This document shows positions 1-64,000 of a DNA stretch of 64,000 nucleotides, one piece after another. Each line of letters starts with the position of its first letter. The stretch's first letter is position 1. The notes below the pieces were generated by a model. It worked only from the letters and a program-made list of their open reading frames with translations. It was not told the DNA's origin and ran no database searches. The translations under genes and the position numbers were made by a program. This stretch comes from Streptomyces fagopyri (lineage in GTDB: Bacteria; Actinomycetota; Actinomycetes; Streptomycetales; Streptomycetaceae). The stretch is from positions 4,588,001 to 4,652,000 of the forward strand of contig NZ_CP045643.1 of assembly GCF_009498275.1 (NCBI RefSeq). The letters are read 5' to 3'.

Positions 1-887
1 TGGGTGCGCTCGGGGGCGTACGCGGCCAGGGGGTCCGGGACCCGCCGCCCGTCCTGGAGGAAGGACCAGATCCGGTCCTCGACGACGGGGAGGTCCGCGT
101 CCCTGGCGACGGCGGCGAGTTCCCGGCGGCGGGCGTCACCCGCGGTCGCCGACGTCGGGTTGTGCAGCGTCGGCTGGACGTACAGGGCGGACAGCGGTGC
201 CGAGCGGTGGGCCGCCGTGACCGCCTCCGGCCGCAGGCCCTCGTCGTCGGTGGCGAGCGGGACCAGTGTGATGCCCAGCCGGGTCGCGATCTCCTTGACC
301 AGGGGATACGTCAGCGACTCGACGCCGACGCGGCCGCCCGGCCGGACGAGGGAGGCGAGCGCGGCGGCCACGGCCTGGCGCGCGTTGCCGGCGAAGGCCA
401 GCCGGTCCGGGGCGGGCCGCCAGCCCGGGGTGGCGAGCAGGGCGGCGGCGGCCTCGCGGGCGGCGGGCGTGCCGGTGGCGGGCGCCGTGCGCAGGGAGTC
501 CGTGAGCAGGTCCGGGCGCAGCAGCGGGGTGAGCGCGGGGGCGAGCAGTTCCGACTGGCCCGGTACGACGGGGTAGTTGAGCTCCAGATTGACGGGTGCG
601 GCGGACTGATTGCCGAACTGTGCGGACGGGACGCCGAGTTCGGGGGGAGGTTCGGCGAGGGAGCGGCCCGAGGGGGCCGGGGCGGCCCGGACGAACGTGC
701 CGCGGCCGACTTCGCCCACCACCAGCCCGCGGCGCACCAGTTCGGCGTAGACCCGCCCGGCGGTCGACCCGGCGATACCGCGCCGCCGGGCGAACACCCG
801 CTGCGGGAGCAGTCGTTCGCCCGGCCCGAGCCGCCCGGCGGTGATGTCGTCGGCGAGCCGGTCGGCGATGCGCCGGTAGTCCTCCAT
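1..887 (-). CDS. MocR/PdxR-type GntR regulator with aminotransferase-like domain (partial, cut by window start)
   Basis: This is a chimeric transcription regulator: an N-terminal winged helix of the GntR family (residues about 1-70, starting MEDYRRIADRLADDI) followed by a fold-type-I aminotransferase-like domain that would bind a PLP-type effector. The helix-turn-helix region (residues about 20-65) contains LLPQRVFARRRGIAGSTAG. The aminotransferase part shows a typical NPTSATAGD-like stretch near residue 240. The C-terminus, including the expected PLP lysine, lies beyond the left edge. The ATG at 887 is preceded by a strong AGGAGG five bases upstream. It is divergent from an alpha/beta hydrolase, and the shared promoter holds two direct repeats that fit MocR operators, so it probably controls that hydrolase and itself. 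The effector and the hydrolase substrate are unknown. Confidence 0.9.
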   Translation of the reverse strand, partial: MEDYRRIADRLADDITAGRLGPGERLLPQRVFARRRGIAGSTAGRVYAELVRRGLVVGEVGRGTFVRAAPAPSGRSLAEPPPELGVPSAQFGNQSAAPVNLELNYPVVPGQSELLAPALTPLLRPDLLTDSLRTAPATGTPAAREAAAALLATPGWRPAPDRLAFAGNARQAVAAALASLVRPGGRVGVESLTYPLVKEIATRLGITLVPLATDDEGLRPEAVTAAHRSAPLSALYVQPTLHNPTSATAGDARRRELAAVARDADLPVVEDRIWSFLQDGRRVPDPLAAYAPERT

Positions 888-902
888 GAGATACCTCCTC
901 AC

Positions 903-937
903 ATTGCACCGAGGGCAAAGATCTTATTGCACCGAGG
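903..937. promoter_or_regulatory. Direct-repeat operator for the MocR regulator
   Basis: The 12-base word ATTGCACCGAGG occurs perfectly twice, at 903-914 and 926-937, with start-to-start spacing of 23 bp, about two helical turns. MocR/PdxR regulators are known to bind direct repeats in divergent promoters. The right copy contains the -35 box of the hydrolase gene, and the interval between the copies contains a candidate -10 (TAAGAT on the minus strand, 921-926) for the regulator gene. Confidence 0.75.
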
Positions 938-956
938 AGTTGGCCGGTCCTAGGGT
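927..956 (+). promoter_or_regulatory. Promoter of the alpha/beta hydrolase (leaderless)
   Basis: A -35 box TTGCAC (927-932) and a -10 box TAGGGT (951-956) are separated by 18 bp. The ATG at 964 begins 8 bases after the -10, so the transcript is probably leaderless. The -35 lies inside the second MocR repeat. Confidence 0.6.
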
Positions 957-963
957 CGTGACC

Positions 964-1770
964 ATGGCACCCTTCCTCGCGTACGAGGACAAAGGGGGCG
1001 CCGCCGCGTCGGCGCTGCCCCTCGTCCTGATCCACGGCCACCCCTTCGACCGCACCATGTGGGCTCCCCAGATCGCCGCCTTCTCGGCCGGGCGCCGGGT
1101 GATCGCACCGGACCTGCGCGGCTACGGCTCCTCCCCGGTGGTCCCCGGCGTCACCCTCCTGTCCACCTTCGCCCAGGACGTCGAGGCGCTCCTCGACGAA
1201 CTCGGCGTCGCCGAATGCGCCCTCGCCGGGCTCTCCATGGGCGGCCAGATCGCCATGGAGTGCTACCGGCTGTTCCCGGAGCGGATCCGCGCGCTGGTGC
1301 TGGCCGACACCTTCCCGGCGGCCGAGACCCCGGAGGGCCGGCTGACGCGGGCCGCGACGGCGGACCGGCTGCTGCGCGAGGGCATGGCGGGATACGCGGA
1401 CGAGGTGCTGTACAGGATGGTCGCCCCGTACGCCGACGAGCGCGTCGCGGCCCAGGTGCGCCGCATGATGACCGGCACGCCGGTCCAGGGCGCCGCGGCG
1501 GCCCTGCGCGGCCGGGCACTGCGCCCCGACTACCGCGACCTGCTGACCCGGGTCCAGGTCCCCGCGCTCGTCGTGGTCGGCGCCGACGACGAGTTCACCC
1601 CCGTCCGCGACGCGGAGGCGATGCACGCGGCGCTCCCCGACTCCACGCTGCGGGTGATCGCGTCGGCGGCACACCTGCCGAACCTGGAGCGGCCCGAGGA
1701 GTTCAACGCGGCGCTCGCCGTCTTCCTCGACCACCTCGACATGCCCGCCCCGGTCCACCCGGACAGGTGA
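964..1770 (+). CDS. Alpha/beta hydrolase
   Basis: A 268-residue alpha/beta-fold hydrolase of the class that cleaves esters, lactones or C-C bonds; the substrate cannot be read from sequence. The oxyanion-hole motif LIHGHPFDRTMW lies near residue 22, the nucleophile elbow GLSMGGQ (serine) near residue 94, the acid residue in VVGADDEFTP near residue 205, and the catalytic histidine in SAAHLPNLERP near residue 232, so the triad is complete. No signal peptide is seen, so it should be cytoplasmic. The ATG at 964 fits a leaderless promoter; an in-frame GTG at 958 is an alternative. It is divergent from the MocR gene with a shared operator, so it is the likely MocR target. Confidence 0.9.
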   Translation: MAPFLAYEDKGGAAASALPLVLIHGHPFDRTMWAPQIAAFSAGRRVIAPDLRGYGSSPVVPGVTLLSTFAQDVEALLDELGVAECALAGLSMGGQIAMECYRLFPERIRALVLADTFPAAETPEGRLTRAATADRLLREGMAGYADEVLYRMVAPYADERVAAQVRRMMTGTPVQGAAAALRGRALRPDYRDLLTRVQVPALVVVGADDEFTPVRDAEAMHAALPDSTLRVIASAAHLPNLERPEEFNAALAVFLDHLDMPAPVHPDR

Positions 1771-1850
1771 CGCCCGTCCCCGCGCGAGCGCGCCGGCCGG
1801 TGTCCGAGAGAGGATTCGGGGATCCCACACGGGCGAGTGGAGGGCGGGGC

Positions 1851-2870
1851 GTGGACACTGCGGCAGCGGGGCGGGCGGACGACCGGCGGCCCCCCGGACG
1901 GAGGGCCGGACGGAGGGCCGGACGGAGGGCCGGACCCTGGATGTCCGGCGCGCTGCTCACCGGCCTGAGCGTCGTCGTCGGCTGCCGGGCGGCCGACACC
2001 GACGGGATCACCCCCGTACCCCAGCTGCTCGCCTTCCTGCCGTGGCTGCTCGCACCCCTCGCGCTGGCGATGCTGCTCGCCCTGTTCGCGCGCTGGCGGA
2101 CCGGGCTGGTGTGGGGCGTGGTGGTGCTGGGGGCCGTCACCTGGTTCACCGAGCCGTACGGCAGGACCAGCGAGCCCGTCGGCAGTCCCGTCGCCGAGCT
2201 GCGGGTGCTGACCTCCAACGTGCAGTTCGGGAGGGGAACCCCCGCCCTCGTCGCCGCCGTCCGGCGGGAGCGGCCCGCCCTCGTGTTCGTCGAGGAGTGC
2301 GAGCACGTCTGCTCCCGGACACTGCGCGACGCCTTCCAGCGGACCGGCGGCCCCTTCCCGTACCGGCAGTCCGTCGAGGGAGCCGGCTCCGACGGTTCGG
2401 TCATCATGAGCCGCTTCCCGCTCACGAGGGCCGACGGCATCCGCTCCACGATGGGCATGCCGGGAGCCGTGGCCGACGTCGACGGCCACCGCGTACGGCT
2501 CCAGCTCGCGCATCCCATGCCCCCGCTGCCGGGCCAGGTCGGGCTCTGGCACCAGGAGCTCGGCGAGCTGCGCGCCTACGCGGCCGCCGACCCGACCACC
2601 CCCACCGTGATCGCAGGGGACTTCAACGCCTCCCAGGACCACGCCGCCTTCCGCCACCTCCTCGACACCGGCCTGCGCGACGGCTCCCGTCTCGCCGGCG
2701 CCCCGCGCACCCCCAGCTGGCCGGCTCGCACGATCCCCGCGCTCGGCACCCAGATCGACCACGTCCTGGTCTCCCGGGATTTCTCCGCGACCGATGCCGT
2801 CTTCCTCACCGTCACCGGCAGCGACCACCGCGCCCTGCTCGTCGATCTCACCCTCCACCAGGCCGGATGA
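1851..2870 (+). CDS. Membrane-anchored endonuclease/exonuclease/phosphatase family protein
   Basis: A 339-residue protein with a disordered Arg/Gly N-terminus, two to three hydrophobic segments (residues about 33-100) and a C-terminal endonuclease/exonuclease/phosphatase domain. Motifs include TSNVQFG (first Asn), FVEECE (catalytic Glu), AGDFNAS (metal Asp and Asn) and IDHVLVS ... SDHRALL (catalytic Asp-His). The active site is therefore intact and probably faces outside the membrane; relatives cleave phosphodiesters or phosphomonoesters. The GTG start at 1851 follows GGAGGGC; an ATG at 1941 would remove a 12-bp triplicated segment but keep the membrane part. The preceding hydrolase gene ends 80 bases upstream, so co-transcription is possible. 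Confidence 0.82.
   Translation: MDTAAAGRADDRRPPGRRAGRRAGRRAGPWMSGALLTGLSVVVGCRAADTDGITPVPQLLAFLPWLLAPLALAMLLALFARWRTGLVWGVVVLGAVTWFTEPYGRTSEPVGSPVAELRVLTSNVQFGRGTPALVAAVRRERPALVFVEECEHVCSRTLRDAFQRTGGPFPYRQSVEGAGSDGSVIMSRFPLTRADGIRSTMGMPGAVADVDGHRVRLQLAHPMPPLPGQVGLWHQELGELRAYAAADPTTPTVIAGDFNASQDHAAFRHLLDTGLRDGSRLAGAPRTPSWPARTIPALGTQIDHVLVSRDFSATDAVFLTVTGSDHRALLVDLTLHQAG
1894..1929 (+). repeat. Three perfect 12-bp tandem repeats inside a coding N-terminus
   Basis: The unit CCGGACGGAGGG is repeated three times without mismatch and adds Gly-Arg-Arg-Ala steps to the N-terminus of the phosphatase-fold protein. The unit is a multiple of three, so changes in copy number keep the frame. Confidence 0.9.
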
Positions 2871-2896
2871 GTCCGGGGACGGCTCCGTGAGACGGT

Positions 2897-2902
2897 CATA
2901 AT
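2897..2902 (+). promoter_or_regulatory. -10 box of the FUSC gene (leaderless)
   Basis: CATAAT lies six bases before the ATG at 2909, the spacing expected for a leaderless transcript. No Shine-Dalgarno sequence precedes the ATG. Confidence 0.55.
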
Positions 2903-2908
2903 GAGCCC

Positions 2909-4855
2909 ATGTCCCGCCAGTTGCCCAGTGTGCTCACCCCTCCCGACTGGCTGACCAGGAACCTCCGCCCGCAGAACGCCCCCGTCTCCCGTGCCGCCGT
3001 CGTCCGCGCCGCGGTCGCGCTGTCCCTGCCGCTGGCGATCGGCCTCGCCGTGGGCCGGCCCTCGTACGGGGCGCTCGCCTCCATGGGCGCCCTGTCCGGC
3101 GTCATCGGCGACACCGCCGACGCGTACCGCATGCGCATCCTCAACATCGCCGTCCCCCAGCTCTTCGGCGCGGTCGGCGTCACCATCGGCGCGCTCGCCT
3201 TCGGCCACGGCTGGACCACCGTCGGCGCGGTCACCGCCGTCGCGCTGGCCTCCGGGATGTTCTCGACGATCGGCGCGGTCGCCTCCGTGTCCGGACTGCT
3301 GCTCCTCCTCAACTGTGTGATCGGCGCCGGACTGCCGCTGCCCGGCGCGTGGTGGCTGGCGCCCGCCCTGATGTCCGGCGGCGGCCTGCTGGTCCTCGCG
3401 CTCGCCCTGCTCGCGTGGCCGCTGCGCTCGGGCGTGCCCGAACGGGTCGCCGTCGCCGAGACGTACCGGGCCGCGGCGGACCTGCTCGCCGCGAGCGGCA
3501 CCGACGCGTACGACGACCGCCGCCACGACGTCACCCGGTCCCTCAACCAGTCCTACGACCTCGTCCTCGCCCGGCGCGCCCGCCACCACGGCCGCAACCC
3601 GGACCTCGCCCGGCTGCTGGCCCAGCTGAACGCCGTCACCCCCGTCGTGGAGAGCGCCCCGGCCGCCCACCAGTACGGCCGGCAGCACGCCGGACCGTTG
3701 CCCCCCGAGGTGCCCGCCGCCGTACGCCGTCTCGCGGACGCCGTCGAGACCGGCCGCACCGGTCCGGCGGACCTCGGGCTCCCCGTCCCCACCAACGAGA
3801 CCGCGCGCGCCGTCCACCACGCGCTGGCCCACGCCGCCGACGTCGTCACCGGCCGGACCCCCGACGCGCGCACCGCCGACGACCCCCTCGGCAGGCCCGC
3901 GCGCCTCGGCGTCCGCGCGGCGCGCTCCGCCCGCGACGTCCTCCTGTCCTCCGGGTCGTGGCGTTACGGGCTGCGGCTGGCCGTCTGCATCGGCACCGCG
4001 CAGTCCCTGGTCTCCATCGTGCCCGTGGCCCGCTCCTACTGGGTCGCCCTCACCATCACCTTCGTGATGAAGCCCGATTTCGGATCGGTCTTCTCGCGGG
4101 CCCTGATGCGCGCGCTCGGCACGGTGGCGGGGCTCGTCGTCGCGGCCGTCGTCCTCGCCGCGGTGCCGCTCGGCTGGTGGGACGTGCCGGCCATGATCGT
4201 CCTCGCCCCGTTCATCCCGGCCCTCGGCGCCCGCGGGTACGGCCATCAGACCGCAGCCGTCACCCCGGTGATCCTGCTCCTGTCCGACGTCCTCAACCAC
4301 CAGGGCACCGCCCTGCTCGTCCCGCGGCTCGTGGACTCCCTGATGGGGTGCGCGATCGCGCTCGTCGCGGGCTATCTGCTGTGGCCGGAGAGCTGGCACA
4401 CCCGTGTCGGCGACCGGCTCGCCGACACCGTCGCGGACACCGCCCGCTATGTGGAGTACGCCTCCCACGAGGACGCCGACCTCGCCGAACGCGCCCGTAT
4501 GCGACGCGGCCTCCACCGCGACCTGTCCGGCATCCGCACCGAGTTCCAGCGGGCCCTGAGCGAACCCCCGCCCAACGGCCGGCGGGCCGCCGCCTGGCTT
4601 CCGCTCGTCGTCGCCGTCGAGCGGATCGTCGACGCGACCACGGCGGCCGGGGTACGGGTCCGGCACGGTGCCCAGCGTCCGTCGGCCGCCGAGTTCGCGC
4701 AGGTGGCCCTCCAACTGCGGGAGCTGTCCGAGGGACTGCGCGAGACGGACGTGCTCGTCGCCGTCCGTACGGATCTCACCGGACCGGCCGGCAGCGTGCT
4801 CGAACCCCTCCGGCAGGAGGTCGCCGCGGCCCGCGCGATCGCGTCACCCCACTGA
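2909..4855 (+). CDS. FUSC family integral membrane protein
   Basis: A 648-residue protein with the duplicated architecture of FUSC/aromatic-acid-exporter-like proteins: a first set of membrane helices (residues about 30-175, e.g. ALSLPLAIGLAVG), a hydrophilic cytoplasmic region (about 180-345), a second helix bundle (about 350-490, with SYWVALTITFVMKPDFGSVF typical of FUSC domains), and a hydrophilic tail. Relatives export aromatic acids or related compounds, but the substrate here is unknown. The ATG at 2909 sits six bases after a CATAAT -10 box. A G-rich gene-free stretch follows, then the convergent snpA gene. Confidence 0.85.
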   Translation: MSRQLPSVLTPPDWLTRNLRPQNAPVSRAAVVRAAVALSLPLAIGLAVGRPSYGALASMGALSGVIGDTADAYRMRILNIAVPQLFGAVGVTIGALAFGHGWTTVGAVTAVALASGMFSTIGAVASVSGLLLLLNCVIGAGLPLPGAWWLAPALMSGGGLLVLALALLAWPLRSGVPERVAVAETYRAAADLLAASGTDAYDDRRHDVTRSLNQSYDLVLARRARHHGRNPDLARLLAQLNAVTPVVESAPAAHQYGRQHAGPLPPEVPAAVRRLADAVETGRTGPADLGLPVPTNETARAVHHALAHAADVVTGRTPDARTADDPLGRPARLGVRAARSARDVLLSSGSWRYGLRLAVCIGTAQSLVSIVPVARSYWVALTITFVMKPDFGSVFSRALMRALGTVAGLVVAAVVLAAVPLGWWDVPAMIVLAPFIPALGARGYGHQTAAVTPVILLLSDVLNHQGTALLVPRLVDSLMGCAIALVAGYLLWPESWHTRVGDRLADTVADTARYVEYASHEDADLAERARMRRGLHRDLSGIRTEFQRALSEPPPNGRRAAAWLPLVVAVERIVDATTAAGVRVRHGAQRPSAAEFAQVALQLRELSEGLRETDVLVAVRTDLTGPAGSVLEPLRQEVAAARAIASPH

Positions 4856-5041
4856 ACCCGGGGGCGCGGGATCCGGGGCACGGGGCTGGTGCCGGACCCG
4901 GGGCTGGGCCGGGCGCGGGCCGACGCCGGACGCCAAGTCCTGGGCCGGGGCCTGGCGCAAGGCCCGGGGCCCCGCCTTGGGCCGGGGCCCAGCCTTGCGC
5001 CGGGGCGCCAGAGCCGGGGCGCCAGGGCCGGAAAGAACGGC

Positions 5042-5076
5042 GGTGCGGGCCGCCCGTGCAGGGGACGGCCCGCACC
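5042..5076. terminator. Terminator between FUSC gene and snpA
   Basis: A perfect 11-bp inverted repeat (5042-5052 with 5066-5076) has a 13-base loop and lies 25 bases beyond the snpA stop codon. Both flanking genes point toward it, so it may act in both directions. Confidence 0.7.
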
Positions 5077-5100
5077 CGTGGGGGGTGGGGCTGGTGAGGA

Positions 5101-5811
5101 CTAGCGGGCGCTCGTCCTGCCCAGGGCCTTGTCCAGCGCCTGCGCGAAGCCGTTGGCCCACAGCTGGTTGACACGCGAGCGCTCGGCCGCGTTGGGGTTG
5201 GCGTTGGTGCAGGAGGGGCCGGGGCCGCCGCCCGACATCAGCTCGCTGCACGGGCCGGTGTAGTGGTCGGGCAGCCCGAGGACGTGGCCGGTCTCGTGCG
5301 CGGTGATGCGGATCGGGTTGTACTGCTCGCTCTGCGCGTAGTCCAGGAAGACGTACCCGCTGCCGTGGCCGTCCGTCGACGCGTACGAGCCGCGCGAGTC
5401 GTTGCCCTCGCGGTAGGTGAAGTCGGCGCTCGACGCCGAGCCCGACTGGAGTTTCACGTTCGCCACCGCGCCGTTCCATATCGCGGTGCTGCGGGCTATC
5501 TGGGTGCTGAAGGACGGCGCGCGGGAGGCGTTGTAGATCACGGTGACCGCCGCGGCGCTGCTCGGGCTCGCGGCGCGCTTCTCGGCCACGGACCTGATGA
5601 CCGCCGCGAAGAAGGCCTGGTTGGCCTTGCTCTCCTCGGCGGAGCCCGCGTAGCCGGAGTAGCCGGGGAGGGCCGAGTGCCCGGCGTGAACGGCGTCCTG
5701 CGCGGGGACGGGAGCCGCCATGGCGGGCACCGTGCCGAACCCGGTGGCCGCGAGGCCCAGACCGAGCGCGGTCGCGAGCACGGCCTTGGACGTGGGCAGG
5801 GGAAGTCTCAT
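5101..5811 (-). CDS. snpA: Snapalysin (secreted small neutral metalloprotease, M7 family)
   Basis: A 236-residue secreted zinc endopeptidase precursor. A signal peptide is clear: basic start MRLPLPTSK, hydrophobic core, AMAAPVPA cleavage region around residue 32, then a short propeptide. The mature domain carries [13 protein letters not shown], the HExxHxxGxxD zinc motif that defines snapalysins, with the Met-turn sequence SELMSGG further on. Two cysteines near the C-terminus probably form a disulfide. The enzyme digests milk-type proteins and prefers aromatic residues in relatives. The start is supported by AAGGAG upstream. It is divergent from a LysR regulator, the classical snpA-snpR arrangement in Streptomyces. 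Confidence 0.96.
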
Positions 5812-5890
5812 CGATGACTCCTTGTGTGGGGGGTGAAGTCGTCACCGTGAGTTTCGGTGCCTGTGCGGCGGCTGTGATGATGGCAAGTGG

Positions 5891-5909
5891 CGATAGGCCA
5901 GGACTATCG
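5891..5909. promoter_or_regulatory. LysR-type operator between snpA and its regulator
   Basis: The inverted repeat CGATAG-N7-CTATCG forms a perfect T-N11-A LysR box (T at 5894, A at 5906). It lies 80 bp upstream of snpA and 88 bp upstream of the regulator start, in the position expected for activation and autoregulation. Confidence 0.75.
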
Positions 5910-5996
5910 GCCCGAGGGCGACCGTCCAACTCGCCCGTTCCGCACGGGGTTCGTGCGTCTGGTGCAACCCCTGCTTCCGACTTAGGCTCCGCAGGC

Positions 5997-6938
5997 ATGG
6001 AGCTTGAGGTCAGGCACCTCCGCGCGCTGTGCGCCATCGCCGACACCGGCAGCCTGCACCGCGCCGCGCGTCTGCTCGGCGTCGCCCAGCCCTCGCTGAG
6101 CACTCAGCTGCGCCGCATCGAACAGGAACTGGGCGGCGAACTGTTCATCCGCGAACGGACCGGCTGCCGCCCCACTCCGCTCGGCCGGATCGTCCTCGGG
6201 CGGGCCCGCCCCCTGGTGGCCGAAATGCGGTCCCTGGTCGCCGAGGCGCGGGCCGCCGCCACGGACGGACTCCAGCTGCGCATCGGCTCCACCGCGAGCC
6301 GCGCCCTCGCCGGCTGGCTGCGCCGGCTGCGCGAACACCGCCAGGAACCGCTCCTCCAGATGGACGTCTCCGCGAACGCCCTGCTCAACATGGTCGCCGG
6401 GGGACGGCTCGACGTCGCCTTCGTGCACGAGGTGGAGGGCTGCCCCCTGCGCATCCCCGACGGGCTGCGGCTGCGCGTCCTGGTCGAGCGCGAGCCCCAG
6501 TTCGTCTCCCTGCCCAACGACCACCCGGCCGCCGCGCGTCCCGTCGTCCACCTCTCCGAGCTCGCCCAGGACCGCTGGATGGTGGACCCCACGGTCGACG
6601 GCGAGTGGGACGCCGTGCACCGCATGCTCCGCTCCGCCGGGCTCAACCCCCGGGTCCTGCACGGCGACTACCACACAGCGGCCTCCCTGGTCGCCACCGG
6701 CGAGGTCGTCACGGTCTGCCAGCCCACCCGCCAGTCCGGCCCCGAGACGGCGGTACGCCGCCTGCACGGCGACCCGCTCGGCGTACGACTGCTGCTCGCG
6801 GCCCGAACCGAGGCGGAGCTGGACGGCGTCCATCCGGAACTGGCGGAGGCCTACGAGGAGACGGCACGGCAGGCGCCCGCTTACCGGGAGTGGCTGGAAC
6901 ACGGCGGTTCGGGAACGCCGGTCCCCGTCCTCCCGTGA
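5997..6938 (+). CDS. LysR family regulator, probable activator of snpA
   Basis: A 313-residue LysR-type regulator. The N-terminal winged helix-turn-helix (residues 1-60) contains GSLHRAARLLGVAQPSLSTQ and RIEQELGGELFIRE; the rest is the type-2 periplasmic-binding-like effector domain. It is divergent from the snapalysin gene, and a T-N11-A palindrome lies between them, so activation of snpA and self-control are inferred from the established snpR-snpA arrangement. The ATG at 5997 opens the conserved MELEVRHLRALCAIADTG start; longer in-frame readings toward snpA lack an RBS. The inducer is unknown. Confidence 0.92.
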   Translation: MELEVRHLRALCAIADTGSLHRAARLLGVAQPSLSTQLRRIEQELGGELFIRERTGCRPTPLGRIVLGRARPLVAEMRSLVAEARAAATDGLQLRIGSTASRALAGWLRRLREHRQEPLLQMDVSANALLNMVAGGRLDVAFVHEVEGCPLRIPDGLRLRVLVEREPQFVSLPNDHPAAARPVVHLSELAQDRWMVDPTVDGEWDAVHRMLRSAGLNPRVLHGDYHTAASLVATGEVVTVCQPTRQSGPETAVRRLHGDPLGVRLLLAARTEAELDGVHPELAEAYEETARQAPAYREWLEHGGSGTPVPVLP

Positions 6939-7234
6939 ACGACGGCCGGTCCCGGACCGGCTTCCCGTGTGAGGATGTCCGCGACGGCGGCGGTCAGCGC
7001 ACTTTGCTTCCCCTATGCGATTCCTTGACCTGTACCCGACAGTCGGGGGATGCGCGTACGGGGCCTCGGCGACCTGGTGAACCCGTGGGATCCGCAGGGG
7101 TCTTGATAACGCTCTTGACACCGCTACCTGCCGGTACCCGACCCTGCCCAAGATCGCCGACAGCGGCCGCTAACCTTACGTGTCCGTCCTGGCCAGGGAT
7201 TGACGGGCTTCAACTCATGCGAAGGGTTGCGCAC

Positions 7235-9106
7235 ATGGGCATTCTCACTCTCCTGCGGAACGCGTTCGGCCGCTCACGCCAGGGGCGTGACGCCGACGCG
7301 GAGACCTCGCGGGAAGCTTCGGCTCCCTCGGTTTCGGCCCCGGCGGCCGAACACGTTACCTCGCGGGAGGCCGAACCGGCCTCCGCCGCGATCCCCTCCC
7401 AGGCGGCCGAACGGGCCCCCGCCGAGGCCGAACCGAAGATCCCCGCACCTTCGTCCGAACCGAAGCCGGGGCCGACGTCGTCGGTGGTAGACGAGCTGGT
7501 GTCGGCGGCGTTCGACAACGTCACGGTCCCCAAGCCGACGGAGTCGACGGAGTCGGCCAAGCCGGAAACGGAGACGGCCTCGTCTCCGGAGACGGTGACC
7601 GACCTCGCGCCCACGCCCACGCCCGAGCCCACGCCGGAGGCGCAGCCCGAGACGGAGCCCGTCGCCGAGGCCGTCGCCGAACCCGAGGTCGCGCCGCAGG
7701 CCGAGGCCGTCACCGAGGCCGAACCCGAGGTCGTGGCCGTGCCCGAGGCGGACGCTGCCGCCGACGACGTGACCGGGACCGAGCCGGAGCCCGTGGTCGA
7801 ACCGGAACCCGTGGCCGAGGCCGAGCCCAAGACCGAGGCCGTCGCCGAACCCGAGGTCGCGCCGCAGGCCGAGGCCGTCGCCGAAGCCGAACCCGAGGTC
7901 GTGGCCGAGCCGGAGCCCGAGGCCGCCGCTGACGCCGAGCCCCAGGCCGAGGTCATCGCCGCGCCCGAGGCCGACGCCGAGACCGGACCCGAGATCGTTG
8001 CCGAGCCGGCGGCCGAGCCGTCCGTCGTGGCCGGGACCGAGCCGAAGGCCGAGGCCGCCGCCGACGCCGAGCCCCAGGCCGAGGTCATCGCCGCGCCCGC
8101 CGCCGGGACCGAACCGAAGGCCGAGGACACGGCCGACGCCCCGGTCGTGGCCGAACCCGGGATCGACACCGCCGCCGACGCCGCGGTCGTGGCCGAGGCG
8201 GAGGCCGTCGTGGAGGCGGTCGCGCCCGAGGCGGAGCCGGTGGTCGAGGCCCCCGAGGTCTCCGGGCCGGAGGCCGAGGAGCCCGCCGCCGAGAAGGCTC
8301 CGGCAGCGGAACCCGAGCCGGCCACCGAAACCGTCGCCGCACAGGCCGACGAGCCCGCGGCCGTCGACGGCGATCAGGCCGCACAGGAGCCGCTCGCGGC
8401 CGAAGTCGCAGCCGGGAGCGACGCCGACGCCGACGTCTCGACCCCCGCCGTCCCCCTGGCTCACGTCCAGTCGACCGCAGCGACCCTCGCCACCGCGTAC
8501 AGGGAAGCCGCCGCCACCCTCGAGAAGCAGAACCTCACCGGCGCCCGCGCCAAGGTCTACCTCGTCCTGGACCGCTCCGCGTCGATGCGCGCGTACTACA
8601 AGGACGGCTCCGCCCAGGCCCTCGGCGAGCAGGCCGTCGCCCTCGCCGCGCACCTCGACCCCGAGGCCTCGGTCCCGGTCGTCTTCTTCTCCACCGAACT
8701 CGACGGCACCGGCGAGCTCACCCTCGCCGACCACGAGAACAAGGTCGACGAACTCCACGGCTCCCTCGGCCGCATGGGCCGTACCAGCTACCACGTCGCC
8801 GTACAGGAAGTCCTCGCGCAGCACGAGAAGTCGCAGAACCCCGCGGCCCCCGCGCTGGTGATCTTCCAGACGGACGGCGCCCCGGACGCCAAGACCCCGG
8901 CCACCCAGGCGCTCACCGACGCGGCGAAGACCCACCCGGCCGTCTTCTTCTCCTTCGTCGCCTTCGGCGAGCACGAGAACAAGGCGTTCGACTACCTCCG
9001 CAAGCTGAAGACCGCCAACGCGTCCTTCTTCCACGCGGGCCCCACCCCCCGCGAACTGACGGACGCCGAGGTCTACGAGGGCGTACTGGCGAACTGGCGC
9101 CCGTAG
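7235..9106 (+). CDS. VWA domain protein with a long acidic low-complexity N-terminus
   Basis: A 623-residue protein. Residues about 60-425 are almost entirely Glu, Ala, Pro and Val, built from imperfect repeats (for example AVAEPEVAPQAEAV occurs twice, EPQAEVIAAP twice). Residues about 430-620 form a von Willebrand A domain related to those of tellurite-resistance (Ter) proteins: VYLVLDRSASMRAYY gives the MIDAS DxSxS motif, GRTSYHVAV the Thr, and IFQTDGAPD the Asp. The MIDAS is intact, so metal-dependent protein binding is expected. No signal peptide or membrane segment is seen, so it is probably cytoplasmic. The ATG at 7235 follows GAAGGG; an in-frame ATG at 7217 is an alternative. The biological role is unknown. 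Confidence 0.85.
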   Translation: MGILTLLRNAFGRSRQGRDADAETSREASAPSVSAPAAEHVTSREAEPASAAIPSQAAERAPAEAEPKIPAPSSEPKPGPTSSVVDELVSAAFDNVTVPKPTESTESAKPETETASSPETVTDLAPTPTPEPTPEAQPETEPVAEAVAEPEVAPQAEAVTEAEPEVVAVPEADAAADDVTGTEPEPVVEPEPVAEAEPKTEAVAEPEVAPQAEAVAEAEPEVVAEPEPEAAADAEPQAEVIAAPEADAETGPEIVAEPAAEPSVVAGTEPKAEAAADAEPQAEVIAAPAAGTEPKAEDTADAPVVAEPGIDTAADAAVVAEAEAVVEAVAPEAEPVVEAPEVSGPEAEEPAAEKAPAAEPEPATETVAAQADEPAAVDGDQAAQEPLAAEVAAGSDADADVSTPAVPLAHVQSTAATLATAYREAAATLEKQNLTGARAKVYLVLDRSASMRAYYKDGSAQALGEQAVALAAHLDPEASVPVVFFSTELDGTGELTLADHENKVDELHGSLGRMGRTSYHVAVQEVLAQHEKSQNPAAPALVIFQTDGAPDAKTPATQALTDAAKTHPAVFFSFVAFGEHENKAFDYLRKLKTANASFFHAGPTPRELTDAEVYEGVLANWRP

Positions 9107-9148
9107 GCGCGACCGGCACCCCGCCGGAAGCCCGGCGCGAACGACCGC

Positions 9149-9192
9149 AGGCCGCCCGCCTCCCGTCCCGTAAAACGGGAGGCGGGCGGCCT
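9149..9192 (+). terminator. Strong terminator after the VWA gene
   Basis: An 18-bp perfect inverted repeat (9149-9166 with 9175-9192) with an 8-base loop lies about 45 bases past the stop codon and separates the VWA gene from metG. Confidence 0.8.
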
Positions 9193-9290
9193 ACCCATGT
9201 CGGCTACGATTTCAAGGTTCGTACAACGGCCGGCGCCCTGATCGGAACCGCCGACCGTCACCCCACGTAGCGACTTGGGAGCAGCCCGCG

Positions 9291-11012
9291 ATGGCTCGAC
9301 ACCTCATCACCAGCGCCCTTCCGTACATCAACGGGATCAAGCACCTGGGCAACATGGTGGGGTCCATGCTCCCGGCGGACGTGTACTCCCGCTACCTCCG
9401 TCAGCGCGGTCACGAGGTGCTGTACATCTGCGCGACGGACGAGCACGGCACCCCCGCCGAGCTGGCCGCGAAGGAGCGGGGCGTCCCGGTCGACACGTTC
9501 TGCGCGCAGGCGCACGACGCCCAGAAGGCGGTCTACGACGGCTTCGAGCTGGCCTTCGACCACTTCGGCCGCAGCTCCAGCGAGCAGAACCGCGGGATCA
9601 CCCAGCACTTCGCCCGCCGTCTGAACGAGAACGGCTTCATCGAGGAGCGCGCGATCCGTCAGGTGTACTCGCCGACGGACGGCCGCTTCCTCCCGGACCG
9701 CTATGTCGAGGGCACCTGCCCGCACTGCGGCTACGACAAGGCGCGCGGCGACCAGTGCGAGAACTGCACGCGCGTCCTGGACCCGACCGACCTGATCAAC
9801 CCGCGTTCGGCGATCTCCGGCTCGACGGACCTGGAGGTCCGCGAGACGAAGCACCTCTTCCTGCTCCAGTCGAAGCTGCAGCACGAGGTCGAGGCCTGGG
9901 TCTCGCTGCACGAGGAGGAGTGGCCGCAGCTGGCCTCCTCCATCGCCCGCAAGTGGCTGACCGAGGGCCTGCACGACCGCGCGATCACCCGTGACCTCGA
10001 CTGGGGCGTCCCGGTGCCCGCCGACACCTGGCCGGAACTGGCCGCCGAGGGCAAGGTCTTCTACGTCTGGTTCGACGCCCCGATCGAGTACATCGGCGCG
10101 ACGAAGGAGTGGGCGGACGCGGCGCCCGCCGGCGAGGTCCGCGACTGGAAGTCCTGGTGGTACGAGGCCGACGACACGGTCCGCTACACGGAGTTCATGG
10201 CGAAGGACAACGTCCCGTTCCACACGGTGATGTTCCCGGCCACGGAGCTGGGTGTCCGCGAGCCGTGGAAGAAGGTCGACTACGTCAAGGCCTTCAACTG
10301 GCTGACGTACTACGGCGGGAAGTTCTCCACGTCGCAGAAGCGCGGCGTCTTCACCGACCACGCGCTCGACATCCTGCCCGCGGACTACTGGCGTTACTTC
10401 CTCATCGCCAACGCCCCCGAGTCGGACGACTCGTCCTTCACCTGGGAGCACTTCACCACCACGGTCAACAAGGACCTCGCCGACACCCTCGGCAACTTCG
10501 TCAACCGCGTCCTGTCGTTCTCCAGGAAGCGGTTCGGCGACGAGGTCCCGGCGGGCGCGGCGGCCGGCGGGACGGAGGCGAAGCTCGGCGAGGAGATCGC
10601 CGGTCTGCTGGCCGAGTACGAGACCCAGATGGAGGCCCTCCAGTTCCGCAAGGCGGCGGCCGCGCTGCGCGCCCTGTGGTCGGCGGGCAACTCCTACCTG
10701 GAGGAGAAGGCCCCCTGGCTGGAGATCAAGACCGACCCCGACGGCGCGGCCCTGACCCTGCGTACGGCGATGAACCTGATCCACCTGTACTCGGTGGTCT
10801 CCGAGCCCTTCATCCCGGCCTCCGCCAAGGCGATGCGCTCCGCGTTCGCGCTGGCGGACGACACGGCGGTGTGGGTGTCCGCGGACGAGGCGAAGTCCCT
10901 GGACGCCGTGCCGGCGGGCACCGCGTTCACCGTGCCCCCGGTGCTCTTCGCCAAGATCACCGACGAGGACCTGGAGTCGTACAAGGAGCGCTTCGGCGGC
11001 GTTCCGGAGTAG
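9291..11012 (+). CDS. metG: Methionyl-tRNA synthetase
   Basis: A 573-residue class I aminoacyl-tRNA synthetase that charges tRNA-Met. The N-terminus [14 protein letters not shown] holds the HIGH-like signature (HLGN), the connective domain has a single Cys4 zinc knuckle (CPHCGY ... CENC, residues about 143-162), and the KMSKS loop appears as FSTSQKRG, a variant seen in other actinobacterial enzymes. The C-terminal anticodon-binding helix bundle begins near residue 400. It lacks the extra C-terminal tRNA-binding domain found in E. coli MetG. GGGAG precedes the ATG by nine bases. It stands alone between two strong terminators. Confidence 0.97.
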
Positions 11013-11026
11013 TCCCGACTGCGGGA

Positions 11027-11060
11027 GCGGGGCCCGGCGCCGAGCGGCGCCGGGCCCCGC
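11027..11060 (+). terminator. metG terminator
   Basis: A perfect 15-bp stem (11027-11041 with 11046-11060) with the tetraloop GAGC lies 14 bases after the metG stop codon. Confidence 0.85.
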
Positions 11061-11116
11061 TGCCGTGTTCGGCGGCCGGAAACCGACCCCGTTGGTGGCA
11101 TGCCCGCGTCCACCCG

Positions 11117-11122
11117 TATGGT
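11117..11122 (+). promoter_or_regulatory. -10 box of the 158-residue hypothetical gene
   Basis: TATGGT lies six bases before the ATG at 11129 with TTGGTG 19 bp further upstream. This predicts a leaderless transcript. Confidence 0.5.
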
Positions 11123-11128
11123 TTCGCC

Positions 11129-11605
11129 ATGGCAGTCCCTCCGGTCATCCCGATCGCCTACGCGCCGAAGTCCCGCACCGAGACCATAGGTCACTACGCG
11201 GACGGCCAGTTCCTGGCGTCGGTCACCTACGCATTCCCCGAGGGGTACCGGCCCGACGACGGCTGGGAAGAGCACAAGCGCCTCTACACGGTGCTGCACA
11301 CCTTCGACTCCCAGGGCCACTACCGTGACTCCGAGATCTGGTGCGCGGGCACCTGGGCCGAGCAGCAACTGGCCCCGGACGGCGAGAGTTCGGTCCTCTC
11401 CCGGGCCAGGGCCCACCTGGCGAAACTCCTGCGGAGTCTGCCCCGGCGCTCCTACACGGACATCGCGGTCCGCCCCTTCCAAATCACCGTCGACGGCGTG
11501 CTCTTCGGCCTGGTGGTCAAGGAGGACGAGGAGGAGACCTGGGCCGAGCTCTACCCGGACCGCCTCGGCTTCGCCGAGCCGTGGGACGGCACGTACGACA
11601 CCTGA
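11129..11605 (+). CDS. Conserved hypothetical protein, 158 residues
   Basis: A soluble protein without a signal peptide or membrane segment, starting MAVPPVIPIAYAPKS. It is rich in aromatic and acidic residues and has no motif that I recognise. The reading frame has the third-position GC bias of a real gene, and the ATG fits a leaderless promoter at 11117-11122. It lies between metG and another small uncharacterised gene, both on the same strand, but separate promoters are seen. Function unknown. Confidence 0.75.
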   Translation: MAVPPVIPIAYAPKSRTETIGHYADGQFLASVTYAFPEGYRPDDGWEEHKRLYTVLHTFDSQGHYRDSEIWCAGTWAEQQLAPDGESSVLSRARAHLAKLLRSLPRRSYTDIAVRPFQITVDGVLFGLVVKEDEEETWAELYPDRLGFAEPWDGTYDT

Positions 11606-11775
11606 GCCCGCGGGCGGCCACCGGCGCCCCGCACCCCTCAGCGGTGAGGACCGGTCCCCGACGAGACCCGCGCCGGCCGGACCTCCGCCCGGCCGGTGAA
11701 AGTGCCCGCCCACGTCCCCCGGCACCCGGGCCCGCCCTGAGCGGGCCCGGTCCCACCAGCCCGTACCGCCCTGCC

Positions 11776-11781
11776 TACCCT
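11776..11781 (+). promoter_or_regulatory. -10 box of the DUF7003-like gene
   Basis: TACCCT lies six bases before the GTG at 11788, the usual leaderless spacing. Confidence 0.45.
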
Positions 11782-11787
11782 GGCTCC

Positions 11788-12426
11788 GTGATCACCACTT
11801 CGTCGGTCCTCGGACAGTTCGATCTCTGCGCGGACCGGGCGGCGTTCCCCGATCTCGACAACGGCTACTACCACCCGGTCGACGCGCGGATCCATGTACT
11901 CGGGGACGGTACGCGCTGGGCCATGATCGCCGAACTGCTCGGCTACAACCCGCGCGGCGGCAACCTCATCGACGTCATGCACCGCTTCGGCAACTGCCTC
12001 ACGCGCGGTGAACCCGGCTTCGGCGCCTTCCTGGACCGGGTGGACAACATGGCGGAGATCGATCCCGGAGGCACGGAGGTCTACTCCGGAGGAGCCCCCG
12101 TGGTCGTGCGGGGGACGGCGCTGACGGTCGGCGCCGACGCCGGCACCCCGCTGCAGGACGTGTTCCGCCTGCTCGCCCCGGAGAACAAGCGGCTTCTCCT
12201 GGCCGACGAGACGGAACTCCGGGCCGATCTCCCCGCCGACCTGCCCGTACTCCTGCGGCTCGACGAATGGAACCAGCCCGAGGACCTCTGGGACACGCTG
12301 CCCGGCGCCCACGAGACCTTCCGGATGATCGCCGAGGTGCTGAACTCCTCGGACCCGGGCCGGTACCGGCCGACGCTCCCGCCCAACACCCACTGGTCCC
12401 ACTGGCCCGACGCCGGGACACTCTGA
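11788..12426 (+). CDS. Uncharacterised protein resembling DUF7003
   Basis: A 212-residue soluble protein starting with GTG (MITTSSVLGQFDLCADRA). The segment LDNGYYHPVDARIHV followed by RWAMIAELLGYNPR and HRFGNCL resembles a family of small bacterial proteins that I recall as DUF7003; this is recollection, not a search. No catalytic motif is evident. The transcript is probably leaderless. It converges on aspS, with a bidirectional terminator between them. Confidence 0.7.
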   Translation: MITTSSVLGQFDLCADRAAFPDLDNGYYHPVDARIHVLGDGTRWAMIAELLGYNPRGGNLIDVMHRFGNCLTRGEPGFGAFLDRVDNMAEIDPGGTEVYSGGAPVVVRGTALTVGADAGTPLQDVFRLLAPENKRLLLADETELRADLPADLPVLLRLDEWNQPEDLWDTLPGAHETFRMIAEVLNSSDPGRYRPTLPPNTHWSHWPDAGTL

Positions 12427-12476
12427 CACCGGCCGGCGCACACGCTGGAACGCCCACCGCGTGCGCCCGGCACGCG

Positions 12477-12513
12477 GAAGTGGCCCGGAACCGACAGGGT
12501 TCCGGGCCACTTC
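12477..12513. terminator. Bidirectional terminator between the DUF7003-like gene and aspS
   Basis: A 16-bp perfect stem (12477-12492 with 12498-12513) with the loop GACAG lies between two converging genes, 50 bases after one stop and 12 bases after the other. Confidence 0.85.
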
Positions 12514-12524
12514 GCGGACAGGGC

Positions 12525-14288
12525 CTACTTCGGCTGCGGCTTGCGCACCGAGAGGTGCAGCTCCCGCAGGCGGGTCTCGTCCAGCTCCGTCGGCGCGCCC
12601 ATCATCAGGTCCTGCGCGTTGCCGTTCAGCGGGAACGCGATGGTCTCGCGGATGTTCGGCTCGTCCGCGAGGAGCATGACGATGCGGTCGACGCCCGGGG
12701 CGATGCCCCCGTGCGGCGGGGCGCCGAAGCGGAACGCGCGGAGCATGCCGGCGAACTGCTCCTCGACGGTCTCACGGTCGTAGCCCGCGATCTCGAAGGC
12801 CTTGAGCATGATCTCGGGCTCGTGGTTCCGGATCGCGCCGGAGGACAGCTCGACGCCGTTGCAGACGATGTCGTACTGCCAGCCCAGGATGTCCAGCGGG
12901 TCCTGGGTCTCCAGGGCCTCCAGACCGCCCTGCGGCATCGAGAACGGGTTGTGCGAGAAGTCGATCTTCCCGGTGTCCTCGTCCTTCTCGTACATCGGGA
13001 AGTCGACGATCCAGCAGAACCGGAAGACGTTCTCCTCGAAGTTGCCCGAGCGCTTGGCGGCCTCGACCCGCACCGCGCCCATGATCTTCGAGACCTCGTC
13101 GAACTCGCCCGCGCCGAAGAACACCGCGTGGCCGGGGGCCAGCGACAGACGCTTCGTCAACTCGGCCACGTTCTCCTCGGTCAGGAACTTGGCGATCGGG
13201 CCCGTCAGCGTGCCGTCCTCGCCCACCCGCACCCAGGCCAGGCCCTTCGCGCCCTGCTCGACCGCGTAGTCGCCCAGGCCGTCGAAGAACTTCCGCGTCT
13301 GGCCGGAGACGTCCGGCACCGGCAGCGCGCGCACGTGCTTGCCGGCGAAGGCCTTGAACTCCGAGCCCGCGAAGATGTCGGTGATGTCGGTGAGCTCCAG
13401 CTGGGCCCGCAGGTCCGGCTTGTCGGAGCCGTACTTCAGCATCGACTCACGGAACGGGATCCGCGGGAAGGGGGAGGTGACGTGACGGTCACCGCCGAAC
13501 TCCTCGAAGAGCTCCGTCATCAGCTTCTCGATCGGCTGGAAGACGTCCTCCTGCTCGACGAAGGACATCTCCACGTCGAGCTGGTAGAACTCGCCCGGCG
13601 AGCGGTCCGCACGCGCGTCCTCGTCGCGGAAGCAGGGCGCGATCTGGAAGTAGCGGTCGAAGCCGGAGATCATCAGCAGCTGCTTGAACTGCTGGGGCGC
13701 CTGCGGCAGCGCGTAGAACCTGCCCGGGTTGAGACGGGACGGCACGACGAAGTCGCGGGCACCCTCCGGCGAGGTGGCGCTGAGGATCGGCGTCGCCATC
13801 TCGTTGAAGCCCAGCGCCGTCATCTTGTGACGGATCGCGGAGATCACGGCCGTACGCAGCAGGATGTTGCGGTGCATGCGCTCGCGGCGCAGGTCGAGGA
13901 AGCGGTACTCGAGGCGCCGCTCCTCGTTGACGCCGTCCTCGGCGTTGATGGTGAACGGGAGCGGGGCGGCCGCGCCGAGCAGCTCGACCTCGTTCACCTC
14001 GACCTCGACCTCGCCGGTGGGCAGGTCGGGGTTGACGTTCTCCGCGCCGCGGGAGACGACCCTGCCGTCCACACGGACCGTCGACTCCTTGGAGACCTTG
14101 TCGAGGGCCTCGTACGCGGGGGTGCCGGGGCGGGCGACGAGCTGCGTGATGCCGTAGTGATCACGCAGATCGATGAAGAGGATGCCGCCCAGGTCTCGGC
14201 GATTGTGCAGCCAGCCGCTCAGCCGGACGTCGCTGTCGACGTCAGAGGCGCGGAGCTCGCCGCAGGTGTGGGACCTGTACCGATGCAT
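12525..14288 (-). CDS. aspS: Aspartyl-tRNA synthetase
   Basis: A 587-residue class IIb aminoacyl-tRNA synthetase. The N-terminal OB-fold anticodon-binding domain (residues 1-110) carries [17 protein letters not shown]. Motif 2 is [16 protein letters not shown], the bacterial GAD insertion spans about residues 300-420, and motif 3 is [15 protein letters not shown]. The RRDLGG segment has Leu where non-discriminating enzymes usually have His, which suggests an aspartate-specific enzyme; this is an inference. The ATG gives the conserved [12 protein letters not shown] start. A parS site lies 34 bp upstream, inside the promoter or leader. Confidence 0.97.
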
Positions 14289-14321
14289 CGTCGTTCATCC
14301 AGTCTTCGCGGATCGGGGTCT

Positions 14322-14335
14322 GTTTCACGTGAAAC
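14322..14335. other. parS: parS centromere-like site 1
   Basis: GTTTCACGTGAAAC, a perfect 14-bp palindrome, is identical to the established Streptomyces ParB-binding parS sequence. In Streptomyces these sites cluster around oriC. This copy lies between aspS and the divergent phosphatase gene. Confidence 0.9.
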
Positions 14336-14428
14336 TTCCGGGCACGGGCCCGGACCCACCAAGGGTACCGGCCACCCAAAGATCACCACTCCGAATACTC
14401 TCGGTGGCACCTACCGATCACCTCTTCA

Positions 14429-14434
14429 TACAGT
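14429..14434 (+). promoter_or_regulatory. -10 box of the PAS-GAF-SpoIIE gene
   Basis: TACAGT lies six bases before the ATG at 14441, with TGGCAC 18 bp upstream as a possible -35. It indicates a leaderless transcript. Confidence 0.45.
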
Positions 14435-14440
14435 GGTCCA

Positions 14441-16600
14441 ATGCGCACTGGTGAGCCCCTGCCCGCCGTGGGGGACGTCCTGGCCGCCCTCGCGACCGGC
14501 CTGTGGCGCTGGGACAACGCTCAGGGGCTGGTCACCCTCGACGCGGAGGCCGCCCGCCTCCTCGGCCTGCCCGCGGAGGCGGTGACGATCACCGAGGCCG
14601 CCGTGCGCGCCCGGTTCCACCCGGCCGACTGGAACGAGGTCGGCGGTGTCGTCCAGCTCGCCGTCGCCGAGGACACGCTCGCCGAGGTCCGGCTGCGGGT
14701 CATGGACGGGCACGGCAGGGTGCTGCGGACCGTACGCAGCCGTTCCAAGCCGACGATCGACCCGGAGACCGGGGAGTTCCAGCTGTTCGGCACCCTCCAG
14801 GAGGTCACCGAACCCTCCCCCGGCACCGCCGCGCGCACCCCGGTCACCGGTGACTGGCGCCGCTCGCGCGAGGCGTTCCTGCTGGACGCGGGGCGCGCCC
14901 TGGCCGAGGCCCGGTCGACGGCGGAAGTGCTGCGGGTCGCGGCCGGCCTGTCGATGCCCGGGTTCTCGCCGGACGGGCTGGCCGTCTTCGGCGCCGAGGG
15001 CGACCGGCTCACCGTCGTCGGACACCACGGACAGCAGCCCGGGGACGAGGGTCCCTTCACCCACATGTCGCTGGCCACGGACTATCCGGCGGCGGAGGTG
15101 GTCCGCACGGGCCGGGCCGTCTATCTCTCCTCGCCCGACGACTACAAGGAGCGCTATCCCGTCTCCTGGCCGCTGGCCCGGCACTTCGGCCGGGAGTCCT
15201 GGGCCTTTCTCCCGCTGACGGTCGCGGGACGCACGATGGGCGCGTGGATGGCGGCCTTCATGTACCCCGTCACCTTCACGCCCGACGAACGCTCGGTGCT
15301 GACGACCGTCGCCCGGATGCTCGCGCAGGCCCTCTCCCGGGCGGGCGCCGCCGAGACGGAACGCGAACTCACGGACGGTCTGCAGCGCTCGATGATGCCC
15401 ACGCTGGGCCCGCGGATGCCGGGCATGGGCGTCGCCGCGCGCTACGTCCCCACCGGCGGCGGTCTCCAGGTCGGCGGCGACTGGTACGACGTGATTCCGC
15501 TGCCGGCCGGCCGCTTCGCGCTCGTCATCGGCGACGTCCAGGGCCACGACGTGCGCGCCGCCGGGCTGATGGGCCAGCTCCGCATCGCCCTGCGCGCGTA
15601 CGCCTCCGAGGGCCACCGCCCGGACGCGGTCCTCTCCCGGGCGTCACGGTTCCTGTACGGGGTCACGGACTCGGTGACGTACGGCTCCAGCGGGCAGGAC
15701 GGCGGCGGGGGCGCGGACGTCCGCTTCGCGACCTGTCTGTACGTAGAAGTGGATCCGGCGACCGGACTGCTGGACTTCGCCCGCGCCGGGCATCCCGACC
15801 CGGCGATACGCATGGCCGACGGGACGGTGCTGATGCGCCCCACGGCCGGTGGACTGCCGCTCGGTATCGATCCGGACGCCGACTACCCGACGACCCGGCT
15901 CGGCCTGGAGCCCGGCGAGACCATGCTGATCTGCACCGACGGACTGATCGAGACCGGCGGCCACGACCTCGACACCGGCTGGCGGCGCATCCGGCGGATC
16001 CTGGAGTCCCACGACGGTGATCTGGAGGAGCTCGCCGACGCGCTGGTGCAGGGCGTGCACGGGCCCTCCTCGCACCACACCCCGGGACCGCTGGCCGACC
16101 GCCGCGAGGACGACATCGCGCTCGTGCTGCTGTCCCGCCAGGGCGCGGGCCGGGACGGCACGGTCGCGGGGCCGGCCCCGGGCGCGCCGGCGACACGGCG
16201 TACCGCCCTGACCGTGGCGCAGAGCGCGCCCGAGCGGGTCGCGGACGCCCGCCAGCAGGTGCGCGAGCTGCTGCACGACTGGGGTTCCGAGGACCAGCGC
16301 GACTCGGCGGTCCTTCTCGTCTCCGAGATCCTGACCAACGTCCTGGTGCACACCGACGGCGACGCGCTGCTGGTCGCCGAGGTGACCGGCGCGTCGGGTG
16401 ACCGCCGGATGCGGGTGGAGGTCACGGACGCGAGCGGCGACCTGCCGCACCGCCGCCATCCGGGTGAGCTGGCGTCCTCCGGGCGCGGCCTGGTGCTCGT
16501 GGAGATCCTCGCGGAGGCCTGGGGCGTGGACCCGCGCGGCGAGGGCAAGAGCATCTGGTTCGAGTTCTACGAGTCGTCCACGACCAAGCCCGACGCGTAG
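14441..16600 (+). CDS. PAS-GAF-SpoIIE phosphatase-HATPase multidomain signalling protein
   Basis: A 719-residue soluble regulator. Order: a PAS sensor (residues about 15-115, MDGHGRVLRTV), a GAF domain (about 145-300), a PP2C/SpoIIE phosphatase (about 325-560) with GGDWYDVI, IGDVQGHD, CTDGLIE and REDDIALVLL giving the metal-binding aspartates, and a C-terminal RsbW-like ATPase (about 585-712) with SEILTNVLVHT and GRGLVLVEIL. Such proteins both dephosphorylate anti-sigma-factor antagonists and phosphorylate them as anti-sigma kinases, and Streptomyces has many. No cognate antagonist gene is adjacent. The last 34 bases overlap the convergent transporter gene. Confidence 0.92.
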   Translation: MRTGEPLPAVGDVLAALATGLWRWDNAQGLVTLDAEAARLLGLPAEAVTITEAAVRARFHPADWNEVGGVVQLAVAEDTLAEVRLRVMDGHGRVLRTVRSRSKPTIDPETGEFQLFGTLQEVTEPSPGTAARTPVTGDWRRSREAFLLDAGRALAEARSTAEVLRVAAGLSMPGFSPDGLAVFGAEGDRLTVVGHHGQQPGDEGPFTHMSLATDYPAAEVVRTGRAVYLSSPDDYKERYPVSWPLARHFGRESWAFLPLTVAGRTMGAWMAAFMYPVTFTPDERSVLTTVARMLAQALSRAGAAETERELTDGLQRSMMPTLGPRMPGMGVAARYVPTGGGLQVGGDWYDVIPLPAGRFALVIGDVQGHDVRAAGLMGQLRIALRAYASEGHRPDAVLSRASRFLYGVTDSVTYGSSGQDGGGGADVRFATCLYVEVDPATGLLDFARAGHPDPAIRMADGTVLMRPTAGGLPLGIDPDADYPTTRLGLEPGETMLICTDGLIETGGHDLDTGWRRIRRILESHDGDLEELADALVQGVHGPSSHHTPGPLADRREDDIALVLLSRQGAGRDGTVAGPAPGAPATRRTALTVAQSAPERVADARQQVRELLHDWGSEDQRDSAVLLVSEILTNVLVHTDGDALLVAEVTGASGDRRMRVEVTDASGDLPHRRHPGELASSGRGLVLVEILAEAWGVDPRGEGKSIWFEFYESSTTKPDA

Positions 16601-17616
16601 CGCTTGCGCAGCTCCGAGACCACTCCGAAGGCGGCCGCCGTCAGCGGTACGGAGAACAGCATTCCGAGGATTCCCGCGACGGACGCGCCCGCGGTGATCG
16701 CCAGCAGCACGACCGCCGGGTGCATCTGCACGGTGCGGCTCTGGATCACCGGCTGCAGCACGTGCCCTTCCAGCACCTGCACGGCGAGAACGACCCCGAG
16801 CGCCCACAGCGCGATCACCAGCCCCCGGTCGGCGAGCGCGACCAGCACCGCCACCGCACCGGAGATGAACGCGCCCAGATAGGGGATGTACGCGCCCACG
16901 AAGACGAGCGCGCCGAGCCCGACCGCGCCCGGGACACGCAGGATCAGCAGCCCGACGGTGATGCACAGCGCGTCGATCAGGGCGATGAGCGTGGTCCCGC
17001 GCATGAAGCCCTCGACGGCTCCGAAGGCGCGGCGCGCCATGGCTTCCACGGTGTCGGCGGTGCCGTGGGGCGCGAGCGAGCGCAGCAGGCCGGCGGCGCG
17101 GTGGGAGTCGCGGAGGAAGAAGAAGACGAGCAGCAGGGCCAGCACGGCCACGGCGATGCTCTCGCCGACCAGGCCGACCCCGCTGATGACGTTGGACGCG
17201 GCCGTCCCGCCGAACTTGGTCAGCAGCTCCCTGGAGTGCGAGGTGAGGTCGTCGAGGGAGGTGCCCGGCGCGCCGAAGTGCTCGGCGACGGACCGCGCGG
17301 CCTGTTTGAGCGAGGCCAGGATCTGGTCCCCGGTGTCGATGAGCGCGGCGACGACGATGTAGACCGCCCCGCCCACCACCACGACGACGGCGACACAGGT
17401 GAGCCCCGCGGCCAGCGACCGGTGGACCCGCATGCGCACCAGCCGCCGGTACAGCGGCCGCAGCAGCGCGGTGCCCAGCAGCGCGAGCAGCACGGGCACG
17501 ACCGCCGTCCGCAGTTCCCCGCACAGCCGGATCCCGACCCACGCCACGCCGGCGACGAGCAGGATCACGGCACACCAGGCCGCCAGCCGCCGGACGCCCT
17601 CGGAGAGAAGCTGCAC
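16567..17616 (-). CDS. AI-2E family transporter
   Basis: A 349-residue membrane protein with about eight helices and the typical layout of the PerM/AI-2E exporter family: two helices at the N-terminus, a soluble loop (residues about 95-155), then paired helices. The signature GAYIPYLGAFISGAVAVLVAL and the later LEGHVLQPVIQSRTVQMHP are characteristic. Family members export autoinducer-2, ions or unknown solutes; the substrate here is unknown. It starts with GTG. The 3' end overlaps the convergent phosphatase gene by 34 bp, so the two mRNAs share antisense ends. Confidence 0.9.
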   Translation of the reverse strand: MQLLSEGVRRLAAWCAVILLVAGVAWVGIRLCGELRTAVVPVLLALLGTALLRPLYRRLVRMRVHRSLAAGLTCVAVVVVVGGAVYIVVAALIDTGDQILASLKQAARSVAEHFGAPGTSLDDLTSHSRELLTKFGGTAASNVISGVGLVGESIAVAVLALLLVFFFLRDSHRAAGLLRSLAPHGTADTVEAMARRAFGAVEGFMRGTTLIALIDALCITVGLLILRVPGAVGLGALVFVGAYIPYLGAFISGAVAVLVALADRGLVIALWALGVVLAVQVLEGHVLQPVIQSRTVQMHPAVVLLAITAGASVAGILGMLFSVPLTAAAFGVVSELRKRYASGLVVDDS

Positions 17617-17637
17617 CTCTCCACCCGACCACGCGAA

Positions 17638-17668
17638 GGGCGGGCCGTCCTCTCGGAACGGCCCGCCC
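17638..17668 (-). terminator. Terminator after the pirin gene
   Basis: A perfect 11-bp inverted repeat (17638-17648 with 17658-17668) with a 9-base loop lies about 80 bases past the pirin stop codon and upstream of the AI-2E gene. Confidence 0.7.
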
Positions 17669-17745
17669 GGGTGACGCGGTGTCAGACTCGCGCGGTCGCG
17701 CGGGTGTACGGCGTCGGGATCGTACGGCGCCGGGGCCGTACGGCC

Positions 17746-18717
17746 CTACAGGCCGCGCTCGGACATTCCGTGCACCGCCGGGACGGTGCCCAGGCGGCCC
17801 TTCTGGAAGTCCTCGAAGGCCTGCTGCAGCTCCTCGCGGGTGTTCATCACGAAGGGGCCGTAGTGGGCCATGGGCTCGCGGATCGGCTGTCCGCCGAGGA
17901 GGACGACCTCCAGGTCCGGGGTGTTCGCGTCCTGCTTCTCGTCCGCGCGGACGGTCAGCGAGCCGCCCGCGCCGAAGACCGCGGTCTGGCCGGTGCGGAC
18001 CGGACGGCGCTCCGCGCCGACGCTGCCGCGTCCGGCGAGGACGTAGGCGAGACCGTTGAAGTCCTCGCGCCAGGGGAGGGTGATCTCGGCGCCGGGCGCC
18101 ACGGTCGCGTGGACCATGGTGATGGGCGTGTGCGTGACACCGGGACCCTCGTGGCCGTCGAGCTCACCGGCGATGACGCGCAGCAGCGCGCCGCCGTCGG
18201 GGGTGCTCAGCAGCTGGACCGAGCGACCGCGGATGTCCTGGTACCGCGGGGCCATCATCTTGTCCTTGGCCGGGAGGTTCACCCACAGCTGGAGGCCGTG
18301 GAAGAGGCCGCCGGACATGACGAGCGACTCCGGCGGTGCCTCGATGTGCAGGAGGCCGGCGCCCGCGGTCATCCACTGGGTGTCCCCGTTGGTGATCGTG
18401 CCGCCACCACCGTTGGAGTCCTGGTGGTCGAAGATCCCGTCGATGATGTAGGTCACGGTCTCGAAGCCGCGGTGCGGGTGCCAGGGGGTGCCCTTGGGCT
18501 CTCCCGGCGCGTACTCCACCTCACCCATCTGGTCCATCATGATGAACGGGTCGAGGTGACGGTAGTTGATCCCGGCGAACGCGCGACGGACCGGGAATCC
18601 CTCGCCCTCGAAGCCGCTGGGCGCGGTCGTCACGGTGAGCACGGGACGGGCCACGGCGTCGGCCGGCGCCACCACACGGGGAAGGGTCAGCGGGTTTTCG
18701 ACGGTCACTGCAGGCAT
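17746..18717 (-). CDS. Pirin family protein
   Basis: A 323-residue bicupin. The N-terminal pirin domain shows DPFIMMDQMGEVEY, then HPHRGFETVTYIIDG with His residues of the metal site, and HIEAPPESL completing it; a pirin C-terminal domain follows. Pirins bind Fe and in bacteria act as quercetinase-like enzymes or as modulators of metabolic enzymes. The start MPAVTVENPL is chosen because AGGAGG stands seven bases upstream; a longer in-frame start at 18837 would run through the promoter. A 16-bp partial palindrome upstream is a candidate operator for a MarR-type repressor, as often found before pirin genes. Confidence 0.9.
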   Translation of the reverse strand: MPAVTVENPLTLPRVVAPADAVARPVLTVTTAPSGFEGEGFPVRRAFAGINYRHLDPFIMMDQMGEVEYAPGEPKGTPWHPHRGFETVTYIIDGIFDHQDSNGGGGTITNGDTQWMTAGAGLLHIEAPPESLVMSGGLFHGLQLWVNLPAKDKMMAPRYQDIRGRSVQLLSTPDGGALLRVIAGELDGHEGPGVTHTPITMVHATVAPGAEITLPWREDFNGLAYVLAGRGSVGAERRPVRTGQTAVFGAGGSLTVRADEKQDANTPDLEVVLLGGQPIREPMAHYGPFVMNTREELQQAFEDFQKGRLGTVPAVHGMSERGL

Positions 18718-18744
18718 GTCGGTACCTCCTTGTGCTTCGAGTTT

Positions 18745-18760
18745 AGTTGATTGTTGAACT
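18745..18760. promoter_or_regulatory. Candidate operator upstream of the pirin gene
   Basis: AGTTGATTGTTGAACT is an imperfect palindrome (AGTT.A....T.AACT) in an AT-rich pocket 28 bp upstream of the pirin ATG, overlapping the expected promoter. Its form resembles MarR-family sites. No regulator gene is adjacent. Confidence 0.45.
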
Positions 18761-18779
18761 TTCTGCCACCCGGTAACGA

Positions 18780-18813
18780 CGGACGCCCGGAGGGAATTCC
18801 CTCCGGGCGTCCG
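18780..18813 (-). terminator. Perfect 34-bp palindrome, terminator after the SseB-like gene
   Basis: The two 17-base arms (18780-18796 and 18797-18813) are exactly complementary and centred on GAATTC with no unpaired loop. It lies 24 bases after the stop codon of the SseB-like gene. Confidence 0.7.
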
Positions 18814-18836
18814 CGGTGATCCGTGAGCGGGCGGCA

Positions 18837-19304
18837 CTAGCCGTACATGCGGCGCATCGCGAAGTCCACCATCTGCTCCACGGCCTTCGCGTCGAAGACC
18901 ATGCGGTGCTCACCCTCCATGTCGAGCACGAAGCCGTAGCCGGTGGGCAGCAGATCGATCACCTCCGCACCGGTGATCACGAAGAACTTGGACTCCTTGC
19001 CCGCGTACCGGCGCAGCTCCTTGAGCGAGCTGAACATGGGGATGACCGGCTGCTGGGTGTTGTGCAGCGCCAGGAAACCGGGGTTGTCGCCGCGCGGGCA
19101 GTAGACCTTCGACGTGGCGAAGACCTGCTGGAAGTCCTCGGCGGACAGCGATCCCGTGGTGAAGGCGCGGACCGCGTCCGGCAGCGACGGCGGGGACGGC
19201 TCGGGATAGAGCGGCGGCTGCTGGCCGTAGCCGCCGGGCATCTGCTGCTGCGGCTGGGCGTACTGCTGCTGCTGAGCGCCCGCGTTCTGGTCGTAGCCGT
19301 ACAT
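18837..19304 (-). CDS. SseB family protein
   Basis: A 155-residue protein. The first 45 residues are a Gln/Gly/Tyr/Pro-rich disordered segment (MYGYDQNAGAQQQQ). The rest matches the SseB N-terminal domain pattern, with PVIPMFSSLKELRRY and GAEVIDLLPTGYGFVLD. SseB domains occur in type III secretion-associated proteins and in many soluble actinobacterial proteins of unknown role. The ATG is preceded by TAGTCT seven bases upstream and no RBS, which indicates a leaderless mRNA. No partner gene is evident. Confidence 0.75.
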   Translation of the reverse strand: MYGYDQNAGAQQQQYAQPQQQMPGGYGQQPPLYPEPSPPSLPDAVRAFTTGSLSAEDFQQVFATSKVYCPRGDNPGFLALHNTQQPVIPMFSSLKELRRYAGKESKFFVITGAEVIDLLPTGYGFVLDMEGEHRMVFDAKAVEQMVDFAMRRMYG

Positions 19305-19622
19305 GGCCCAAAGACTAGTCGGCGCGGCCCCCGGGGGAGTCACGGACGGCCATCCCCGTCCCCGGACACCGCCCGCGCTCCTCCGCCGGCGCCCCGGACG
19401 CGTGCCACGGACGGATTCCGCCGGAGTCCGGCCCGCGTTCCGCCCGATTCCGGCACGAGTTCCACCCGCGTCCGGCCGAAGTCCCGTTAGAGCCTCGTCA
19501 CATAGGGACCGTCAGGGGTTGATTCTTATTACCGACGGGTAGCATCATCGTAGCTACTTGCTGGTACGTGTAACGAGGCTGCGAACACCTCCGCCTCCCC
19601 GAACCCTTACGGAGCCGTCGCC
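19305..19622. promoter_or_regulatory. Intergenic region with the acyl-CoA dehydrogenase promoter and candidate operator
   Basis: TAGTCT (minus strand, 19312-19317) is the -10 of the SseB-like gene. On the plus strand TTGATT (19519-19524) followed by TAGCAT (19540-19545) is a weak promoter candidate. TACCGACGGGTA (19530-19541), with arms TACC and GGTA, overlaps it and resembles TetR-type operators upstream of fatty-acid degradation genes. The remainder (19320-19495) is repetitive CCGG-rich sequence with no visible gene. Confidence 0.4.
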
Positions 19623-21449
19623 ATGGGGCACTACAAGTCGAATCTCCGCGACATCGAGTTCAACCTCTTCGAGGTGCTCGGGCGCGACAAGTTGTACGGC
19701 ACCGGACCGTTCGCGGAGATGGACACGGACACCGCCAAGAGCATCCTGGAGGAGCTCACCCGTCTCTCGGAGAACGAGCTGGCCGCGTCCTTCGCCGACG
19801 CCGACCGCAACCCGCCGGTCTTCGACCCCGAGACCAACACCGCTCCGGTCCCGGCCTCCTTCAAGAAGTCGTACCAGGCGTTCATGGACTCCGAGTACTG
19901 GCGTCTGGGCCTGCCCGAGGAGATCGGCGGCTCCACCGCGCCCCGCTCCCTCATCTGGGCCTACGCGGAGCTGGTGCTCGGCGCCAACCCGGCCGTATGG
20001 ATGTACTCCTCCGGTCCGGCCTTCGCCGGCATCCTCTTCGAGGAGGGCACCGAGGTCCAGAAGCACATCGCGAAGATCGCCGTCGACAAGCAGTGGGGCT
20101 CCACCATGGTCCTCACCGAGCCCGACGCGGGCTCGGACGTCGGCGCCGGCCGCACCAAAGCCGTCCAGCAGGACGACGGCTCCTGGCACATCGAGGGCGT
20201 CAAGCGCTTCATCACGTCCGGCGAGCACGACATGTCGGAGAACATCCTCCACTACGTCCTCGCCCGCCCCGAGGGCGCCGGACCGGGCACCAAGGGCCTG
20301 TCCCTCTTCCTCGTCCCGAAGTACGAGTTCGACTTCGAGACCGGCGAGCTGGGCGCCCGCAACGGCGCGTACGCGACGAACGTCGAGCACAAGATGGGCC
20401 TGAAGGCCTCCAACACCTGCGAGATGACCTTCGGCGACCGTCACCCGGCCAAGGGCTGGCTGATCGGCGACAAGCACGAGGGCATCCGCCAGATGTTCCG
20501 CATCATCGAGTTCGCCCGCATGATGGTCGGCACGAAGGCCATCTCGACCCTGTCGACGGGCTACCTGAACGCGCTGGAGTACGCCAAGGAGCGCGTCCAG
20601 GGCCCCGACCTCGCGAACTTCATGGACAAGACCGCGCCGAAGGTCACCATCACGCACCACCCCGACGTACGCCGCTCGCTGATCACGCAGAAGGCGTACG
20701 CCGAGGGCATGCGCGCCCTGGTGCTGCACACGGCGGCGGTCCAGGACGACATCCAGGTCAAGGAGGCCGCCGGCGAGGACACCGCCGCGCTGGAGGCGCT
20801 CAACGACCTGCTCCTGCCGATCGTGAAGGGCTACGGCTCCGAGAAGGGCTACGAGCAGCTCGCCCAGTCGCTCCAGACGTTCGGCGGCTCCGGCTTCCTG
20901 CAGGAGTACCCGATCGAGCAGTACATCCGCGACGCCAAGATCGACACCCTGTACGAGGGCACCACCGCGATCCAGGGCCAGGACTTCTTCTTCCGGAAGA
21001 TCGTCCGCAACCAGGGCGCGGCACTGAACTCGCTCGCCGAGGACATCAAGAAGTTCCTGGCGCTCGCCACCGGCGGCGAGGAGCTGTCCGCGGCCCGCGA
21101 GCAGCTCGCCAAGGCGGCCGTCGAGCTGGAGGCCATCGTCGGCCTCATGCTCACCGACCTCGCGGCGACCGAGCAGGACGTCAAGAACATCTACAAGGTG
21201 GGCCTGAACACCACCCGCCTGCTCCTCGCCTCCGGTGACGTGGTCGTCGGCTACCTGCTGCTGCGCGGTGCCGCGGTCGCCGCCGAGAAGCTGGAGACGG
21301 CGTCGGCGAAGGACCGGCCCTTCTACACCGGCAAGATCGCCGCCGCGAAGTTCTTCGCCGCGAACGTCCTGCCCGGCGTCACCGGCGCGCGCGAGCTGGC
21401 CGAGGGCGTGGACCTGGACCTGATGGAGCTGGACGAAGCGGCGTTCTGA
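19623..21449 (+). CDS. Acyl-CoA dehydrogenase (FadE-type, about 600 residues)
   Basis: A 608-residue flavoenzyme of the long acyl-CoA dehydrogenase subfamily that introduces the alpha-beta double bond in fatty acid beta-oxidation. It shows the FAD/substrate motif [15 protein letters not shown], the second signature in the region [17 protein letters not shown], and the C-terminal [20 protein letters not shown] with [12 protein letters not shown], where YEGTT holds the usual catalytic Glu position. An N-terminal extension and a C-terminal ETF-like helical domain make it longer than the 380-residue short-chain enzymes. ATG at 19623 lies after a weak GGAGCC. A strong hairpin follows the gene. Substrate chain length cannot be read from sequence. 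Confidence 0.93.
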
Positions 21450-21494
21450 GTCCGAGTCCCCCGGTGACCGCCCGGCGGCCACCCGCACCCGTCG

Positions 21495-21532
21495 ACGGCC
21501 CGCTCCCGGATGTGTCTCCGGGGGCGGGCCGT
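21495..21532 (+). terminator. Terminator after the acyl-CoA dehydrogenase gene
   Basis: A 16-bp stem (21495-21510 with 21517-21532, one G-T pair) with a 6-base loop lies 46 bases past the stop codon. Confidence 0.75.
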
Positions 21533-21676
21533 TCGCCACGGCGGAGCGGGGGGTGCACCGGGGCGCGGGGCGGACGGCCCCGGCCGCCCCGGCACCTCCG
21601 GGGCGGCACCTCCGGGGCGGCACCGGGGCGGGCGCCGTCACCGGAAGGTGACCCCCGCACCAGGTACGGCACAGGA

Positions 21677-22059
21677 GATCCGGGTCCGGGTGCAGCTCCG
21701 GGTGCAGCTCCGGGTGCAGGGGCCAGGTCCGGGTGCAGCTCCGGGTGCAGCTCCGGGTGCAGGGGCCAGGTCCGGGTGCAGCTCCGGGTGCAGGGGCCAG
21801 GTCCGGGTGCAGGTCCGGGTGCAGGGGCCAGGTCCAGATCCGGGTCCAAGCCCAGGTCCAGGTCCGGATCCAGGACCAGGACGGGGTCCGGATCCGTGTC
21901 CGGGTCCAGGGCCGGGACCGAGTCCGGGACCAGGGCCAGGGCCGAGTTCGGGTCCGGGTCCAGGGCCGGGACCGGGACCAGGGGCCGGGTCCAGAGGCCA
22001 GGTCCGGGACCAGGGGCCGGGTCCAGATCCGGGTCCAAGCCCAAGTCCAGGTCCGGGGG
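21677..22059. repeat. G-rich minisatellite in an 845-bp gene-free gap
   Basis: The left half (about 21686-21830) contains ten copies of CCGGGTGCAG in units of 12 bp (ending CT or GT) or 19 bp (ending GGGCCAGGT). The right half (about 21830-22059) decays into 6-base GGTCCA/GGTCCG steps. Open frames exist on both strands only because the repeat lacks stop codons; they have no RBS, no codon bias and no recognisable protein. The rest of 21450-22294 holds the upstream terminator and, at the right end, the M18 promoter. Confidence 0.85.
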
Positions 22060-22282
22060 CGCGATGAGGCGCACGAAAAGGCGTACCGCACGGGCGCGCG
22101 CCGGGGCGTGAACTTTCGGGGGCACCCGAGACGTGTCGGAACATGGGTGGCATCACCGTCCCGCACCGTCACTCCTGGCCGGGCAGTACCCGGGAACGTC
22201 CGGCTCCGGCCGGATGTCCGCCCTTCACATCCCCCTTACGAGAGCCCGCTCACCATCCCGGGGAGGGGCCCCCGAGCGTCGT

Positions 22283-22288
22283 TAAGGT
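22283..22288 (+). promoter_or_regulatory. -10 box of the M18 aminopeptidase gene
   Basis: TAAGGT lies six bases before the ATG at 22295 with no RBS, which indicates a leaderless transcript. Confidence 0.5.
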
Positions 22289-22294
22289 GAACTC

Positions 22295-23602
22295 ATGAGC
22301 TACCCAGCCCGCTTCGACCGCGGCCACACCGACGACCTCATGACCTTCCTGGCGGCGAGCCCCACGCCGTACCACGCCGTGGCGAACTCCGCCGAGCGGC
22401 TGGAGAAGGCCGGATTCCGTCAGGTCGCCGAAACCGACGCGTGGGACGGCACGAGCGGAGGGAAGTTCGTGCTGCGCGGCGGCGCGATCGTCGCCTGGTA
22501 CGTGCCCGAGGGCGCCGGACCGCACACCCCGTACCGGATCGTGGGCGCGCACACCGACTCCCCCAACCTGCGCGTCAAGCCGCAGCCGGACACCGGGGCG
22601 CACGGCTGGCGCCAGGTGGCCGTGGAGATCTACGGCGGACCGCTGCTGAACTCCTGGCTGGACCGCGACCTCGGGCTGGCCGGCCGGCTGGCGCTGCGTG
22701 ACGGCTCGACGCGCCTGATCGACATCGACCGGCCCCTGCTGCGCGTGCCCCAGCTGGCCGTCCACCTCGACCGCTCCGTCTCCACCGAGGGGCTCAAGCT
22801 CGACAAGCAGCGCCACCTCCAGCCCGTCTGGGGCCTGGGCGACGCCCACGAGGGCGACCTGATCGCGTTCCTGGAGGAGGAGGCGGGTCTGCAGCCCGGC
22901 GAGATCACCGGCTGGGACCTGATGACCCACTCCGTCGAACCGCCGGCCTACCTGGGCCGCGACAAGGACCTGCTGGCCGGCCCCCGCATGGACAACCTGC
23001 TGTCCGTGCACGCCGGCACGGCCGCACTGGTCGCGGTGGCCACGGCCGCGGGCACCGCCGGCTCCGAACTCCCGTACATCCCCGTCCTCGCCGCCTTCGA
23101 CCACGAGGAGAACGGCTCGCAGAGCGACACCGGCGCCGACGGCCCGCTGCTCGGCGGCGTACTCGAACGCTCGGTGTTCGCGCGGGGCGGCACGTACGAG
23201 GACCGGGCACGCTCCTTCGCGGGCACCGTCTGCCTCTCCTCCGACACCGGCCACGCCGTCCACCCCAACTACGCGGAACGCCACGACCCGACGCACCACC
23301 CGCGCGCCAACGGCGGCCCCATCCTCAAGGTGAACGTCAACAACCGCTACGCCACCGACGGTGCCGGCCGCGCGGTCTTCACCGCCGCCTGCGAGAAGGC
23401 CGGCGTCCCCTTCCAGTCGTTCGTCTCCAACAACTCCATGCCCTGCGGCACCACCATCGGCCCGATCACCGCGGCACGCCACGGCATCAAGACCATCGAC
23501 ATCGGCGTGGCCATCCTCTCGATGCACAGCGTCCGCGAACTGTGCGGCGCCGACGACCCGTTCCTGCTCGCCAACGCGCTGGTGGCGTTCCTGGAGGGAT
23601 GA
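22295..23602 (+). CDS. M18 family aminopeptidase
   Basis: A 435-residue metalloaminopeptidase related to aspartyl aminopeptidase and yeast ApeI. Metal and catalytic motifs are present: GAHTDSPNLR (His ligand), GPRMDNLLSVH (bridging Asp), AAFDHEENGSQ (Glu-Glu), CLSSDTGHAVHPNY (Asp), and AILSMHSVREL (final His). No signal peptide is present, so it acts in the cytoplasm as a dodecameric or similar peptidase that removes N-terminal residues, often acidic ones. The mRNA is probably leaderless. It is followed on the same strand by a small membrane protein with its own RBS. Confidence 0.94.
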   Translation: MSYPARFDRGHTDDLMTFLAASPTPYHAVANSAERLEKAGFRQVAETDAWDGTSGGKFVLRGGAIVAWYVPEGAGPHTPYRIVGAHTDSPNLRVKPQPDTGAHGWRQVAVEIYGGPLLNSWLDRDLGLAGRLALRDGSTRLIDIDRPLLRVPQLAVHLDRSVSTEGLKLDKQRHLQPVWGLGDAHEGDLIAFLEEEAGLQPGEITGWDLMTHSVEPPAYLGRDKDLLAGPRMDNLLSVHAGTAALVAVATAAGTAGSELPYIPVLAAFDHEENGSQSDTGADGPLLGGVLERSVFARGGTYEDRARSFAGTVCLSSDTGHAVHPNYAERHDPTHHPRANGGPILKVNVNNRYATDGAGRAVFTAACEKAGVPFQSFVSNNSMPCGTTIGPITAARHGIKTIDIGVAILSMHSVRELCGADDPFLLANALVAFLEG

Positions 23603-23731
23603 CCCTCACCAGAGGCCGCCGAGCGGTGCCGGCGAGCGGCGAGTGAGCGCCTCCGCATGTCTCGCGGGGTCCCGGGTACCCGGAACGGGCCCGGAAAGAC
23701 CGCGAGTTGCTACTCCAAGGAGGCGACACCC

Positions 23732-23965
23732 ATGGGCCTGGGCGGCTGCATCATCCTGATCGGCGCGGGGGCCATCCTCACGTTCGCGACCGACTGGCAC
23801 ATGAAGGGGGTCAACCTCGACCTGGTCGGCGTCATCTTCATGGTCGTCGGACTGATCGGCGTACTGACGTTCAACAGCATCGCGAGGAGGAGGCGCGTGG
23901 TGGTGCCGCCGACCACTCCGGTGATCGAGGAGGAGCGGCACCACCGCGGCGGATACGGCGTGTAG
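23732..23965 (+). CDS. DUF6458 small membrane protein
   Basis: A 77-residue protein with two predicted membrane helices (GLGGCIILIGAGAILTFA and VGVIFMVVGLIGVLTF) joined by the short segment DWHMKGVNLDL, followed by a basic, then His/Gly-rich tail. The pattern MGLGGCIILIGAGAILTFA is that of DUF6458 proteins of actinobacteria, which have no known function. The ATG is preceded by AAGGAGG seven bases upstream. Its stop lies only seven bases from the stop of the convergent thioredoxin-NHL gene. Confidence 0.85.
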   Translation: MGLGGCIILIGAGAILTFATDWHMKGVNLDLVGVIFMVVGLIGVLTFNSIARRRRVVVPPTTPVIEEERHHRGGYGV

Positions 23966-23972
23966 CCGCAGG

Positions 23973-25817
<1,845 letters not shown>

Positions 25818-25858
25818 GCTTCAAGCATGCCATCCGGGTACGGACACGCGCCCGGCGC

Positions 25859-26251
25859 TCAGCTCAGGGCATGCCCCGCGGTGGCGTCCACGTGGTCCGG
25901 GATCTCGCCGTGGTGGTCGCCGACGGTGAGCGTGCCCGTGGGCTCGAACATCAGGATCGCGGCGCCGGTCGGAGCGCTCGGTCTGTGTTCGGTGCCGCGC
26001 GGGACGGTGAAGACGGAGCCCCTGGGAAGGACCACGGTCCGCTCGCCCGCCGGCTCCCGCAGGGCGATGGTCAGCTCGCCCTCCAGGACCAGGAAGAACT
26101 CGTCCGTGTGGTCGTGCACGTGCCAGACGTGCTCGCCCTCGACCTTGGCCACGCGCACGTCGTAGTCGTTGACGGCGGTGACGATACGGGGGCTCCACAG
26201 GTCGGAGAAGGAAGCGAGGGCGGCGCTCAGGGATACGGGTTCGTCGGCCAT
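25859..26251 (-). CDS. Cupin domain protein
   Basis: A 130-residue single-domain cupin. HVWHVHDHTDEFFLVLEGEL provides the first cupin motif with metal-binding His and Glu residues, and LPRGSVFTVPRGTEHRPSAP the second with the last His. Such small cupins bind a metal and serve as isomerases, dioxygenases or sensors; the substrate is not evident. The start MADEPVSLSAAL is chosen because longer readings run into the divergent promoter. GAGGAT six bases before the ATG may be a leaderless -10. It is divergent from the GlxA-type regulator, a possible functional link. Confidence 0.85.
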   Translation of the reverse strand: MADEPVSLSAALASFSDLWSPRIVTAVNDYDVRVAKVEGEHVWHVHDHTDEFFLVLEGELTIALREPAGERTVVLPRGSVFTVPRGTEHRPSAPTGAAILMFEPTGTLTVGDHHGEIPDHVDATAGHALS

Positions 26252-26290
26252 ACCGCCATCCTCGGCCTGGTCCCGCGGGTCCACGAGTGC

Positions 26291-26296
26291 TAGAAA
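26291..26296 (+). promoter_or_regulatory. -10 box of the GlxA-type regulator gene
   Basis: TAGAAA lies six bases before the ATG at 26303, the leaderless spacing seen repeatedly in this window. Confidence 0.45.
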
Positions 26297-26302
26297 TCGC
26301 AC

Positions 26303-27430
26303 ATGCCGCAAGGATCCTCGCACCCCGTCCTCGAAGGCTCCCCCGGGAACGGTCCCGGAGGCGCGGTCGGCACCGCTCCCGGGGCCGCGGGCGAGGGCGT
26401 TCCCGCAGCCGCCGCCGAGGCCCCTCCCCGGACCGGTCCCGCGAACGGTCCCGGGACCGCCGCGCACCGGGTCGTCCTGATCGTCGACGAGAACTCCAAC
26501 CCGTTCGAGATGAGCTGCGCCATCGAGGTCTTCGGGCTGCGCAGGCCCGAGCTGGCGCGGGAGCTGTACGACTTCCGGCTGTGCGCGGCCACCGAGCGCA
26601 CCCGGATGCGGGACGGGTTCTTCACGCTCGCCGACGTCGCCGGGCTGGAGGCGGCCGAGGACGCCGACACACTGATCGTGCCGAACCGGCCCGACACCGA
26701 CGCGCCGCGTTCACCCGAGGTCCTGGACGCCATACGCCGGGCGCACGCGCGGGGCGCGCGGCTGATCGGATTCTGCTCCGGCGCATTCACACTCGCGGAG
26801 GCCGGGCTGCTGGAGGGGCGGCGGGCGGCCTGTCACTGGATGTGGGCGCCGTCGTTCCGGGAACGGTTCCCGGAGGTGCGGCTGGAGCCGGACGTGCTGT
26901 TCGTGGACGACGGCGACATCCTCACCGCGTCCGGCAGCGCGTCGGCGCTCGACCTCGGGCTGCACGTCGTACGGCGCGACCACGGCGCCGAGATCGCCAA
27001 CGCCGTCAGCCGGCGGCTGGTCTTCGCCGCGCACCGCGACGGCGGGCAGCGGCAGTTCGTCGAGCGCCCCGTACCCGACCTACCGGACGAATCCCTCGCA
27101 CCCTTGCTGGCCTGGGCGCGGGAACGGCTCGGGGAACCCCTCACGGTGGCCGCGCTCGCGGCGCACGCGGCGCTCAGCCCGGCCACCCTGCACCGGCGCT
27201 TCCGTGCCCAGCTCGGGACCACCCCGTTGGCGTGGCTGACCGGGGAGCGGGTGGCACTGGCGTGCCGCCTCATCGAGCGGGGCGAACACCGGATCGAGGT
27301 CGTCGCGCGGCACAGCGGCCTCGGCACCGCCGCCAACCTCAGGACACGGCTGCGGCGGGAGACCGGACTCAGCCCATCGGCCTACAGACGGCGTTTCGGA
27401 CCGGCCACGGGGGAAGCCGTGACGGTATGA
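26303..27430 (+). CDS. GlxA family AraC-type transcription regulator
   Basis: A 375-residue regulator. After a disordered Gly/Pro/Ala N-terminus (residues 1-52) comes a DJ-1/PfpI class I glutamine-amidotransferase-like domain (about 55-220) with ARLIGFCSGAFTLAEAG holding the nucleophile-elbow Cys, then a C-terminal AraC helix-turn-helix pair (about 265-365) with LTVAALAAHAALSPATLHRR and GTAANLRTRLRRETGLSPSAYR. Proteins of this layout respond to small molecules or cell-cycle cues. The stop overlaps the start of the next gene (ATGA), so the two are translationally coupled. Confidence 0.9.
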   Translation: MPQGSSHPVLEGSPGNGPGGAVGTAPGAAGEGVPAAAAEAPPRTGPANGPGTAAHRVVLIVDENSNPFEMSCAIEVFGLRRPELARELYDFRLCAATERTRMRDGFFTLADVAGLEAAEDADTLIVPNRPDTDAPRSPEVLDAIRRAHARGARLIGFCSGAFTLAEAGLLEGRRAACHWMWAPSFRERFPEVRLEPDVLFVDDGDILTASGSASALDLGLHVVRRDHGAEIANAVSRRLVFAAHRDGGQRQFVERPVPDLPDESLAPLLAWARERLGEPLTVAALAAHAALSPATLHRRFRAQLGTTPLAWLTGERVALACRLIERGEHRIEVVARHSGLGTAANLRTRLRRETGLSPSAYRRRFGPATGEAVTV

Positions 27431-27921
27431 GATTCCTCGTGCGCGACCGGCTCCTCGGCTTCGGTGACGACTACTGGATCGAGGACGAGCACGGCAACAA
27501 GGTGTTCCTCGTCGACGGCAAGGCGATGCGGCTGCGGGACACGTTCGAGCTGAAGGACGCGCGCGGGCGCGTCCTCATCGACATCCACCAGAAGATGTTC
27601 GCCCTGCGGGACACGATGGTCATCGAGCGGGACGGCGAGACGCTGGCCACCATCCGGCGCAAGCGGCTGTCCCTGCTGCGCAACCACTACCGGGTGGCCC
27701 TGGTGGACGGTACGGAACTCGACGTCAGCGGGAAGATCCTGGACCGGGAGTTCGGGGTCGACTACGACGGGGAACTGCTCGCGCAGATCTCGCGCCGGTG
27801 GCTGCGGGTGCGGGAGACGTACGGCGTCGACGTCGTCCGGGACGACGCGGACACCGCGCTGCTCATCGCGGTGGCGGTCTGCGTGATCCACCTGGCGGAG
27901 AAGGAGCACGGCACGGACTGA
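27427..27921 (+). CDS. LURP-one-related / scramblase-fold protein
   Basis: A 164-residue protein of the LURP-one-related (LOR, tubby-like) family: MRFLVRDRLLGFGDDYWIEDEHG and the repeated beta-strand pattern with FLVDGKAMRLRDTFELKD and GKILDREFGVDYDG are characteristic. The fold is a 12-stranded barrel around a hydrophobic helix, here LLIAVAVCVIHLAEK at the C-terminus. Family members are thought to bind membranes or lipids; the bacterial function is unknown. The ATG overlaps the TGA of the GlxA-type regulator by four bases, so they form one operon. Confidence 0.85.
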   Translation: MRFLVRDRLLGFGDDYWIEDEHGNKVFLVDGKAMRLRDTFELKDARGRVLIDIHQKMFALRDTMVIERDGETLATIRRKRLSLLRNHYRVALVDGTELDVSGKILDREFGVDYDGELLAQISRRWLRVRETYGVDVVRDDADTALLIAVAVCVIHLAEKEHGTD

Positions 27922-28237
27922 ACCGGCGCGGTGCGGCGCCGTGCGGCGCCGTGCCGGTTTTGCCGGTTCAGTGCGGCCCCGTGCAGCGCGATACGCGTCG
28001 GCCGCGTTCGCCGGGCCGGTCGCACGGGTCGGTGGTGCGGTTCCGTCGCACGCGTCGACGGCGCGGGTCCAGTCACATGGCTTCAAGCGGTGTGCGCCGG
28101 TCACATCCGTCAGCGGCGCGCGCCGGTTGCGTGTGCCGGTAGCGTGCCGGTTCCGCAGGTCGGCCGTGCGCCTCGGTCGCGTGCGTCAACGGCGTACGCC
28201 AGTCGCGCGCGGCAGCGACGCGCACCGGTCCCGCGTG
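27922..28237. repeat. Gene-free region of degenerate GTC-ACGGCG repeats
   Basis: Variants of a word close to CRYGTCARCGGCGYNCGCCRGTC occur around 28049, 28103, 28172 and 28210, mixed with CGGTTCAGTGCGG-like and GCCGTGCGGC repeats at the left end (27931-27965). The spacing is irregular and the copies diverge. No supported gene is present; open frames there lack RBS and protein similarity. The LURP-one and nitrilase genes converge on it. Confidence 0.55.
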
Positions 28238-29032
28238 TCAGCCGCGGGGCGGTGTGCGGCCCAGCGCGCGGTCCTTGAGTACCGGGAACTGTTCCCTCGT
28301 CGTCGCCACCTTCCCCGGGTCGAACTCGACCGTGAGGACCTCCTCGCCGGGGCCGGCCTCCGCGAGGACCTCGCCCCAGGGGTCGACCACGATCGAGTGA
28401 CCGGCCTGGGGAACGTCCGCGTGGGTGCCGGCCGTTCCACAGGCGAGTACGAACGCCTGGTTCTCGACCGCCCGGGCCCGGGCGAGCAGGGTCCAGTGGG
28501 CGCGGCGGCGCTCGGGCCAGCCGGCGGGGACGACGAAGGTCTCGGCGCCCGCGTCGACGAGCCCGCGGAAGAGCTCGGGGAAGCGGAGGTCGTAGCACGT
28601 GGCTACGCCGACGGTGGTCCCCGGAAGGCGGACCGTCACCAGCTCGCCCCCCGCGCCCATCAGCACGGCCTCACCCTTGTCGAAGCCGAAGCGGTGGATC
28701 TTGCGGTAGACGGCGGCGAGGTCGCCGGAGGGCGAGAAGACGAGGGAGGTGTTGTAGACCGTCCCGTCCGGGGCGTGTTCCGGGACGGATCCCGCGTGCA
28801 GCCATACGCCCGCGTCGCTCGCCGCCTTCGCCATGGCCTCGGCGGTCGGCCCCTGGAGGGTCTCCGCCTCCTTGGCGAAGGACTCGTAGGCGAACGCGCC
28901 CGTGGTCCACAGCTCGGGCAGCACCACCAGATCCACTCCGGCTTGTTCTCGTACCAGAGCGGCCACACGATGCCGACGCGAATCGACCGATTCAGCAGCT
29001 TTTACGTCGATCTGGAGCAGAGAGGCGCGCAC
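28238..29032 (-). CDS. Carbon-nitrogen hydrolase (nitrilase superfamily amidase)
   Basis: A 264-residue amidase-like enzyme with the full Glu-Lys-Cys triad: Glu in VVLPELWTTGAF (near residue 42), Lys in YRKIHRFGFDKGE (near residue 113), and Cys in GVATCYDLRFPELFRG (near residue 147). A later HSIVVDPWGEVLAE is also typical. It resembles the deaminated-glutathione amidase/omega-amidase branch, but the substrate is not certain. The GTG start gives the usual (M)RASLLQID beginning; the sequence upstream lacks a better start. It is divergent from the maleylpyruvate-isomerase-fold gene. Confidence 0.88.
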   Translation of the reverse strand: MRASLLQIDVKAAESVDSRRHRVAALVREQAGVDLVVLPELWTTGAFAYESFAKEAETLQGPTAEAMAKAASDAGVWLHAGSVPEHAPDGTVYNTSLVFSPSGDLAAVYRKIHRFGFDKGEAVLMGAGGELVTVRLPGTTVGVATCYDLRFPELFRGLVDAGAETFVVPAGWPERRRAHWTLLARARAVENQAFVLACGTAGTHADVPQAGHSIVVDPWGEVLAEAGPGEEVLTVEFDPGKVATTREQFPVLKDRALGRTPPRG

Positions 29033-29176
29033 ACTACCACCGTCCTGGCATTCGAGCCGTCCATACGGGCCTACGATCGTCACACGAAAGCACTGCCGGG
29101 GTGCCTCACAGCAGCGTAACTTAGCGTTCCAAGACACCCACTGCCCGCGTACCGACCGCCCGAGGGGTCCCGTTCC

Positions 29177-30001
29177 GTGAGTCTGCATCCGAGCCTTCAG
29201 TCCTACGCCGACGCCTGGGCCCACTCCGTCGATGCGATATCCGAGTTGGTGTCGCCGCTGGTGGAGGGCGAATGGAACCGGCGCACGCCCTGCCCCGGCT
29301 GGTCGGTACGGGATCTGGTGTCGCACGTGATCGGGCTCGACTGCGAGATGCTGGGCGACCCGCGGCCGATCCACACGCTTCCCCGGGACCTGTTCCACGT
29401 CACGAACGAGCACCAGCGCTACATGGAGATGCAGGTCGATGTGCGCCGCCACCACACGGCGCCCGAGATGACCTCCGAGCTGGAGTACACGATCATCCGC
29501 CGCAACCGTCAGCTGCGCAACGAGACGCGGCAGCCGGACGCCAAGGTCCGCGGCCCGCTCGGCACCGAGGTGACCCTCGAACACGCCATGCTGAACCGGG
29601 CGTTCGACGTGTGGTTGCACGAGCAGGACCTCCGGACCACCCTCGGCCGGCCGGGCAACCTCGACTCCCCGGGCGCGCAGATCGTCCGCGACCAGCTGCT
29701 CGCGGCGCTGCCGAAGGTGGTGGCCAAGGACGCGGGGGCGCCCGCGCATTCGGCGGTCGTCTTCGATGTCCACGGCCCCATGGAGTTCCTGCGCACGGTG
29801 CGCGTCGACGCCGAGGGGCGCGGCTCGATAGACGGTGCCCCCTCACTCGGCCCGGCGGCCACCCTCACCCTCGACTGGGAGACCTTCTTCCGGCTGGCCT
29901 GCGGGCGCGTGACCCCCGAATCCGTCTCCGACCGCATCAAGACCGAGGGCGACCCGGACCTGACCACGGCGATCCTCCGCAACTTCACGGTCACGCCGTA
30001 A
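29177..30001 (+). CDS. Maleylpyruvate isomerase / DinB-fold family protein
   Basis: A 274-residue protein of the mycothiol-dependent maleylpyruvate isomerase superfamily (TIGR03083-like). The N-terminal DinB-type four-helix bundle has WNRRTPCPGWSVRDLVSHVIG, where the His is a metal ligand, and a second ligand region LNRAFDVWLHEQDLRTTLG. The C-terminal domain (about 185-270) is the SCP2-like part with TLTLDWETFFRLACGR. Relatives use mycothiol or bind metal, but most are uncharacterised. It starts with GTG after GAGGGG. A hairpin follows the gene and separates it from the convergent MFS gene. Confidence 0.87.
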   Translation: MSLHPSLQSYADAWAHSVDAISELVSPLVEGEWNRRTPCPGWSVRDLVSHVIGLDCEMLGDPRPIHTLPRDLFHVTNEHQRYMEMQVDVRRHHTAPEMTSELEYTIIRRNRQLRNETRQPDAKVRGPLGTEVTLEHAMLNRAFDVWLHEQDLRTTLGRPGNLDSPGAQIVRDQLLAALPKVVAKDAGAPAHSAVVFDVHGPMEFLRTVRVDAEGRGSIDGAPSLGPAATLTLDWETFFRLACGRVTPESVSDRIKTEGDPDLTTAILRNFTVTP

Positions 30002-30010
30002 CGAGGGGCG

Positions 30011-30035
30011 GGGCCCCGGAGGAACCGGGGCCCCC
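30011..30035. terminator. Terminator between the isomerase-fold gene and the MFS gene
   Basis: A 10-bp G/C stem (30011-30020 with 30026-30035) with the loop AGGAA lies between converging genes, 10 bases after one stop codon. Confidence 0.65.
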
Positions 30036-30072
30036 GACAGACCGGGACAGCGGAGGAGGCCCCCGGCGGTGA

Positions 30073-31377
30073 CTACGCCGGTACGTGCACCGTCTCCACC
30101 CGGCTCGCGACCAACCGCTCCCGCTCCCTGCGCGCCGCCTCCTTGCGCAGCCGGAAGATCTGGCTCAGCCCGACCGCCTGAAGGACGAACACCGCGGAGA
30201 ACGCGATCCGGTAGTTGTCCCCGGTCGAGTCCAGCAGCACACCGATCGCGAACAGCGTCGTCATGGAGGCGACGAAACCACCCATGTTGGTGATCCCGGA
30301 CGCGGTTCCCTGCCGCTCGGGCGGATTCGCGGGCCGTGCGAAGTCGAAACCGATCATGGAAGCCGGACCGCAGGCCCCCAGCACGGTGCACAGCGTCAGC
30401 AGCAGCCACATCGGCGCGTGCTGCCCGGGGTAGGCCACCGCGCTCGCCCATGCCACGGCGGTCGCCGACACCGTCCCGAGCGCCAACGGCAGCCGCGCCG
30501 CGTGGTGCCGGGCGACGATCTGCCCGTACACGAGCCCGACGAACATGTTGGACAGGACGACGAGGGTGAGCAGTTCACCGGCCGTCGCCCGCGACAGCCC
30601 CTGCGCCTCGACCAGGAACGGCATGCCCCACAGCAGGAGGAAGACCATCGCCGGGAACTGCGTCGTGAAGTGCACCCACATCCCGAGCCGGGTGCCGGGC
30701 TCGCGCCAGGACGCCAGGATCTGCCGGCGCACGAAGGCGGCCCCCCGGTGCGGGAACGGCTCCGGTTCGTGGCCCTCGGGGTGGTCCTTCAGGAAGAGGA
30801 GCAGCAGGACGAGGACGACCACGCCCGCGAACGCGCTGCCCGCGAACGCCGCCGTCCACCCGACCCCGTGCAGCAGCCGCGCGATCACGAGGGTCGACAC
30901 GAGGTTGCCCGCCATGCCGACGAGCCCCGCGAGCTGGGCGACGAGCGGTCCGCGCCGGGCCGGGAACCAGCGGGTGCCCAGCCGCAGCACGCTGATGAAC
31001 GTCATCGCGTCCCCGCAGCCGAGCAGCGCCCGCGAGGCCAGCGCCATCCCGTACGAGTCCGAGAACGCGAAGCCGAGTTGTCCCGCCGTGAACAGCAGGA
31101 CGCCGAAGGTCAGCACCCGCTTGGTGCCGAGCCGGTCGACGAGCAGCCCGACCGGTATCTGCATGCCCGCGTAGACGAGGAGCTGGAGGATCGAGAAGGT
31201 GGAGAGGGCTGAGGCGTTCACATGGAAACGGTCCGCGGCGTCGAGTCCGGCCACCCCGAGGGACGTACGGAAGATGACCGCGACGAAGTAGACGGCGACG
31301 CCGACGCCCCAGACACCGACGGCGCGGCGCCCGCCGGGCGGATCACCCGGCAGCGACACGGCCGAGTGGGAGCTCAT
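30073..31377 (-). CDS. MFS transporter
   Basis: A 434-residue major facilitator with 12 predicted helices. The loop 2-3 signature appears as GLLVDRLGTKRVLTFG, and a cytoplasmic loop (residues about 205-235) separates the two halves. The pattern around FRTSLGVAGLDAADRF and ALLGCGDAMTFISVLRLG resembles nitrate/organic-anion and metabolite MFS carriers, but the substrate is unknown. The ATG overlaps the TGA of the upstream GntR gene by four bases, so the regulator and transporter are translationally coupled and the GntR protein probably senses the transported compound. Confidence 0.9.
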   Translation of the reverse strand: MSSHSAVSLPGDPPGGRRAVGVWGVGVAVYFVAVIFRTSLGVAGLDAADRFHVNASALSTFSILQLLVYAGMQIPVGLLVDRLGTKRVLTFGVLLFTAGQLGFAFSDSYGMALASRALLGCGDAMTFISVLRLGTRWFPARRGPLVAQLAGLVGMAGNLVSTLVIARLLHGVGWTAAFAGSAFAGVVVLVLLLLFLKDHPEGHEPEPFPHRGAAFVRRQILASWREPGTRLGMWVHFTTQFPAMVFLLLWGMPFLVEAQGLSRATAGELLTLVVLSNMFVGLVYGQIVARHHAARLPLALGTVSATAVAWASAVAYPGQHAPMWLLLTLCTVLGACGPASMIGFDFARPANPPERQGTASGITNMGGFVASMTTLFAIGVLLDSTGDNYRIAFSAVFVLQAVGLSQIFRLRKEAARRERERLVASRVETVHVPA

Positions 31378-32057
31378 CGCACCTCTCCCCGCGCCAGGTT
31401 CGAGAACCAGCTGACGTGACGGTGGACGATGTCGACAGCCGCCTCCGCGTCGCCGGAGCGCAGGGCTTCGAGGATCTGTTCGTGCTCGGTGAGCGTCTTG
31501 GTGATCCGGTCGGGGTGCGCGTGCATGACGGCCACTCCCATCCTCAACTGACGGTCGCGGAGCTGGTCGTAGAGGCGGGAGAGGATCTCGTTGGCGCCGC
31601 TGCGGACGATCTCCGCGTGGAAGCAGCGGTCGGTGACGGCGGCGCCCGCCAGATCGCCGGCCGCGGCCTGTTCCTTCTGCTGGGCGAGGAGTTCCTCCAG
31701 CCGCGCGATGAGCCGCGGGGCGGCCGGTACGGCCTTGCGGACCGCGTGCTCCTCGACGAGCTGGCGGGTCTCGACCACGTCCGCGATCTCCTGCGCGGAG
31801 ACGGGCAGGACGAGCGCGCCCTTCTTCGGGTAGAGCCTGATCAGGCCCTCGGCCTCGAGCCGGAGCAGCGCCTCGCGCACCGGTGTCCGGGACACCCCCA
31901 CCGAGTCGGCGAGTTCGCCCTCGGTGAGCAGCGTCCCCCCTTCGTAACGGCGTTCCAGGACACCCTGCTTGACGTGGGCGTAGACGCGGTCGGCGGCGGG
32001 CGGCTGTTTCACCGGAGGGACGGCGGGCGGGGCGGGGACGGGTGGGGCGGCAGGCAT
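31374..32057 (-). CDS. GntR family regulator, FCD subfamily
   Basis: A 227-residue FadR-type regulator. After a Pro-rich tail (residues 1-25) the winged helix (about 28-95) shows LTEGELADSVGVSRTPVREALLRLEAEGLI, the GntR signature. The C-terminal FCD domain (about 100-220) has EEHAVRKAV and DRCFHAEIVRSG with His residues that often bind metal in this class, plus LTEHEQILEALRSGD. It lies directly upstream of the MFS gene with overlapping stop and start. The ATG at 32057 is six bases after a TATGAT box, so the transcript is leaderless; a start at 32087 would lie upstream of that box. Confidence 0.92.
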   Translation of the reverse strand: MPAAPPVPAPPAVPPVKQPPAADRVYAHVKQGVLERRYEGGTLLTEGELADSVGVSRTPVREALLRLEAEGLIRLYPKKGALVLPVSAQEIADVVETRQLVEEHAVRKAVPAAPRLIARLEELLAQQKEQAAAGDLAGAAVTDRCFHAEIVRSGANEILSRLYDQLRDRQLRMGVAVMHAHPDRITKTLTEHEQILEALRSGDAEAAVDIVHRHVSWFSNLARGEVR

Positions 32058-32063
32058 GCGCAC

Positions 32064-32069
32064 ATCATA
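32064..32069 (-). promoter_or_regulatory. -10 box of the GntR-MFS operon
   Basis: TATGAT on the minus strand lies six bases before the ATG at 32057 in a locally AT-rich pocket. It is the best -10 of the leaderless group in this window. Confidence 0.6.
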
Positions 32070-32289
32070 GATACAACACGCACGCATCGCCGTGGCTCGT
32101 CCAGGATGCGGACCGGCGCGACTCGAAGGCCTCTCGCGCGTTCACCTTGGGGCTCCCGGCGTAACCCACGTCACATCATTCAGTTCTCTTTTCCGTGCAT
32201 CCCTTTGGGCGCGTGGGGAGTCCGTACGTGAGACGGCACTGCCATGTGCCGTTCTCCCAGGGGCATTTCGCGCATTCGGAGCGTTTATT

Positions 32290-33186
32290 TTGATTACCGG
32301 CATTAAGGGCACGCGTTTCCGCAGGGCCGCCGCTGTGACCGTCACGACCGGCGCCGTTCTGGCCGTCGGAGCCTTCGGCGCGGCACCCGCGGGTGCCGTG
32401 GCCACGCCCACGATCGCCGCCAAGGGCGGCTACGTGATGAACAACGGCACGGCCGCGACCCTCTACACCAAGGCCGCGGACACTCCGCTTTCCACCGGCT
32501 CCACCACCAAGATCATGACGGCCAAGGTCGTACTGGCCCAGTCGAACCTGAACCTGGACGCCACCGTCACCATCCAGAAGGCGTACAGCGACTACGTGGT
32601 CGCCAACAACGCCTCCCAGGCGCACCTCATCGTCGGTGACAAGGTCACCGTCCGCCAGCTCCTCTACGGGCTGATGCTGCCGTCGGGCTGCGACGCCGCG
32701 TACGCGCTCGCCGACAAGTTCGGCTCGGGCACGACCCGCGCCGCCCGCGTGAAGTCCTTCATCGGCAAGATGAACACCGCGGCGCAGAGCCTCCACCTGG
32801 CGCACACGCACTTCGACTCGTTCGACGGCATCGGCAACGGCAACAACTACTCGACGCCGCGCGACCTGACGAAGATCGCCAGCAGCGCGATGAAGAGCGC
32901 CACGTTCAAGTCGGTCGTGAAGACGAAGTCGTACACGGCGAAGACCAAGACGAAGACCGGCGGCACCCGCACCATGGCCGCGTGGACCAACACCAACGGT
33001 CTGCTGAGCAGCTACAGCGGCACCATCGGCGTGAAGACGGGCTCCGGCCCCGAGGCCAAGTACTGCCTCGTCTTCGCCGCCACCCGCAACGGCAAGACGG
33101 TCATCGGCACGGTCCTCGCCTCGACGTCCATCCCGGCCCGTGAGTCGGACGCGAAGAAGCTGATGAGCTACGCCTTCGCCAAGTAG
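32290..33186 (+). CDS. Serine D-Ala-D-Ala peptidase (K15-like, S11 family), TTG start
   Basis: A 298-residue secreted penicillin-binding protein of low mass that trims or cross-links peptidoglycan stems. The signal peptide has a basic n-region (GIKGTRFRR), a hydrophobic core and an APAGAVA cleavage site around residue 37. Active-site motifs are SxxK (STTKIMTA), SGC (LMLPSGCDAAYALADK) in place of the common SxN, and KTG (GVKTGSG). SGC is the variant known from Streptomyces K15 D,D-transpeptidase. The first usable start is TTG at 32290, with GGAG eight bases upstream; no ATG or GTG with an RBS fits the signal peptide. A terminator follows. Confidence 0.9.
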   Translation: MITGIKGTRFRRAAAVTVTTGAVLAVGAFGAAPAGAVATPTIAAKGGYVMNNGTAATLYTKAADTPLSTGSTTKIMTAKVVLAQSNLNLDATVTIQKAYSDYVVANNASQAHLIVGDKVTVRQLLYGLMLPSGCDAAYALADKFGSGTTRAARVKSFIGKMNTAAQSLHLAHTHFDSFDGIGNGNNYSTPRDLTKIASSAMKSATFKSVVKTKSYTAKTKTKTGGTRTMAAWTNTNGLLSSYSGTIGVKTGSGPEAKYCLVFAATRNGKTVIGTVLASTSIPARESDAKKLMSYAFAK

Positions 33187-33497
33187 TTCCCCGATGTGGG
33201 GGCGATGAGTTCCCGGCCTGAGGGAAAGGGGCCTGCCGCGCGACACGCGGCAGGCCCCTTCGCCGTCCCGGCTCCCCTCGTCGCACCGAGCGCGAGGGGC
33301 CGGCGCGCGGCCGCTCCAGCCGGCTCGTCCGGCGCCGTTCGCCGGCCCGGCCCGCGCTCGTCGCCCGCCGTCGTACACGTCCCGATCATCCCGCGCGGCC
33401 CATTCGATGATCTTTCCCTCGCAATCATGAACATCCTGGTACCCGGCTGGCATATTCGATTTCCTCCGTTCTACGTTCCGCGACGGAGGTGGTTCAC
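33187..33497. other. Intergenic region after the D-Ala-D-Ala peptidase gene
   Basis: It contains the peptidase terminator (33226-33260), GC-rich sequence without supported genes, and from about 33400 a less GC-rich pocket (TTCGATGATC, GCAATCATGAAC, GGCATATTCG) that probably carries the Bro-N gene promoter; no clear -35/-10 pair could be fixed. Confidence 0.5.
33226..33260 (+). terminator. Terminator after the D-Ala-D-Ala peptidase gene
   Basis: A perfect 15-bp stem (33226-33240 with 33246-33260) with the loop CGACA lies 40 bases past the stop codon, with two T at its end. Confidence 0.85.
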
Positions 33498-34454
33498 ATG
33501 AACGAACCCAGCAAGCGGCCCAGTTCGGCCGATCAGCACGAGGCGATCGACATCAGCGACTTCGTGTTCGCGGCGACCGGCGACCGGATCCGAAGGCTGA
33601 CCATGCCGGACGGGAACCACTGGTTCCCGTCCGTGGACGTCTGCACGGAGTTGGGGTACATCACGCCCCGGAAGGCACTTCTCGATCACGTCCCCGAGGA
33701 GCACCGAGACAATCTCGAGACAGTGACTGGAGGTCACGGTCTCAGCATTCCCGCAGGTAGGACCTGGCGCCGAGACTTGCAACTGATCGACCTCCAGGGT
33801 CTGATCCTTCTCGTCAACGCCTGCACCAAGCCCGCCTGCGCCCCCTTCAAGCAGTGGGTCGCCGAGGTCATCGAGACCGTCCAGCGGGAGGGTTCCTACT
33901 CTCTCGAAGAGGCCGAGGTGCAGCCCGCCGAGCCGGGCGCCCCCATCGCCTACGCCATGCCCGAACAGGTCGCCGAGGCCATCGTCCGGCTGGAGGAGCT
34001 CAACCTGCGGGCGGACGAGCAGCACGCGCTCGTCCAGCAGGAGTCGCTCACCCTGCAACGGACCATGGTCGAGATGCAGCGCGCGACGCTCGTCACGCAA
34101 CAGGCCATCGCCCAGGCCATGGAACGCATCGCGAACCGGCTCGACGTCCTGACGCTCGACCGTCCGGCGCCCACCGCCGCGTTCTCCACGCAGCCGACCG
34201 CCGAGTCCGTACTGGCCGACTGGCGGCAGCGGCTGAGCGTGACGTCCGATGTGTGGGCGGTGGCGGTGGTGATCGTGCCGGTCCTGGTCGAGGAGGGCGA
34301 ACTGCGTCAGCCGCTGGACTCCATCGCGGCCCGTACGGGACTCTCCGTGCAGCGTGTCAACGACTGTCTGCGCATGCTGCGCAAGCACGCCTGCATCCAC
34401 TCCCGGGGCGGCACCGAGGACGGGGCGCCCGTCTACGTGCTCAACCGTCCCTGA
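33498..34454 (+). CDS. Bro-N (phage antirepressor-like) domain protein
   Basis: A 318-residue DNA-binding protein. Residues about 15-125 form a Bro-N domain as in phage antirepressors and baculovirus Bro proteins: HWFPSVDVCTELGYITPRKAL, then LIDLQGLILLVNACTKPACAPFKQWVAEVI. A helical, Gln-rich coiled-coil segment follows (about 150-215). The C-terminus (about 240-310) looks like a winged helix with LDSIAARTGLSVQRVNDCLRMLRKHACIHSR. The ATG at 33498 is eight bases after GGAGG. No phage gene is nearby, so this is probably a resident regulator of phage origin. Targets are unknown. Confidence 0.85.
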   Translation: MNEPSKRPSSADQHEAIDISDFVFAATGDRIRRLTMPDGNHWFPSVDVCTELGYITPRKALLDHVPEEHRDNLETVTGGHGLSIPAGRTWRRDLQLIDLQGLILLVNACTKPACAPFKQWVAEVIETVQREGSYSLEEAEVQPAEPGAPIAYAMPEQVAEAIVRLEELNLRADEQHALVQQESLTLQRTMVEMQRATLVTQQAIAQAMERIANRLDVLTLDRPAPTAAFSTQPTAESVLADWRQRLSVTSDVWAVAVVIVPVLVEEGELRQPLDSIAARTGLSVQRVNDCLRMLRKHACIHSRGGTEDGAPVYVLNRP

Positions 34455-34469
34455 CCTGGCCCAAGGCGA

Positions 34470-34506
34470 AGGGGCCGGTCGCAAGTACAATTTGCGGCCG
34501 ACCCCT
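34470..34506. terminator. Terminator between the Bro-N gene and the bkd operon
   Basis: An interrupted 15-bp stem (34470-34484 with 34492-34506, one mismatch and one G-T pair) lies between converging genes. Confidence 0.6.
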
Positions 34507-34537
34507 CCGGGTCGAATCTATCCGATCGACGGGGTTC

Positions 34538-35980
34538 TCACGCCCAGGTGATCAGTTTCTTCGGCTGTTCCAGGATCGCCGCCACGTCCGCCAGCACCTT
34601 GGACCCCAACTCCCCGTCCACCAGACGGTGGTCGAAGGAGAGGGCGAGCGTCGTCACCTGACGCGGTTTCACCTTGCCCTTGTGGACCCAGGGCTGGAGC
34701 TTGATCGCGCCGATCGCGAGGATCGCCGACTCGCCGGGATTGAGGATCGGCGTGCCGGTGTCGACGCCGAAGACGCCGACGTTGGTGATCGTCACCGTGC
34801 CGCCCTGCATCGCGGCCGGCGAGGTCTTGCCCTCGCGGGCCGTCGCCACCAGCTCGCCCAGGGACTCGGCGAGCTGGGGGAGCGTCTTGCTGTGCGCGTC
34901 CTTGATGTTCGGGACGAGCAGGCCACGGGGCGTGGCGGCGGCGATGCCCAGGTTCACGTAGTGCTTGAGGACGATCTCCTGGGCCGCCTCGTCCCAGGAC
35001 GCGTTGACGTCCGGGTTGCGCTTGATCGCCACCAGCAGCGCCTTGGCGATGAGCAGCAGCGGGTTCACGCGCAGGCCCGCGAGATCCTTGTCCTGCTTGA
35101 GCTCCTCGACGAGCCTCATCGTGCGCGTCACGTCGACCGTCACGAACTCGGTGACGTGCGGAGCGGTGAACGCCGAGCCGACCATCGCGGTGGCGGTGGC
35201 CTTGCGGACGCCCTTCACCGGGACACGGGTCTCCCGCGCCGCGTCGTACGTGGCGACCGGGGCGGGCGCCTGGACGCGGGCGACCGACGCGGTCTCCTCG
35301 ACGGACGCCTGCGGGGCCGGCACCGGTGCGGGCGCGACCGCCGCGTGGACGTCCTCGCGCGTGATGACGCCGTCCGGGCCCGAGGGGGTGATCGCCGTCA
35401 GGTCGACCCCGAGGTCCTTGGCGAGCTTGCGGACCGGGGGCTTCGCCAGCGGGCGCGGCCTGCCGTGTCCGTTGAGCTCGCCCTGGATCGCGGTGGCCGC
35501 GTGGAACACCCCGGACTGCTGCGGGGGAACCTCGGCGCCCTTGCGGGGGCGTCGCTTGGTGGAGGACTCGGCCACCCCGTACCCGACGAGGACCGGCTTG
35601 CGGCCCTCGGGCTTGGGCTCCCCGTCGGCGGGAACCGCCGGGGGCGGCGGGCTCGCGGGGACGGGCTCGGCGGCCGGGGCCACCACGGGCGCCGTCCCGC
35701 CGGGAGCCGCTCCTCCGGACACGTCCACCGCGATGATCACCTGGCCCACGTCCACCGTCGTCCCCTCGGGGAAACGGAGTTCGCGCACCACGCCGTCGTA
35801 CGGGATCGGCAGCTCGACCGCGGCCTTGGCGGTCTCTACCTCGCACACGACCTGGCCGTCGGTGACGGTGTCACCGGGCTGGACGTACCACTTGAGGATC
35901 TCCGCCTCGGTGAGTCCCTCGCCCACGTCGGGCATCTTGAACTCGCGGAGCCCCGACGCGTTCTCAGTCATCGTCGTCAC
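34538..35980 (-). CDS. bkdH: Branched-chain 2-oxoacid dehydrogenase E2 (dihydrolipoamide acyltransferase), first operon
   Basis: A 480-residue E2 core subunit. The lipoyl domain (residues about 10-85) has CEVETAKAAVELPIPYDG with the lipoylated Lys. An Ala/Pro linker follows, then a peripheral subunit-binding domain (about 165-205, VRKLAKDLGVDLTAITPSG) and a catalytic domain (about 245-480) with LALSFDHRLVDGELG holding the HxxxDG motif. It transfers branched-chain acyl groups to CoA in Val, Leu and Ile degradation and supplies starter units for branched fatty acids and polyketides. The GTG at 35980 follows GGAG by six bases. The bkdF/G/H naming follows S. avermitilis by gene order and lengths as I recall them. 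Confidence 0.9.
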   Translation of the reverse strand: MTTMTENASGLREFKMPDVGEGLTEAEILKWYVQPGDTVTDGQVVCEVETAKAAVELPIPYDGVVRELRFPEGTTVDVGQVIIAVDVSGGAAPGGTAPVVAPAAEPVPASPPPPAVPADGEPKPEGRKPVLVGYGVAESSTKRRPRKGAEVPPQQSGVFHAATAIQGELNGHGRPRPLAKPPVRKLAKDLGVDLTAITPSGPDGVITREDVHAAVAPAPVPAPQASVEETASVARVQAPAPVATYDAARETRVPVKGVRKATATAMVGSAFTAPHVTEFVTVDVTRTMRLVEELKQDKDLAGLRVNPLLLIAKALLVAIKRNPDVNASWDEAAQEIVLKHYVNLGIAAATPRGLLVPNIKDAHSKTLPQLAESLGELVATAREGKTSPAAMQGGTVTITNVGVFGVDTGTPILNPGESAILAIGAIKLQPWVHKGKVKPRQVTTLALSFDHRLVDGELGSKVLADVAAILEQPKKLITWA

Positions 35981-35990
35981 GACCCTCTCC

Positions 35991-36971
35991 TCAGTACGCC
36001 AGCGAGCGGTCGACGGCGTCGAGCACCCGGTCCAGGCCCGGAAGGTACTCGTCCTCCAGGCGCGCCGGCGGATAGGGGGCGTGGTAGCCCCCGACCCGCA
36101 GCACGGGTGCCTCCAGGTGGTAGAAGCACCGCTCCGTGATGCGGGCGGCGATCTCCGCGCCCGTGCCCAGGAACACCGGGGCCTCGTGCACCACGACCAG
36201 GTGGCGGGTCTTCTCCACCGAGGCCTGCACGGAGTCGAAGTCGATGGGCGACATCGAGCGCAGGTCCAGGACCTCGATCGACTTGCCCTCCTCCTGGGCG
36301 GCCGCCGCGGCCTCCAGGCAGACCTTCACCATCGGGCCGTACGCGGCGAGCGTCAGGTCGCTGCCCTCGCGGGCCACGACCGCCTTGTGCAGCGGACCGG
36401 GGATCGCGTCGGTGTTGACCTCGCTCTTGTCCCAGTAGCGCCGCTTGGGCTCGAAGAAGATCACCGGGTCGTCGCTCTGGATGGCCTGCTGCATCATCCA
36501 GTAGGCGTCGCTCGCGTTCGACGGGGAGACCACTTTGAGGCCCGCGACGTGCGCGAAGAGCGCCTCGGGGGACTCGGAGTGGTGCTCCACGGCGCCGATG
36601 CCGCCGCCGTAGGGGATGCGGATGACGACGGGGAGCTTGATCTTGCCGAGCGCCCGCGCGTGCATCTTCGCGAGCTGCGTGACGATCTGGTCGTACGCCG
36701 GGAAGACGAATCCGTCGAACTGGATCTCCACGACCGGGCGGTAACCCCGCAGGGCGAGGCCGATCGCCGTGCCGACGATGCCCGACTCGGCGAGCGGGGT
36801 GTCGATGACCCGGTCCTCACCGAAGTCCTTCTGCAGGCCGTCCGTGACCCGGAAGACACCGCCGAGCTTGCCGACGTCCTCGCCCATGATCAGGACCTTG
36901 GGGTCGGTGTCGAGGGCCGTGCGCAGCGACTCGTTGATCGCCTTGGCCAGCGCCATCTTTTCCGCAGCCAT
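35991..36971 (-). CDS. bkdG: Branched-chain 2-oxoacid dehydrogenase E1 beta, first operon
   Basis: A 326-residue transketolase-like beta subunit that pairs with E1 alpha to decarboxylate branched 2-oxoacids with thiamine diphosphate. LIMGEDVGKLGGVFRVTDGL contains the Glu that activates thiamine; PYGGGIGAVEHHSESPEALF and VIFFEPKRRYWDKSEV are typical of branched-chain rather than pyruvate enzymes. The gene begins two bases after the E1 alpha stop and ends ten bases before the E2 start, so the three genes form one operon. Confidence 0.93.
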   Translation of the reverse strand: MAAEKMALAKAINESLRTALDTDPKVLIMGEDVGKLGGVFRVTDGLQKDFGEDRVIDTPLAESGIVGTAIGLALRGYRPVVEIQFDGFVFPAYDQIVTQLAKMHARALGKIKLPVVIRIPYGGGIGAVEHHSESPEALFAHVAGLKVVSPSNASDAYWMMQQAIQSDDPVIFFEPKRRYWDKSEVNTDAIPGPLHKAVVAREGSDLTLAAYGPMVKVCLEAAAAAQEEGKSIEVLDLRSMSPIDFDSVQASVEKTRHLVVVHEAPVFLGTGAEIAARITERCFYHLEAPVLRVGGYHAPYPPARLEDEYLPGLDRVLDAVDRSLAY

Positions 36972-36973
36972 CG

Positions 36974-38221
36974 CTACTTGCCCTCCCCTTCATCCGCGAA
37001 CGACGCCTGGTAGGCGGCGAACTGGGCCCGCTCCTCGTCGACGAGCGCGTGCCCGTCCGCGTACACGTTCTCGAAGATCGCGAGGTGGTCGGGGTCCGGC
37101 ATGGCCCGGACGACTTCGCGTACTCGTTTGCCCAACGTCTCGCTCTCGGCCTCGAGTTCCGCGAAGAATCCCTCGTCCGCGTGGTTTGCGGCCTCCAGAT
37201 ACGCGCGCAGGCGCAGGATCGGGTCCTTCGCCTCCCAGGACTCGCGCTCCTCGTCCGCCCGGTACTTCGTCGGGTCGTCGGAGGTGGTGTGCGCGCCCAT
37301 CCGGTACGTGTAGGCCTCGACGAGGGTGGGCCCCTCGCCGCGGCGGGCCCGCTCCAGGGCCCACTTGGTCACGGCCAGGCAGGCCAGGACGTCGTTGCCG
37401 TCGACCCGGACGCCCGGGAAGCCGTAGCCCTGCGCGCGCTGGTAGAGCGGGACGCGGGTCTGCTTCTCGGTGGGCTCGGAGATCGCCCACTGGTTGTTCT
37501 GGCAGAAGAACACGACGGGCGCGTTGTAGACCGCGGAGAAGGTGAACGATTCGGCCACGTCGCCCTGGCTGGAGGCGCCGTCCCCGAAGTACGCGATCAC
37601 GGCCGAGTCCGCGCCGTCCTTGGCGATGCCCATGGCGTAGCCGGTGGCGTGCAGCGTCTGCGAGCCGATGACGATCGTGTAGAGGTGGAAGTTGTTGCTG
37701 TTCGGGTCCCAGCCGCCGTTGTTCACACCCCTGAACATGCCGAGCAGGTTGGTCGGGTCGACCCCGCGGCACCAGGCGACGCCGTGCTCGCGGTAGGTCG
37801 GGAAGACGTAGTCGTCGTCACGGGTGGCGCGGCCCGAACCGATCTGGGCGGCCTCCTGGCCGAGCATCGAGGCCCACAGGCCCAGCTCGCCCTGACGCTG
37901 CAGAGAAGTGGCCTCGGCGTCGAACCGGCGGCTCAGCACCATGTCCCGGTACAGGCCGCGCAGCTCCTCCGGGGTGATGTCGGCGACGTACGGGTCGTAC
38001 GTGGCGTCCGCGACCCGCTCGCCCTCCGGCGTCAGCAGCTGGACGAGTTCGGGGTCCGCGCCCGAAGTACCCGGTGACTTCTTGCCGGCCGCGCCGGTGC
38101 CCTTGCCGGCTGCGGTCCTGCTCGCGGCGGTCTTTGAACCGGCCGTACTGGCGCCGCTTTTCGCAGCGGTCGTACCGGCGCTGCGTCGCGGCTTGCGCGC
38201 GGCAGTGCTCTCCACGGTCAC
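36974..38221 (-). CDS. bkdF: Branched-chain 2-oxoacid dehydrogenase E1 alpha, first operon
   Basis: A 415-residue alpha subunit. The thiamine diphosphate motif runs from GDGASSQGDVAES to VVFFCQNNQWAISEP. The phosphorylation-loop region YRMGAHTTSDDPTKYR is that of branched-chain enzymes. An N-terminal extension of about 55 residues is rich in Lys, Ala, Thr and Ser (for example TAAKSGASTAGSKTAAS), is probably disordered, and is absent from the paralogue in the second operon. The GTG start at 38221 follows GGAGGA. It is the first gene of the operon; tandem GGATTTCCAAGTA sites lie about 225-260 bp upstream. Confidence 0.92.
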   Translation of the reverse strand: MTVESTAARKPRRSAGTTAAKSGASTAGSKTAASRTAAGKGTGAAGKKSPGTSGADPELVQLLTPEGERVADATYDPYVADITPEELRGLYRDMVLSRRFDAEATSLQRQGELGLWASMLGQEAAQIGSGRATRDDDYVFPTYREHGVAWCRGVDPTNLLGMFRGVNNGGWDPNSNNFHLYTIVIGSQTLHATGYAMGIAKDGADSAVIAYFGDGASSQGDVAESFTFSAVYNAPVVFFCQNNQWAISEPTEKQTRVPLYQRAQGYGFPGVRVDGNDVLACLAVTKWALERARRGEGPTLVEAYTYRMGAHTTSDDPTKYRADEERESWEAKDPILRLRAYLEAANHADEGFFAELEAESETLGKRVREVVRAMPDPDHLAIFENVYADGHALVDEERAQFAAYQASFADEGEGK

Positions 38222-38628
38222 GTGTGCTCCTCCGTCGGTCCGGCCCCCGGGGTTGCCGGGTGGCTGGGTTCCCTCTTGCTCGTCGAGAGCTCGAGGGAGC
38301 GGCTCGCCGTTCCAGTACCCGTGCACGGGGTGGGTGCCACTCGGCCGGAACAGGCGTGACAGGTGCCCCGGCGAGCGCCCTGCATCGGTCACGTTACCCA
38401 GTGCTCCACATTTCTGTGAAACCCCTCCTGACCTGCGTTTTTGCTTGGATTTCCAAGTACTTTTTAGTCGGATTTCCAAGTAGTTCGCGCGGGTCGGGAA
38501 CAGTTGCTGGTCACAGCACTGGTCGCAGCCTTGCAGGGGGCCGGAACACCGGCACGTTATCCCGGCCACCCCGGGCACGGGAAGAGTGGACCTCCACAGG
38601 GCCGAGGGTGGTGTGTGACACTTACTTT
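38222..38628. promoter_or_regulatory. Divergent control region of bkdFGH and the response regulator gene
   Basis: The centre (38390-38490) is strikingly AT-rich for this genome. It carries two copies of GGATTTCCAAGTA (38447-38459 and 38470-38482). TTGCTT (38441-38446) with TAGTCG 18 bp later could be a plus-strand promoter, but no convincing -10 was found for the bkd operon. The leader of about 170-200 bases before bkdF holds no gene. Confidence 0.5.
38444..38482. promoter_or_regulatory. Tandem operator: two GGATTTCCAAGTA repeats
   Basis: Site 1, CTTGGATTTCCAAG (38444-38457), is an inverted repeat with 6-bp arms TTGGA/TCCAA extended by C/G. Site 2 (38467-38480) keeps the right arm. The two share 13 identical bases at a 23-bp spacing, about two helical turns, so a dimeric regulator could bind both on one face of DNA. 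Confidence 0.65.
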
Positions 38629-39291
38629 GTGCCCGAAAACGGAAAAATTACCGTATTTCTCGTCGATGACCACGAGGTGGTGCGACGCGGGGTGCACGAG
38701 TTGCTCTCCGCCGAGGACGGCATCGAGGTGGTCGGCGAGGCCGGGACGGCGGCCGACGCGCTGATACGGATTCCCGTCACGCGTCCGGACGTCGCGGTGC
38801 TCGACGTACGGCTCCCGGACGGCAGCGGCGTGGAGGTCTGCCGTGAGATCCGGTCCGCCGACGAGGCCGTCAAGTGCCTGATGCTGACCTCCTACGCCGA
38901 CGACGAGGCGCTTTTCGAAGCGATCATGGCGGGTGCGTCGGGCTATGTGCTGAAGGCGATCCGCGGCGGGGAACTGCTGGCGGCCGTGCGCGACGTCGCG
39001 GCCGGGAAGTCCCTGCTCGACCCGGAGGCCACGGCCCGGGTCCTGGAGCGGCTGCGCGACGGCGGCCCGCGCGGTGACGACCGGCTGGCCCACCTCACCG
39101 AACAGGAGCGCAGGATCCTCGACCTGATCGGCGAGGGACTGACCAATCGCGTGATAGGCGAGCGGCTGCACCTCGCCGAGAAGACGATCAAGAACTACGT
39201 GTCGAGCCTGCTGTCCAAGCTGGGCATGGAGCGGCGTTCCCAGGCGGCCGCTTACGTGGCGCGCCTCCAGGCGGAGCGGCAACGCCGCTGA
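38629..39291 (+). CDS. NarL/LuxR family response regulator
   Basis: A 220-residue two-component response regulator. The receiver domain (residues about 8-120) has VFLVDDHEVVRRGVHELL with the acidic pocket, VAVLDVRLPDGSG with the phospho-acceptor Asp, and GYVLKAI with the conserved Lys. The LuxR-type helix-turn-helix (about 150-215) has LTEQERRILDLIGEGLTN and AEKTIKNYVSSLLSKLGM. It resembles DevR/DosR-like regulators. No sensor kinase is next to it, so it is an orphan here. The GTG at 38629 leaves seven residues before the receiver; GTG at 38611 with GAGGGTG upstream is an alternative. Confidence 0.9.
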   Translation: MPENGKITVFLVDDHEVVRRGVHELLSAEDGIEVVGEAGTAADALIRIPVTRPDVAVLDVRLPDGSGVEVCREIRSADEAVKCLMLTSYADDEALFEAIMAGASGYVLKAIRGGELLAAVRDVAAGKSLLDPEATARVLERLRDGGPRGDDRLAHLTEQERRILDLIGEGLTNRVIGERLHLAEKTIKNYVSSLLSKLGMERRSQAAAYVARLQAERQRR

Positions 39292-39381
39292 GGGACCCCC
39301 GATCCCCTTCGGGACCTACGGCTCTTCCCTCCGGGACGGGCGGCTCTTGTCCGGGCTCACCGGTTGCCGAAGATTGGGAGG

Positions 39382-39804
39382 ATGCCCACCGACGAAGAGC
39401 TCGCCGTGGACCTGATGCGCCGCACCGATCACGGCCGGGTGGCCGCCAGCCGGCACGCCCTGCCGCTGCTCGCGGCGGCCCGCCACATCGTGGTGGAGGG
39501 GCGGGTCCTGCTGCGCATGCACCGGGGCTGCGGAAGCCACCAGGCGTGCGTCGGCGGCGTCATCGCGTACGGCACCGACAACCTGGGGTCCGCGCGGCCC
39601 GGCGAGAGTCTGTGGTCCGTGCAGATCGTGGGCCGGTGCGAGGCGGTCGAGCCGACCGCGGCGGAGCGGGAGCGTTTCGGACCCGCCCCGCGACTCGTGG
39701 ACGGTGAACGCTTCGACCCGGTCTATCTGGGCCTCACGCCCCAGTTCTGCACCGTGCACTCCACGGACGATGGCCTGGAACGGCAGTTCCAGCACATCCT
39801 GTGA
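39382..39804 (+). CDS. Pyridoxamine 5'-phosphate oxidase-fold family protein
   Basis: A 140-residue split-barrel flavin- or cofactor-binding protein. The pattern MPTDEELAVDLMRRTDHGRVAAS followed by LPLLAAARHIVVEGRVLLRMH and SLWSVQIVGRCEAVEP matches small PNPOx-like proteins of actinobacteria that bind FMN, F420 or haem. The ATG at 39382 is six bases after AAGATT (39370-39375), and the GGGAGG directly adjacent to the ATG is too close to act as an RBS, so a leaderless mRNA is likely. The enzyme activity is unknown. Confidence 0.8.
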   Translation: MPTDEELAVDLMRRTDHGRVAASRHALPLLAAARHIVVEGRVLLRMHRGCGSHQACVGGVIAYGTDNLGSARPGESLWSVQIVGRCEAVEPTAAERERFGPAPRLVDGERFDPVYLGLTPQFCTVHSTDDGLERQFQHIL

Positions 39805-39866
39805 CCATCTCGTGATCAAACATGACTGTGTGTGACAAACGCAGGTCAGGGGCCTGTACGGTGCCC

Positions 39867-39872
39867 TAGCAT
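39867..39872 (+). promoter_or_regulatory. -10 box of the phosphotransferase gene
   Basis: TAGCAT lies seven bases before the GTG at 39880, consistent with a leaderless transcript. Confidence 0.5.
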
Positions 39873-39879
39873 CTGGCGC

Positions 39880-41148
39880 GTGCCGCGCTCATCCGTACCC
39901 ATTCCTGTGATTCACGCGCCCCCTCTGGGCGCCCTCCTCCGCCAGTACGCAGCCGGGTCCGCGCTGACCTGCGACCCCGTCGAACAGGGGCTGCTCAACC
40001 GCGGCTACCGGCTGCGCACCACACACGGCCGCTACTTCCTCAAGCACCATTTCGACCCCGAGACGGCCGATCCCGCCGCGATCGCCCGCCAGCACCGGGC
40101 GACCCAGCGTCTCGCGGATCTCGGCGTTCCCGTCGCCCCGCCGCTGGCCGGCACCGACGGGCGCACGGTCGCCGTCGTCGGGGGCCACGCGTACGCCCTG
40201 CACCCCTGGATCGACGGCAGGCACCGCCACGGCGGTCAGCTCACCACCGCGCAGTGCGCCCGGCTGGGAGCCCTCCTCGGGGTCGTCCACGCGAGTCTGG
40301 AGCGGGTGATGGAGCGGGTGATGGCGACCCAGGGACGCTCCTCCCCGAAACCGCCCACCGCCGGGCCCGGCCGGGTACCGGAGGGGCCGGGTACGCCGCA
40401 CGCGACGGGTGACGAGGCCGGCGGGACCGCCGGGACGCACGAGCCGGCCGAGGCGAACGGGAGAACGCCGGACAGCGGTCAGGGGGCGCGGGACAGCGCC
40501 CCGGCGGCGCCCCACGGCCCGGAGGGCTCCGGTCCCGGCGGGGACACCGAGGCCCGCACCGGTGAGGGCACCGACCCGGCCCGGGGGGCCGACCCAGCCG
40601 ACACCTTCGCGCTCATCGACCGCCTGCTCGCCAGGGTGCGCAGCCACCGCCCGCCCGACGCCTTCGACGAACTGGCCCGGCACCGGCTCCTGGAACGGCG
40701 CGCCCTGCTGGAGAAACACGCCGACCGGCGGCCTCCGCAGGGCGGCTCGGTGGGCTGGGTGCACGGCGACTTCCACCCGTTCAACCTGCTCTACCGCGAC
40801 GGCGAACCGGCGGCGATCGTCGACTGGGACCGGCTGGGCGTCCACCCCCGCGCCGAGGAGGCCGTACGCGCCGCGATGATCTTCTTCGTGCGGCCCGTCG
40901 GCGCGCTCGACCTGGCGAAGGTACGGGCCTACGCGCGCGCGTACCGGCGTGCGGCGGGCGCGGGGCCCGCCGAGCTGGCGGCCGCCGTGCACCGCGTGTG
41001 GTGGGAACGCCTCAACGACTTCTGGATGCTGCGCTGGCACTACGAGCGCGGCGACACCCGTGCCGACCCCCAGTTCCCGGCGGCGTCGGCGCTGGCGGTG
41101 TGGTGGACGCGGAAGTACGACGCGGTCTGCGAGGCGTTCACGGGCTGA
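39880..41148 (+). CDS. Aminoglycoside phosphotransferase-like kinase with a 90-residue low-complexity insert
   Basis: A 422-residue kinase-fold protein. The N-lobe (residues about 25-145) has LLNRGYRLRTTHGRYFLKHH with the likely ATP-binding Lys, and YALHPWIDGRHRH. The C-lobe has SVGWVHGDFHPFNLLYRDG (HGDxHxxN catalytic loop) and AAIVDWDRLGVHP (metal Asp). Between the lobes, residues about 148-238 are a Gly/Pro/Glu/Thr-rich insert with no predicted structure. Relatives phosphorylate small molecules such as sugars, amines or homoserine; this one is not clearly a resistance enzyme. GTG start, leaderless. It converges on a Ser/Thr kinase gene through a shared terminator. Confidence 0.87.
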   Translation: MPRSSVPIPVIHAPPLGALLRQYAAGSALTCDPVEQGLLNRGYRLRTTHGRYFLKHHFDPETADPAAIARQHRATQRLADLGVPVAPPLAGTDGRTVAVVGGHAYALHPWIDGRHRHGGQLTTAQCARLGALLGVVHASLERVMERVMATQGRSSPKPPTAGPGRVPEGPGTPHATGDEAGGTAGTHEPAEANGRTPDSGQGARDSAPAAPHGPEGSGPGGDTEARTGEGTDPARGADPADTFALIDRLLARVRSHRPPDAFDELARHRLLERRALLEKHADRRPPQGGSVGWVHGDFHPFNLLYRDGEPAAIVDWDRLGVHPRAEEAVRAAMIFFVRPVGALDLAKVRAYARAYRRAAGAGPAELAAAVHRVWWERLNDFWMLRWHYERGDTRADPQFPAASALAVWWTRKYDAVCEAFTG

Positions 41149-41254
41149 CCGGCGACCGGCGGCGCCTGCGGGGAGCCTCAGGGGACCGCCGGGCCCCGTT
41201 CGCCGGGCGGAGAGCCCAGGAGGCGCCCAGGCCCCCCGTAAGGCCGCTCCGACG

Positions 41255-41296
41255 GCCCGGAAACGCCACACGCGCGTGGCGGCCCGTTTCCGGGCC
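41255..41296. terminator. Complex bidirectional terminator
   Basis: An outer 12-bp stem pairs 41255-41266 with 41285-41296. An inner short hairpin lies at 41267-41280, and the loop sequence CCACACGCGCGTG is also complementary to 41299-41311, so two alternative folds are possible. It separates the phosphotransferase and kinase genes. Confidence 0.75.
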
Positions 41297-41332
41297 TCAC
41301 GCGCGTGTGGAGGGCGTCTCGGGCGGATCCCC

Positions 41333-42898
41333 TCAAGGATTCGCGGTGTTGCCCTCGGAGTCTCCGCCACCGCCGTCCCCGGTCGGGTCCGGGGACACCG
41401 GCGCATCGGTGCTCGGCTCGTCCGACGGCTGCGAGGGCGTCGACTTCGTCGGGGTGTCCGAGGGCTCGTCGGACGGCTCGTCCGAAGGCCGGCTGCTGTA
41501 GCTCTCGGACGGGGTGTACGACGGCGTGTAGTCCGAACCGGAGTCCGAGCCGGTGCCGTTGTCCGTGGAACTGTCCGTCGAGGTGTCCGTGGAGTCGTCG
41601 CTCGGGGTCTCGCTGGGCTTGTCACCCTTGTCGGACTGCGTGACCGCGGGCGACCGGGTCGTACCGGTGCCGCCGGTGCCGCCGCCCTTGGTGGTGTTGA
41701 GCGCGAGCGCGACCCCCGCCGCGATCGCGATCACCGCGAGCACCGCGAGGATCCACAGCTTGCCGCGGCCGCTGCCCCCGTTGCCACGCCCCTCGAAGCC
41801 GCCGTCGTCCCCGCCGCCGTACGGCGGGATGATCGGCGCCGGGATCTGCGTGGTGCCGGACTCACCCGGGTGCGGCAGCGCGGTCGTGCCCGCGAAGCCC
41901 GCCGCCGGGGTGTGCAGCCCCTCGTGCACCGTGACCGGTCCGGTGTTCCAGGTGCCGGTGTGTCCGCCCTGGTCGTAGAGCATCTGCAGGCCGTACTGGA
42001 CGAGCCCGCGCATCTCCTCGGCCGTCTGGAACCGGTCGTCCGGCTCCTTCGCGAGCGAGCGCATGACCAGCCCGTCGAGCTCCGGCGGCGCCGCCGCCGC
42101 GACCTCGGACGGGGGCACCGGGATGTCCTGGACGTGCTGGTAGACCACCGACAACGGCGTCTCGCCGGTGAACGGGGGCCGCAGCGCGAGAAGTTCGTAG
42201 AGCAGACAGCCCGTCGCGTACAGGTCGGAGCGGTGGTCGACGGCCTTGCCGAGCGCCTGCTCCGGGGAGAGGTACTGCGGCGTGCCCATGACCATGCCGG
42301 TCTGGGTCATCGTCGACTGCGCGCCGTGCAGGGCGCGCGCGATGCCGAAGTCCATCACCTTCACGGCACCGGTCTGCGTGATGATCACGTTCGCCGGCTT
42401 GATGTCACGGTGCACGATGCCGTGCTGGTGCGAGTAGGCCAGCGCCTCCAGCACACCCGAGACGATGATCAGCGCCTGCTCGGGCCCCGGGGCCTCGGCG
42501 TTGATGAGCAGGTCACGAATGGTGCGGCCCTCGACCAGCTCCATCACGATGTACGGGACGACCCCGTGCCCGACCACGTCCTCGCCGGAGTCGTACACGG
42601 CGACGACGGCGTGGTGGTTGAGTCCGGCCACCGACTGCGCCTCACGCGTGAAGCGGGCCTTCGACACCGGGTCCTCGGCCAGATCCGAGCGGAGCAGTTT
42701 GACCGCGACGGTGCGCCCGAGGCGCACGTCCTCGGCCGCGAACACCTCGGCCATGCCGCCCCGGCCTAGTCTGTGGGTCAGCCGATACCGGCCGTCCCCC
42801 ACAAGTCCGCCGTTACCCCACATCTCCGGCGCATCTGACATACCGCCGCCAGTCGCCTCGGGGTCGGACGGGCCCTGAGCGCGCTGCTGCTGTGCCAT
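41333..42898 (-). CDS. Membrane-anchored Ser/Thr protein kinase
   Basis: A 521-residue Hanks-type kinase. The catalytic domain (residues about 40-300) has the glycine loop LGRGGMAEVFAAED, Lys in TVAVKLLRSD, HRDIKPANV, MDFGIARALH and the APE-like GTPQYLSPEQ. One membrane helix lies near 375-395 (LWILAVLAVIAIAAGVALAL). The outer part (about 400-521) is a Ser/Thr/Asp/Pro-rich tail with repeats such as PSDEPSDEPSD and has no PASTA or other folded domain. It is divergent from a second kinase with closely similar catalytic motifs, so the two are probably an old duplication. The ATG at 42898 follows GAGG; ATG at about 42842 is an alternative. Confidence 0.92.
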   Translation of the reverse strand: MAQQQRAQGPSDPEATGGGMSDAPEMWGNGGLVGDGRYRLTHRLGRGGMAEVFAAEDVRLGRTVAVKLLRSDLAEDPVSKARFTREAQSVAGLNHHAVVAVYDSGEDVVGHGVVPYIVMELVEGRTIRDLLINAEAPGPEQALIIVSGVLEALAYSHQHGIVHRDIKPANVIITQTGAVKVMDFGIARALHGAQSTMTQTGMVMGTPQYLSPEQALGKAVDHRSDLYATGCLLYELLALRPPFTGETPLSVVYQHVQDIPVPPSEVAAAAPPELDGLVMRSLAKEPDDRFQTAEEMRGLVQYGLQMLYDQGGHTGTWNTGPVTVHEGLHTPAAGFAGTTALPHPGESGTTQIPAPIIPPYGGGDDGGFEGRGNGGSGRGKLWILAVLAVIAIAAGVALALNTTKGGGTGGTGTTRSPAVTQSDKGDKPSETPSDDSTDTSTDSSTDNGTGSDSGSDYTPSYTPSESYSSRPSDEPSDEPSDTPTKSTPSQPSDEPSTDAPVSPDPTGDGGGGDSEGNTANP

Positions 42899-43287
42899 CA
42901 GTCCTCGCCGTCGTTTCTGCCCGCGGTCTGCGCGGTGGTTGTTACGGTCTCCGTCGAGCCACGCTACAGGCTCGGCGCGGGGTGCCGGTCCGAGATGGAA
43001 TCGAGATGGACCGGTCATCCAACCCGCCCCGGGTACCCGCGCGCAAATCCTGTGTACCGCCCGTACGGCACCTGTAACGCTTCCGCGACGCTTCTTTCGC
43101 GTACGGTCACGGAACGGGCACCGAGCTTGACGTGTCACCGCCCTCGGGCAGACTTGGCCGGGAATCAGCCAATCGATCACCGGAACACAGGTCGATCACA
43201 GTCGATCGATTCGATCACAGTCAATCGATCACGGACCGCGGGAGCAACCAGCCGACGCTGCCGCCGTGCCGATGGGGGACGCAGAAA
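42899..43287. promoter_or_regulatory. Divergent promoter region of two Ser/Thr kinase genes with GATC-rich repeats
   Basis: The right part (43170-43235) contains repeated TCGATCACAGTC (43192-43203 and 43211-43222) and AATCGATCAC (43171-43180 and 43223-43232). The left part is ordinary GC-rich leader sequence. No gene is supported here; short open frames lack RBS and similarity. Confidence 0.6.
43171..43232. repeat. GATC-rich direct-repeat cluster
   Basis: Within 62 bp the sequence carries two perfect copies of TCGATCACAGTC 19 bp apart and two copies of AATCGATCAC at the edges, with many CGATC words. This composition is unlike the surrounding DNA and looks like a multi-site regulatory element. 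Confidence 0.7.
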
Positions 43288-44910
43288 ATGAGCCAGGACG
43301 GCGCACAGGGCCGGTACGCGGGGCGCGCGGTCGCCGGTGGCCGCTACCAGCTGCGCGATCTGCTCGGCGAGGGCGGCATGGCCTCGGTGCATCTCGCGTA
43401 CGACTCGGTGCTCGACCGCCAGGTGGCGATCAAGACGCTGCACACGGAGCTCGGCCGTGAGCAGGCCTTCCGCGAGCGATTCCGCCGCGAGGCCCAGTCG
43501 GTGGCCAAGCTCACGCACACGAACATCGTCTCGGTCTTCGACACCGGCGAGGACGACCTCAACGGCATGACGACGCCGTACATCGTCATGGAGTACATCG
43601 AGGGCAAGCCGCTCGGCTCGGTCCTCGACGCGGACATCCAGCAGTACGGCGCGATGCCCGCCGACAAGGCCCTGAAGATCACCGCGGACGTGCTGGCGGC
43701 CCTGGAGATCAGCCACGAGATGGGGCTGGTCCACCGGGACATCAAGCCGGGCAACGTGATGATGACGAAGCGGGGCGTCGTCAAGGTCATGGACTTCGGC
43801 ATCGCCCGCGCGATGCAGTCCGGGGTCACCTCGATGACACAGACCGGCATGGTCGTCGGCACCCCGCAGTACCTCTCTCCCGAGCAGGCGCTCGGCCGGG
43901 GCGTGGACGCCAGGTCGGACCTGTACTCGGTCGGCATCATGCTGTTCCAACTGGTCACCGGGCGGCTGCCGTTCGAGGCGGACTCGCCGCTGGCCATCGC
44001 GTACGCGCACGTCCAGGAGGAGCCGGTCGCGCCCTCCTCGGTCAACCGCTCGCTGCCGCCGGCCGTGGACGCGCTGGTCGCCCGCGCGCTGAAGAAGAAC
44101 CCGAACGAGCGTTTCCCGAGCGCCGAGACGATGCGCGACGAGTGCCTGCGCGTGGCCCAGTCGCTCCACGCCGCGCCGCCGAGCATCGTGCCGGGCGCCA
44201 GGACGTCGAGCGGCGCCGGCGTGGCCTCCGCCGTCTTCCCGCCGGTCGACCAGTCGATGCCGACACCGGGTCCCGTGCAGACTCCGTACCAGCCGAACCC
44301 CTACGGCGCCCCGACCCCGCCGCCCACGTCCTCCCCGGCCTACGGCTATCCGCAGCAGGGCGGCTACCAGCCGGCCCCGCAGACCACGCCGTACGCCCAG
44401 CAGCAGCACGGTGTGCCGACCCCGCCGCCGTACCACCTCGCGCCCCAGCACGTGACGCCCGCCCCGGGGGGCCGCAGGAGCAACAAGGGCGTCGTCATCG
44501 GGTCGATCATCGTCGCGATCGTCGCGATCGGCGGTCTGATCGCCACCCTCTCGATGAACGGCGGCGGCAACGACGACAAGGGCGGCGGCGCGAGCACGTC
44601 GCCGTCCGTGGTGGCGAGCCACCGGGGTCCGGATACGTCGAAGACGATCGACACGGAGAAGTGCACCGATCCGCAGGAGTCGTACAACGACCCGGACAAG
44701 ATCCAGGTCCCGGACTTCACCTACCGGTACATCAAGTCGGTCAAGTCCTGCTTCCAGGCCGCGGGCTGGCGGATGAAGCAGACCTCCGTCGACGAGAACA
44801 CGTACGGCGAGGGCACGGTGATGGAGCAGTTCCCCACCGCCGGAACGGACGTCGACCCGAAGGACATGCCCGACATCGAGCTGAAGGTCTCGACCGGCGA
44901 CCCGTCCTGA
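43288..44910 (+). CDS. PASTA-domain Ser/Thr protein kinase
   Basis: A 540-residue Hanks-type kinase. The catalytic domain (residues about 20-285) shows LGEGGMASVHLAYD, VAIKTLHTE, HRDIKPGNV, MDFGIARAMQ and GTPQYLSPEQ. A Pro/Gln/Tyr/Gly-rich juxtamembrane linker follows (about 300-395), one helix (about 400-422, VVIGSIIVAIVAIGGLIATL), and one extracytoplasmic PASTA-like domain (about 468-540) with IQVPDFTYRY and VMEQFPTAGTDVD. PASTA domains sense muropeptides or beta-lactams in PknB relatives, so a cell-wall role is likely; it is not the canonical pknB because the division genes are absent. ATG at 43288 follows GGGGGA. A terminator follows. Confidence 0.93.
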   Translation: MSQDGAQGRYAGRAVAGGRYQLRDLLGEGGMASVHLAYDSVLDRQVAIKTLHTELGREQAFRERFRREAQSVAKLTHTNIVSVFDTGEDDLNGMTTPYIVMEYIEGKPLGSVLDADIQQYGAMPADKALKITADVLAALEISHEMGLVHRDIKPGNVMMTKRGVVKVMDFGIARAMQSGVTSMTQTGMVVGTPQYLSPEQALGRGVDARSDLYSVGIMLFQLVTGRLPFEADSPLAIAYAHVQEEPVAPSSVNRSLPPAVDALVARALKKNPNERFPSAETMRDECLRVAQSLHAAPPSIVPGARTSSGAGVASAVFPPVDQSMPTPGPVQTPYQPNPYGAPTPPPTSSPAYGYPQQGGYQPAPQTTPYAQQQHGVPTPPPYHLAPQHVTPAPGGRRSNKGVVIGSIIVAIVAIGGLIATLSMNGGGNDDKGGGASTSPSVVASHRGPDTSKTIDTEKCTDPQESYNDPDKIQVPDFTYRYIKSVKSCFQAAGWRMKQTSVDENTYGEGTVMEQFPTAGTDVDPKDMPDIELKVSTGDPS

Positions 44911-44953
44911 ACGGGCCGGTGACGACCGGTACCCGGCGACCGGAAGCGTGAAG

Positions 44954-44987
44954 GAGCGGGCCCGGCACGTTCGTGCCGGGCCCGCTC
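44954..44987 (+). terminator. Terminator after the PASTA kinase gene
   Basis: A perfect 15-bp stem (44954-44968 with 44973-44987) with a GTTC tetraloop lies 44 bases after the stop codon. Confidence 0.85.
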
Positions 44988-45130
44988 GGTGTCCGTGATG
45001 CCGTCCGCTTCCCGCCCGCGGTGCCGCCGCTCCACGGGTCCTGCGGTGGCTTCGCCCTACGGGTCCCGCGCTCCCGCCGGACAAGTCCCCCGTGGATCCC
45101 GCCGGCCCCCAGGTCCCGGTGCCGCCGGTC

Positions 45131-45673
45131 CTAGAGGTACGGGCCGCCCGAGCGGCCGCCCGTGCGCGGGTCCTCGTCGCCCTCCACGCCGCCGACGCCC
45201 GGCGGAAGGGCGCGGCGCATCTGCTCCAGCTGTGCCCTGGCCGCCATCTGCTGCGCGAACAGGGTCGTCTGGATTCCGTGGAAGAGACCCTCGAGCCAGC
45301 CGACCAGCTGCGCCTGCGCGATCCGCAGTTCGGCGTCGCTGGGGGTCGCGTCGTGGGTGAAGGGCAGGGAGAGCCGCTCCAGTTCCTCGACCAGTTCGGG
45401 TGCCAGACCGTCCTCCAGCTCCTTCACGGAGCTGGCGTGGATCTCCTTGAGCCGGACCCGGCTCGCCTCGTCCAGGGGCGCGGCGCGCACCTCTTCGAGA
45501 AGTTGCTTGATCATGCTCCCGATGCGCATGACCTTGGCTGGCTGTTCGACCATCTCTGTCACCGGGACCTCGCGGGAGTCCTCGTCACCGGTGCCACCGA
45601 GAGCCGTTCCGTCCTGGCCCACGACCAGGATCTGGGGGTTCTCCGGTGACCGTTCGTTCCTCGGCATCTCCAT
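45131..45673 (-). CDS. bpa: Bacterial proteasome activator (Bpa/PafE)
   Basis: A 180-residue protein that forms a dodecameric ring and opens the 20S proteasome gate without ATP. The central four-helix region (residues about 40-150) has MVEQPAKVMRIGSMIKQLLEE, LKEIHASSVKELEDGLAPEL and QAQLVGWLEGLFHGIQ, typical of Bpa. The C-terminus GGRSGGPYL matches the GQYL-type tail that docks into the proteasome. The ATG at 45673 stands six bases after GACAAT, so the mRNA is probably leaderless. The proteasome genes themselves are not in the window, as is usual for Bpa. Confidence 0.93.
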   Translation of the reverse strand: MEMPRNERSPENPQILVVGQDGTALGGTGDEDSREVPVTEMVEQPAKVMRIGSMIKQLLEEVRAAPLDEASRVRLKEIHASSVKELEDGLAPELVEELERLSLPFTHDATPSDAELRIAQAQLVGWLEGLFHGIQTTLFAQQMAARAQLEQMRRALPPGVGGVEGDEDPRTGGRSGGPYL

Positions 45674-45679
45674 GCCGCC

Positions 45680-45685
45680 ATTGTC
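45680..45685 (-). promoter_or_regulatory. -10 box of bpa
   Basis: GACAAT on the minus strand lies six bases before the ATG at 45673, the leaderless spacing. Confidence 0.45.
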
Positions 45686-45831
45686 TCGCACCCCTCCACC
45701 TCATCACGGTGGCGCCCCCCCGCACAGTGTGATCCACTCCGCCGGTCACCGTCGGGATGCCGGGAAGAGGGCGTCATGTGAGGCTTGCCCCATTGATCAT
45801 GGGACTCCTCTACCGGGAGGGGGTCACCGGC

Positions 45832-46626
45832 GTGACTCCACGGCTCAGTCCACCCCGCGGGCCGATATTGCTGCTGCTTCTGGCGACCGCCCTGGCGTCC
45901 CCGTCGTGGGCCGCCACCTGTGCGGCGGCGTCCTCCGCCCCGCCGTCCGCACCGCCGGCCACCTCGCCGCGCGCCTCACCGTCCGCTTCGGCCCCGCCCT
46001 CGCCCTCCCGCCGGCCGTCCGCGTCACCGTCTCGCCGGCCGTCCGCCGTGTCGGACCACTCGCCGTCCGCCGCCCCGCCGCCGCACCGGCCGTCCACGTC
46101 ACCGTCGCACCGGCCGTCCGCGTCACCGTCTCGCCGGCCGTCCGCCGTGTCGGACCACTCGCCGTCCGCTCCTCCGGCCCGCTCGCCGTCCGTCCCGGCC
46201 GCCCTTTCGGCCGTCGGACCGGCCGCCGCCGACGCGCCGTCCGTTCCCGAGGCCGCCGGACCCACCCCGGCCGCGGAGGACTCCCGCGCGGGAAGCGACG
46301 CGGGACAGGGACGTGCCCGGCCGGGGCGCGAGGAGAGGAACGACGGTGCGGGCGAGAACGACGAGGACTCCGCGCCGACGTACACGGACCGCGACCCCGT
46401 CGACGAGAGCGCCGGGTCCGGTACCTCGCGGGACGGTCTGGACGGGACGGGAGACGGCGCCACCGGGCCGCCGAACGGCGCCGTACCCGTCGAGCAGCAC
46501 GTCGTGGGCCCCGGCACCGCGTCGACGCGGCCGGCGCTCCGGGTCCTGCCCCTGGGCGGCGGCCTGATCCTCATCGGCCTGGGCCTGGGAATGGCCTTCC
46601 TCGCCCTGCGCCTGCGGCGCGGCTGA
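45832..46626 (+). CDS. Secreted, membrane-anchored Ser/Pro/Arg-repeat protein of unknown function
   Basis: A 264-residue protein with a signal peptide (GPILLLLLATALASPSWA), a Ser/Pro/Arg-rich repeat region (residues about 28-130, SRRPSASPSRRPSAVSDHS occurring twice), an acidic region (about 150-225), and a C-terminal membrane helix with a basic end (LILIGLGLGMAFLALRLRRG). This is the layout of a cell-surface stalk protein; LPLGGG precedes the helix, but no sortase LxxTG motif is seen. GTG at 45832 is preceded by a strong GGGAGGGGG; an ATG at 45799 is an alternative. A perfect 60-bp in-frame duplication lies inside. Confidence 0.75.
   Translation: MTPRLSPPRGPILLLLLATALASPSWAATCAAASSAPPSAPPATSPRASPSASAPPSPSRRPSASPSRRPSAVSDHSPSAAPPPHRPSTSPSHRPSASPSRRPSAVSDHSPSAPPARSPSVPAALSAVGPAAADAPSVPEAAGPTPAAEDSRAGSDAGQGRARPGREERNDGAGENDEDSAPTYTDRDPVDESAGSGTSRDGLDGTGDGATGPPNGAVPVEQHVVGPGTASTRPALRVLPLGGGLILIGLGLGMAFLALRLRRG
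46011..46169 (+). repeat. Perfect 60-bp in-frame duplication in the Ser/Pro/Arg-repeat gene
   Basis: Bases 46011-46070 and 46110-46169 are identical, offset by 99 bp, a multiple of three. Shorter related CCGGCCGTCC words lie between them. Full conservation at silent sites suggests a recent event or gene conversion. Confidence 0.9.
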
Positions 46627-46633
46627 GCGACCC

Positions 46634-46658
46634 GCCCGGCCGCGCCACCCGGCCGGGC
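46634..46658. terminator. Terminator between the repeat-protein gene and the quinone oxidoreductase gene
   Basis: A 9-bp G/C stem (46634-46642 with 46650-46658) with a 7-base loop lies just after the repeat-protein stop codon, between converging genes. Confidence 0.6.
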
Positions 46659-46708
46659 CCCGAGGAGGACACCCGGGAACACCGGCGGGCGGGCGGGCCG
46701 GGCCCACA

Positions 46709-47689
46709 CTAGGGAGCGAGCAGCAGCACCTTGCCGATGTGCCCGCTCTCCTCCAGGACCCGGTGTGCCGCCGCTGCCTCGCTCATCGGCAGCTCGCGGT
46801 CGACCACCGGGCGCACGTGACCGGAGTCGATCAACGGCCACACGTGCTCACGTACGGCCGCGACGATCGCCGCCTTCTCGCCGAGCGGGCGGGCGCGCAG
46901 TGAGGTCGCGCTGACGGCGGCCCGCTTGACGAGGAGCGCGCCGATGTTCAGCTCGCCCTTGGCGCCGCCCTGCAGGCCGATGATCGCGAGCCGTCCGTTG
47001 ACGGCGAGGGCCCGCACGTTGCGGTCGAGGTACTTGGCGCCCATGTTGTCGAGGATGACGTCGGCGCCGGCGCCGTCCGTCGCCCGCTCGATCTCCTCGA
47101 CGAAGTCCTGCTCGCGGTAGTTGATGAGGACGTCCGCGCCGAGTTCGGCGCAGAAGTCGAGTTTCTCCTTGGTGCCCGCCGTGACGGCGACCTTGGCGCC
47201 CACCGCCTTGGCGAGCTGGATCGCCATCGTGCCGATGCCGCTGGAACCGCCGTGCACGAGCAGGGTCTCGCCCGGACGCAGGTGGGAGATCATGAAGACG
47301 TTCGACCAGACGGTGCAGGCCACCTCGGGCAGCGCCGCCGCCCGTTCGAGGTCCATGCCCTCGGGCACGGGCAGCAGCTGTCCGGCCGGGACGACCACCT
47401 TCTGGGCGTAGCCACCGCCCGCGAGCAGCGCGCACACCTCGTCGCCGACGGCCCACCCCGAGACACCGGGCCCGGTCCCGACGATGCGTCCCGCGCATTC
47501 GAGACCGGGGTAGGGGGACGCTCCGGGCGGCGGGTCGTAGAAGCCCTGCCGCTGCATCAGGTCGGCACGGTTGACCGCGCTCGCCACCACCTCGACGAGA
47601 ACTTCGCCCTCGCCGGGCACGGGGTCCGGGACCTCGTCCCACACCAGCGCCTCTGGTCCACCAGGTTCAGGAATCGTGATCGCGTACAT
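46709..47689 (-). CDS. NAD(P)H quinone oxidoreductase, zinc-free MDR family (PIG3/TP53I3-like)
   Basis: A 326-residue medium-chain dehydrogenase/reductase without the zinc ligands, of the quinone oxidoreductase type. SAVNRADLMQRQGFYDPPPG and PGLECAGRIVGTG are typical of the PIG3 subgroup, and LVHGGSSGIGTMAIQLAK is the nucleotide-binding region. It reduces quinones with NADPH in relatives. TAGCGT on the minus strand (47697-47702) lies seven bases before the ATG, inside the stop codon of the upstream RCK gene, so it may have its own leaderless promoter in addition to read-through. The two genes are ten bases apart. Confidence 0.92.
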   Translation of the reverse strand: MYAITIPEPGGPEALVWDEVPDPVPGEGEVLVEVVASAVNRADLMQRQGFYDPPPGASPYPGLECAGRIVGTGPGVSGWAVGDEVCALLAGGGYAQKVVVPAGQLLPVPEGMDLERAAALPEVACTVWSNVFMISHLRPGETLLVHGGSSGIGTMAIQLAKAVGAKVAVTAGTKEKLDFCAELGADVLINYREQDFVEEIERATDGAGADVILDNMGAKYLDRNVRALAVNGRLAIIGLQGGAKGELNIGALLVKRAAVSATSLRARPLGEKAAIVAAVREHVWPLIDSGHVRPVVDRELPMSEAAAAHRVLEESGHIGKVLLLAP

Positions 47690-47696
47690 GAGGGCG

Positions 47697-47702
47697 ACGC
47701 TA
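47697..47702 (-). promoter_or_regulatory. -10 box of the quinone oxidoreductase gene, overlapping the RCK stop codon
   Basis: TAGCGT on the minus strand lies seven bases before the ATG at 47689, and its TAG is the stop codon of the preceding gene. Confidence 0.4.
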
Positions 47703-48377
47703 CTCCTGCGCGGGGGGCCTGGTGCCCGGCGCCACCGGGGGACGCGGGGCGGCCCGCACGATCGTGATGAGCCGGTCGGTCAGCTGGAGCGTCCCCACGG
47801 CCGGATCGTCGTATGCCAGCACCCGGTGCCCCCGTACGACGCTCACCACCAGGTCCTCGATCTCGCGGACGCCCTGGCCCACCTCGGCCCTTATGACCGG
47901 ACGTTCGACGATGTCGAGTCCGCTGCCCTGCTGGATGAGGTCCTCCATGACCAGGCCCGCGCTGGGGCTGAGCACGGAGAGTCCGAGGAGGCGCCCCGCC
48001 GCGCTGGCGCTGGTGATGACGGCGTCGGCGCCCGACTGCCGCAGCAGCGGCGCGTTCTCCTCCTCCCGCACTGCCGCGACGATCTTCGCCTGGCGGTTGA
48101 GCTGCCGGGCGGTCAGCGTGACCAGCACGGCCGTGTCGTCGCGCTGGGTCGCGATGATGATCTGCCGCGCCTTGCGGACCTCGGCCCGCACCAGTACGTC
48201 GCTGCGGGTCGCGTCCCCGACGATCCCCGCGTAGCCGGCGGCGGTCGCCGCGGCGACCGCCTCGGAGCTGGGGTCGACGACCACGACCTGCCCCTTCCCC
48301 AGTCCCGTCGCGCAGACGGTCTGGACCGCCGACCGCCCCTTGGTCCCGAAGCCGACAACAACCGTGTGGTCCCTCAA
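47700..48377 (-). CDS. Free RCK/TrkA-N potassium-channel regulatory subunit (TTG start)
   Basis: A 225-residue soluble protein: a TrkA-N Rossmann domain (residues about 1-120) with VVVGFGTKGRSAV and acidic end VVVDPS, then a TrkA-C-like part (about 140-215). It has no membrane helix. It aligns along its length with residues 157-365 of the channel encoded divergently (shared stretches include QRDDTA, VTLTARQLN, RQSGAD and AGRLLG). The start is TTG at 48377 with GGAGGGGG upstream; the in-frame TAG 36 bases further upstream rules out a longer protein. It probably assembles into a gating ring with itself or with the channel. Confidence 0.88.
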   Translation of the reverse strand: MRDHTVVVGFGTKGRSAVQTVCATGLGKGQVVVVDPSSEAVAAATAAGYAGIVGDATRSDVLVRAEVRKARQIIIATQRDDTAVLVTLTARQLNRQAKIVAAVREEENAPLLRQSGADAVITSASAAGRLLGLSVLSPSAGLVMEDLIQQGSGLDIVERPVIRAEVGQGVREIEDLVVSVVRGHRVLAYDDPAVGTLQLTDRLITIVRAAPRPPVAPGTRPPAQE

Positions 48378-48557
48378 GGCCGCCCCCTCCAGCAGTCTTC
48401 CGCGTGCACCCTACGAACCTGGCAACGGTGACGACGCTACTGCCAACGGGTACGGCGCCACCGCCGGCAGGACAGCGAGCCCGCGTGCCGGGCGGCATTC
48501 GTCCGGGACCATGGTCACCGTGCTGACTGACTGGATCACCGCCGCAGGGGGCAAGCC

Positions 48558-49667
48558 ATGAGCCACGAGAAGCAGCCCCTCCCCCGACCCGAGAAGTTCT
48601 CGATCCTCCGGTCCCTCTGGTCCCGGTCGCGGGTCGAGGCCCTGGAGGACGCCGAAGCCGGACGCTCCATCACCATGCCCGTCGAGCGGACGCTGCCACC
48701 GCTCCAGCAGGTCCTACGGCGCCTGGCCATGGCTCTGTTGGTGCTGGCCCTGACGACGCTCCTCGTCTGGGTGGACCGTGACGGCTACAACGACAACGCG
48801 GACGGCGCCGTCGACCTCCTGGACGCCGCGTACTACGCGACCGTCACCCTCTCGACCACCGGGTACGGCGACATCACCCCGGTGAGCGACGCCGCCCGGC
48901 TCACCAACATCCTCGTCATCACGCCGCTGCGCGTGCTGTTCCTGATCATCCTGGTCGGCACCACGCTCGAGGTCCTCACGGAACGCACGCGCCAGCAGGT
49001 GCGCGTGCACCGGTGGCGTTCGCGCATGCGGGATCACGTCGTGGTCGTCGGATACGGCACCAAGGGCAGGCACGCCGTCGAGTCGCTGCTGGGCCAGGGC
49101 ACGGCGAAGGACCACATCGTCGTCGTCGATCCGCTGCGCAAGGCGGTCGAGGCCGCCAGCAGCGACGGGCTCGTGGCCGTGCTCGGCGACGCGACACGCA
49201 CCGACACCCTTCGCAAGGCCGAGCTGCAGACGGCCGCGCGCGTCATCGTCGCCCCGCAGCGCGACGACACGGCGGCACTGGTCACGCTCACCGCGCGCCA
49301 GCTCAACAAGCGGGCGGCTCTCGTCGTCGCGGTCCGGGAGGACGAGAACGTCCCCCTGATCAGGCAGAGCGGCGCGGACACCGTCGTCACGAGTTCCAGC
49401 TCGGCCGGCCGTCTCCTCGGCATGTCCGTGGCCAGCCCGCACGTGGCCGACACCCTGGAGGACCTGATGACCCACGGCAGCGGACTCGATCTCGTCGAAC
49501 GTGCGGTGACCGAGGACGAGGTGGGCCGGTCCCCTCGCGACTGCTCCGACCTCGTCGTCGCCGTCGTACGGCGCAAGAAGGTGTTGGACCACACCGCGCC
49601 GGAGGCGGCGGCCCTTCAGCTCGGAGACCGGGTGATCAGCATCAGGCAGGGTCTTCCGCGCAGTTGA
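48558..49667 (+). CDS. Two-helix potassium channel with RCK domain
   Basis: A 369-residue channel. Residues about 55-75 form the first helix (LAMALLVLALTTLLVW), the pore holds the selectivity filter STTGYGDITP (near residue 103), the second helix follows (about 118-136), and a cytoplasmic RCK domain begins at RDHVVVVGYGTKG (from residue 158). The TTGYGD filter indicates K+ selectivity as in MthK. An in-frame ATG at 49026 lies exactly at the RCK boundary, as in MthK where an internal start makes free RCK subunits. GGGGG precedes the ATG by six bases. Divergent from the free RCK gene. Confidence 0.93.
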   Translation: MSHEKQPLPRPEKFSILRSLWSRSRVEALEDAEAGRSITMPVERTLPPLQQVLRRLAMALLVLALTTLLVWVDRDGYNDNADGAVDLLDAAYYATVTLSTTGYGDITPVSDAARLTNILVITPLRVLFLIILVGTTLEVLTERTRQQVRVHRWRSRMRDHVVVVGYGTKGRHAVESLLGQGTAKDHIVVVDPLRKAVEAASSDGLVAVLGDATRTDTLRKAELQTAARVIVAPQRDDTAALVTLTARQLNKRAALVVAVREDENVPLIRQSGADTVVTSSSSAGRLLGMSVASPHVADTLEDLMTHGSGLDLVERAVTEDEVGRSPRDCSDLVVAVVRRKKVLDHTAPEAAALQLGDRVISIRQGLPRS

Positions 49668-49765
49668 CCGGGCGCGGCGCACTGACGACGCACCAGACAC
49701 CCTTCTCTGCCCCGATATGCGGCGGGTTCTGCTTTTGCACCCGTCCGGTCCCCCGACGTCACACG

Positions 49766-49794
49766 TTGGACATGCCCGAAATGACAGTTATTGC
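49766..49794 (+). promoter_or_regulatory. Promoter of the 197-residue secreted protein gene
   Basis: A -35 TTGGAC (49766-49771) and a -10-like TATTGC (49789-49794) are separated by 17 bp. The leader of about 60 bases carries GAGAGAAG before the ATG at 49860. Confidence 0.4.
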
Positions 49795-49859
49795 GGCCAT
49801 TAGTACGTTCAACGCAGGTCGGCTGTCCGGCCGACGTCTCCGAGGCAGAGAGAAGTCAC

Positions 49860-50453
49860 ATGCCCACGCGTACTTTCGCCGTGGCCGCCGCCGTAGGCGC
49901 GGCGGCCTTCGCCACCACCGGCATCACCTACGCCTCGCCCGCCGAATCCACCCACGCCGCCCCGGCCGTCCAGCGGGCGCTCCCGGCCGCCCACAAGGCG
50001 GCCCCGTCCGCCAAGAAGGCCGTCCCCGCCACGCCTCCCCTCGACGGCGGCACCGCGAGCAGGGACAAGGGCGAGGGCGGTGACCGCGACGGCGGTGACC
50101 GCGGGGGCCGCGGCCGCGGCTCGGACCATGAGGGACCCGGGTACATCTACTTCAACGAGCGGACGTACTCCGGTTCCATCGAGGGCTGCATCGCCGCCGC
50201 CAGCGGGCTGGGCGCCAACAGCTTCAGCATCTACAACGACAGCAGAAGGACCGTGGAGGTCTATCGCGGATTCAACTGCAACGGCGGCTCCCCGGTCGCC
50301 ACCGTCGGCCCGCACGGCGCCACCCACGGCGTCGTGACCGGCCCGACCCAAGGCGACGGCCCGTTCGGGGCCGACGCACTCATCGCCGGTGCCATGTTCG
50401 GCGACGACGGCGTCGTGGGCAGCTTCCGGGTGATCAACGACGACGAGTGGTGA
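49860..50453 (+). CDS. Secreted protein of unknown function
   Basis: A 197-residue protein with a signal peptide (MPTRTFAVAAAVGAAAFATT, cleavage near GITYASPA). Next comes an Ala/Pro/Lys region, then a highly charged Gly/Asp/Arg stretch (GEGGDRDGGDRGGRGRG), and a folded C-terminal domain (about residues 95-197) with two Cys (EGCIAAAS and FNCNGGS) likely to form a disulfide. No family is recognised. A terminal aromatic-acidic NDDEW tail is notable. It lies between the channel gene and convergent moeA; parS site 2 is in the gap behind it. Confidence 0.78.
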   Translation: MPTRTFAVAAAVGAAAFATTGITYASPAESTHAAPAVQRALPAAHKAAPSAKKAVPATPPLDGGTASRDKGEGGDRDGGDRGGRGRGSDHEGPGYIYFNERTYSGSIEGCIAAASGLGANSFSIYNDSRRTVEVYRGFNCNGGSPVATVGPHGATHGVVTGPTQGDGPFGADALIAGAMFGDDGVVGSFRVINDDEW

Positions 50454-50507
50454 CCGTTCCGCGGTTCAGCGGCCGCCCCTCCCGGACGGCCGGAGCACGG
50501 ACCGGAC

Positions 50508-50521
50508 GTTTCACGTGAAAC
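50508..50521. other. parS: parS centromere-like site 2
   Basis: A second perfect GTTTCACGTGAAAC, identical to site 1 and 36 kb from it, lies in the 134-bp gap between a secreted-protein gene and moeA, which converge. It matches the Streptomyces ParB-binding consensus. Confidence 0.9.
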
Positions 50522-50587
50522 ACCCCCCGATCCCGCTCACCACCCGTCGTACGGGCCGACTCCTGGCGTCGCCCCGCATCAGGCCGA

Positions 50588-52009
50588 TCAGGTACCGACG
50601 CCGGTGAACGTCCAGGGGAGATCCAGGAGTTCCAGCTCCTGACCCGGGTGGGCGCCACCGGGCGGTACGACCGCGAGGGCGTCGGCGGCGGCGATCCCGC
50701 GCAGCATGGCCGGACCGTTGTAGCGCAACGGAACCGCCTGGTCGCCGTGGAGGGTGACGGGGATGAGCCGTGTGTCGTACGGGTGCCCGTGCACCCCGTC
50801 CCTGACGGGCAGTCTGTACGGCTCCGGCGCCGCCCGGCCCGCCAGGACGCGCAACAGCGGCTCGGCGAGCGTGAGCAGCCCCGAGACGGCCGCCAGGGGG
50901 TTGCCGGGCAGACCGACGAGATGCTGGTTCTCCTTGGTGCGGGCCAGCAGCATGGGATGCCCCGGACGCACCTCTACCCCGTCGACGAGCAGCCGGGCGC
51001 CGATACGGCTCAGGGTGGGGTGGACGTGGTCGACGGGGCCCGCGGCGGTGCCGCCGGTCGTGACGATCAGGTCGGCGCCGGAGCCGGTGATCGCCTTGTG
51101 CAGGGCTTTGGCGTCGTCGCCCAGTCTGCGCACGGCGACGACGTCGGCGCCGAGCGCGCGCAGCCAGGGTGGCAGCATCGGGCCGAGCGCGTCCCGGATC
51201 AGGCCCTCCTGGGGGAGTCCCTTGGTGAGCAACTCGTCACCGAGGACGAGGACTTCGACACGGGCGCGGGGGACGACGGCGAGGGTGTCGTATCCGGCGG
51301 CCGCGGCGAGGCCCAGCACGGCGGGGGTGACCAGCGCGCCGGCGGGCAGCAGCAGGTCCCCGCTGCGGCACTCCTGGCCGCGCGGCCTGATGTCCTGCCC
51401 GTGCACGACCGTGGGCGTTCCTCCGGGCCGCCCGGCACCGGGGGCCTCGGGGAGGGCCGCGTGCAGCCGCCCCTTGTCGTCGATGTGTCCGTGCTCGCTG
51501 CGGAGGACGGCGGTGGCCTCTCGCGGAACCCGGGCGCCGGTGGCGATCCGCACCGCCTCGCCGTCGGTGAGGGGCTCCGGTTTCGCGTGGCCCGCGAGGA
51601 CGCCCTCCTCGCGGACGTCCCAGGGGCCGGGGCCCGCGACCGCCCAGCCGTCCATCGCGGAGGTGTCGAAGGAGGGCAGGTCCGTGAGCGCGGTGAGCGG
51701 CGCGGCGGTCACCAGGCCCAGGGCGGCGTCCAGGGGGACGGAGACGGGAGCGCGGCGCGGCAGTGAACGGGCGGCACGCTCGGCGGTGGCTCGCGCGCCG
51801 GGCCAGGGGGTGGCCTCGTGCGGTCCGCCGGGCTCGCTCCGCGCGGTGTGCGCGGCGAGCCCGGTGCCGGGCGCGGGGGTGCGGGCCGCGGCGTCGTCGC
51901 GGCCCCGCCCGGGGCCCGCGGAGCGTCGGTGGTCCTTGACCAAGGCCAGGGCCTCCTCCACGTCGAGTTCGTCGGCGTCCTGGCCGACGCGGGCGCCCGG
52001 CGAGGTCAT
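50588..52009 (-). CDS. moeA: Molybdopterin molybdotransferase MoeA
   Basis: A 473-residue enzyme that inserts molybdate into adenylated molybdopterin. Features are the N-terminal region (PVSVPLDAALGLVTAAPL), FDTSAMDGWAV, the MogA-like domain with VLVLGDELL and VTTGGTAAGPVDHV, and LPGNPLAAVSGL toward the C-terminus. Residues about 1-80 are a longer, low-complexity extension than in E. coli MoeA (411 residues). TTGGT-AAG has Thr where many homologues have Ser. Its ATG overlaps the stop of the upstream mobA-like gene by one base (TGATG), so the pair is translationally coupled. Confidence 0.9.
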   Translation of the reverse strand: MTSPGARVGQDADELDVEEALALVKDHRRSAGPGRGRDDAAARTPAPGTGLAAHTARSEPGGPHEATPWPGARATAERAARSLPRRAPVSVPLDAALGLVTAAPLTALTDLPSFDTSAMDGWAVAGPGPWDVREEGVLAGHAKPEPLTDGEAVRIATGARVPREATAVLRSEHGHIDDKGRLHAALPEAPGAGRPGGTPTVVHGQDIRPRGQECRSGDLLLPAGALVTPAVLGLAAAAGYDTLAVVPRARVEVLVLGDELLTKGLPQEGLIRDALGPMLPPWLRALGADVVAVRRLGDDAKALHKAITGSGADLIVTTGGTAAGPVDHVHPTLSRIGARLLVDGVEVRPGHPMLLARTKENQHLVGLPGNPLAAVSGLLTLAEPLLRVLAGRAAPEPYRLPVRDGVHGHPYDTRLIPVTLHGDQAVPLRYNGPAMLRGIAAADALAVVPPGGAHPGQELELLDLPWTFTGVGT

Positions 52010-53013
52010 CAGGCGTCCGGGGCGGCGTCGGAACCGGGTGCGGCGCCGGAACCCGTGGGGGCGTGGGAGCCGGGTTCGGCGGCGGGGCCGGGGCCGGGGC
52101 CGGGGTGGGCGGCGGGGGTGTCCTCGGGCGTGTCCTCGTCGGCCCAGCGCAGCGCCAGCGCCGCGGCCTTGCGAGCGGCCTCCGCCACGGCCTCCGGGCC
52201 CCCTCCGGCGCGCGCGGCGGCGTATCCCACGAGGAACGTGGTCAGCGGTGCCGCGGGGCGGGCCACCGAGTGCGCGGCGTCGCGGGCCAGGTCGAGCAGA
52301 ACGCCGGTGTCGACGTCCAGGTCGATGCCCAGCTCGTCCTTGACTGCGGAAATCCATTCATCCAACACGTGCCCATGCTCCCTGATACGTGCCCGGGCGG
52401 CGGCGATGTCGTCCCAGGTGTCGCAGTCGAAGGACGCGACGGGGTCGGAGATGCGGGTCAGATCCAGCGCGGCGGTGAGCCGTCGCAGTGGCAGACCGGT
52501 GAGTCCGCCGTGCGCGGCGGCGAGCGCGGCCAGTTCCCGGCGCAGGGCCCCCGCACGGTACGCGGCAACGAGCGGCTGGTCGCGGCCCTCGGGGTCACTG
52601 AGCAGCACGCCCTCGGGGCGTCCCGGGCCGCGCGGGGCGTCGCTCCCCCGAAGCGCGTCCAGCAGGCGCCGGACCGTCGCCCCGTCCAGGAACGGCAGGT
52701 CGGCGGAGAGCACCACGACGTGCTCCGCCGACGTGCGGCGCAGCCCGGCGTCCAGCGCGGCCAGCGGGCCCCCGCCGGGCGGCTCCTCACGGGCCCACCG
52801 CACGGGTCGCGCGGTGGTTCTGGGCTCGGCCACGACGACCGTGGTGGTGGCCGCGGCACAGGCGGCGAGCACCCGGTCGAGCAGCGGGCGCCCGCCCACC
52901 CGCACACCGGGTTTGTCCGCGCCGCCCAGCCGCCGGGCGCCGCCGCCGGCGAGCACGACGGCGTCGTACGGGGCGGCGGGGCCGGGGGCGCCCGGGGGCT
53001 CGTACGCGGTCAT
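52009..53013 (-). CDS. mobA: MobA-like molybdenum cofactor guanylyltransferase fused to a DUF6457 domain
   Basis: A 334-residue protein. Residues about 15-205 are a nucleotidyltransferase with LAGGGARRLGGADKP (the LxGGxxxRxGxxK motif), VLSADLPFLDG (metal Asp) and FDCDTWDDIAAAR. This part would attach GMP to molybdopterin. Residues about 213-300 (HVLDEWISAVKDELGIDLD, then FLVGYAAARAGG) match the DUF6457 pattern of actinobacteria, and a Pro/Gly/Ala tail ends the protein. The start lies 25 bases after the stop of the second bkd operon on the same strand, and the stop overlaps moeA, so all five genes may be co-transcribed. Confidence 0.85.
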   Translation of the reverse strand: MTAYEPPGAPGPAAPYDAVVLAGGGARRLGGADKPGVRVGGRPLLDRVLAACAAATTTVVVAEPRTTARPVRWAREEPPGGGPLAALDAGLRRTSAEHVVVLSADLPFLDGATVRRLLDALRGSDAPRGPGRPEGVLLSDPEGRDQPLVAAYRAGALRRELAALAAAHGGLTGLPLRRLTAALDLTRISDPVASFDCDTWDDIAAARARIREHGHVLDEWISAVKDELGIDLDVDTGVLLDLARDAAHSVARPAAPLTTFLVGYAAARAGGGPEAVAEAARKAAALALRWADEDTPEDTPAAHPGPGPGPAAEPGSHAPTGSGAAPGSDAAPDA

Positions 53014-53038
53014 TCCCCGAGTATGCGGGCCGCGGCGA

Positions 53039-54550
53039 TCACAGGGAACGCAGCAGCACCGCCGGCTGTTCGACACAGTCCGCCACGTACCGCAGGAAGC
53101 CGCCCGCCGTGCCGCCGTCGCACACCCGGTGGTCGAAGGTCAGCGAGAGCTGGACGACCTGCCGCACCGCCAGCTCGCCCTGGTGCACCCAGGGTTTGGG
53201 GACGATCCGGCCGACGCCGAGCATGGCCGCCTCGGGGTGGTTGATGATCGGCGTGGAGCCGTCGACGCCGAACACCCCGTAGTTGTTCAGCGTGAAGGTG
53301 CCGCCCGTGAGGTCACCGGGGGTCAGCGTCCCCGTCCGTGCGGCCTCGGTCAGCCGGGCGAACTCGGCGCTCAGCGACTGCGCGTCGCGGGTGTGCGCGT
53401 CCCGGACGACGGGAACGACGAGGCCACGTTCGGTCTGTGCGGCGAATCCGAGGTGGACGTGGCCGAGCCGGACGATCTCCCGGGCCTCCATGTCCACCGT
53501 CGAGTTGAGCTCGGGGTGGCGGGCCAGCGCGGCCGTGCAGATCCGGGCCAGCAGCGCGAGCAGGGAGATCTTCGGGCCGCCGGCGGCGTTCATCGCCGCG
53601 CGGGCGGCGAGGAGTTCGGTCGCGTCGGCGTCCACCCAGCAGGTCGCGTCGGGAATCTCGTGCCGGCTGCGGGAGAGCTTGTCCGCGACGGCGCCCCGGA
53701 TGCCCCGCAAGGGGACACGGGTCCCGGCCGCCGCCGGGGTCGCGGGGGTGGCGGCAGCGGGTGCTTCGGGTGCGCGGAGGCCGGTGAGGGTCTCCGGCTG
53801 TCCGGGGGCCGCGCCGGCCGAGCGCAGCGCGAGCTCCACGTCCGCCCGCAGGATCAGCCCGTCGTGGCCGGAGCCCGTCAGCTCCCTCAGGTCCAGCCCG
53901 TTCTCCCGGGCGATCCTGCGCACCAGCGGGGAGATGACCGCGACGGGACCGGTCGCCCGCGCGTCCGTCAGCGCCCGCGCGTCCATGCGCCCGGACACGG
54001 TCTCGGGCGCCGTCCCGGGCACGGCGGCGCGTCCCGAGGCAGCCGTCCGGGTACCGGGACCGCGCTCCGTACCCGGTGCTCCAAACGTACCCGGTGCTCC
54101 GGACGCGCCCAGCGGTCCGGACGCGCCGACCGCTTGCGGACCGGCGGCCGGGGAGCCGCCGTTCGACGGGGAATTCCCGGCGGGCCGGGCGGGCGCGACC
54201 GGGCTGGTCCGTACCCTCCTGCGGCGCGCCGGAGGCGCCCCCGTGCCGTACCCGACGAGTACGTTGCCGGACCCTTCGTCCGCGCCGTCGGAGGTCTGCG
54301 TGTCGCCGCCGACCGCGACCGTCAGCAGGGGGGAGCCGACCGGCAGTTCCGTGCCCTCCTCGCCGAAGCGGGCCGTGACCACGCCCCCGTAGGGACACGG
54401 GACCTCGACCATCGCCTTGGCGGTCTCCACCTCCACGACGGGCTGGTCGACGGAGACGACGTCACCGACCTCAACGAGCCAGCGCACGATCTCCGCCTCG
54501 GTGAGTCCCTCGCCGAGGTCGGGAAGCTTGAACTCCAGCACCTGGGCCAT
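53039..54550 (-). CDS. bkdC: Branched-chain 2-oxoacid dehydrogenase E2, second operon
   Basis: A 503-residue E2. The lipoyl domain (residues about 1-80) carries VEVETAKAMVEVPCPYGG with the lipoyl Lys. A long Gly/Ala/Pro/Thr linker (about 90-200) has GASGPLGASGAPGTFGAPGT-like repeats. The subunit-binding domain is near 205-240 (VISPLVRRIARENGLDLREL). The catalytic domain ends with LSLTFDHRVCDGGTAGG (HxxxDG). It forms the core of a second complex for Val, Leu and Ile degradation. Its ATG overlaps the E1 beta stop by one base. Compared with the first-operon E2, the linker is longer and the lipoyl surroundings differ. Confidence 0.9.
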   Translation of the reverse strand: MAQVLEFKLPDLGEGLTEAEIVRWLVEVGDVVSVDQPVVEVETAKAMVEVPCPYGGVVTARFGEEGTELPVGSPLLTVAVGGDTQTSDGADEGSGNVLVGYGTGAPPARRRRVRTSPVAPARPAGNSPSNGGSPAAGPQAVGASGPLGASGAPGTFGAPGTERGPGTRTAASGRAAVPGTAPETVSGRMDARALTDARATGPVAVISPLVRRIARENGLDLRELTGSGHDGLILRADVELALRSAGAAPGQPETLTGLRAPEAPAAATPATPAAAGTRVPLRGIRGAVADKLSRSRHEIPDATCWVDADATELLAARAAMNAAGGPKISLLALLARICTAALARHPELNSTVDMEAREIVRLGHVHLGFAAQTERGLVVPVVRDAHTRDAQSLSAEFARLTEAARTGTLTPGDLTGGTFTLNNYGVFGVDGSTPIINHPEAAMLGVGRIVPKPWVHQGELAVRQVVQLSLTFDHRVCDGGTAGGFLRYVADCVEQPAVLLRSL

Positions 54551-55554
54551 CAGTTGTCCGCCTCCCACTGGAGACGCGCCACGGCGTCCAGGATCCGGTC
54601 CACACCGGGCAGGTGGTGGCGCTCCAGCATCGGCGGCGGATACGGGATGTCGAACCCGGCCACCCGCAGCACCGGCGCCTCCAGGTGGTGGAAGCAGCGC
54701 TCGCTCACCCGCGCCGCTATCTCGCCGCCGGGGCCGCCGTAACCGCCCGACTCGTGCACGACGACCGCGCGGCCGGTCCGCCGCACCGACGCCGCCACCG
54801 TCTCGTCGTCGAAGGGGACGAGGGAGCGCAGATCGACGACTTCGAGGTCCCAGCCCTCGGTCCGCGCCGCCTCTGCGGCCTCCAGGCAGACGGGCACGGA
54901 CGGCCCGTAGGTGATGAGCGTGGCGCTGCGGCCCGGCCGGCGCACCACCGCGCGGCCTATCGGCTCCACGGACCGCGGCTCGTCGGGGTTCCAGGAGTCC
55001 TTCGACCAGTAGAGCCGCTTGGGCTCCAGGAAGACGACCGGGTCGTCGGAGGCGATGGAGGCGCGCAGCAGTCCGTAGGCGTCGGCGACCGTCGCGGGCG
55101 TGACGACATGCAGCCCCGGGGTGGCCATGTAGTACGCCTCGGAGGAGTCGCTGTGGTGCTCGACGCCGCCGATGCCGCCGCCGTAGGGGACCCGGATGGT
55201 CAGGGGCAGCGGCATGGCGCCGCGGGTGCGGTTGCGCATCCGCGCCACATGCGAGATCAGCTGCTCGAAGGCCGGGTAGGCGAACGCGTCGAACTGCATC
55301 TCCACGACCGGCCGCAGTCCGTACATCGCCATGCCGACGGCCGTGCCGAGGATGCCCGCCTCGGCGAGCGGGGTGTCCGTGCAGCGGTCCTCGCCGAACT
55401 CCTTGGCGAGCCCGTCGGTGACCCGGAAGACCCCGCCGAGGGTGCCGACGTCCTCGCCCATGACGTGGACGCTCGGGTCGGCCGCCATGGCGTCGCGCAG
55501 CGCGCGGGTGAGGGCCTGCGCCATGGTGGCGGGTTTGAGGGCGACGGTGGTCAT
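54550..55554 (-). CDS. bkdB: Branched-chain 2-oxoacid dehydrogenase E1 beta, second operon
   Basis: A 334-residue beta subunit with HVMGEDVGTLGGVFRVTDGL (catalytic Glu), PYGGGIGGVEHHSDSSEAYY and VVFLEPKRLYWSKDSW. It pairs with the alpha subunit encoded just upstream; ATGA overlap of four bases couples their translation. The length of 334 residues fits the bkdB product of S. avermitilis as I recall it, which is why this operon is named bkdABC. Confidence 0.92.
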   Translation of the reverse strand: MTTVALKPATMAQALTRALRDAMAADPSVHVMGEDVGTLGGVFRVTDGLAKEFGEDRCTDTPLAEAGILGTAVGMAMYGLRPVVEMQFDAFAYPAFEQLISHVARMRNRTRGAMPLPLTIRVPYGGGIGGVEHHSDSSEAYYMATPGLHVVTPATVADAYGLLRASIASDDPVVFLEPKRLYWSKDSWNPDEPRSVEPIGRAVVRRPGRSATLITYGPSVPVCLEAAEAARTEGWDLEVVDLRSLVPFDDETVAASVRRTGRAVVVHESGGYGGPGGEIAARVSERCFHHLEAPVLRVAGFDIPYPPPMLERHHLPGVDRILDAVARLQWEADN

Positions 55555-56717
55555 CGGCCGCCGCCTTCCGGCTCGAATCCGGCGGCGGTGTCCGTATCGG
55601 CCTCGGCGGCCAGCTCCGCGCGCAACCGCGCCTCCTGCTCACGCAGTTGTGGTGTGGGCTCGGCATACACATGGGCGAACAGGTCCATGGGGTCGAGCAC
55701 CGGGTCCTGGTTCATCCGGGCGCGCAGGTCCGCGGCCATCGTCTCGGCGGCCTCACGGGCGGCCAGGATGCCCTCCTCGTCGAGGAGACCCCGCTCGGTC
55801 AGCTCCTTTTCCAGGAGCACGATCGGGTCGTGCGCGCGCCAGGTCTCGACCTCGGAGTCACCGCGGTAGCGGGTGGCGTCGTCGGCGTTCGTATGGGCCT
55901 CGATGCGGTACGTGACGGCCTCGACGAGCGTCGGACCGCCCCCCGCGCGCGCGTGGCGCACGGCGTCGCTCAGGACCTCGTGCACGGCCGCCGCGTCGTT
56001 CCCGTCGACCAGGCGCCCGGGCATTCCGTAGCCGACGGCCTTGTGGGCCAGCGACGGGGCCGCGGTCTGCTTGTCGAGCGGTACGGAGATGGCGAAGCCG
56101 TTGTTCTGGACGAGGAAGACGACCGGGGCCTGCCACACGGCGGCGAAGTTCAGCGCCTCGTGGAAGTCGCCCTCGCTGGTGCCGCCGTCGCCCACGAGGG
56201 CGAGCGCGACCACGTCGTCGCCCTTGAGGCGGGCGGCGTGCGCGAGGCCCACCGCGTGCGGGAGCTGGGTGGCCAGCGGGGTGCACAGGGGGGCGATGCG
56301 GAGCTCGCGGGGGTCGTACCCGGTGTGCCAGTCGCCGCGCAGGAGGGTCAGGGCCTGGACGGGGTCGAGGCCGCGGGCGACTGCGGCGAGGGTGTCGCGG
56401 TAGCTGGGGAAGAGCCAGTCGCGCTCCTCCAGGACGAGCGCGGCGGCGACCTCACAGGCCTCCTGGCCGGTGCTGGAGGGGTAGACCGCGAGGCGGCCCT
56501 GCTTGGTGAGCGCCGTGGCCTGCGTGTTGTAGCGGCGGCCGCGCACCAGCTCCGTGTACAGACGGCGCAGCAGATCCGGGTCGACCCGTGCGGCCGTTCC
56601 GGTGCCGAGGACGCGATGGGGCAGCGCGTCGGGCAGCAGCGGCGCGGGGTCGGTGCGGGGCTGCCAGGCCGGCGGCGGCGTGGGCCGGTAAGCACCTCGC
56701 TGCTCCATGACCGTCAT
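55551..56717 (-). CDS. bkdA: Branched-chain 2-oxoacid dehydrogenase E1 alpha, second operon
   Basis: A 388-residue alpha subunit with the thiamine diphosphate motif from GDGGTSEGDFHEA to VVFLVQNNGFAISVP, and YRIEAHTNADDATRYR at the loop near the active site. It lacks the Lys/Ala-rich N-terminal extension of its paralogue. The ATG at 56717 follows AGGAGG by seven bases. It is the first gene of the bkd operon and is divergent from an Lrp-type regulator. A palindrome ACCGATTGTTCGGT lies 60-73 bp upstream, in promoter position. Confidence 0.92.
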   Translation of the reverse strand: MTVMEQRGAYRPTPPPAWQPRTDPAPLLPDALPHRVLGTGTAARVDPDLLRRLYTELVRGRRYNTQATALTKQGRLAVYPSSTGQEACEVAAALVLEERDWLFPSYRDTLAAVARGLDPVQALTLLRGDWHTGYDPRELRIAPLCTPLATQLPHAVGLAHAARLKGDDVVALALVGDGGTSEGDFHEALNFAAVWQAPVVFLVQNNGFAISVPLDKQTAAPSLAHKAVGYGMPGRLVDGNDAAAVHEVLSDAVRHARAGGGPTLVEAVTYRIEAHTNADDATRYRGDSEVETWRAHDPIVLLEKELTERGLLDEEGILAAREAAETMAADLRARMNQDPVLDPMDLFAHVYAEPTPQLREQEARLRAELAAEADTDTAAGFEPEGGGR

Positions 56718-56776
56718 GACGGCACCTCCTCGTGGGAGTGGCTCGGGGCGCACCACGGGTGTGATGCGCCTCACCT

Positions 56777-56790
56777 ACCGATTGTTCGGT
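56777..56790. promoter_or_regulatory. TetR/PaaR-type operator upstream of the second bkd operon
   Basis: ACCGATTGTTCGGT is a perfect ACCGA-N4-TCGGT palindrome. It differs at one base from the site in the paaH/paaN promoter region (59553-59566). It lies in the 174-bp gap between bkdA and the Lrp gene, closer to bkdA. Confidence 0.7.
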
Positions 56791-56891
56791 CGTCGGCACA
56801 TTTTGGCTACAGGCACCAGCAGGCTGTGGACAAACGGTTCTGCACAGCCTGAGATGGACGCAGTACGTCCATGGTAGGGAGGCGGGGGGAC

Positions 56892-57392
56892 ATGGCACCT
56901 GAACAAATGGCCGAGCCGCCGGGGGCCGGCGCCGTCGCGCCGCCCGCCCGTCCGCTCGACGCGATCGACCAGGACATCCTGCAGATGCTCCAGGCGGACG
57001 GCCGCGCCTCCATACGTTCCGTGGCCGAACGGGTCCATGTGTCACGGGCGAACGCCTACGCCCGGATCAACCGCCTCATCGAGGACGGTGTGATCCGCGG
57101 CTTCGGGGCGCGCGTCGACCACGAACGCGCGGGACAGGGCACCTCCGCGTACATCACCCTCAAGATCGTGCAGAACTCCTGGCGCACGGTGCGCGAGCAG
57201 TTGCGGGTGCTCCCCGGGGCATCCCACATCGCACTGGTGGGCGGTGACTTCGACGTGCTGCTGCTCGTCCACACGCCCGACAACAGGGCGCTGCGCGAGC
57301 TGGTCCTCACCCGGCTCCAGGCCATCCCGGAGGTCCTCAGCTCGCGGACACTGCTGGTGTTCGAGGAGGAGGACCTGGAACCGGAGGGCTGA
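56892..57392 (+). CDS. bkdR: Lrp/AsnC family regulator, probable bkdR
   Basis: A 166-residue feast/famine regulator. The N-terminal helix-turn-helix (residues about 20-70) has LDAIDQDILQMLQADGRASI and VAERVHVSRANAYARINRLIEDG; the C-terminal RAM domain (about 85-160) has GTSAYITLKI and VGGDFDVLLLVHTPDNRAL. Lrp proteins of this type activate bkd operons in Pseudomonas in response to branched-chain amino acids. It is divergent from bkdABC, which supports the same role. The ATG at 56892 follows GGGAGG and GGGGGGA; an ATG at 56871 is possible but has no RBS. Its stop is two bases from the stop of the TetR gene. Confidence 0.9.
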   Translation: MAPEQMAEPPGAGAVAPPARPLDAIDQDILQMLQADGRASIRSVAERVHVSRANAYARINRLIEDGVIRGFGARVDHERAGQGTSAYITLKIVQNSWRTVREQLRVLPGASHIALVGGDFDVLLLVHTPDNRALRELVLTRLQAIPEVLSSRTLLVFEEEDLEPEG

Positions 57393-57394
57393 GA

Positions 57395-57985
57395 TCAGCT
57401 CTCGGCCCTGAGCCCCCCGAAGACCACCTGTACGACCGCGTCGGCCACCTCGCGCTCGCCCATGCCCCGCCCGTCCGGCCGGTACCACTCCACGATCGAG
57501 TTGATCATCCCGAAGACGAGCCGGGTGGCGAGCCGGACCTCCACGTCGGCGCGCACGTCCCCGTCGGCCGCCGCGTCCTTCAGCAGCTCGGCCACCCGGT
57601 GGTCGAAGTCGCGGCGCCGCTCCAGGGCCCACCGCTCGGTGCCCGTGTTGCCGCGCACGCGCAGCAGCAGGGTCACGTACGGCAGCTCGGCGGTGAGCAC
57701 CTCGACCATCCGCCGTACGACGTACTCCAGGCGCTCCACGGCGCGCCCCACGCACGCGTGCTCCTCGCCGAGGATCTCGAAGAGGCCGTCGAGAGCGCGG
57801 CTGACGGCCCGGCGCAGCAGCTCTTCCTTGCCGGCGACATGGTGGTAGATCGACGACTTGGAGATGCCCGCCGCCTTGGAGAGATGCTCCATGGAGGTGC
57901 CGTCGTAGCCGCGTTCGTTGAAGACCTGGACGGCGACGGAGAGCAGGGTCTCCGGGGTGTAGGTGTCCCGCTTGGCGGTGGTCAT
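57395..57985 (-). CDS. TetR family regulator, probable PaaR
   Basis: A 196-residue repressor. The N-terminal helix-turn-helix (residues about 10-55) has NERGYDGTSMEHLSKAAGIS and KSSIYHHVAGKEELL; the C-terminal ligand domain contains LLRVRGNTGTERWALERRR and TRLVFGMINSIVEWYRPDG. Its ATG overlaps the TGA of the paaH-like gene by four bases, so both come from the promoter at 59497-59644. Two ACCGA-N4-TCGGT palindromes, in that promoter and before bkdA, match the core (ACCGNNCGNNCGGT) that I recall for Corynebacterium PaaR. The inducer is probably phenylacetyl-CoA or a related acyl-CoA. Confidence 0.88.
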   Translation of the reverse strand: MTTAKRDTYTPETLLSVAVQVFNERGYDGTSMEHLSKAAGISKSSIYHHVAGKEELLRRAVSRALDGLFEILGEEHACVGRAVERLEYVVRRMVEVLTAELPYVTLLLRVRGNTGTERWALERRRDFDHRVAELLKDAAADGDVRADVEVRLATRLVFGMINSIVEWYRPDGRGMGEREVADAVVQVVFGGLRAES

Positions 57986-59496
57986 GAGGTGCCCTCCCGC
58001 TTCTCGGTGGCGTGCCCGTGGCGGTACAGCGCGAGCGAGGGGGCGTAGCGGCCGGAGGGCTCGCGCAGGTGCAGCTCCTCCAGGAGGTCGTGCGCCCAGG
58101 TCCTGCCGAGCCTGCGGCACCATTCGAAGGGGCCCAGGGGGTAGTTGACGCCCAGGCGCATCGCGGTGTCGATGTCCTCCTCGGTGGCCACTCCCTTCGC
58201 GACGGCGTCGTGCGCCAGGTCCACGATGCGGGCCACGGTCCGGGCGACGATCATGCCGGGGGCGTCCCCGATGACACTGACGTCCTTGCCCAGCGCCTGG
58301 AAGAGGCCGATGGCCTCCGCGACCGTCTGGGGCGCGGTGTCCTGCGAGGCGGACAGGGCGATGCGGGTCGCCCTGCGGTAGTCCAGCGCCAGGTCGAAGT
58401 AGACGACGTCGCGGAACTCGATCGAGGTCTGGCCGTCGGCGAGGGCCAGCTGGCCGCCGCTGGGCAGCACCAGGCGGGTGCCGTGGTCCTCCTCGTCCTC
58501 GCGGACCTGGATGCCCGCCTCGCGGATCAGGGCGAGCAGTTCGGAGGCCGGTCCGAGGTCACCCTCCACGACGACGTGCGCGGGCGGCTGCGCCTGCTCG
58601 GCGGTGTGCGGCTCGGGCCGTTCGGCGTCGTCCCCGTAGTCGTACCAGCCGTGTCCCGTCTTGCGGCCGTGCCGGCCGGACTCGACGAGCCGCCGCTGGG
58701 CGAGCGAGGGGGTGAAGCGCAGGTCCTGGAAGAAGGCCTGCCACACGGAGTGCGTGACGGACTCGTTGACGTCCTGGCCGATCAGGTCGGTGAGCTCGAA
58801 GGCGCCCATCCTGAAGCCGCCGGACTCGCGCAGGACCGCGTCGATGGTGGCGGGATCGGCGGCCTGCGACTCGTACACCGCGAAGGCCTCGGCGTAGAAG
58901 GGCCGCGCGATGCGGTTGACGATGAAGCCGGGGGTGTCGGCGCAGGCGACCGGGGTCTTCCCCCACGCGCGGGCCGTCTCGTACGCGCGGGTGGCCGACG
59001 AGAAGTCGGTCGCGTGCCCGGAGACGACCTCCACGAGGGGCAGCAGCGGCGCGGGATTGAAGAAGTGCAGTCCGACCAGACGGCCGGGGTTGCGCAGGGC
59101 GCCACCGATGGCGGTGACGGACAGGGACGAGGTGTTGGTGGCGAGCAGGCAGTCGTCCTCGACGATGTCCTCGAGATCGCGGAACAGCTTCTGTTTGGCG
59201 TCGAGTTGTTCGAGGACCGCCTCGATGACGAGTACGCAGTCCGCCAGCTCGTCGAGGCTCCGCGCGGGTCGCAGCCGCTCGCGCGCCGCGTCGCGGTCGG
59301 CGCCGCTGAACCGGCCCTTCTCGACCAGCCGGTCGAGGCGCGCGCCGATCGCTTCGGCCGCCGCGTCGGCACGGCCCGCGAGGGTGTCGTAGAGCCGCAC
59401 CGGGTGGCCCGCGACCAGCGCGACCTGGGCGATGCCCTGGCCCATGGTGCCGGTGCCGACGACGGCCACGGGGCTGTTGAGGTCGAGTGCTGTCAT
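57982..59496 (-). CDS. paaH: 3-hydroxyacyl-CoA dehydrogenase, PaaH-like (duplicated C-terminal domain)
   Basis: A 504-residue dehydrogenase that oxidises 3-hydroxyacyl-CoA with NAD, here probably 3-hydroxyadipyl-CoA in phenylacetate degradation. The Rossmann motif AVVGTGTMGQGIAQVAL starts near residue 10, the catalytic His lies in VGLHFFNPAPLLPLVEVV, and two copies of the C-terminal domain follow (about 190-285 and about 395-490, the second with RLGVNYPLGPFEWCRR). Length and double domain fit PaaH/PaaC proteins rather than the 280-residue Hbd type. It heads an operon with the TetR gene and is divergent from paaN. Confidence 0.9.
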   Translation of the reverse strand: MTALDLNSPVAVVGTGTMGQGIAQVALVAGHPVRLYDTLAGRADAAAEAIGARLDRLVEKGRFSGADRDAARERLRPARSLDELADCVLVIEAVLEQLDAKQKLFRDLEDIVEDDCLLATNTSSLSVTAIGGALRNPGRLVGLHFFNPAPLLPLVEVVSGHATDFSSATRAYETARAWGKTPVACADTPGFIVNRIARPFYAEAFAVYESQAADPATIDAVLRESGGFRMGAFELTDLIGQDVNESVTHSVWQAFFQDLRFTPSLAQRRLVESGRHGRKTGHGWYDYGDDAERPEPHTAEQAQPPAHVVVEGDLGPASELLALIREAGIQVREDEEDHGTRLVLPSGGQLALADGQTSIEFRDVVYFDLALDYRRATRIALSASQDTAPQTVAEAIGLFQALGKDVSVIGDAPGMIVARTVARIVDLAHDAVAKGVATEEDIDTAMRLGVNYPLGPFEWCRRLGRTWAHDLLEELHLREPSGRYAPSLALYRHGHATEKREGTS

Positions 59497-59552
59497 GCTC
59501 GCGATCCTCCCGCACGGGGTTCTCCACAGATGCGGCGGACCCCCTTGTCCCG

Positions 59553-59566
59553 ACCGATCGTTCGGT
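59553..59566. promoter_or_regulatory. TetR/PaaR-type operator between paaH and paaN
   Basis: ACCGATCGTTCGGT is a perfect ACCGA-N4-TCGGT palindrome, 57 bp upstream of the paaH start and 79 bp upstream of paaN. With the flanking TTACT it is close to the PaaR consensus that I recall from Corynebacterium (ACCGNNCGNNCGGTNAGT). Confidence 0.8.
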
Positions 59567-59644
59567 TACTCTAACTCTGACTGTCCGTTCCTGCCCAGCT
59601 CGCGAGCGCAATGAAGCGCTCCTGAGACGAGGAGTTGGTCCCCG

Positions 59645-61345
59645 ATGGCCGCCGAACTCACCGCTCACCAGTTGATCGCCCAGCACCGGCCCACCCTCGA
59701 CCAGGCGCTGGAAGCGATCCGTACACGCGCGTACTGGTCCCCGCATCCCGAACACCCCAAGGCCTACGGCGAGAACGGCAGCCTGGGCATGGCCGAGGGC
59801 AAGGCCGCCTTCGACGCCGTCCTCGGCACCCGTGTCGACCTCGGCCAGCCGGGCACCGACGACTGGGTCGGCGGCGAGGTCTCGCCGTACGGCATCGCGC
59901 TGGACGTCACCTACCCGCACGCGGACATCGACGTGCTGCTGCCCGCCATGCGGGCCGGTCAGCGCGCCTGGCGCGACGCGGGCGCGGAGACACGCGCGGT
60001 GGTCTGTCTGGAGATCCTCAAGCGGATCGCCGACCGGACCCACGAATTCGCGCACGCGGTGATGCACACCAGCGGCCAGGCCTTCATGATGGCGTTCCAG
60101 GCGGGCGGCCCGCACGCGCAGGACCGCGGACTGGAAGCGGTGGCGTACGCGTACGCGGAGCAGATCCGCACCCCGGACACCGCTGAGTGGACCAAGCCCC
60201 AGGGCAAGCGCGACCCGATCACGCTGACCAAGCGGTTCACCCCGGTCCCGCGCGGCATCGCGCTCGTCATCGGCTGCAACACCTTCCCCACGTGGAACGG
60301 CTACCCGGGCCTGTTCGCCTCCCTGGCCACCGGCAACGCGGTCCTCGTGAAGCCCCACCCGCGCGCGGTGCTGCCGCTCGCGCTCACCGTGGGCATCGCG
60401 CGCGAGGTGCTCGCCGGGGCGGGCTTCGACCCGAACCTGGTGGCGCTGGCCGCCGAGCGTCCCGGGGAGGGCATCGCCAAGACCCTGGCCGTCCGCCCCG
60501 AGATCAGGATCATCGACTACACGGGTTCGACGGAGTTCGGCGACTGGCTGGAGACGCACGCCCGTCAGGCGCAGGTCTACACCGAGAAGGCCGGCGTCAA
60601 CACGGTGATCGTGGAGTCGACCGCCGACTACAAGGGCATGCTGTCCAACCTGGCCTTCTCCCTGTCCCTGTACAGCGGCCAGATGTGCACGACCCCGCAG
60701 AACCTCCTCGTCCCGCGGGACGGCATCCGTACGGACGAGGGCCCCAAGTCGTACGACGAGGTGGTCGCCGACCTCGCCAGGTCGGTCGGCGGACTCCTCG
60801 GGGACGACGCGCGGGCCAACGGACTGCTCGGAGCCATCGTGAACCCGGACGTGAAGGCCCGCCTGGAGGCCGCCGCCGGCCTCGGCGAGGTCGCCCTCCC
60901 CTCCCGGGAGATCAGCAACCCCGAGTTCCCCGACGCCGTCGTCCGGACACCGGTGATCGTGAAGCTCGACGGCGCCCGTAAGTACTGGGAGGGCACGGAC
61001 GACGAAGCCGCGTACATGAGCGAGTGCTTCGGCCCCGTCTCCTTCGCGGTCGCGGTCGACTCGGCGGCGGACGCCGTGGAGCTGCTTCGCCGCACCGTCC
61101 GGGACAAGGGCGCGATGACCGTCGGCGCGTACACCACCGACGAGGAGTTCGAGCAGTCCGTCCAGGAGGTCTGCCTGGAGGAGTCCGCCCAGCTCTCCCT
61201 GAACCTCACGGGCGGGGTGTACGTCAACCAGACGGCGGCCTTCTCCGACTTCCACGGCTCCGGCGGCAACCCGGCGGCGAACGCGGCGCTGTGTGACGGA
61301 GCGTTCGTCGCGAACCGCTTCCGCGTGGTCGAGGTGCGGCGCTAG
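59645..61345 (+). CDS. paaN: Phenylacetic acid degradation protein PaaN (aldehyde dehydrogenase family)
   Basis: A 566-residue aldehyde-dehydrogenase-fold enzyme of the actinobacterial PaaN type. The N-terminus MAAELTAHQLIAQHRPTLDQ and the segment GENGSLGMAEGKAAFDAVLG are diagnostic. GCNTFPTWNGYPGLFASLATGN, EKAGVNTVIVE and SGQMCTTPQN contain the cofactor region and the catalytic Cys. Unlike E. coli PaaZ it has no C-terminal MaoC hydratase domain, so it should only oxidise the ring-opened aldehyde. The ATG follows GAGGAG. The other paa genes (ring-activating paaABCDE, paaK) are not in the window. Confidence 0.93.
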   Translation: MAAELTAHQLIAQHRPTLDQALEAIRTRAYWSPHPEHPKAYGENGSLGMAEGKAAFDAVLGTRVDLGQPGTDDWVGGEVSPYGIALDVTYPHADIDVLLPAMRAGQRAWRDAGAETRAVVCLEILKRIADRTHEFAHAVMHTSGQAFMMAFQAGGPHAQDRGLEAVAYAYAEQIRTPDTAEWTKPQGKRDPITLTKRFTPVPRGIALVIGCNTFPTWNGYPGLFASLATGNAVLVKPHPRAVLPLALTVGIAREVLAGAGFDPNLVALAAERPGEGIAKTLAVRPEIRIIDYTGSTEFGDWLETHARQAQVYTEKAGVNTVIVESTADYKGMLSNLAFSLSLYSGQMCTTPQNLLVPRDGIRTDEGPKSYDEVVADLARSVGGLLGDDARANGLLGAIVNPDVKARLEAAAGLGEVALPSREISNPEFPDAVVRTPVIVKLDGARKYWEGTDDEAAYMSECFGPVSFAVAVDSAADAVELLRRTVRDKGAMTVGAYTTDEEFEQSVQEVCLEESAQLSLNLTGGVYVNQTAAFSDFHGSGGNPAANAALCDGAFVANRFRVVEVRR

Positions 61346-61348
61346 GAC

Positions 61349-62173
61349 CTATCCGATCGGTGCGCCCCCGGCGGCGCTCCAGTGGAACAGCGTCATGGCC
61401 ACACTGGTCGCGAGGTTGTAGCTGGAGACCTGGGGGCGCATCGGCAGCGACACCAGGTGGTCGGCCCGCGCCCGCAGTTCGGGGGAGAGGCCGCTGCGCT
61501 CGGAACCGAACGCGAGCACCGCGTCGTCCGGGAGCTTCGTCCCCCGGATGTCCTCGCCCTCCGGATCGAGGGCGAACACCGGCCCGGACGGCAGCTCCGC
61601 GACCGTCAGCCGCTCCACGGCGGTCGCGAAGTGCAGGCCCGCCCCGCCGCGCACCACCGTCGGGTGCCAGGGATCGAGGGTGCCCGTCGTGACGACCCCG
61701 GTCGCGCCGAAACCCGCCGCGAGCCGGATCACGGCACCCGCGTTGCCGAGGTTGCGCGGCTGGTCGAGCACCACCACCGGCGCGGTGCGGTGCGTGGCCG
61801 TCAGCGCCCGCAGACTCGCCTCGCGCGAGGGGCGTACGGCCAGCGCGGCGACCGCGGTGGGGTGCGGACGCGGGACCAGGGACCGGTAGGCGGCCTCCGG
61901 GACCTCCACCAGCAGGCCGTCCAGGGTGTCGCGCACGTCCGGGGCCAGCTCGTCGGCGAGCGCCAGCGCCGCCCGCCGGTCGCCGGTCACCGCCACCAGC
62001 ACCTCGGCCCGGAAGCGCACCGCGTGCTTGAGGGCGTGGAAGCCGTCGAGCAGGACGGAGTCGCCGGCGAGCCGACGCCAGGTGTCCACCGGGTCCTTCG
62101 CTCGGTCGCGGTCGTCCGTGCGGTCGCGGTCGTCGGTACGGCCGCGGTCGCGGTCGTCAGCGAGGTCCTTCAT
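61349..62173 (-). CDS. TrmH/SpoU family RNA 2'-O-methyltransferase
   Basis: A 274-residue SPOUT methyltransferase that methylates ribose in rRNA or tRNA. The trefoil-knot motifs are present: VVVLDQPRNLGNAGAVIRLA (motif 1), FGSERSGLSPELRARAD (motif 2) and LPMRPQVSSYNLATSVAMTL (motif 3). An N-terminal substrate-binding domain precedes it (residues about 25-125). The first 20 residues are an Asp/Arg tandem repeat (DRDRTDD) encoded by about 18-bp DNA repeats. The ATG overlaps the HTTM gene stop by four bases, and its stop lies three bases from that of convergent paaN. Confidence 0.9.
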   Translation of the reverse strand: MKDLADDRDRGRTDDRDRTDDRDRAKDPVDTWRRLAGDSVLLDGFHALKHAVRFRAEVLVAVTGDRRAALALADELAPDVRDTLDGLLVEVPEAAYRSLVPRPHPTAVAALAVRPSREASLRALTATHRTAPVVVLDQPRNLGNAGAVIRLAAGFGATGVVTTGTLDPWHPTVVRGGAGLHFATAVERLTVAELPSGPVFALDPEGEDIRGTKLPDDAVLAFGSERSGLSPELRARADHLVSLPMRPQVSSYNLATSVAMTLFHWSAAGGAPIG

Positions 62174-63399
62174 GCGGTGAAGCCTACGTGCGGGCCCTCG
62201 GAGCCCTCCGCGGTGCGCGGGCCCCGCGCGCGCTGACCCGGCAGCTTCGGGGCGCCGCCCGGCAGCAGCCGGCCACGCACGCGTGTCGCCAGTCCGCCGA
62301 GCCCGCGCAGGAAGGACGTCGGCAGGAACACCGAGTCGGCGGCGATCATCGCGAGCGAGAAGAACGGCAGCCCGAGGACCACGGCGATCACCGCGTGCTC
62401 GGTCATCATCACCGCCAGCAGCACGTTCTTGACCCGCCGGTTGAACAGGGTGAAGGGGAAGGCGACCTGCGCGACGACCGTCCCGTAGGTCACCAGCATC
62501 ACGATCGTGCCGTGTGCGGACAGCAGGTTGGACAGGGCCGGCCAGGGTGAGAAGTAGTCGAGGTGGAGCGGGTAGTAGACGGCGGTGCCGTCCTGCCAGC
62601 GCGAGCCCTGGATCTTGTACCAGCCCGCGGTCGCGTAGATCAGACACGCCTCGGCCATGATCACGAACAGGGCCGCGTTGTGCACCGCGTTGGCGATCAC
62701 GTCGAGCAGGATCCGCGGCTGCGGGGTGCGCGCCCGGCGGCCGACGGCCCACCACAGGGCCTGCGCCGCCCAGAGGCCCCAAAAGACCGCCTGCCAGCCG
62801 CCGCCGAGGTGACCCGCGAAAGTCACCGCGGCCAGCAGCAGCCCGAGCCCCGCCCACAGGAAGGGGCCGACCCGGTCGGGGCCCGCGGCCCGGGAGGTCT
62901 CCCCCCGCGCGCGTGCCTCCCCCGCCAGCCGTGCACGCCGGGCGTCCAGCGACCACACCTGACCGCAGCGCGTGCCCACCAGGTAGATCGCCATCAGGTG
63001 GATGACGTTGTCCCCGCCGTCCCCCATGAAGATGCTGCGGTTCTGCAGCGAGAGCACGCCGACCATGAACAGCACGGACATCGTGCGGGTCCGCCAGCCC
63101 ACGAGCAGCAGGACGCTGGAGAGCACGGCCACCGCGTAGACGGTCTCGAACCACACCTGGCTGTCGGACCACATCAGGGCCGTGAAGGCGTGGTTGTCCG
63201 CGACGAGCCGCCGGGCGAGGTCCCAGCTCCAGGGTCCGTCGGGCCCGTACATCTCCTGGCGGTGAGGGAACTCCCGCAACAGGAACAGCAGCCAGGTGCC
63301 GGCGAAGCCGACGCGGATCACGGCGGCCTGATATGGGCCCATCGCGGCGTCGGTGACCCGGGTGATGCCACGCGAGACGGGCACGGCGAATCGGTTCAT
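62170..63399 (-). CDS. HTTM domain membrane protein (SdpB-like)
   Basis: A 409-residue membrane protein with the HTTM domain shared with SdpB and vitamin K-dependent gamma-carboxylases. It has about eight helices; conserved stretches are RVGFAGTWLLFLLREFPHRQ, VGWRTRTMSVLFMVG, SLQNRSIFMGDGGDNVIHLM and ATAGWYKIQGSRWQDGTAVYY (Lys near residue 280). Family members modify or export small peptides, but in Streptomyces the function is unknown. The start MNRFAVPVSRG overlaps the stop of the DUF5819 gene by four bases, so the three genes at this end form one operon. Confidence 0.88.
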   Translation of the reverse strand: MNRFAVPVSRGITRVTDAAMGPYQAAVIRVGFAGTWLLFLLREFPHRQEMYGPDGPWSWDLARRLVADNHAFTALMWSDSQVWFETVYAVAVLSSVLLLVGWRTRTMSVLFMVGVLSLQNRSIFMGDGGDNVIHLMAIYLVGTRCGQVWSLDARRARLAGEARARGETSRAAGPDRVGPFLWAGLGLLLAAVTFAGHLGGGWQAVFWGLWAAQALWWAVGRRARTPQPRILLDVIANAVHNAALFVIMAEACLIYATAGWYKIQGSRWQDGTAVYYPLHLDYFSPWPALSNLLSAHGTIVMLVTYGTVVAQVAFPFTLFNRRVKNVLLAVMMTEHAVIAVVLGLPFFSLAMIAADSVFLPTSFLRGLGGLATRVRGRLLPGGAPKLPGQRARGPRTAEGSEGPHVGFTA

Positions 63400-64000
63400 C
63401 GGGCGCTCGCCTCCGTCGTCCGCGCGTCCGTCAGGTCCTCCTCGGGCACCGGCCACCAGGGCAGCTCGCGCACGACTGGCTTGTCGGACACCTGCTCGTC
63501 GCTCCACTCGGGGGGCCGCACGTTGGTGGTACGGGAGCGGACCTGGACCCGTTCGACGACGGCACCCCTGTCGCCCGCCCCCTCACGCTCGAGGCGCAGC
63601 AGCACGACGCGGCGCAGATAGTCTTCGGAGAGGCCGCCGCGCAGGCCCACCGGGCGGTTGTCGTTGTCGTGCGTGCCGACGTAGAAGTCCCAGGCCCGGC
63701 GCAGTTCGTTCTGCTGGGTGTGGCTCGGGAGCGGGTTGCCGTCTATGGCAGCGCCGTCGAGCGCGGACAGGTCGTACCAGCCGGTCTCGGTGGCACCGCC
63801 GTCCGTGGTACGGACCCGGGCACGGACCTGGACGTCGATGTTCTGCTGCAGCGGGTTGGGGGCGAAGAGCTTCCAGTTCTGCTCGAACTCGGGGTAGATC
63901 CACTCGTCGATCGCCTTGCCGTGCTGTTTGGTGACCGTGTTCGAGGGCGCGACGTGCAGGAACACCATGCCGAGATGCACACAGGCGACGACCGCGACGA
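63396..64000 (-). CDS. DUF5819 membrane-anchored protein (SdpA-like; partial, start beyond window)
   Basis: At least 201 residues are in the window; the coding frame continues past the right edge through a hydrophobic segment (VAVVACVHLGMVFLHVAP) that is probably a single N-terminal helix. The outer part has TVTKQHGKAIDEWIYPEFEQ, then NWKLFAPNPLQQNIDVQVRA, the pattern of DUF5819 and of SdpA-like proteins. It is encoded directly before, and overlaps by four bases, an HTTM protein, as sdpA precedes sdpB in Bacillus. GTG at 63980 could be read as a start but would cut the helix in half. Confidence 0.8.
   Translation of the reverse strand, partial: VAVVACVHLGMVFLHVAPSNTVTKQHGKAIDEWIYPEFEQNWKLFAPNPLQQNIDVQVRARVRTTDGGATETGWYDLSALDGAAIDGNPLPSHTQQNELRRAWDFYVGTHDNDNRPVGLRGGLSEDYLRRVVLLRLEREGAGDRGAVVERVQVRSRTTNVRPPEWSDEQVSDKPVVRELPWWPVPEEDLTDARTTEASAR

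Follow-up and report, generated by a model that had tools for sequence, protein, structure and literature searches.

The closest described systems are the PaaR repressors of phenylacetate breakdown. PaaR of Streptomyces pristinaespiralis (SSDG_03033; Zhao et al. 2015) is described in a review as a TetR repressor of the paa genes (PMC10933834). The PaaR proteins of Burkholderia cenocepacia and Thermus thermophilus are likewise described as TetR repressors of paa promoters that are released by an inducer; this inducer appears in a review as compound II, which we take to be phenylacetyl-CoA from the title of the T. thermophilus paper cited there (PMC9493321, PMC6651687). The targets described for these two proteins in the relevant portions of the sources are paa genes, with no link to bkd, and the main text of review PMC10933834 contains no occurrence of bkd.

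Several other regulators combine some of the same elements. PfmR (TTHB023) of T. thermophilus is a TetR repressor thought to connect the genes for phenylacetate to those of a second acyl-CoA pathway (PMC7022988). BkaR of mycobacteria and PccD of Saccharopolyspora and Mycolicibacterium are TetR repressors connected with the metabolism of branched-chain keto acids or propionyl-CoA, of which BkaR is reported to control an accD1-bkdC operon and PccD is said to control a dehydrogenase operon in Saccharopolyspora (PMC3920632, PMC8176718, PMC11596240). The main text of the BkaR paper (PMC3920632) contains no occurrence of "phenylacet". The dehydrogenase cluster of S. coelicolor and S. albus is reported to be controlled by BkdR (SCO3832), which belongs to the Lrp family and not to the TetR family; "phenylacet" has no occurrence in the main text of that source either (PMC8176718).

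The locus described here lies in a 64,000-nucleotide stretch of Streptomyces DNA that was analysed as a whole (the window). Its predicted operators have the form ACCGA-N4-TCGGT, with the same arms as the B. cenocepacia PaaR operator ACCGACCGGTCGGTT and a left arm similar to that of the predicted PfmR site TACCGACCGNTNGGTN. They differ from the T. thermophilus PaaR consensus AACnAACGTTnGTT and from the GTTA-type palindromes given for BkaR (PMC3920632) and AccR (PMC10933834). The putative S. pristinaespiralis PaaR site, AACGA-N4-TCGGT (PMC10933834), occurs, with a 4-nt shift, at the paaA operator of this genome and at that of 14 of the 15 same-genus loci with paaA. While the second pathway of PfmR is fatty-acid metabolism (PMC7022988), the second pathway here would be branched-chain keto-acid oxidation.

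Genes of the locus and the TetR protein

Table 1. Features of the locus (positions in the window).
Feature	Position	Strand	Basis or remark
bkdC, E2, third gene of the operon	53039..54550	-	Reading frame and start; lipoyl motif near the N-terminus, E2 assigned by inspection
bkdB, E1 beta	54550..55554	-	Transket_pyr and Transketolase_C
bkdA, E1 alpha of keto-acid dehydrogenase	55551..56717	-	TIGR03181 over cut-off, Pfam E1_dh; ATG at 56717 chosen by ribosome-binding site
Predicted PaaR operator, bkdA/bkdR divergent promoter	56777..56790		ACCGATTGTTCGGT; in bkdA direction ACCGAACAATCGGT
DnaA-box-like element	56824..56833	-	TTGTCCACAG; 33 nt upstream of the bkd operator when read towards bkdA
bkdR, Lrp/AsnC-family regulator	56892..57392	+	Pfam HTH_AsnC-type and AsnC_trans_reg
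tetR, TetR-family repressor, PaaR candidate	57395..57985	-	Closest solved structure SCO3833 (PDB 2iai)
paaH-type 3-hydroxyacyl-CoA dehydrogenase	57982..59496	-	NF006124 644 bits, over cut-off; ATG at 59496; upstream gene coupled to tetR
Element upstream of paaN	59520..59529	+	TTCTCCACAG; 23 nt upstream of the paaN operator when read towards paaN
Predicted PaaR operator, paaH-paaR/paaN divergent promoter	59553..59566		ACCGATCGTTCGGT
paaN, phenylacetic acid degradation protein	59645..61345	+	TIGR02288 980 bits, over cut-off

The features of the locus are listed in Table 1. The paaH-type gene product scores 578.6 bits with TIGR02279 (PaaH), below the cut-off of 669.4 of that model. The window also encodes a second E1 alpha, with 42% identity. 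The DnaA-box-like element belongs to an imperfect inverted repeat at 56821-56850.

For the TetR protein, Pfam TetR_N and TetR_C_24 both exceed their cut-offs, and SCO3833 is its best solved relative at 345 bits. Another structure match, 3vpr, is presumably PfmR. None of the 19 NCBIfam models listed for the protein exceeds its own cut-off, and none of them is named PaaR. Located within the paa cluster, 6.8 kb from paaA, tetR is translationally coupled to paaH, as the preliminary description had it, with the tetR start overlapping the paaH stop as ATGA. Operators of the form ACCG-N6-CGGT are found at the paaH/N, paaA and paaK promoters of the same genome. In other families, 18 of 20 loci have one or more paa genes alongside the TetR gene, and exact-arm operators occur at paa promoters in 6 of the 20. 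Judged from its sequence and its company, the TetR protein is PaaR-like. The adjacent Lrp/AsnC-family gene was named bkdR because it adjoins the gene for this relative of SCO3833, SCO3832 being bkdR (PMC8176718).

Predicted operators and their conservation

The two 14-mers on which the preliminary description was built were both recovered at the stated coordinates, with a single-base difference between them. Each is an exact ACCGA-N4-TCGGT palindrome, and each stands in a divergent promoter, since genes start on both sides of it (bkdA/bkdR and paaH/paaN). There are 59 bases between the bkd site and the bkdA start codon and 56 between the paa site and that of paaH; the bkd site also lies 101 bp before bkdR, and the paa site 78 bp before paaN. 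The near-equal spacing to bkdA and paaH had been offered as evidence, but it is not conserved: among family loci with the site no more than 350 bp from the extrapolated bkdA start, the distance to bkdA ranges from 28 to 239 bp. The spacing carries no meaning and was dropped. Nor is the pair complete, for the same operator also occurs in exact form before paaABCDE, 775 bp beyond the end of the window, and before paaK, 3.8 Mb away.

A scan of the 8.88-Mb genome for ACCGA-N4-TCGGT found 26 places with exact arms, and the backward control found 6. A scoring matrix trained solely on paa operators from other species gave the paaK, bkd, paaA and paaH/N sites scores of 4.4 to 4.5; among the remaining 22 places the highest score was -2.3. 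Exact arms alone are unspecific, since those 22 of the 26 places score low with this matrix. Base-shuffling produced an exact-arm site in 37 of 200,000 shuffles of the bkd intergenic region and in 30 of 200,000 shuffles of the paa intergenic region. When one mismatch was allowed, there were 8 matches in the window against 3.6 expected, so such weak matches mean little.

The preliminary description had staked its claim in advance on conservation of the motif before bkdA in related Streptomyces, and the bkd site proved to have exactly the same letters in all 80 close Streptomyces loci and in 75 of 80 family loci from 13 genera. All 14 positions are invariant over these 155 loci. In the family set (75 loci), the site carries 2.00 bits per position compared with 0.33 and 0.75 in its flanks, and the 40-nt flanks have a median identity between genera of only 0.38 and 0.47. 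The 80-locus close set weighs less because the bkdR side of the site is itself well conserved there (1.67 bits). Likewise, all 80 close loci and 70 of the 80 family loci have the paaH/N operator (ACCG-N6-CGGT), and the paaA operator is present in 44 of 45 close and 21 of 22 family loci that hold paaA. For paaK, 17 of the 30 loci carry an exact-arm operator; a close paaK is lacking in 15 of 61 genomes. In other families, no exact site precedes the best bkdA match in any of 30 genomes, 11 of which have a bkdR-like neighbour, nor does one precede bkdA at an other-family locus (L276) where 15 kb separate bkd from the TetR gene.

Of the 394 family genomes, 381 have the bkd 14-mer as well as the TetR gene, and the 14-mer is single-copy in nearly every genome listed. 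The TetR gene is present and the exact site absent in five genomes: three have one or two arm mismatches in the bkd site, one is without the site although TetR adjoins bkdR, and one has no bkdR match. In two genomes the 14-mer occurs without TetR, and there it is not near the genes of this locus. One genome, G010, lacks both a TetR match and a close paaK; it keeps bkdR and bkdA, with the left half of the site gone (alignment by eye). G010 is the sole clearly informative co-loss of TetR and site. Of the other genomes without an intact TetR, three have no bkdR match (one of these assemblies consists of 800 contigs), one shows no bkdA in the locus retrieved, and in one a TetR fragment remains on another contig. 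Co-variation of operator and TetR between genera yielded nothing usable; the arms are constant and the middle varies in the paa sites only.

Proposed control of bkd by PaaR and alternative readings

Because a near-invariant copy of the predicted site sits in the promoter of the bkd operon, the phenylacetate-breakdown repressor of Streptomyces and relatives very probably also controls the branched-chain keto-acid dehydrogenase operon. The earlier proposal of one repressor for bkd and paa thus finds support at the sequence level in the conservation of the site, its acceptance by the paa-only matrix, the joint presence of the 14-mer and TetR, and the position of tetR in the paa cluster; the regulon, however, would be larger than proposed, with paaABCDE and paaK added. 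Control of paa by PaaR has already been published, and its predicted control of bkd would be the new element; a literature search over titles and abstract openings found no description of PaaR at bkd.

We consider it highly likely that the TetR protein is PaaR, with four operators from which it would be released by acyl-CoA, and that it would repress bkd and paa together. By analogy with other PaaR proteins, a PaaR dimer would bind ACCGA-N4-TCGGT at paaH-paaR/paaN, paaABCDE, paaK and bkdA/bkdR, with autoregulation through the first of these. At paaN and bkdA the operator would lie just before a plausible -10, with -35 and -10 assigned by eye, so that bound PaaR would obstruct RNA polymerase. 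The repressor would be released by phenylacetyl-CoA or a related acyl-CoA, and BkdR, of the Lrp family, may provide a second input on the bkdA/bkdR intergenic region.

A variant that is compatible with this model has PaaR acting through the bkd site on bkdR and not on bkdA; the site's centre, TTGTTC, would double as the bkdR -35, which would account for its never-changing letters, and the link to bkdABC would be indirect through BkdR. Of the 80 close loci, 78 have the site 101 nt from the extrapolated bkdR start; at 39 of the 75 family loci the distance is 101-102 nt. Three degenerate copies retain GATTGTTCG while their arms decay. However, a promoter scan of 56650-56950 gave no consensus promoter, and an A-G-G just past the operator in the bkdA direction is conserved too (1.5 to 2.0 bits in the family loci) and could be part of a bkdA -10. 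We regard this variant as possible, though less likely than not.

It is improbable that the bkd palindrome instead serves one or more other TetR proteins whose operators have similar arms, and that it resembles the paa sites as a by-product of common TetR arm preferences. Such proteins are not scarce, with 23 to 203 loose first-look TetR candidates per family genome, and the middle of the bkd site differs in every locus from all six paaH/N and paaA words, which makes a further or different function of this site possible. Nevertheless, the TetR gene of the paa cluster is only 0.6 kb from the bkd site, the 14-mer tracks the presence of that gene and seldom has a second copy, and a matrix built from paa operators accepts the site. 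Most improbable of all is an accidental likeness to a PaaR operator, with the bkd site being in truth some conserved element of a promoter or of BkdR, for although conservation extends partly into its bkdR side, all ten arm bases rarely arise by chance in this region, all 14 positions are invariant, and the site is absent from the best bkdA loci of the 30 other-family genomes, including those with a bkdR-like neighbour.

Implications for acyl-CoA supply

If PaaR represses bkd and paa together, then bkdABC is a candidate source of phenylacetyl-CoA; the likeliest role of the complex would be to contribute phenylacetyl-CoA, made from phenylpyruvate, or other acyl-CoAs in coordination with the paa pathway. 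A more specific proposal, which we advance tentatively and think rather unlikely, is that in Streptomycetaceae the bkdABC complex encoded beside bkdR serves in part as a phenylpyruvate dehydrogenase for the breakdown of phenylalanine. By sensing phenylacetyl-CoA, PaaR would then turn on both the routes in (paaK from phenylacetate and bkdABC from phenylpyruvate) and the routes out (paaABCDE, paaN and paaH). A plasmid protein search with bkdA for a named phenylpyruvate dehydrogenase returned, among the 25 of 715 matches listed, pdhA-type, thiamine-enzyme or unannotated proteins.

Streptomycetes have two keto-acid dehydrogenase gene clusters. Branched acyl-CoAs made by the bkd complex serve as precursors of polyketides and fatty acids. 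Phenylacetyl-CoA, in turn, is reported to feed pristinamycin I (PMC10933834). The proposed link therefore predicts how precursor supply would respond to aromatic substrates, and a repressor common to bkd and phenylacetate breakdown would be a direct handle on one of the two clusters. If the phenylpyruvate dehydrogenase proposal is true, one of the two Streptomyces clusters would have a role of its own, and the branched-chain starter units of antibiotics and fatty acids would be tied to aromatic catabolism.

Candidate PaaR operators and their genomic context

The source genome is a single contig of 8.88 Mb, in which the window occupies positions 4,588,001-4,652,000. Read from right to left, the gene order is paaN (+), paaH (-), tetR (-), bkdR (+), and bkdA, bkdB and bkdC (-). 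The preliminary description placed two 14-mers, which it regarded as one TetR-type operator, upstream of bkdA and paaH; both are present where it located them, both are exact ACCGA-N4-TCGGT palindromes, and they are the only two exact copies in the 64-kb window. The bkd site lies within the bkdA/bkdR divergent promoter, 59 bp and 101 bp from the start codons of bkdA and bkdR, respectively, and the paaH/N site lies within the paaH/paaN divergent promoter, 56 bp and 78 bp from those of paaH and paaN. The proposed coupling of tetR to paaH likewise holds: the paaH stop codon and the tetR start codon overlap as ATGA. The TetR protein, our PaaR candidate, contains TetR_N and TetR_C_24 domains, and the solved structure nearest to it is S. 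coelicolor SCO3833 (2iai; 345 bits). A second keto-acid dehydrogenase E1 alpha gene, 42% identical to bkdA, lies ~18 kb from bkdA with neither exact operator of the window nearby.

Coordinates of the features discussed (window positions unless another source is named)
Feature	Position	Source or strand
Predicted operator, bkdA/bkdR promoter (bkd site)	56777-56790	window
Predicted operator, paaH/paaN promoter (paaH/N site)	59553-59566	window
tetR (PaaR candidate)	57395..57985	window (-)
Inverted repeat with TTNTCCACAG, before bkdA operator	56821-56850	window
TTNTCCACAG before paaN operator	59520-59529	window
TTNTCCACAG before paaA operator	1722-1731	locus L016
Second E1 alpha gene	36992-37984	window
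Four TTNTCCACAG words	4717068-4717268	genome G000, C1

The genome-wide scan for ACCGA-N4-TCGGT that the preliminary description suggested returned 26 places with both arms exact, versus 6 in a backward control. One lies 31 bp upstream of paaA of the paaABCDE operon, 775 bp past the window end, and another lies upstream of paaK (TIGR02155, 713 bits, above cut-off), 3.8 Mb away. In a blind test, these places were scored with a matrix of the four middle bases, for which 160 other loci supplied the paaH/N and paaA operators, as 23 genus-by-promoter words; no bkd site was used in training. The bkd, paaK, paaA and paaH/N places score 4.4 to 4.5, and the highest of the remaining 22 scores -2.3. The paaH/N and paaA scores are nearly circular because close relatives have those words in common; the real test is provided by the bkd and paaK sites. 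One of the 22 low-scoring places falls within paaE. An exact-arm operator is found within 400 bp of paaK in 17 of 30 loci, our own genome counted, and paaA or paaN adjoins paaK in 6 of the 13 without one.

Distribution of the bkd site and the TetR gene

We examined 80 Streptomyces loci retrieved with the TetR protein (the best 80 of 535 confirmed stretches). The motif upstream of bkdA, which the shared-operator proposal takes to be kept in related Streptomyces, is indeed kept, with ACCGAACAATCGGT (bkdA direction) exact in 80/80; the paaH/paaN operator is also present in 80/80. Some of these loci contain further exact-arm matches elsewhere, among which ACCGACTTCTCGGT recurs, indicating that the arms by themselves are unspecific. 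Since conservation in these loci is high on the bkdR side too (1.67 bits across 100 nt), they are less informative than the Streptomycetaceae set, for which 150 genomes were searched for bkdR and TetR and 80 loci were fetched. Of these 80, 75 loci from 13 genera carry an identical bkd site; the exceptions are genomes G001, G010, G015, G020 and G038. Across the 75, it carries 2.00 bits at each position versus 0.33 (bkdA side) and 0.75 (bkdR side) in 70-nt flanks. Between pairs of different genera, the 40-base flanks have median identities of only 0.38 and 0.47, which sets the bkd site apart as selected. The paaH/N and paaA sites comprise six words whose middle differs mainly by genus; the bkd site is a single word in all 155 loci.

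Co-occurrence was assessed in 394 family genomes including our own (TetR threshold E 1e-50), with the 14-mer counted anywhere in a genome and its placement at bkd verified only in the close and family loci. The 14-mer occurs in 383 and a TetR match in 386; 381 genomes have both, 6 neither, 5 TetR alone and 2 the 14-mer alone. Three genomes of our genus (G398, G521 and G616; loci L280, L279 and L278) have TetR and a degenerate bkd site with 1-2 arm mismatches, in which the centre GATTGTTCG is intact and the arms have decayed. G020 has no bkd site, though its TetR gene adjoins bkdR, and G001, with TetR and without the 14-mer, has no bkdR match. In G004 and G031, which have the 14-mer without TetR, the word is not near bkd, paa or tetR genes. 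Among the six genomes with neither, G018, G029 and G034 lack a bkdR match, G015 has no bkdA within the fetched locus, and G038 has a TetR fragment on a separate contig. G010 is the useful, informative case: bkdR and bkdA are present, TetR and a close paaK are absent, and its bkd promoter, aligned by eye, keeps TCGGTCG and the downstream block and is missing the left half of the site, giving no match even with two arm mismatches allowed. Separately, the family genomes G014, G023, G027, G036, G041, G043, G047 and G057 have TetR and the bkd 14-mer without a paaK match at E 1e-150; in G023, a short TIGR02155 fragment adjoins the TetR gene.

In a class-wide sample, 75 of 246 genomes, 22 of them of our genus, have a TetR match (E 1e-38). 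Among 20 loci from other families, at least one paa gene accompanies the TetR gene in 18, and an exact-arm operator is found at a paaA, paaK or paaN promoter in 6. For bkdA, we took the single best locus from each of 30 TetR-bearing genomes outside the family; 19 are 56-69% identical and are probably orthologs, and the other 11, at about 40-43%, may not be. None of the 30 contains an exact-arm site anywhere in its 2.7 to 4.1 kb, and locus L276, with bkdA, bkdR and tetR 15 kb apart, has no bkd operator. Since the paa company is kept outside the family and the bkd site is not found in these bkdA loci, the pairing of PaaR and paa seems ancient, and the predicted bkd operator looks like a trait of Streptomycetaceae.

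A second element shared by the promoters

In the close loci, the 120 bp that precede the operator in gene direction contain TCCACA at bkdA (80/80), paaN (77/80) and paaA (44/44), and the full word TTNTCCACAG in 80, 75 and 43 of these, respectively. The usual distances from TCCACA to the operator, 34 (80/80), 24 (74/77) and 45-46 (36/44) in the same order, differ by increments of roughly one helix turn. The family set has TCCACA at bkdA in 33/74, paaN in 29/69 and paaA in 20/21, against a background of 0.02 per equal-length stretch; none was seen at paaK of our genome. At bkd, TTNTCCACAG belongs to an inverted repeat whose arms, AGGCTGTGGA and TGCACAGCCT, have one mismatch. The genome contains 67 TTNTCCACAG words versus 10 in a backward control. 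The word resembles a DnaA box. Four copies lie inside 201 bp, in what may be the replication origin region, ~65 kb past the end of the window.

Proposed regulation by PaaR

By eye, the paaN operator is flanked by TTGTCC and TACTCT, 16 bases apart, and, in the bkdA direction, the first base of TAGGTG is also the final base of the bkd operator; PaaR on the paaN and bkdA operators could thus occlude the promoters. Read toward bkdR, the centre of the bkd operator is TTGTTC, a possible -35 element of bkdR, which would account for the conserved one-base difference of the bkd site from the paa sites. A promoter scan of 56650-56950 gave no consensus promoter, so these -35 and -10 assignments are tentative. 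According to PMC9493321, 'compound II', which we take to be phenylacetyl-CoA, causes release of T. thermophilus and B. cenocepacia PaaR, and we assume the same effector here. The S. pristinaespiralis dehydrogenase-like complex PglB/C is proposed to convert phenylpyruvate to phenylacetyl-CoA (PMC7089894), and a PaaR-controlled bkd complex could catalyse the same step.

BkaR of mycobacteria is a TetR-type regulator of branched-chain keto-acid genes whose operator differs from the ACCGA-N4-TCGGT sites (PMC3920632), PccD reportedly regulates a dehydrogenase operon in Saccharopolyspora (PMC8176718), PfmR of Thermus is thought to link phenylacetate and fatty-acid genes (PMC7022988), and control of paa by PaaR, Streptomyces included, is already published (PMC10933834). 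Among the matches listed in the open-licence literature, we saw no account of PaaR acting at bkd. Given the published control of paa, the predicted PaaR-bkd link would add a second target pathway to those of a known repressor, family-wide in Streptomycetaceae: paa would be the first and bkd the new one.
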